Below are positions 1 through 10,232 of a stretch of DNA of 10,232 nt, piece after piece (the stretch's first letter is position 1; the number at the start of each line of letters is the position of its first letter). Source of the DNA: Bacteroidales bacterium (GTDB lineage Bacteria > Bacteroidota > Bacteroidia > Bacteroidales > GCA-2748055); NCBI GenBank assembly GCA_029934875.1, contig JAOZLK010000102.1, positions 1 to 10,232 on the forward strand, written 5' to 3'. The position numbers and the translations under genes are program-made. Below the pieces are notes generated by a model that ran no database searches, was not told where the DNA came from, and saw only the letters and a program-made list of their open reading frames with translations.

Positions 1-1251
1 ACCCGGCTGAAAATCCCCGGTGGCATCCAGCGGCTGGTGAACCTCCTCACCCTCTTCCAGGTGAATGTACCAGGAACCATCGTCAGCCTCACTTGCATCA
101 AAAATCCTTTCCACCCCGTCTTCAAAGTAGCGCCAGCCAAAGCCTCCATATGGTGCCCCATGCTCAAAACTCCCATTGGACAGGCCCCCGTTTTTTCCGA
201 AGCCATCAATGATTTCGCAGGGCTGCACCTGGCTCCATTCCGGATTCAGACCGGCAATATGATCCACCAGGATATGCGCCTGCCCGCTATGGTCCCATTG
301 AGATCCATGCCACTGCTCCCACAACCAGGGAAAGAGGCAGACCGAAAGCCTGGGATCATCCAACTCGTCACGCACTTCATAGTTGTAAATGGCCGGTTCC
401 AGGGGGTCCCATCCATAGCCATTCATCAGGATAATATGGGGCCCTGTTCCATAGACAGCACGCAAATCGGAAACCACATTTTTGAATTTTTGTTTGATCT
501 GAACCTTGCTGCTTTCCCATATGTCGTTGGCCCCTGCATTGACAACAATAATGTGTGGATCAAATCCACTCCGGTAGTCAGGGTCCTGGGTAGAAAAATC
601 AGTGGAGAAGATGAAGGATCCAACACAGTTATCACCCGTTCCATGGAGCTTTGCACCCCCTACCGACTGGTTGTTCATTTCTGCACCGAGCATTCGGGTG
701 GCCATGGCCGGGAAAGCGTAATAAGTGCCCATGTCGCCCTTGTTTTTCTCGCTGTAACTGGAGGATCCGTTCATGTTCGAATCGCCAAAGTAGACTATAC
801 GCAGATCAGGTCGCTCCTGAAGCGGAACGAGTCCCAGACCTTCCACCTTCAAACCATGGAAAAAGCTTCTTCCCTTAAAAGTTTCTTTGAATATCTCCAG
901 GCGATGGATGCCGTCATCCAGGTTCTCCGCAAGAACATAGCTGGCCCTTTCAGGAGACACGAACAGCCTTTCTTCTCCCGGAACGCCATCTAAAATGATG
1001 CGAAACTGCTCTGTTTTTTCACCCCCTAATTCCACACTGAGACCTTTTCCCTTAAAGTTTACCAAAATCGAAGAACCCTGCCATCCCACCCAGGGCTCCC
1101 GGGGATTATCAAAATTCCATCGACCCGTATAACGAATCCCCGGATCTGAAGGCGGGATACTGACCTGGCCATTCGCCAGTGTTCCAAACAACAGCAAAAG
1201 AGCGCAACAAACAGCGGAGCTGTATCTAAATATTTGAAATCGTTGTGTCAT
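1..1251 (-). CDS. CE2-like SGNH carbohydrate esterase, secreted (3' end cut by window edge)
   Basis: Probable polysaccharide O-deacetylase acting outside the cytoplasm. I translated 417 codons without a stop; the gene continues past base 1. Residues 1-28 form a signal peptide (hydrophobic ALLLLFG core, likely type-I cut after A-N-G). Residues about 38-140 look like the N-terminal jelly roll of CE2 esterases (RYTGRWNF, W54-W57, FRIILDG). The SGNH domain follows: block I FGDSN (S158 nucleophile, Asn where Leu is usual), G199 in SVGGA, block III GAND (N242), and a block-V-like WDHSGQAH with H321 as probable catalytic His (Ser replaces the usual Pro after it). From about residue 355 a new beta-rich module begins (NGSFEHG, GFGWRYFEDG), resembling carbohydrate-binding jelly rolls. 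The ATG at 1251 lies 26 bp inside the end of the upstream sulfatase, in another frame, with no Shine-Dalgarno. Last visible gene of the operon. Family assignment is by motif only; the exact acetylated substrate is unknown. Confidence 0.85.
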   Translation of the reverse strand, partial: MTQRFQIFRYSSAVCCALLLLFGTLANGQVSIPPSDPGIRYTGRWNFDNPREPWVGWQGSSILVNFKGKGLSVELGGEKTEQFRIILDGVPGEERLFVSPERASYVLAENLDDGIHRLEIFKETFKGRSFFHGLKVEGLGLVPLQERPDLRIVYFGDSNMNGSSSYSEKNKGDMGTYYAFPAMATRMLGAEMNNQSVGGAKLHGTGDNCVGSFIFSTDFSTQDPDYRSGFDPHIIVVNAGANDIWESSKVQIKQKFKNVVSDLRAVYGTGPHIILMNGYGWDPLEPAIYNYEVRDELDDPRLSVCLFPWLWEQWHGSQWDHSGQAHILVDHIAGLNPEWSQVQPCEIIDGFGKNGGLSNGSFEHGAPYGGFGWRYFEDGVERIFDASEADDGSWYIHLEEGEEVHQPLDATGDFQPG

Positions 1252-2785
1252 TGTATTGGTTTTGTAAGTCAATCAGGCGTTTGTACAGAGTATCTGTGAT
1301 ATTTTCATAGGTTTCTTTGCCGAACAGATTATTCATTTCTGTGGGATCGCTATGTAAATCATACAATTCCCACTGGTCGATATCGTGGTAGAAATGGATC
1401 AACTTGAAGCGTTCGGTCCTTATTCCATAATGCCTTTTTACCGAATGAGGACCCGGATATTCATAGTAGTGATAATAGACTGCATCTCTCCATTCACCCT
1501 TTTCCCGGCCCTCCAGGATGGGCAAGAGTGATTCCCCCTGCATCTCTTCCGGGATGTCAACACCAGCAAGTTCAAGGATGGTGGGCGCGTAATCGATATT
1601 CTGCACCAGTTCGTCCCTTGTGCCCTTTTTAATTCTGGAAGGCAGCCTCATCACCAGCGGGGTACGAAAGGATTCCTCATACATAAAGCGCTTGTCGAAC
1701 CAGCCGTGCTCTCCCAGGTAAAAGCCCTGGTCGGAGGTATAAACCACCAGGGTATTTTCAGCCAGCCCCTTTTTTTCCAGGTAGTCCAGCACACGTCCGA
1801 TGTTTTCATCCACCGAGGCAATGCAACGCAGGTAATCCTCCAGGTAGCGCTGATAGCTCCACTCCAGCAAAGCCTTCCCTTCCAGTGAAGCTTGCTTGTA
1901 AAAATCTATCTCCACGCCATAGGCCTGTTCCCAGGCTTCCCGCTGAGCACTGTTCATCCGATCCATGCGGTACTCAAAGTATTCCTTGAGCGGCCCCTGG
2001 ATCTCTCCTTCCCTGTCCAGCATCTTCAGGTCATAGACCGGACAGAAGTCCTTCATGTGCATCTCTTGCATGGCTGCTGCCTCCCTACCTTCGTATTGAT
2101 CATAAAAATTGTCAGGAAGGGTAAAATTCACATCATTGTACAGATTCAGGGTCGCAGTGTCGGGCATCCAACAACGGTGGGGAGCCTTATGGTGCAGCAG
2201 GAGGCAAAAGGGTTTGGCCCTGTCACGAGTTTCCAGCCACCTGAGCCCCGCGTCCGTAATCAGGTTGGTGACATAACCTTCCACCCTTATCTCTTCCCCC
2301 ATCTCAATAAAATCAGGATTATAATAATGCCCCTGGCCTGGCAGAATACTCCAGTAGTCAAAGCCTGTTGGATCACTGCCCAGGTGCCACTTACCGATCA
2401 TGGCGGTCTGGTAGCCAGCTTCCTGCAGGAGCTTTGGAAAGGTGAGCTGAGCGCCATCGAATACTTCTCCGTTGTTCCGCTGCCCGTTGATGTGTGAGAA
2501 TTTACCTGTAAGCATAACCGCCCTGCTGGGCGAACATATGGAGTTGGTGACAAAACTCTGGTCAAAGCGGATTCCTTCCTTTGCAATGCGGTCGATATTT
2601 GGAGTTTGGTTCAGGCTGCCATTATAGCAGCTGATGGCCTGGTATCCATGGTCGTCGCTCATGATAAACAGGATATTGGGAGCAATAAGTTTTTGAGCTC
2701 CGGGCCTGACACTGCATGAGTGCATAAAGGGAACCAGCAAGCAGAGAAGAAGCAGGGCCCTGTACTCTTGTAATTTTTTCATCAT
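1226..2785 (-). CDS. S1-family sulfatase, GlcNAc-6-O-sulfatase-like lipoprotein
   Basis: Class-I (formylglycine) sulfatase hydrolysing a sugar sulfate ester, 519 aa from the chosen start. Residues 1-24 are a lipoprotein signal (KK, then ALLLLCLLVPF, lipobox MHSC with C24). Metal ligands D44-D45 lie in MSDDHG. The formylglycine motif is C84-S-P-S-R88 followed by LTG. Also visible are GKWHLG (K132, H134), KAPH (H203) and SDQGFYLGEHGWFDKR (D352, Q353, H360, K365). A long insert at about 205-310 and the end motif ELYDLHSDPTEMNNL fit the mucin-desulfating/GlcNAc-6-sulfatase type (SulfAtlas S1_11, as in Bacteroides BT4656); that subfamily call is from memory of motifs. The frame stays open up to an ATG at 2836, but that start would put 17 polar residues before the signal peptide and overlap the previous gene by 46 bp. 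I prefer the tandem ATG-ATG at 2785/2782, which begins 5 bp after the preceding stop. Downstream it overlaps the esterase start. Confidence 0.93.
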   Translation of the reverse strand: MMKKLQEYRALLLLCLLVPFMHSCSVRPGAQKLIAPNILFIMSDDHGYQAISCYNGSLNQTPNIDRIAKEGIRFDQSFVTNSICSPSRAVMLTGKFSHINGQRNNGEVFDGAQLTFPKLLQEAGYQTAMIGKWHLGSDPTGFDYWSILPGQGHYYNPDFIEMGEEIRVEGYVTNLITDAGLRWLETRDRAKPFCLLLHHKAPHRCWMPDTATLNLYNDVNFTLPDNFYDQYEGREAAAMQEMHMKDFCPVYDLKMLDREGEIQGPLKEYFEYRMDRMNSAQREAWEQAYGVEIDFYKQASLEGKALLEWSYQRYLEDYLRCIASVDENIGRVLDYLEKKGLAENTLVVYTSDQGFYLGEHGWFDKRFMYEESFRTPLVMRLPSRIKKGTRDELVQNIDYAPTILELAGVDIPEEMQGESLLPILEGREKGEWRDAVYYHYYEYPGPHSVKRHYGIRTERFKLIHFYHDIDQWELYDLHSDPTEMNNLFGKETYENITDTLYKRLIDLQNQYNDTTISNI

Positions 2786-2790
2786 ATGCT

Positions 2791-4194
2791 TTATCTTAAG
2801 CTTTCCGCTTCCAGGATGTGAGCCACCGAATCGCATTTGCGCCTGTAATGGGCAAGCAGGTCGGAATAATTCTCATCTCCTGCAAGGTTCAGGATTTCAT
2901 GAATATCCTCCTTGTAATGGTAAAGTTCCTCCAGATCAGGCTGGTTCTCGTAGCGAATGAATTTCCATTGTTCGTCGCGGTAAGCCTCGGTTTTAGGCAG
3001 GAGTTCATTATTTTCCAGCCGGTGCTCGCAGAAAAAGCCAGTTCGCCATCCCTCCGGATCGCCTTCTGCAAATACAGTCAGGCTTTCTCCATGATATCCC
3101 CCGGGTATGTCCACACCGGCAAGTGACAGGATGGTGGGTGTTACATCCACGTTTAAAGCCATGGCTTCCGGCGATAGTCCCCTCCTGGAGTCTGGCTGCC
3201 TGGGATCATAAATGATCAGTGGCACCCTCAGGGAGGGTTCATGCATAAGCCATTTGCCGGCATATCCCCTTTCCCCCAGGAAATAACCATTATCGCCCAT
3301 AAGAATGATCACCGTATTTTCTGCCAGGCCCTCCTCCTTCAGGGTGGCCCTTATCCTGCCGATAACACTGTCCACCCCACTGATCATGCGGTAATAACCC
3401 TTGACCATCTCCTGGTGCTTCTCAGGCGTATCGTACCTCCAGTACCACCTTTTCCGGTTCATGGTTGTTTTCAGGAAATCGGGCAAGGCTTCAAAAAAAG
3501 CAGGATCTGCTGTTTCGGGTGTAGGTATCTCCACATCCATATAAAGGGAATCGCAGTACTCGGGCCAGAAATACTGCTGCTCTTCGTCATCATTGGCATG
3601 GGGCGACCAGAAGGACAGTGAAAGGCAAAATGGCTTTTCCTTGTTGGATCGGATATAGTCGATGGCCAGGTCGCCGTGGACATCGGCCAGGTGAACCTGC
3701 TCCCCTTCGCGCTCCACAAAATAAGGATACCATGTTGGTTCAAATGTATGGAAGAGGGAATCGGTGATCCCTTCATTCACCTTTACCCCGAATTTACCCA
3801 CAAATCCGGTGTGATAGCCTGCCTTTTTAAGGAGGAAGGGATAACTCTGCTCCATATGCCTGTTTTCCAGTGCTGGCTTGCCAAAGGTATAGTCATGCGT
3901 GCGTTCGTAAAGTCCAGTGAACAGGGATGCCCGGCTGGCGGCACATATGGGGGTTGTTACAAATGCATTGGGAAAATAGAGGCCTGATGCGGCCAGCCGG
4001 TCCATCTGGGGTGTATGGATGATGGGATTTCCGGCATAAGCCAGTGCATCCCAGCGCTGGTCATCAGTAAGAATAAAAATGATGTTTGGCAAGGGTTCTG
4101 TTTCTGGCACCGTCTTGTTTGCGCAGGCCTGTAATCCCAGCAGCAGGGCGGCCATGGCCATACTTCTCCATTGTAAAAAACGCCCGTTCTTCAT
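2791..4194 (-). CDS. S1-family sulfatase lipoprotein with C-A-A-S-R active site
   Basis: Predicted class-I sulfatase, 467 aa, a usual length for the family. The signal peptide MAALLLGLQAC places the lipid cysteine at C24. Metal ligands are D44-D45 in LTDDQRWD. The formylglycine motif is C84-A-A-S-R88 with LFTG after it, so Ala replaces the common Pro. The usual GKWH is GKFG here (K134 kept, His replaced by G136). H199 in WSPH, D301-N302 in MGDNG and K314 in YAGKW complete the recognisable core. The C-terminal part has the common ending FIRYEN...EELYHYKEDIHEILNL. The start is fixed by a TAATG junction: its ATG shares one base with the stop of the upstream sulfatase, and an AGGAAG stretch just before it may help initiation. 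It shares the DDQRWD, C-A-x-S-R and GK[FW]G features with the divergent sulfatase at 9342. Substrate not assignable; activity is likely but the missing His deserves a test. Confidence 0.93.
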   Translation of the reverse strand: MKNGRFLQWRSMAMAALLLGLQACANKTVPETEPLPNIIFILTDDQRWDALAYAGNPIIHTPQMDRLAASGLYFPNAFVTTPICAASRASLFTGLYERTHDYTFGKPALENRHMEQSYPFLLKKAGYHTGFVGKFGVKVNEGITDSLFHTFEPTWYPYFVEREGEQVHLADVHGDLAIDYIRSNKEKPFCLSLSFWSPHANDDEEQQYFWPEYCDSLYMDVEIPTPETADPAFFEALPDFLKTTMNRKRWYWRYDTPEKHQEMVKGYYRMISGVDSVIGRIRATLKEEGLAENTVIILMGDNGYFLGERGYAGKWLMHEPSLRVPLIIYDPRQPDSRRGLSPEAMALNVDVTPTILSLAGVDIPGGYHGESLTVFAEGDPEGWRTGFFCEHRLENNELLPKTEAYRDEQWKFIRYENQPDLEELYHYKEDIHEILNLAGDENYSDLLAHYRRKCDSVAHILEAESLR

Positions 4195-5711
4195 TACTTC
4201 CTGTATTTTTTATTCAATTCAGGACCCTGGAATATGATTTCCTGGTCAGCCCCTGATGTACTCGCCTTATGAAAGTAATAGGGTATATTTCCGTATTCCC
4301 CCAGTTTGTAGCCCCATTTATCAATATAGTGCTGCCTCGGCATAAAAACATCGCCAGCCTTTTCCATTTCCTTTTGCAAAAGGCCTTCCATTTTTTCCTG
4401 CAAGTTTTCATACCCGGGCTTGCCGGCCAGGTTATCCATCTGAAGTGGGTCTATTTGATGGTCATACAAAAACCATGGTCCCTCAAGGGATTTCACATAG
4501 GCATAACGATTGGTATAAATGCCCCTGTACTCCTTACCCTTGCCTGCAAAGTGGGAGACATTCATAATCAGCGCAGCCCGGTCTTCCCCGGCTCCTTCTT
4601 GGCCAATAAAGGGGACCAAACTTTCCCCTTCAATAAACCCGGGCACCGGCAAACCGGCCATGTCAAGCAAGGTGGGCAGAATGTCCGGGGTATTGATGGG
4701 CGCATCCACGATGATGCTTTTTTTTCCATATAAGGCCGGATAACTGAGAAGGAAGGGAACCCTTACGGATTCGGCCCAGGGAACCTGTTTTTGCCTGGGG
4801 CGCACACCCTGGGAGCCCATCATCTCACCATGGTCGGAGGTAAATACCAGGATGGTATTCTGGCTTATTCCTGCTTCATCCATGGCCTTTTGTAAAAGGC
4901 CCATGCAGGAGTCCAGGGCCAGGATATGTGCATAATAACCCACCGATTCCTTCCTTGCACTTTCCTCCATGTCCTTACTCACATTATCACGCAATACAAT
5001 ATCTTCAGGAGTGAAGCGCCTCATCAAATTTGCAGGGGCGGTGTGGTGAGGAAAATGCGGGGCACCCCAGGCAAGGACCATCAGGAAAGGTTTGCCCCCG
5101 GGGGCATATTTCCGGATATAGGAGATGGCATCCTCTGTTTCAGCATAGGGACCATATCCCTCCCACACTTTTTGCTCCTTACTGTCTCCTTCGTAATAGA
5201 TCAAATGCTGGTATTCATGGGAACACTCCAGGGCCTTCCAGTAGTCAAATCCCTGCCGGCGTTCAGGAGGAGTAAAATCACCACGGCCCATGCCATCCAG
5301 GTGCCATTTGCCGATATAAGAGCTAAGGTATCCGGACTCTTTAAAAAGCTCAGCCATGGTCACCGACTTCGCAGGTAGCTGAAGATCGTTGAAAAACATT
5401 CCGGTGGTGGTGGGGTACTGCCCGGTTAACAATGATGCCCTGTAAGGAGTGCAGACCGGGCAAACTGAGACTGCATTGCTGAAATTGATGCCCTGCCTGG
5501 CCATGGCATCCAGATTGGGTGTTTTCCCGACCAGGTTCGGATCGCCGTTATAAGACGTGGCCTGGGCCCTCCACTGATCAGCCAGCACATAAATCACATT
5601 AGGTTTCTCCAAAAGTGGTTTTTGATCTCTCCCGGTGGTACTCCTGTTTTTGCAGCCAGAAAATAATCCGATCAATAACATGGCTGCAAGGCTTATCCAT
5701 ACTTTTCTCAT
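4194..5711 (-). CDS. S1-family sulfatase lipoprotein with C-T-P-Y-R active site
   Basis: Predicted class-I sulfatase, 505 aa. The lipoprotein signal is short: RK, then ISLAAMLLIGLFSGC with C20. The metal motif is LADQW, so D45 is followed by Gln and only one Asp of the usual pair is present, as in several known sulfatase groups. The formylglycine motif is C87-T-P-Y-R91 with LLTG after it; another cysteine, C84, sits three residues before it (CPVC). GKWHLDG (K135, H137), GAPHFPHH (H219), TSDHGEMMGSQG (D293, H294, Q301) and K308 complete the active-site set. The C-terminal region carries LYDHQIDPLQMDNLAG, the usual closing element near the end of the sulfatase fold, and an extra tail of about 50 residues. 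Its ATG overlaps the stop of the preceding sulfatase (ATGA, 4 bp), and its own stop shares one base with the next start. All key residues are present, so activity is expected; the substrate is not assignable. Confidence 0.93.
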   Translation of the reverse strand: MRKVWISLAAMLLIGLFSGCKNRSTTGRDQKPLLEKPNVIYVLADQWRAQATSYNGDPNLVGKTPNLDAMARQGINFSNAVSVCPVCTPYRASLLTGQYPTTTGMFFNDLQLPAKSVTMAELFKESGYLSSYIGKWHLDGMGRGDFTPPERRQGFDYWKALECSHEYQHLIYYEGDSKEQKVWEGYGPYAETEDAISYIRKYAPGGKPFLMVLAWGAPHFPHHTAPANLMRRFTPEDIVLRDNVSKDMEESARKESVGYYAHILALDSCMGLLQKAMDEAGISQNTILVFTSDHGEMMGSQGVRPRQKQVPWAESVRVPFLLSYPALYGKKSIIVDAPINTPDILPTLLDMAGLPVPGFIEGESLVPFIGQEGAGEDRAALIMNVSHFAGKGKEYRGIYTNRYAYVKSLEGPWFLYDHQIDPLQMDNLAGKPGYENLQEKMEGLLQKEMEKAGDVFMPRQHYIDKWGYKLGEYGNIPYYFHKASTSGADQEIIFQGPELNKKYRK

Positions 5712-7135
5712 GGTTTCAAAATATAATCAGGATTAGGCTCCTCCGGGATTGGAGCATTCACAGATTGCTGCCACTCCAGCAGATCATCCAGGAGTTCATT
5801 TCGTTTTTGGATTTCCTGCATTGAAAGGTCCCTTTCCTCACCGGAATCCTTCCTTAAGTTATACAATTCGACTGAGCTGTTGGCGGCGATATGTTCTCTC
5901 CCTCCATCCAGCACCCATTCTTCAAAAAAGAGCAAAAGTTTCCAGTCTCCCTTACGGATCACGCTTACCGGGCGGGTTCTGAAAATGCTGTCCCGGGAAT
6001 CATCCTGCATTCCCCTGTAGGATTGCAAGTAGGCAGGGAAATGCCAGAAGATGGCTTCCCTGTCCAGTTTATCCGCCCCTTCCAGCAGGGGAACCAGGCT
6101 CTTTCCGTCCAGGGGGTAGTCCGGGGGAGGCATTGCCCCTGCCAGCTCAAGAAAGGTGGGATAAAAATCGGTACTGATCACCGGCAGGTCACAGGTGGTA
6201 CCAGCCTGAATCCTTCCCGGCCAGTTTACAAACATTGGCACCCGGATCCCTCCTTCGTAAAACATGCCCTTTCCCCCGCGAAGCGGGTCCTGGCAGGTAT
6301 AGGTGCCATGGCCCCCGTTGTCGGAGAAAAAGATCAGGAGGGTATTTTCACTCAGGCCCAATTCTCTCAGGGTAGACTCGATTCTACCCACACTTTCATC
6401 CATGCTCTCGATCATTGCAGCATAAGTGGCATGCCTGTGGCACCCATCCTTCTCCTTCTTTCCATATTTCTCAATCATCTCCTGCTTTGCCTGGATGGGT
6501 GTGTGGACCGCGTGATGAGCCAGGTAGAGGAAGAATGGCCTGTCTTTGTTCTGGCTTATAAACCGGATAGCTTCATCGGTAAGTCTGTCGGTCAAATATT
6601 TTCCGGCTTCATTAAAATGCCCCTTATACCCCATCTTTTCCCTATCTATGCTGGTGGAGAATCCCTGCTGCGCGGGATCATGGCCCACGTGCCATTTTCC
6701 GATGGCGGCAGATACATAGCCTTCCGTCTGAATGGCCTCGGCGATGGTAATCTTGTCCAGGGAAATCTCCTGGGAATTGGGGTGGGGTATCAGCCTGCGA
6801 TCCTCACTCCTTCCCCTGGCGGGATTTACAACGGTGTAAACACCATGGCGCGGACTGTACTGACCACTCAGGAAACAGGCACGGGTGGGTGCACAATTTG
6901 CTGCATTGGCATAGGCATTGGTAAATACCATCCCCTGCCCCGCGAGCCGGTTTATGTGGGGGGTTTCATAATAAGCTGATCCCATGTAGGACACATCCGT
7001 CCAACCCAGGTCATCCATCATAATAAATACGATATTGGGTTTTTCGTGCTCCCCTGTGTGTCCGCATGATCCAGACAGGATCACAAAAAACAGACCGAGG
7101 CACAGGTGCAATAGGAATAAGGGGTAGTGCTTCAT
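5708..7135 (-). CDS. Arylsulfatase A-like S1 sulfatase lipoprotein
   Basis: Predicted class-I sulfatase, 475 aa, arylsulfatase A-like. Residues 1-24 form a signal peptide with hydrophobic FLLHLCLGLFFVIL and a possible lipid cysteine C24 in LSGSC; the lipobox is weak, so a type-I signal is possible. D41-D42 in MMDDLGW bind metal. The formylglycine motif is C81-A-P-T-R85 followed by CFLSG. GKWHVG (K147, H149), HHAVHTP (H211), FFSDNGG (D272, N273) and LRGGKGMFYEGGIRVP (K289) are all intact. The SDNGG plus RGGKG...EGGIRVP pairing is typical of the large arylsulfatase A-like branch that acts on sulfated galactans and related sugars; no finer subfamily is claimed. The ATG overlaps the stop of the LamG gene by 4 bp (ATGA), and the stop overlaps the next ATG in the same way, so translation is probably coupled on both sides. 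Confidence 0.94.
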   Translation of the reverse strand: MKHYPLFLLHLCLGLFFVILSGSCGHTGEHEKPNIVFIMMDDLGWTDVSYMGSAYYETPHINRLAGQGMVFTNAYANAANCAPTRACFLSGQYSPRHGVYTVVNPARGRSEDRRLIPHPNSQEISLDKITIAEAIQTEGYVSAAIGKWHVGHDPAQQGFSTSIDREKMGYKGHFNEAGKYLTDRLTDEAIRFISQNKDRPFFLYLAHHAVHTPIQAKQEMIEKYGKKEKDGCHRHATYAAMIESMDESVGRIESTLRELGLSENTLLIFFSDNGGHGTYTCQDPLRGGKGMFYEGGIRVPMFVNWPGRIQAGTTCDLPVISTDFYPTFLELAGAMPPPDYPLDGKSLVPLLEGADKLDREAIFWHFPAYLQSYRGMQDDSRDSIFRTRPVSVIRKGDWKLLLFFEEWVLDGGREHIAANSSVELYNLRKDSGEERDLSMQEIQKRNELLDDLLEWQQSVNAPIPEEPNPDYILKP

Positions 7136-9264
7136 TTTCTTAGAACAATTTTTACCGGTTTATCTTCTTCAATGGAAAACCACAGGATCAGGTCTTCTCC
7201 CTCCAGGCTTCGCCTGATACCCTGCCTGAAATCTTCACCCTCAGCCAGATTTTTATCGTTGAGGAAGCAGGTGGCAGGCCAACTGCCCCAGTTTTTGATG
7301 ATGATGGCCGGATTGACCAGGGGAGAATCAGCCGAAGCTTCCAGCACCAGGCTGAGAGGTGAACCATCACCGGAGTCCCCCTGCTCTATCATGTAAGCCC
7401 GCTCCGAACGGTCATATGCTCCACCTGTGAAACCTTCGGAGGAAATTGTCATTTCCGGAGCCTGCAACCAGGACCTGGCCAGCGGAAGGAGATCGCCGGC
7501 CGGTTTATCGGTCATGCCCTGCAACATAATCCTGGTCCGCGTGCGATCAGTGTATTCGTAGTCATTCCACTGCACGAAGGTGGTCAGGTTAAAATGGCTT
7601 GGACGGTCCGGCGTAGTCACCCACCTGCCATCTCCGGGAATCTGCGCCACGGGCCAGTGGTTCCACCATCCATAAGCTGTTGGAGCCGGATCGGGCCGGT
7701 AGTCTGTACTGGCCATATGGGCAGCATAGCTTCTGATATAGGGTGAATCCCAGTTACCCTCCACCGTTTCCACAGAATCCGGTGATACAATAAAAAAGGG
7801 CCGGTAGTCCGATTTCAGATGAACATAGGACATGTTGGCCCCCCTGGGTTCGGACATGGCTATTTCCAGGTTCTCATCCCAGGTATAAGCCTTCACATCA
7901 CCATCCATGTTCACCAGGGAGATGCTTTTCTCCTCAATGACATCCCCGGGATACTTCCCGGGTGGCAGAACCACGATCTGTTCCACCCAGTCGTGACGAC
8001 GTTCGGGATGTGAGTAGTGCAGCTCCATTTTCCTGATTCCCACCTGGTCGGGATACAAAATATGAAATTCATCACACCATTCTCCCCTGCCATCGTCTGA
8101 CATGGCCGCAAAATCATATAAGGCATCATTGAGTGCATAACGCCAGTGAATGACCACGCGGGCCGCTGTATTTTCAATGAGTCGTACATGGGAGTAACGG
8201 CAATGCCTGTCCATGATGGGTTCGGCGCAGCTGACCACGTCACTGCCCCAGGTTTCCAGCCATTCATTGGTATACCAGATGTCATTCTCGGTCACCCAGC
8301 AGGGATTGAAGCTGGTCCCCCGCCAGAATACCATCTGAACCGGTGAACGGTCAAAACGAACGAAGAGGTCCGGCACTTCACTTACCCGCCACAGATCATC
8401 CCATTCCTTATAGTAATTCAGCCGGGTATAAAAAGCTCCGAAGCTTCCTGATCCATCGGGCCCCCTGGGTAATACATCACGTCTGCTCAGTGCCGGAACA
8501 GGCAGCTCGCTTAAAGCAGTGATTTCGGTACTGATTTCCTTCTCCGTCCGGGCCGATCCACTAATTTTTATTTCGTCCAGGATCCCATCCAGGAAAAAAT
8601 GGGCACTTGCAGTGGTAAACTGGGGTTCATGCCATACCTGCGCATCCTTGTTCCGGCCAATGGTCATAGAGCCTCCCAGGTGAGGAACAAAATTACCCTT
8701 GATATCCAGGGAAGCTTCCTCTTTCCCGTTCACAAACACCCTGATCCTGTTGCCGGGTTCAAATACAGCCGCCACATGGGTCCACTCCTTCAATTGAATA
8801 CTCACATCGGTGGTGGCCTCATACCAGGTATTCCCTGCTCCAGTTTTAAACCCCACCTGTCCTTTGGCGTTAATGCCAAAAAAGAAGCCTTTCTGCCTTT
8901 CAAAGGAACAATCCAGTACCGGTGACCATGACCAGGGGTAGCTTGCCAGGGCAAGCCATGCTTCCAGGGTAAACCCGGACTCGGGATCACCCCAGTTTAA
9001 AGCGGGCCTCCTTATGAATGTCCGGAATCCATCCAGCTTAATGCCATGGCCGAATATGCCGGGAACCCTTTCGAAGTTCCCGTATATGGAATCCTTCTTC
9101 TGTGAGATCTTTTCATAGGCGAAAGGCCCGTAATTCTCATCAAATGACCACCAGCCAAGCACGTCGGGTTCTGATTGGGCAAAGCCTTGTGAACACACAA
9201 AAACTGAAAGAAGCAAAACCCGGATACAGCCGGGCAGCAATGCAGATGATTTGCCTGAGCTCAT
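7132..9264 (-). CDS. Secreted LamG-domain protein with large unassigned C-terminal region
   Basis: First gene of the minus-strand operon, 710 aa. Residues 1-29 are a type-I signal peptide (VLLLSVFVCSQGFA, cut before Q30). Residues about 36-240 form a LamG/concanavalin-like jelly roll: WWSFDE at 38-43, FTLEAWL at 98-104, EWTHVAAVFEPG and IRVFVNG at 160-180, and DGILDEIKISGSART at 226-240. Such domains usually bind glycans. Residues about 255-710 match no family I recognise. They are rich in aromatic and charged residues, with clusters WYTNEWLETWG (330-340), CRYSHVRLIE (355-364), RGEWCDEFHILYP (393-405) and YGWWNHWPVAQIPGDGRW (531-548). The length and the conserved-looking Trp/His/Tyr/Arg content suggest an enzyme (lyase, hydrolase or esterase) rather than a simple binder; this is inference from composition and from its lead place before four sulfatases. 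No other in-frame ATG lies nearby upstream. The start has no Shine-Dalgarno. Confidence 0.9.
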   Translation of the reverse strand: MSSGKSSALLPGCIRVLLLSVFVCSQGFAQSEPDVLGWWSFDENYGPFAYEKISQKKDSIYGNFERVPGIFGHGIKLDGFRTFIRRPALNWGDPESGFTLEAWLALASYPWSWSPVLDCSFERQKGFFFGINAKGQVGFKTGAGNTWYEATTDVSIQLKEWTHVAAVFEPGNRIRVFVNGKEEASLDIKGNFVPHLGGSMTIGRNKDAQVWHEPQFTTASAHFFLDGILDEIKISGSARTEKEISTEITALSELPVPALSRRDVLPRGPDGSGSFGAFYTRLNYYKEWDDLWRVSEVPDLFVRFDRSPVQMVFWRGTSFNPCWVTENDIWYTNEWLETWGSDVVSCAEPIMDRHCRYSHVRLIENTAARVVIHWRYALNDALYDFAAMSDDGRGEWCDEFHILYPDQVGIRKMELHYSHPERRHDWVEQIVVLPPGKYPGDVIEEKSISLVNMDGDVKAYTWDENLEIAMSEPRGANMSYVHLKSDYRPFFIVSPDSVETVEGNWDSPYIRSYAAHMASTDYRPDPAPTAYGWWNHWPVAQIPGDGRWVTTPDRPSHFNLTTFVQWNDYEYTDRTRTRIMLQGMTDKPAGDLLPLARSWLQAPEMTISSEGFTGGAYDRSERAYMIEQGDSGDGSPLSLVLEASADSPLVNPAIIIKNWGSWPATCFLNDKNLAEGEDFRQGIRRSLEGEDLILWFSIEEDKPVKIVLRK

Positions 9265-9341
9265 GATATTGCTATGGTTTGGATGAAAATTAGTAAATTT
9301 TATTGTCCTATCTTTATTTTCTGAGCTTTAAAACTCCTGAG
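9265..9341. promoter_or_regulatory. Divergent intergenic promoter region
   Basis: This 77-bp A+T-rich spacer is the only non-coding stretch in the window and lies between the starts of two opposite transcripts: the six-gene operon to the left and the sulfatase to the right. It must carry 5' leader sequence and probably the promoters. Two partial matches to the Bacteroidota -7 element TAnnTTTG are visible: TAATTTTC on the minus strand (9285-9292, 20 bp before the LamG start) and TATCTTTA on the plus strand (9309-9316). Neither has a TTTG at the right -33 spacing, so these are weak. Promoters could also lie inside the start of the opposite gene. Confidence 0.5.
9323..9336. promoter_or_regulatory. 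Imperfect 14-bp palindrome, possible operator
   Basis: GAGCTTTAAAACTC reads the same on both strands except for one mismatched base pair (6 of 7 arm pairs match), centred on TTTAAA. It lies in the divergent spacer, 5 bp before the ATG of the right-hand sulfatase. Such a symmetric site could bind a dimeric regulator or be chance in A+T-rich DNA; CTGAG is also directly repeated around it (9321-9325 and 9337-9341). No regulator gene is in the window to link to it. Confidence 0.2.
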
Positions 9342-10232
9342 ATGCGCATTTGCCATACTTGCATACCCATATGCTGTAAAGTGTTGATTATATGGTTTTT
9401 TTGCTTTCAGGCAATCAGCTGCAACAAAGCAGCCCGGCAAACTGAAATGCCAAATTTCCTGGTATTGATATCAGATGATCAAAGATGGGACCAGCTGAGC
9501 TATGCAGATTGTCCCCTGATCCCCCAATTGTTAACCCCGAACATGGACAGGCTGGCACATGAGGGAGTTTTTTTCAGGAATGCCTTTGTCACCACCCCCA
9601 TTTGTGCGGTATCAAGGGCAAGCATTATGACAGGAAGGTATTCCAGCACACATGGCATGAATCATTTCAGAACCCCGCTGGGAAAAGAGGTGATCAGCAA
9701 TAGTTACCCGGCACAACTGCATGATCACGGTTACCGCACAGGGATCCTGGGCAAATGGGGAATGGGAACGGAAGGTACTGAGGAGTTTTTTGATGTATTT
9801 AATGCCTGGATGACCCAGGGGACTTATTTTCACGACACTGACAGCGGCTGGATCCACAATGCGGAATGGCTCGCCCTCAATGCCACGAAATTCCTTGAAT
9901 CCTGCAAAGAAAAGCAGCCCTTTTGTCTTACGGTCTGCTACAAATCCCCACACCACCCCTACCAGCCTGACGAGCGGGATAAATCCCTATACGAAAAAGT
10001 ACAAATTCCCAGGAGAGAGACGGATACCCCTCAGGACTACCAGGCCATGCCGATGCATGTGATGGAAAAATCACTAAACAGGTGGTGCTATTTCGATGAG
10101 AGAGGAGACGAGGACACGAAAAACAGCTTTGAAAAGGATTTCCTTCGCTGTGTAAAAAGCCTGGACCGGTCGGTGGGAAAGATCACACAGACCCTGAAGG
10201 AACTAAAGCTTGATGAAAACACCATTGTTATT
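9342..10232 (+). CDS. S1-family sulfatase with C-A-V-S-R active site (3' end cut by window edge)
   Basis: I translated 297 codons without a stop; the gene runs off the right edge just before the expected SDxG motif. Divergent from the operon. From the ATG at 9342 the N-terminus has K13, then VLIIWFFCFQ and a lipobox-like AISC with lipid cysteine C27; this leader holds six cysteines. GTG 9381 or TTG 9384 would shorten it but remove all positive charge, so 9342 is preferred. Metal ligands D45-D46 lie in ISDDQRWD. The formylglycine motif is C88-A-V-S-R92 followed by IMTG, so Val replaces the usual Pro. GKWGMG (K138) lacks the His of GKWH. YKSPHHPYQ holds the mid-domain His. It shares its unusual motifs with the sulfatase at 4194-2791 and is probably of a related subfamily. 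Active-site chemistry cannot be fully judged because the C-terminal part, with the second metal Asp and its Asn or His partner, is outside the window. Confidence 0.9.
   Translation, partial: MRICHTCIPICCKVLIIWFFCFQAISCNKAARQTEMPNFLVLISDDQRWDQLSYADCPLIPQLLTPNMDRLAHEGVFFRNAFVTTPICAVSRASIMTGRYSSTHGMNHFRTPLGKEVISNSYPAQLHDHGYRTGILGKWGMGTEGTEEFFDVFNAWMTQGTYFHDTDSGWIHNAEWLALNATKFLESCKEKQPFCLTVCYKSPHHPYQPDERDKSLYEKVQIPRRETDTPQDYQAMPMHVMEKSLNRWCYFDERGDEDTKNSFEKDFLRCVKSLDRSVGKITQTLKELKLDENTIVI

Follow-up and report, generated by a model that had tools for sequence, protein, structure and literature searches.

Residues 269–710 of the protein encoded by the first gene of a sulfatase operon are read here, tentatively, as the catalytic portion of a carbohydrate-active enzyme that is secreted and belongs to an undescribed glycan-cleaving family, in which E337 and E348 would carry out hydrolysis. 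The window, i.e. the whole stretch of DNA that was analysed (10,232 bases), is the entire contig C530, so the gene cluster comes without either of its ends. The target gene heads a same-strand operon and is followed by four sulfatases and then by a CE2_N/GDSL-type esterase, with overlaps of 1 to 47 bases between each ORF and the next (Table 1). The ORF list and the Pfam matches bear out the initial annotation, which had placed this ORF at the head of a transcript of four sulfatases and an esterase; its statement that the transcript encodes no glycoside hydrolase or lyase holds within the window, but it is bounded by the contig ends. The genome of origin (G000, a 4.8 Mb draft assembly) has 97 sulfatase matches, some of which are pieces at contig ends.

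Table 1. Features of the target gene and its surroundings (positions in the window)
Feature	Position	Strand	Evidence
CE2_N + GDSL-type esterase; runs off contig end	1..1272	-	ORF, Pfam
Sulfatase 4	1226..2836	-	ORF, Pfam
Sulfatase 3	2791..4194	-	ORF, Pfam
Sulfatase 2	4194..5711	-	ORF, Pfam
Sulfatase 1; 4-base overlap with target gene	5708..7135	-	ORF, Pfam
Target gene, 710 aa: LamG + supersandwich + small C-terminal beta domain	7132..9264	-	ORF list, Pfam, model
Small C-terminal all-beta domain, residues ~605–710	7135..7452	-	strands in model mff40846b336d
Beta-supersandwich of unnamed family (predicted), residues ~269–604	7453..8460	-	model mdeb85d61b26c, fold matches
H536 of NHWP motif, nearly invariant	7657..7659	-	alignment
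Residues 369–404; invariant R369, R375, Y404	8053..8160	-	alignment
Residues 337–352; invariant E337, E348, D352; candidate active-site acids E337, E348	8209..8256	-	alignment
LamG (PF13385), residues 94–245	8530..8985	-	Pfam E 5.2e-23
Signal peptide, probable, residues ~1–30	9175..9264	-	by eye from sequence
Fifth sulfatase, divergent; runs off contig end; start codon unsure	9303..10232	+	ORF, Pfam

The target region had been described as fitting no known family, and our searches agree: residues 255–710 have no above-chance match in Pfam, NCBIfam or PDB sequences. LamG was the sole Pfam entry found for the whole protein at E ≤ 1 (82.3 bits against a gathering cut-off of 27.6); the N-terminal part is thus a member of the LamG/concanavalin-like lectin family, which covers that part only. 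NCBIfam and the PDB sequences gave the protein weak matches only (best E 0.021 and 0.26, respectively), and a 42-row profile (A3) run against all PDB chain sequences returned 0 matches at E ≤ 10. In the sources covered (a literature search, Pfam, NCBIfam and PDB sequences), no description of the family was found. The strings YGWWNHWP (531–538) and EWCDEFHILYP (395–405) lie where they had been reported, but the aromatic clusters that they were held to exemplify are not unusual on their own, as shuffling the domain 2000 times gave an 8-mer at least as dense as its densest (5/8 W/Y/F/H) in 867 cases.

It is by conservation rather than by such clusters that the target stands out. Conserved residues were looked for among 42 distinct homologues (29–80% identity to the window, Neff ~27), in which 43 of the 456 domain positions reach at least 88% weighted identity, the polar ones being strongly kept. 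F304, E337, E348, D352, R369, R375, Y404, P405, P538, G583 and W599 are invariant in 42/42, and at least 90% of the homologues retain H536.

An AlphaFold2 model of residues 255–710 is well predicted (pLDDT 87.9, pTM 0.91) and mostly beta, with short helices only. The region, previously noted as ~450 unassigned residues, comprises at least two domains. Residues ~269–604 are predicted to form a galactose-mutarotase-like beta-supersandwich (model of this domain: pLDDT 88.0, pTM 0.89), and the C-terminal domain may be Ig-like; profile comparison of the first part of the domain with the second gave no signal of internal duplication. The structure search that the initial annotation had proposed for residues 250–710 recovered the supersandwich fold, with the PL26 central domain, a GH174 endo-fucanase and GH38 tied within 1 Z unit. 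Galactose mutarotases are also among the best Foldseek matches (E ~2e-5), in line with a mutarotase-like or other non-depolymerising enzyme that acts on released sugars. We consider this very improbable, given that the target is probably secreted and carries LamG, and that the ~380-column alignments have an rmsd of 9–11 Å, TM ~0.4 and 7–8% identity.

Sequence tests were negative for each of GH174, PL26 and GH186, and the target should therefore not be filed under any of these families. With the GH174 endo-1,3-fucanases (8jd7, 9k1g) the target domain has the supersandwich fold in common, at 4% identity in the fold alignment; the A3 search, which tested GH174 via PDB chains only (their presence is taken from the library description), revealed no sequence similarity. 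In GH174, a fold like that of the target seems to form the catalytic domain. A table excerpted from PMC11943901 gives D119, E120 and E218 as acidic residues of GH174, and an excerpt of a review attributes to Fun174A a separate beta-sandwich binding domain too.

The PL26 exo-rhamnogalacturonan lyase shares with the target the fold of its central beta-sandwich (PcRGLX_2nd, PF21345). The PcRGLX sequence family has no Pfam match in the target protein, and hhalign comparison of the target family gave a probability of 0.2 with six PL26 proteins and 1.1 with one PL26 central domain, versus 100 for a control pair inside the family; in a further control, the PL26 central domain retrieved PL26 chains from the PDB sequence library. 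GH186 (MdoG, PF04349) likewise has no Pfam match in the target and an hhalign probability of 0.1 (OpgG plus OpgD), and none of 198 genomes sampled from the phylum contains MdoG; with only six PL26 and two GH186 proteins in the comparison, weak homology may be missed. Besides the central beta-sandwich, PL26 possesses an N-terminal domain and a C-terminal helical toroid. Neither is found in the target protein, the model of which is mostly beta and the N-terminus of which is occupied by LamG.

These comparisons bear on the possibility that the domain is a polysaccharide lyase or uronate dehydratase, in which Y404, H536 and the arginines would perform beta-elimination beside a uronic acid. We regard it as quite unlikely, since there is neither sequence relation to PL26 nor room for its toroid, and since GH88 and GH105, the usual partners of eliminases, turn up in the Pfam tables of individual proteins only as a weak second match for one GH127 protein; the neighbour tallies list 25 families each, out of 72 and 74, and so could still include them. 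Against hydrolysis, R369 and Y404 suit an eliminase equally well. The catalytic residues of the ulvan dehydratase P29_PDnc include K303, according to an excerpt of its description.

A supersandwich appears to be the catalytic domain of GH186 (OpgG/OpgD) too, and in OpgG it is followed by a small beta domain, an order of domains that the target may share. OpgG (8ip2) was found by Foldseek (E 2.7e-4, TMq 0.24), but not among the 50 VIA matches listed. The C-terminal domain of GH38, which is among the matches of the target, is also the top GH fold match of OpgD, as stated in an excerpt of PMC10514313. GH186 also shows that a new glycosidase can have the non-catalytic part of GH38 as its nearest GH fold (same excerpt). 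GH192–194 were considered as further supersandwich precedents and rejected, as an excerpt of PMC12102758 places them in clan GH-S with GH144/GH162.

The same fold, which is common and often non-catalytic, also speaks against the catalytic reading. In LacZ, which with GH38 is among the best fold matches, the matching supersandwich domain is not the catalytic one, and LamG is a binding module. For the C-terminal domain of GH38, too, an excerpt of PMC10514313 describes the matching domain as not the catalytic one. The target might hence be a non-catalytic carbohydrate-binding or scaffold domain, with supersandwich and LamG holding the polysaccharide for partner enzymes. We find this rather doubtful: two Glu, two Arg and one Tyr invariant in 42/42 would be more than is usual for binding modules, and copies exist that have no room for LamG (L076:11325-12716, L092:9121-10494 and L102:1564-3030, the first and last of which have no Pfam match).

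The domain occurs in three recurrent architectures: LamG plus domain (~675–725 aa), the domain in proteins too short to hold a LamG as well (458–489 aa), and a half-copy plus LamG plus domain (~860–940 aa). Single exceptions are a half-copy plus domain in which LamG was not found (L017), a protein with a different N-terminus, cut by the contig end (L097), and a 1227-aa protein with an extra N-terminal domain (L079:7964-11644). A Pfam scan of ten family members besides the window detected LamG in five and did not find it in five. The closest relative of the window gene (L029/L036, from genome G014) carries a single in-frame stop codon, which precedes the supersandwich and falls near the start of LamG.

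The half-copies are N-terminal and match just the first 120–180 positions of the domain. Twelve of them were found (L099, L098, L095, L077, L017, L100, L079, L094, L014, L084, L103 and L096), a count that leaves out one cut full copy from the same list. They serve as an internal control: D299, D352, R375 and E399 are present in all 12, but only 3 retain E337, 4 retain E348 (the alignment around this residue is not firm), 1 retains R369 and 2 retain Y404. The residues that the half-copies mostly lose, E337, E348, R369 and Y404, are therefore functional candidates, and H536, which lies outside the half-copies, joins them as a candidate.

Sulfatases are enriched among the neighbours of the family across genomes. 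On each side of 43 family genes or fragments of them, as many as two genes outside the family and no shorter than 150 aa were collected, which, with two duplicate stretches removed, gave 109 neighbours. For the control, contigs were picked arbitrarily from nine of the genomes concerned and 109 of their 196 genes were used, so that the neighbours from records L029–L034 are without control genes of their own. A Pfam sulfatase is present in 17/109 neighbours (9/55 plus 8/54) versus at most 1/109 control genes, the control list being ordered by members and extending to one-member families (Fisher p ~8e-5, and 3e-4 when the three from the window are left out; genes at the same locus depend on one another, and the neighbours are longer on average, with 55,297 versus 44,669 residues for 109 genes each). 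The association suggested earlier from the window alone therefore extends to other genomes, but it is looser than the window suggests: among seven close orthologous loci with context (the window and L029–L034), sulfatase neighbours are found in four, GH106 in three, GH27 in two, and GH115 and GH95 in one each (families assigned partly by similarity to Pfam-scanned neighbours).

Glycoside hydrolase families 2, 3, 27, 29, 31, 95, 106 and 127 are among those listed for the neighbours; GH2 N-domains occur in 5/109 neighbours versus 2/109 control genes, which on its own is no enrichment. The types of neighbour vary widely, and such diverse enzymes around family members would also suit a domain that only binds glycan. 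GH29 fucosidases were rejected as a marker of the family, because their abundance is not specific (29/35 chosen genomes, with and without the family). Three nearby proteins of no recognised type, considered as hidden GH174 members, gave chance-level matches only against PDB sequences.

The candidacy of the target as an undescribed glycan enzyme, as initially proposed, is thus favoured by the want of a sequence family, the conserved polar residues, a fold with precedents among enzymes, and the sulfatases and glycoside hydrolases nearby; it is weakened by the non-catalytic uses of that fold. On the best reading, the family is probably one of glycoside hydrolases. Under the hydrolase reading, the groove of the supersandwich, in which the conserved residues putatively meet, would bind the polysaccharide; E337 and E348, with assistance from R369, Y404 and H536, would hydrolyse the glycosidic bond by an acid/base mechanism, in the way that GH174 fucanases seem to work on a similar fold; and the N-terminal LamG would bind or present the glycan. 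A catalytic role is the most likely one, and hydrolysis by E337/E348 is the simplest reading, GH174 being the closest enzyme on such a fold, although the catalytic part of GH174 is itself assigned by inference and its identity to the target is very low. Its probable substrates would be sulfated polysaccharides with a high content of deoxy-sugars (fucose, rhamnose), attacked together with sulfatases and exo-glycosidases. We infer, in sum, that residues 269–710 form an enzyme, that it hydrolyses rather than eliminates, which residues act, an endo mode and the substrate.

The family is coherent and patchily distributed in Bacteroidota. Within its own genome the target protein has matches at E ≤ 0.01 on 11 contigs, at least two of them partial. 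A scan of GTDB species genomes, sensitive to close relatives only, gave 7 loci, all in Bacteroidota (best-segment identity 57–73%). The profile matched 2/395 genomes drawn from the phylum, own genome included, and 10/393 drawn from the order (8/393 at full length, two with short pieces only); the family is therefore rare, patchy and often multi-copy. In a search of 61 genomes 12 matched, seven within the LamG part only, so that 5/61 have the domain. None of 35 pattern matches in viral contigs was confirmed as a relative, and a viral fold library gave two matches at E ≤ 0.001 (1.7e-5 and 5.9e-4, TM ~0.4). In a maximum-likelihood tree 26/39 inner branches are well supported and the subfamilies span genomes; the window belongs to a group of nine rows, and its end branch is long (0.28 versus 0.085 for its sister), with the key residues kept.

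A second unnamed family (~540 aa) adjoins or lies near the supersandwich genes in three genomes (L079:7964-11644, L079:6257-7882, L081:5384-7102, L081:7062-9008 and L084:11413-13044). The member tested has no Pfam, NCBIfam or better-than-chance PDB sequence match, and the two families show no profile similarity. In one genome, the second family is fused ahead of LamG and supersandwich (L079:7964-11644), the fused part being 61% identical to the stand-alone L084:11413-13044. Fusion and adjacency together suggest that the two families may share a substrate. The sulfated polysaccharides of algae are degraded slowly, and knowledge of the enzymes that cut into their backbones is still incomplete. 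Going a step further, and with still more reserve than for the single domain, we propose that the target domain could found a new glycan-cleaving supersandwich family, with many copies per genome in specialised members of the Bacteroidota, a subfamily for each sulfated or deoxy-sugar polysaccharide, and the ~540-aa proteins as partners. For the breakdown of sulfated glycans the family supplies a clearly bounded domain, a fold model of high confidence, specific residues that can be mutated and a fused partner, which makes the question directly testable. A related pair of large proteins also lies near family members (L081:502-2946, which has no Pfam or NCBIfam match, and L078:5691-8753), and a 1086-aa protein (L079:14344-17601) combines a sulfatase with a GH2-like region and a 3-keto-disaccharide hydrolase domain.
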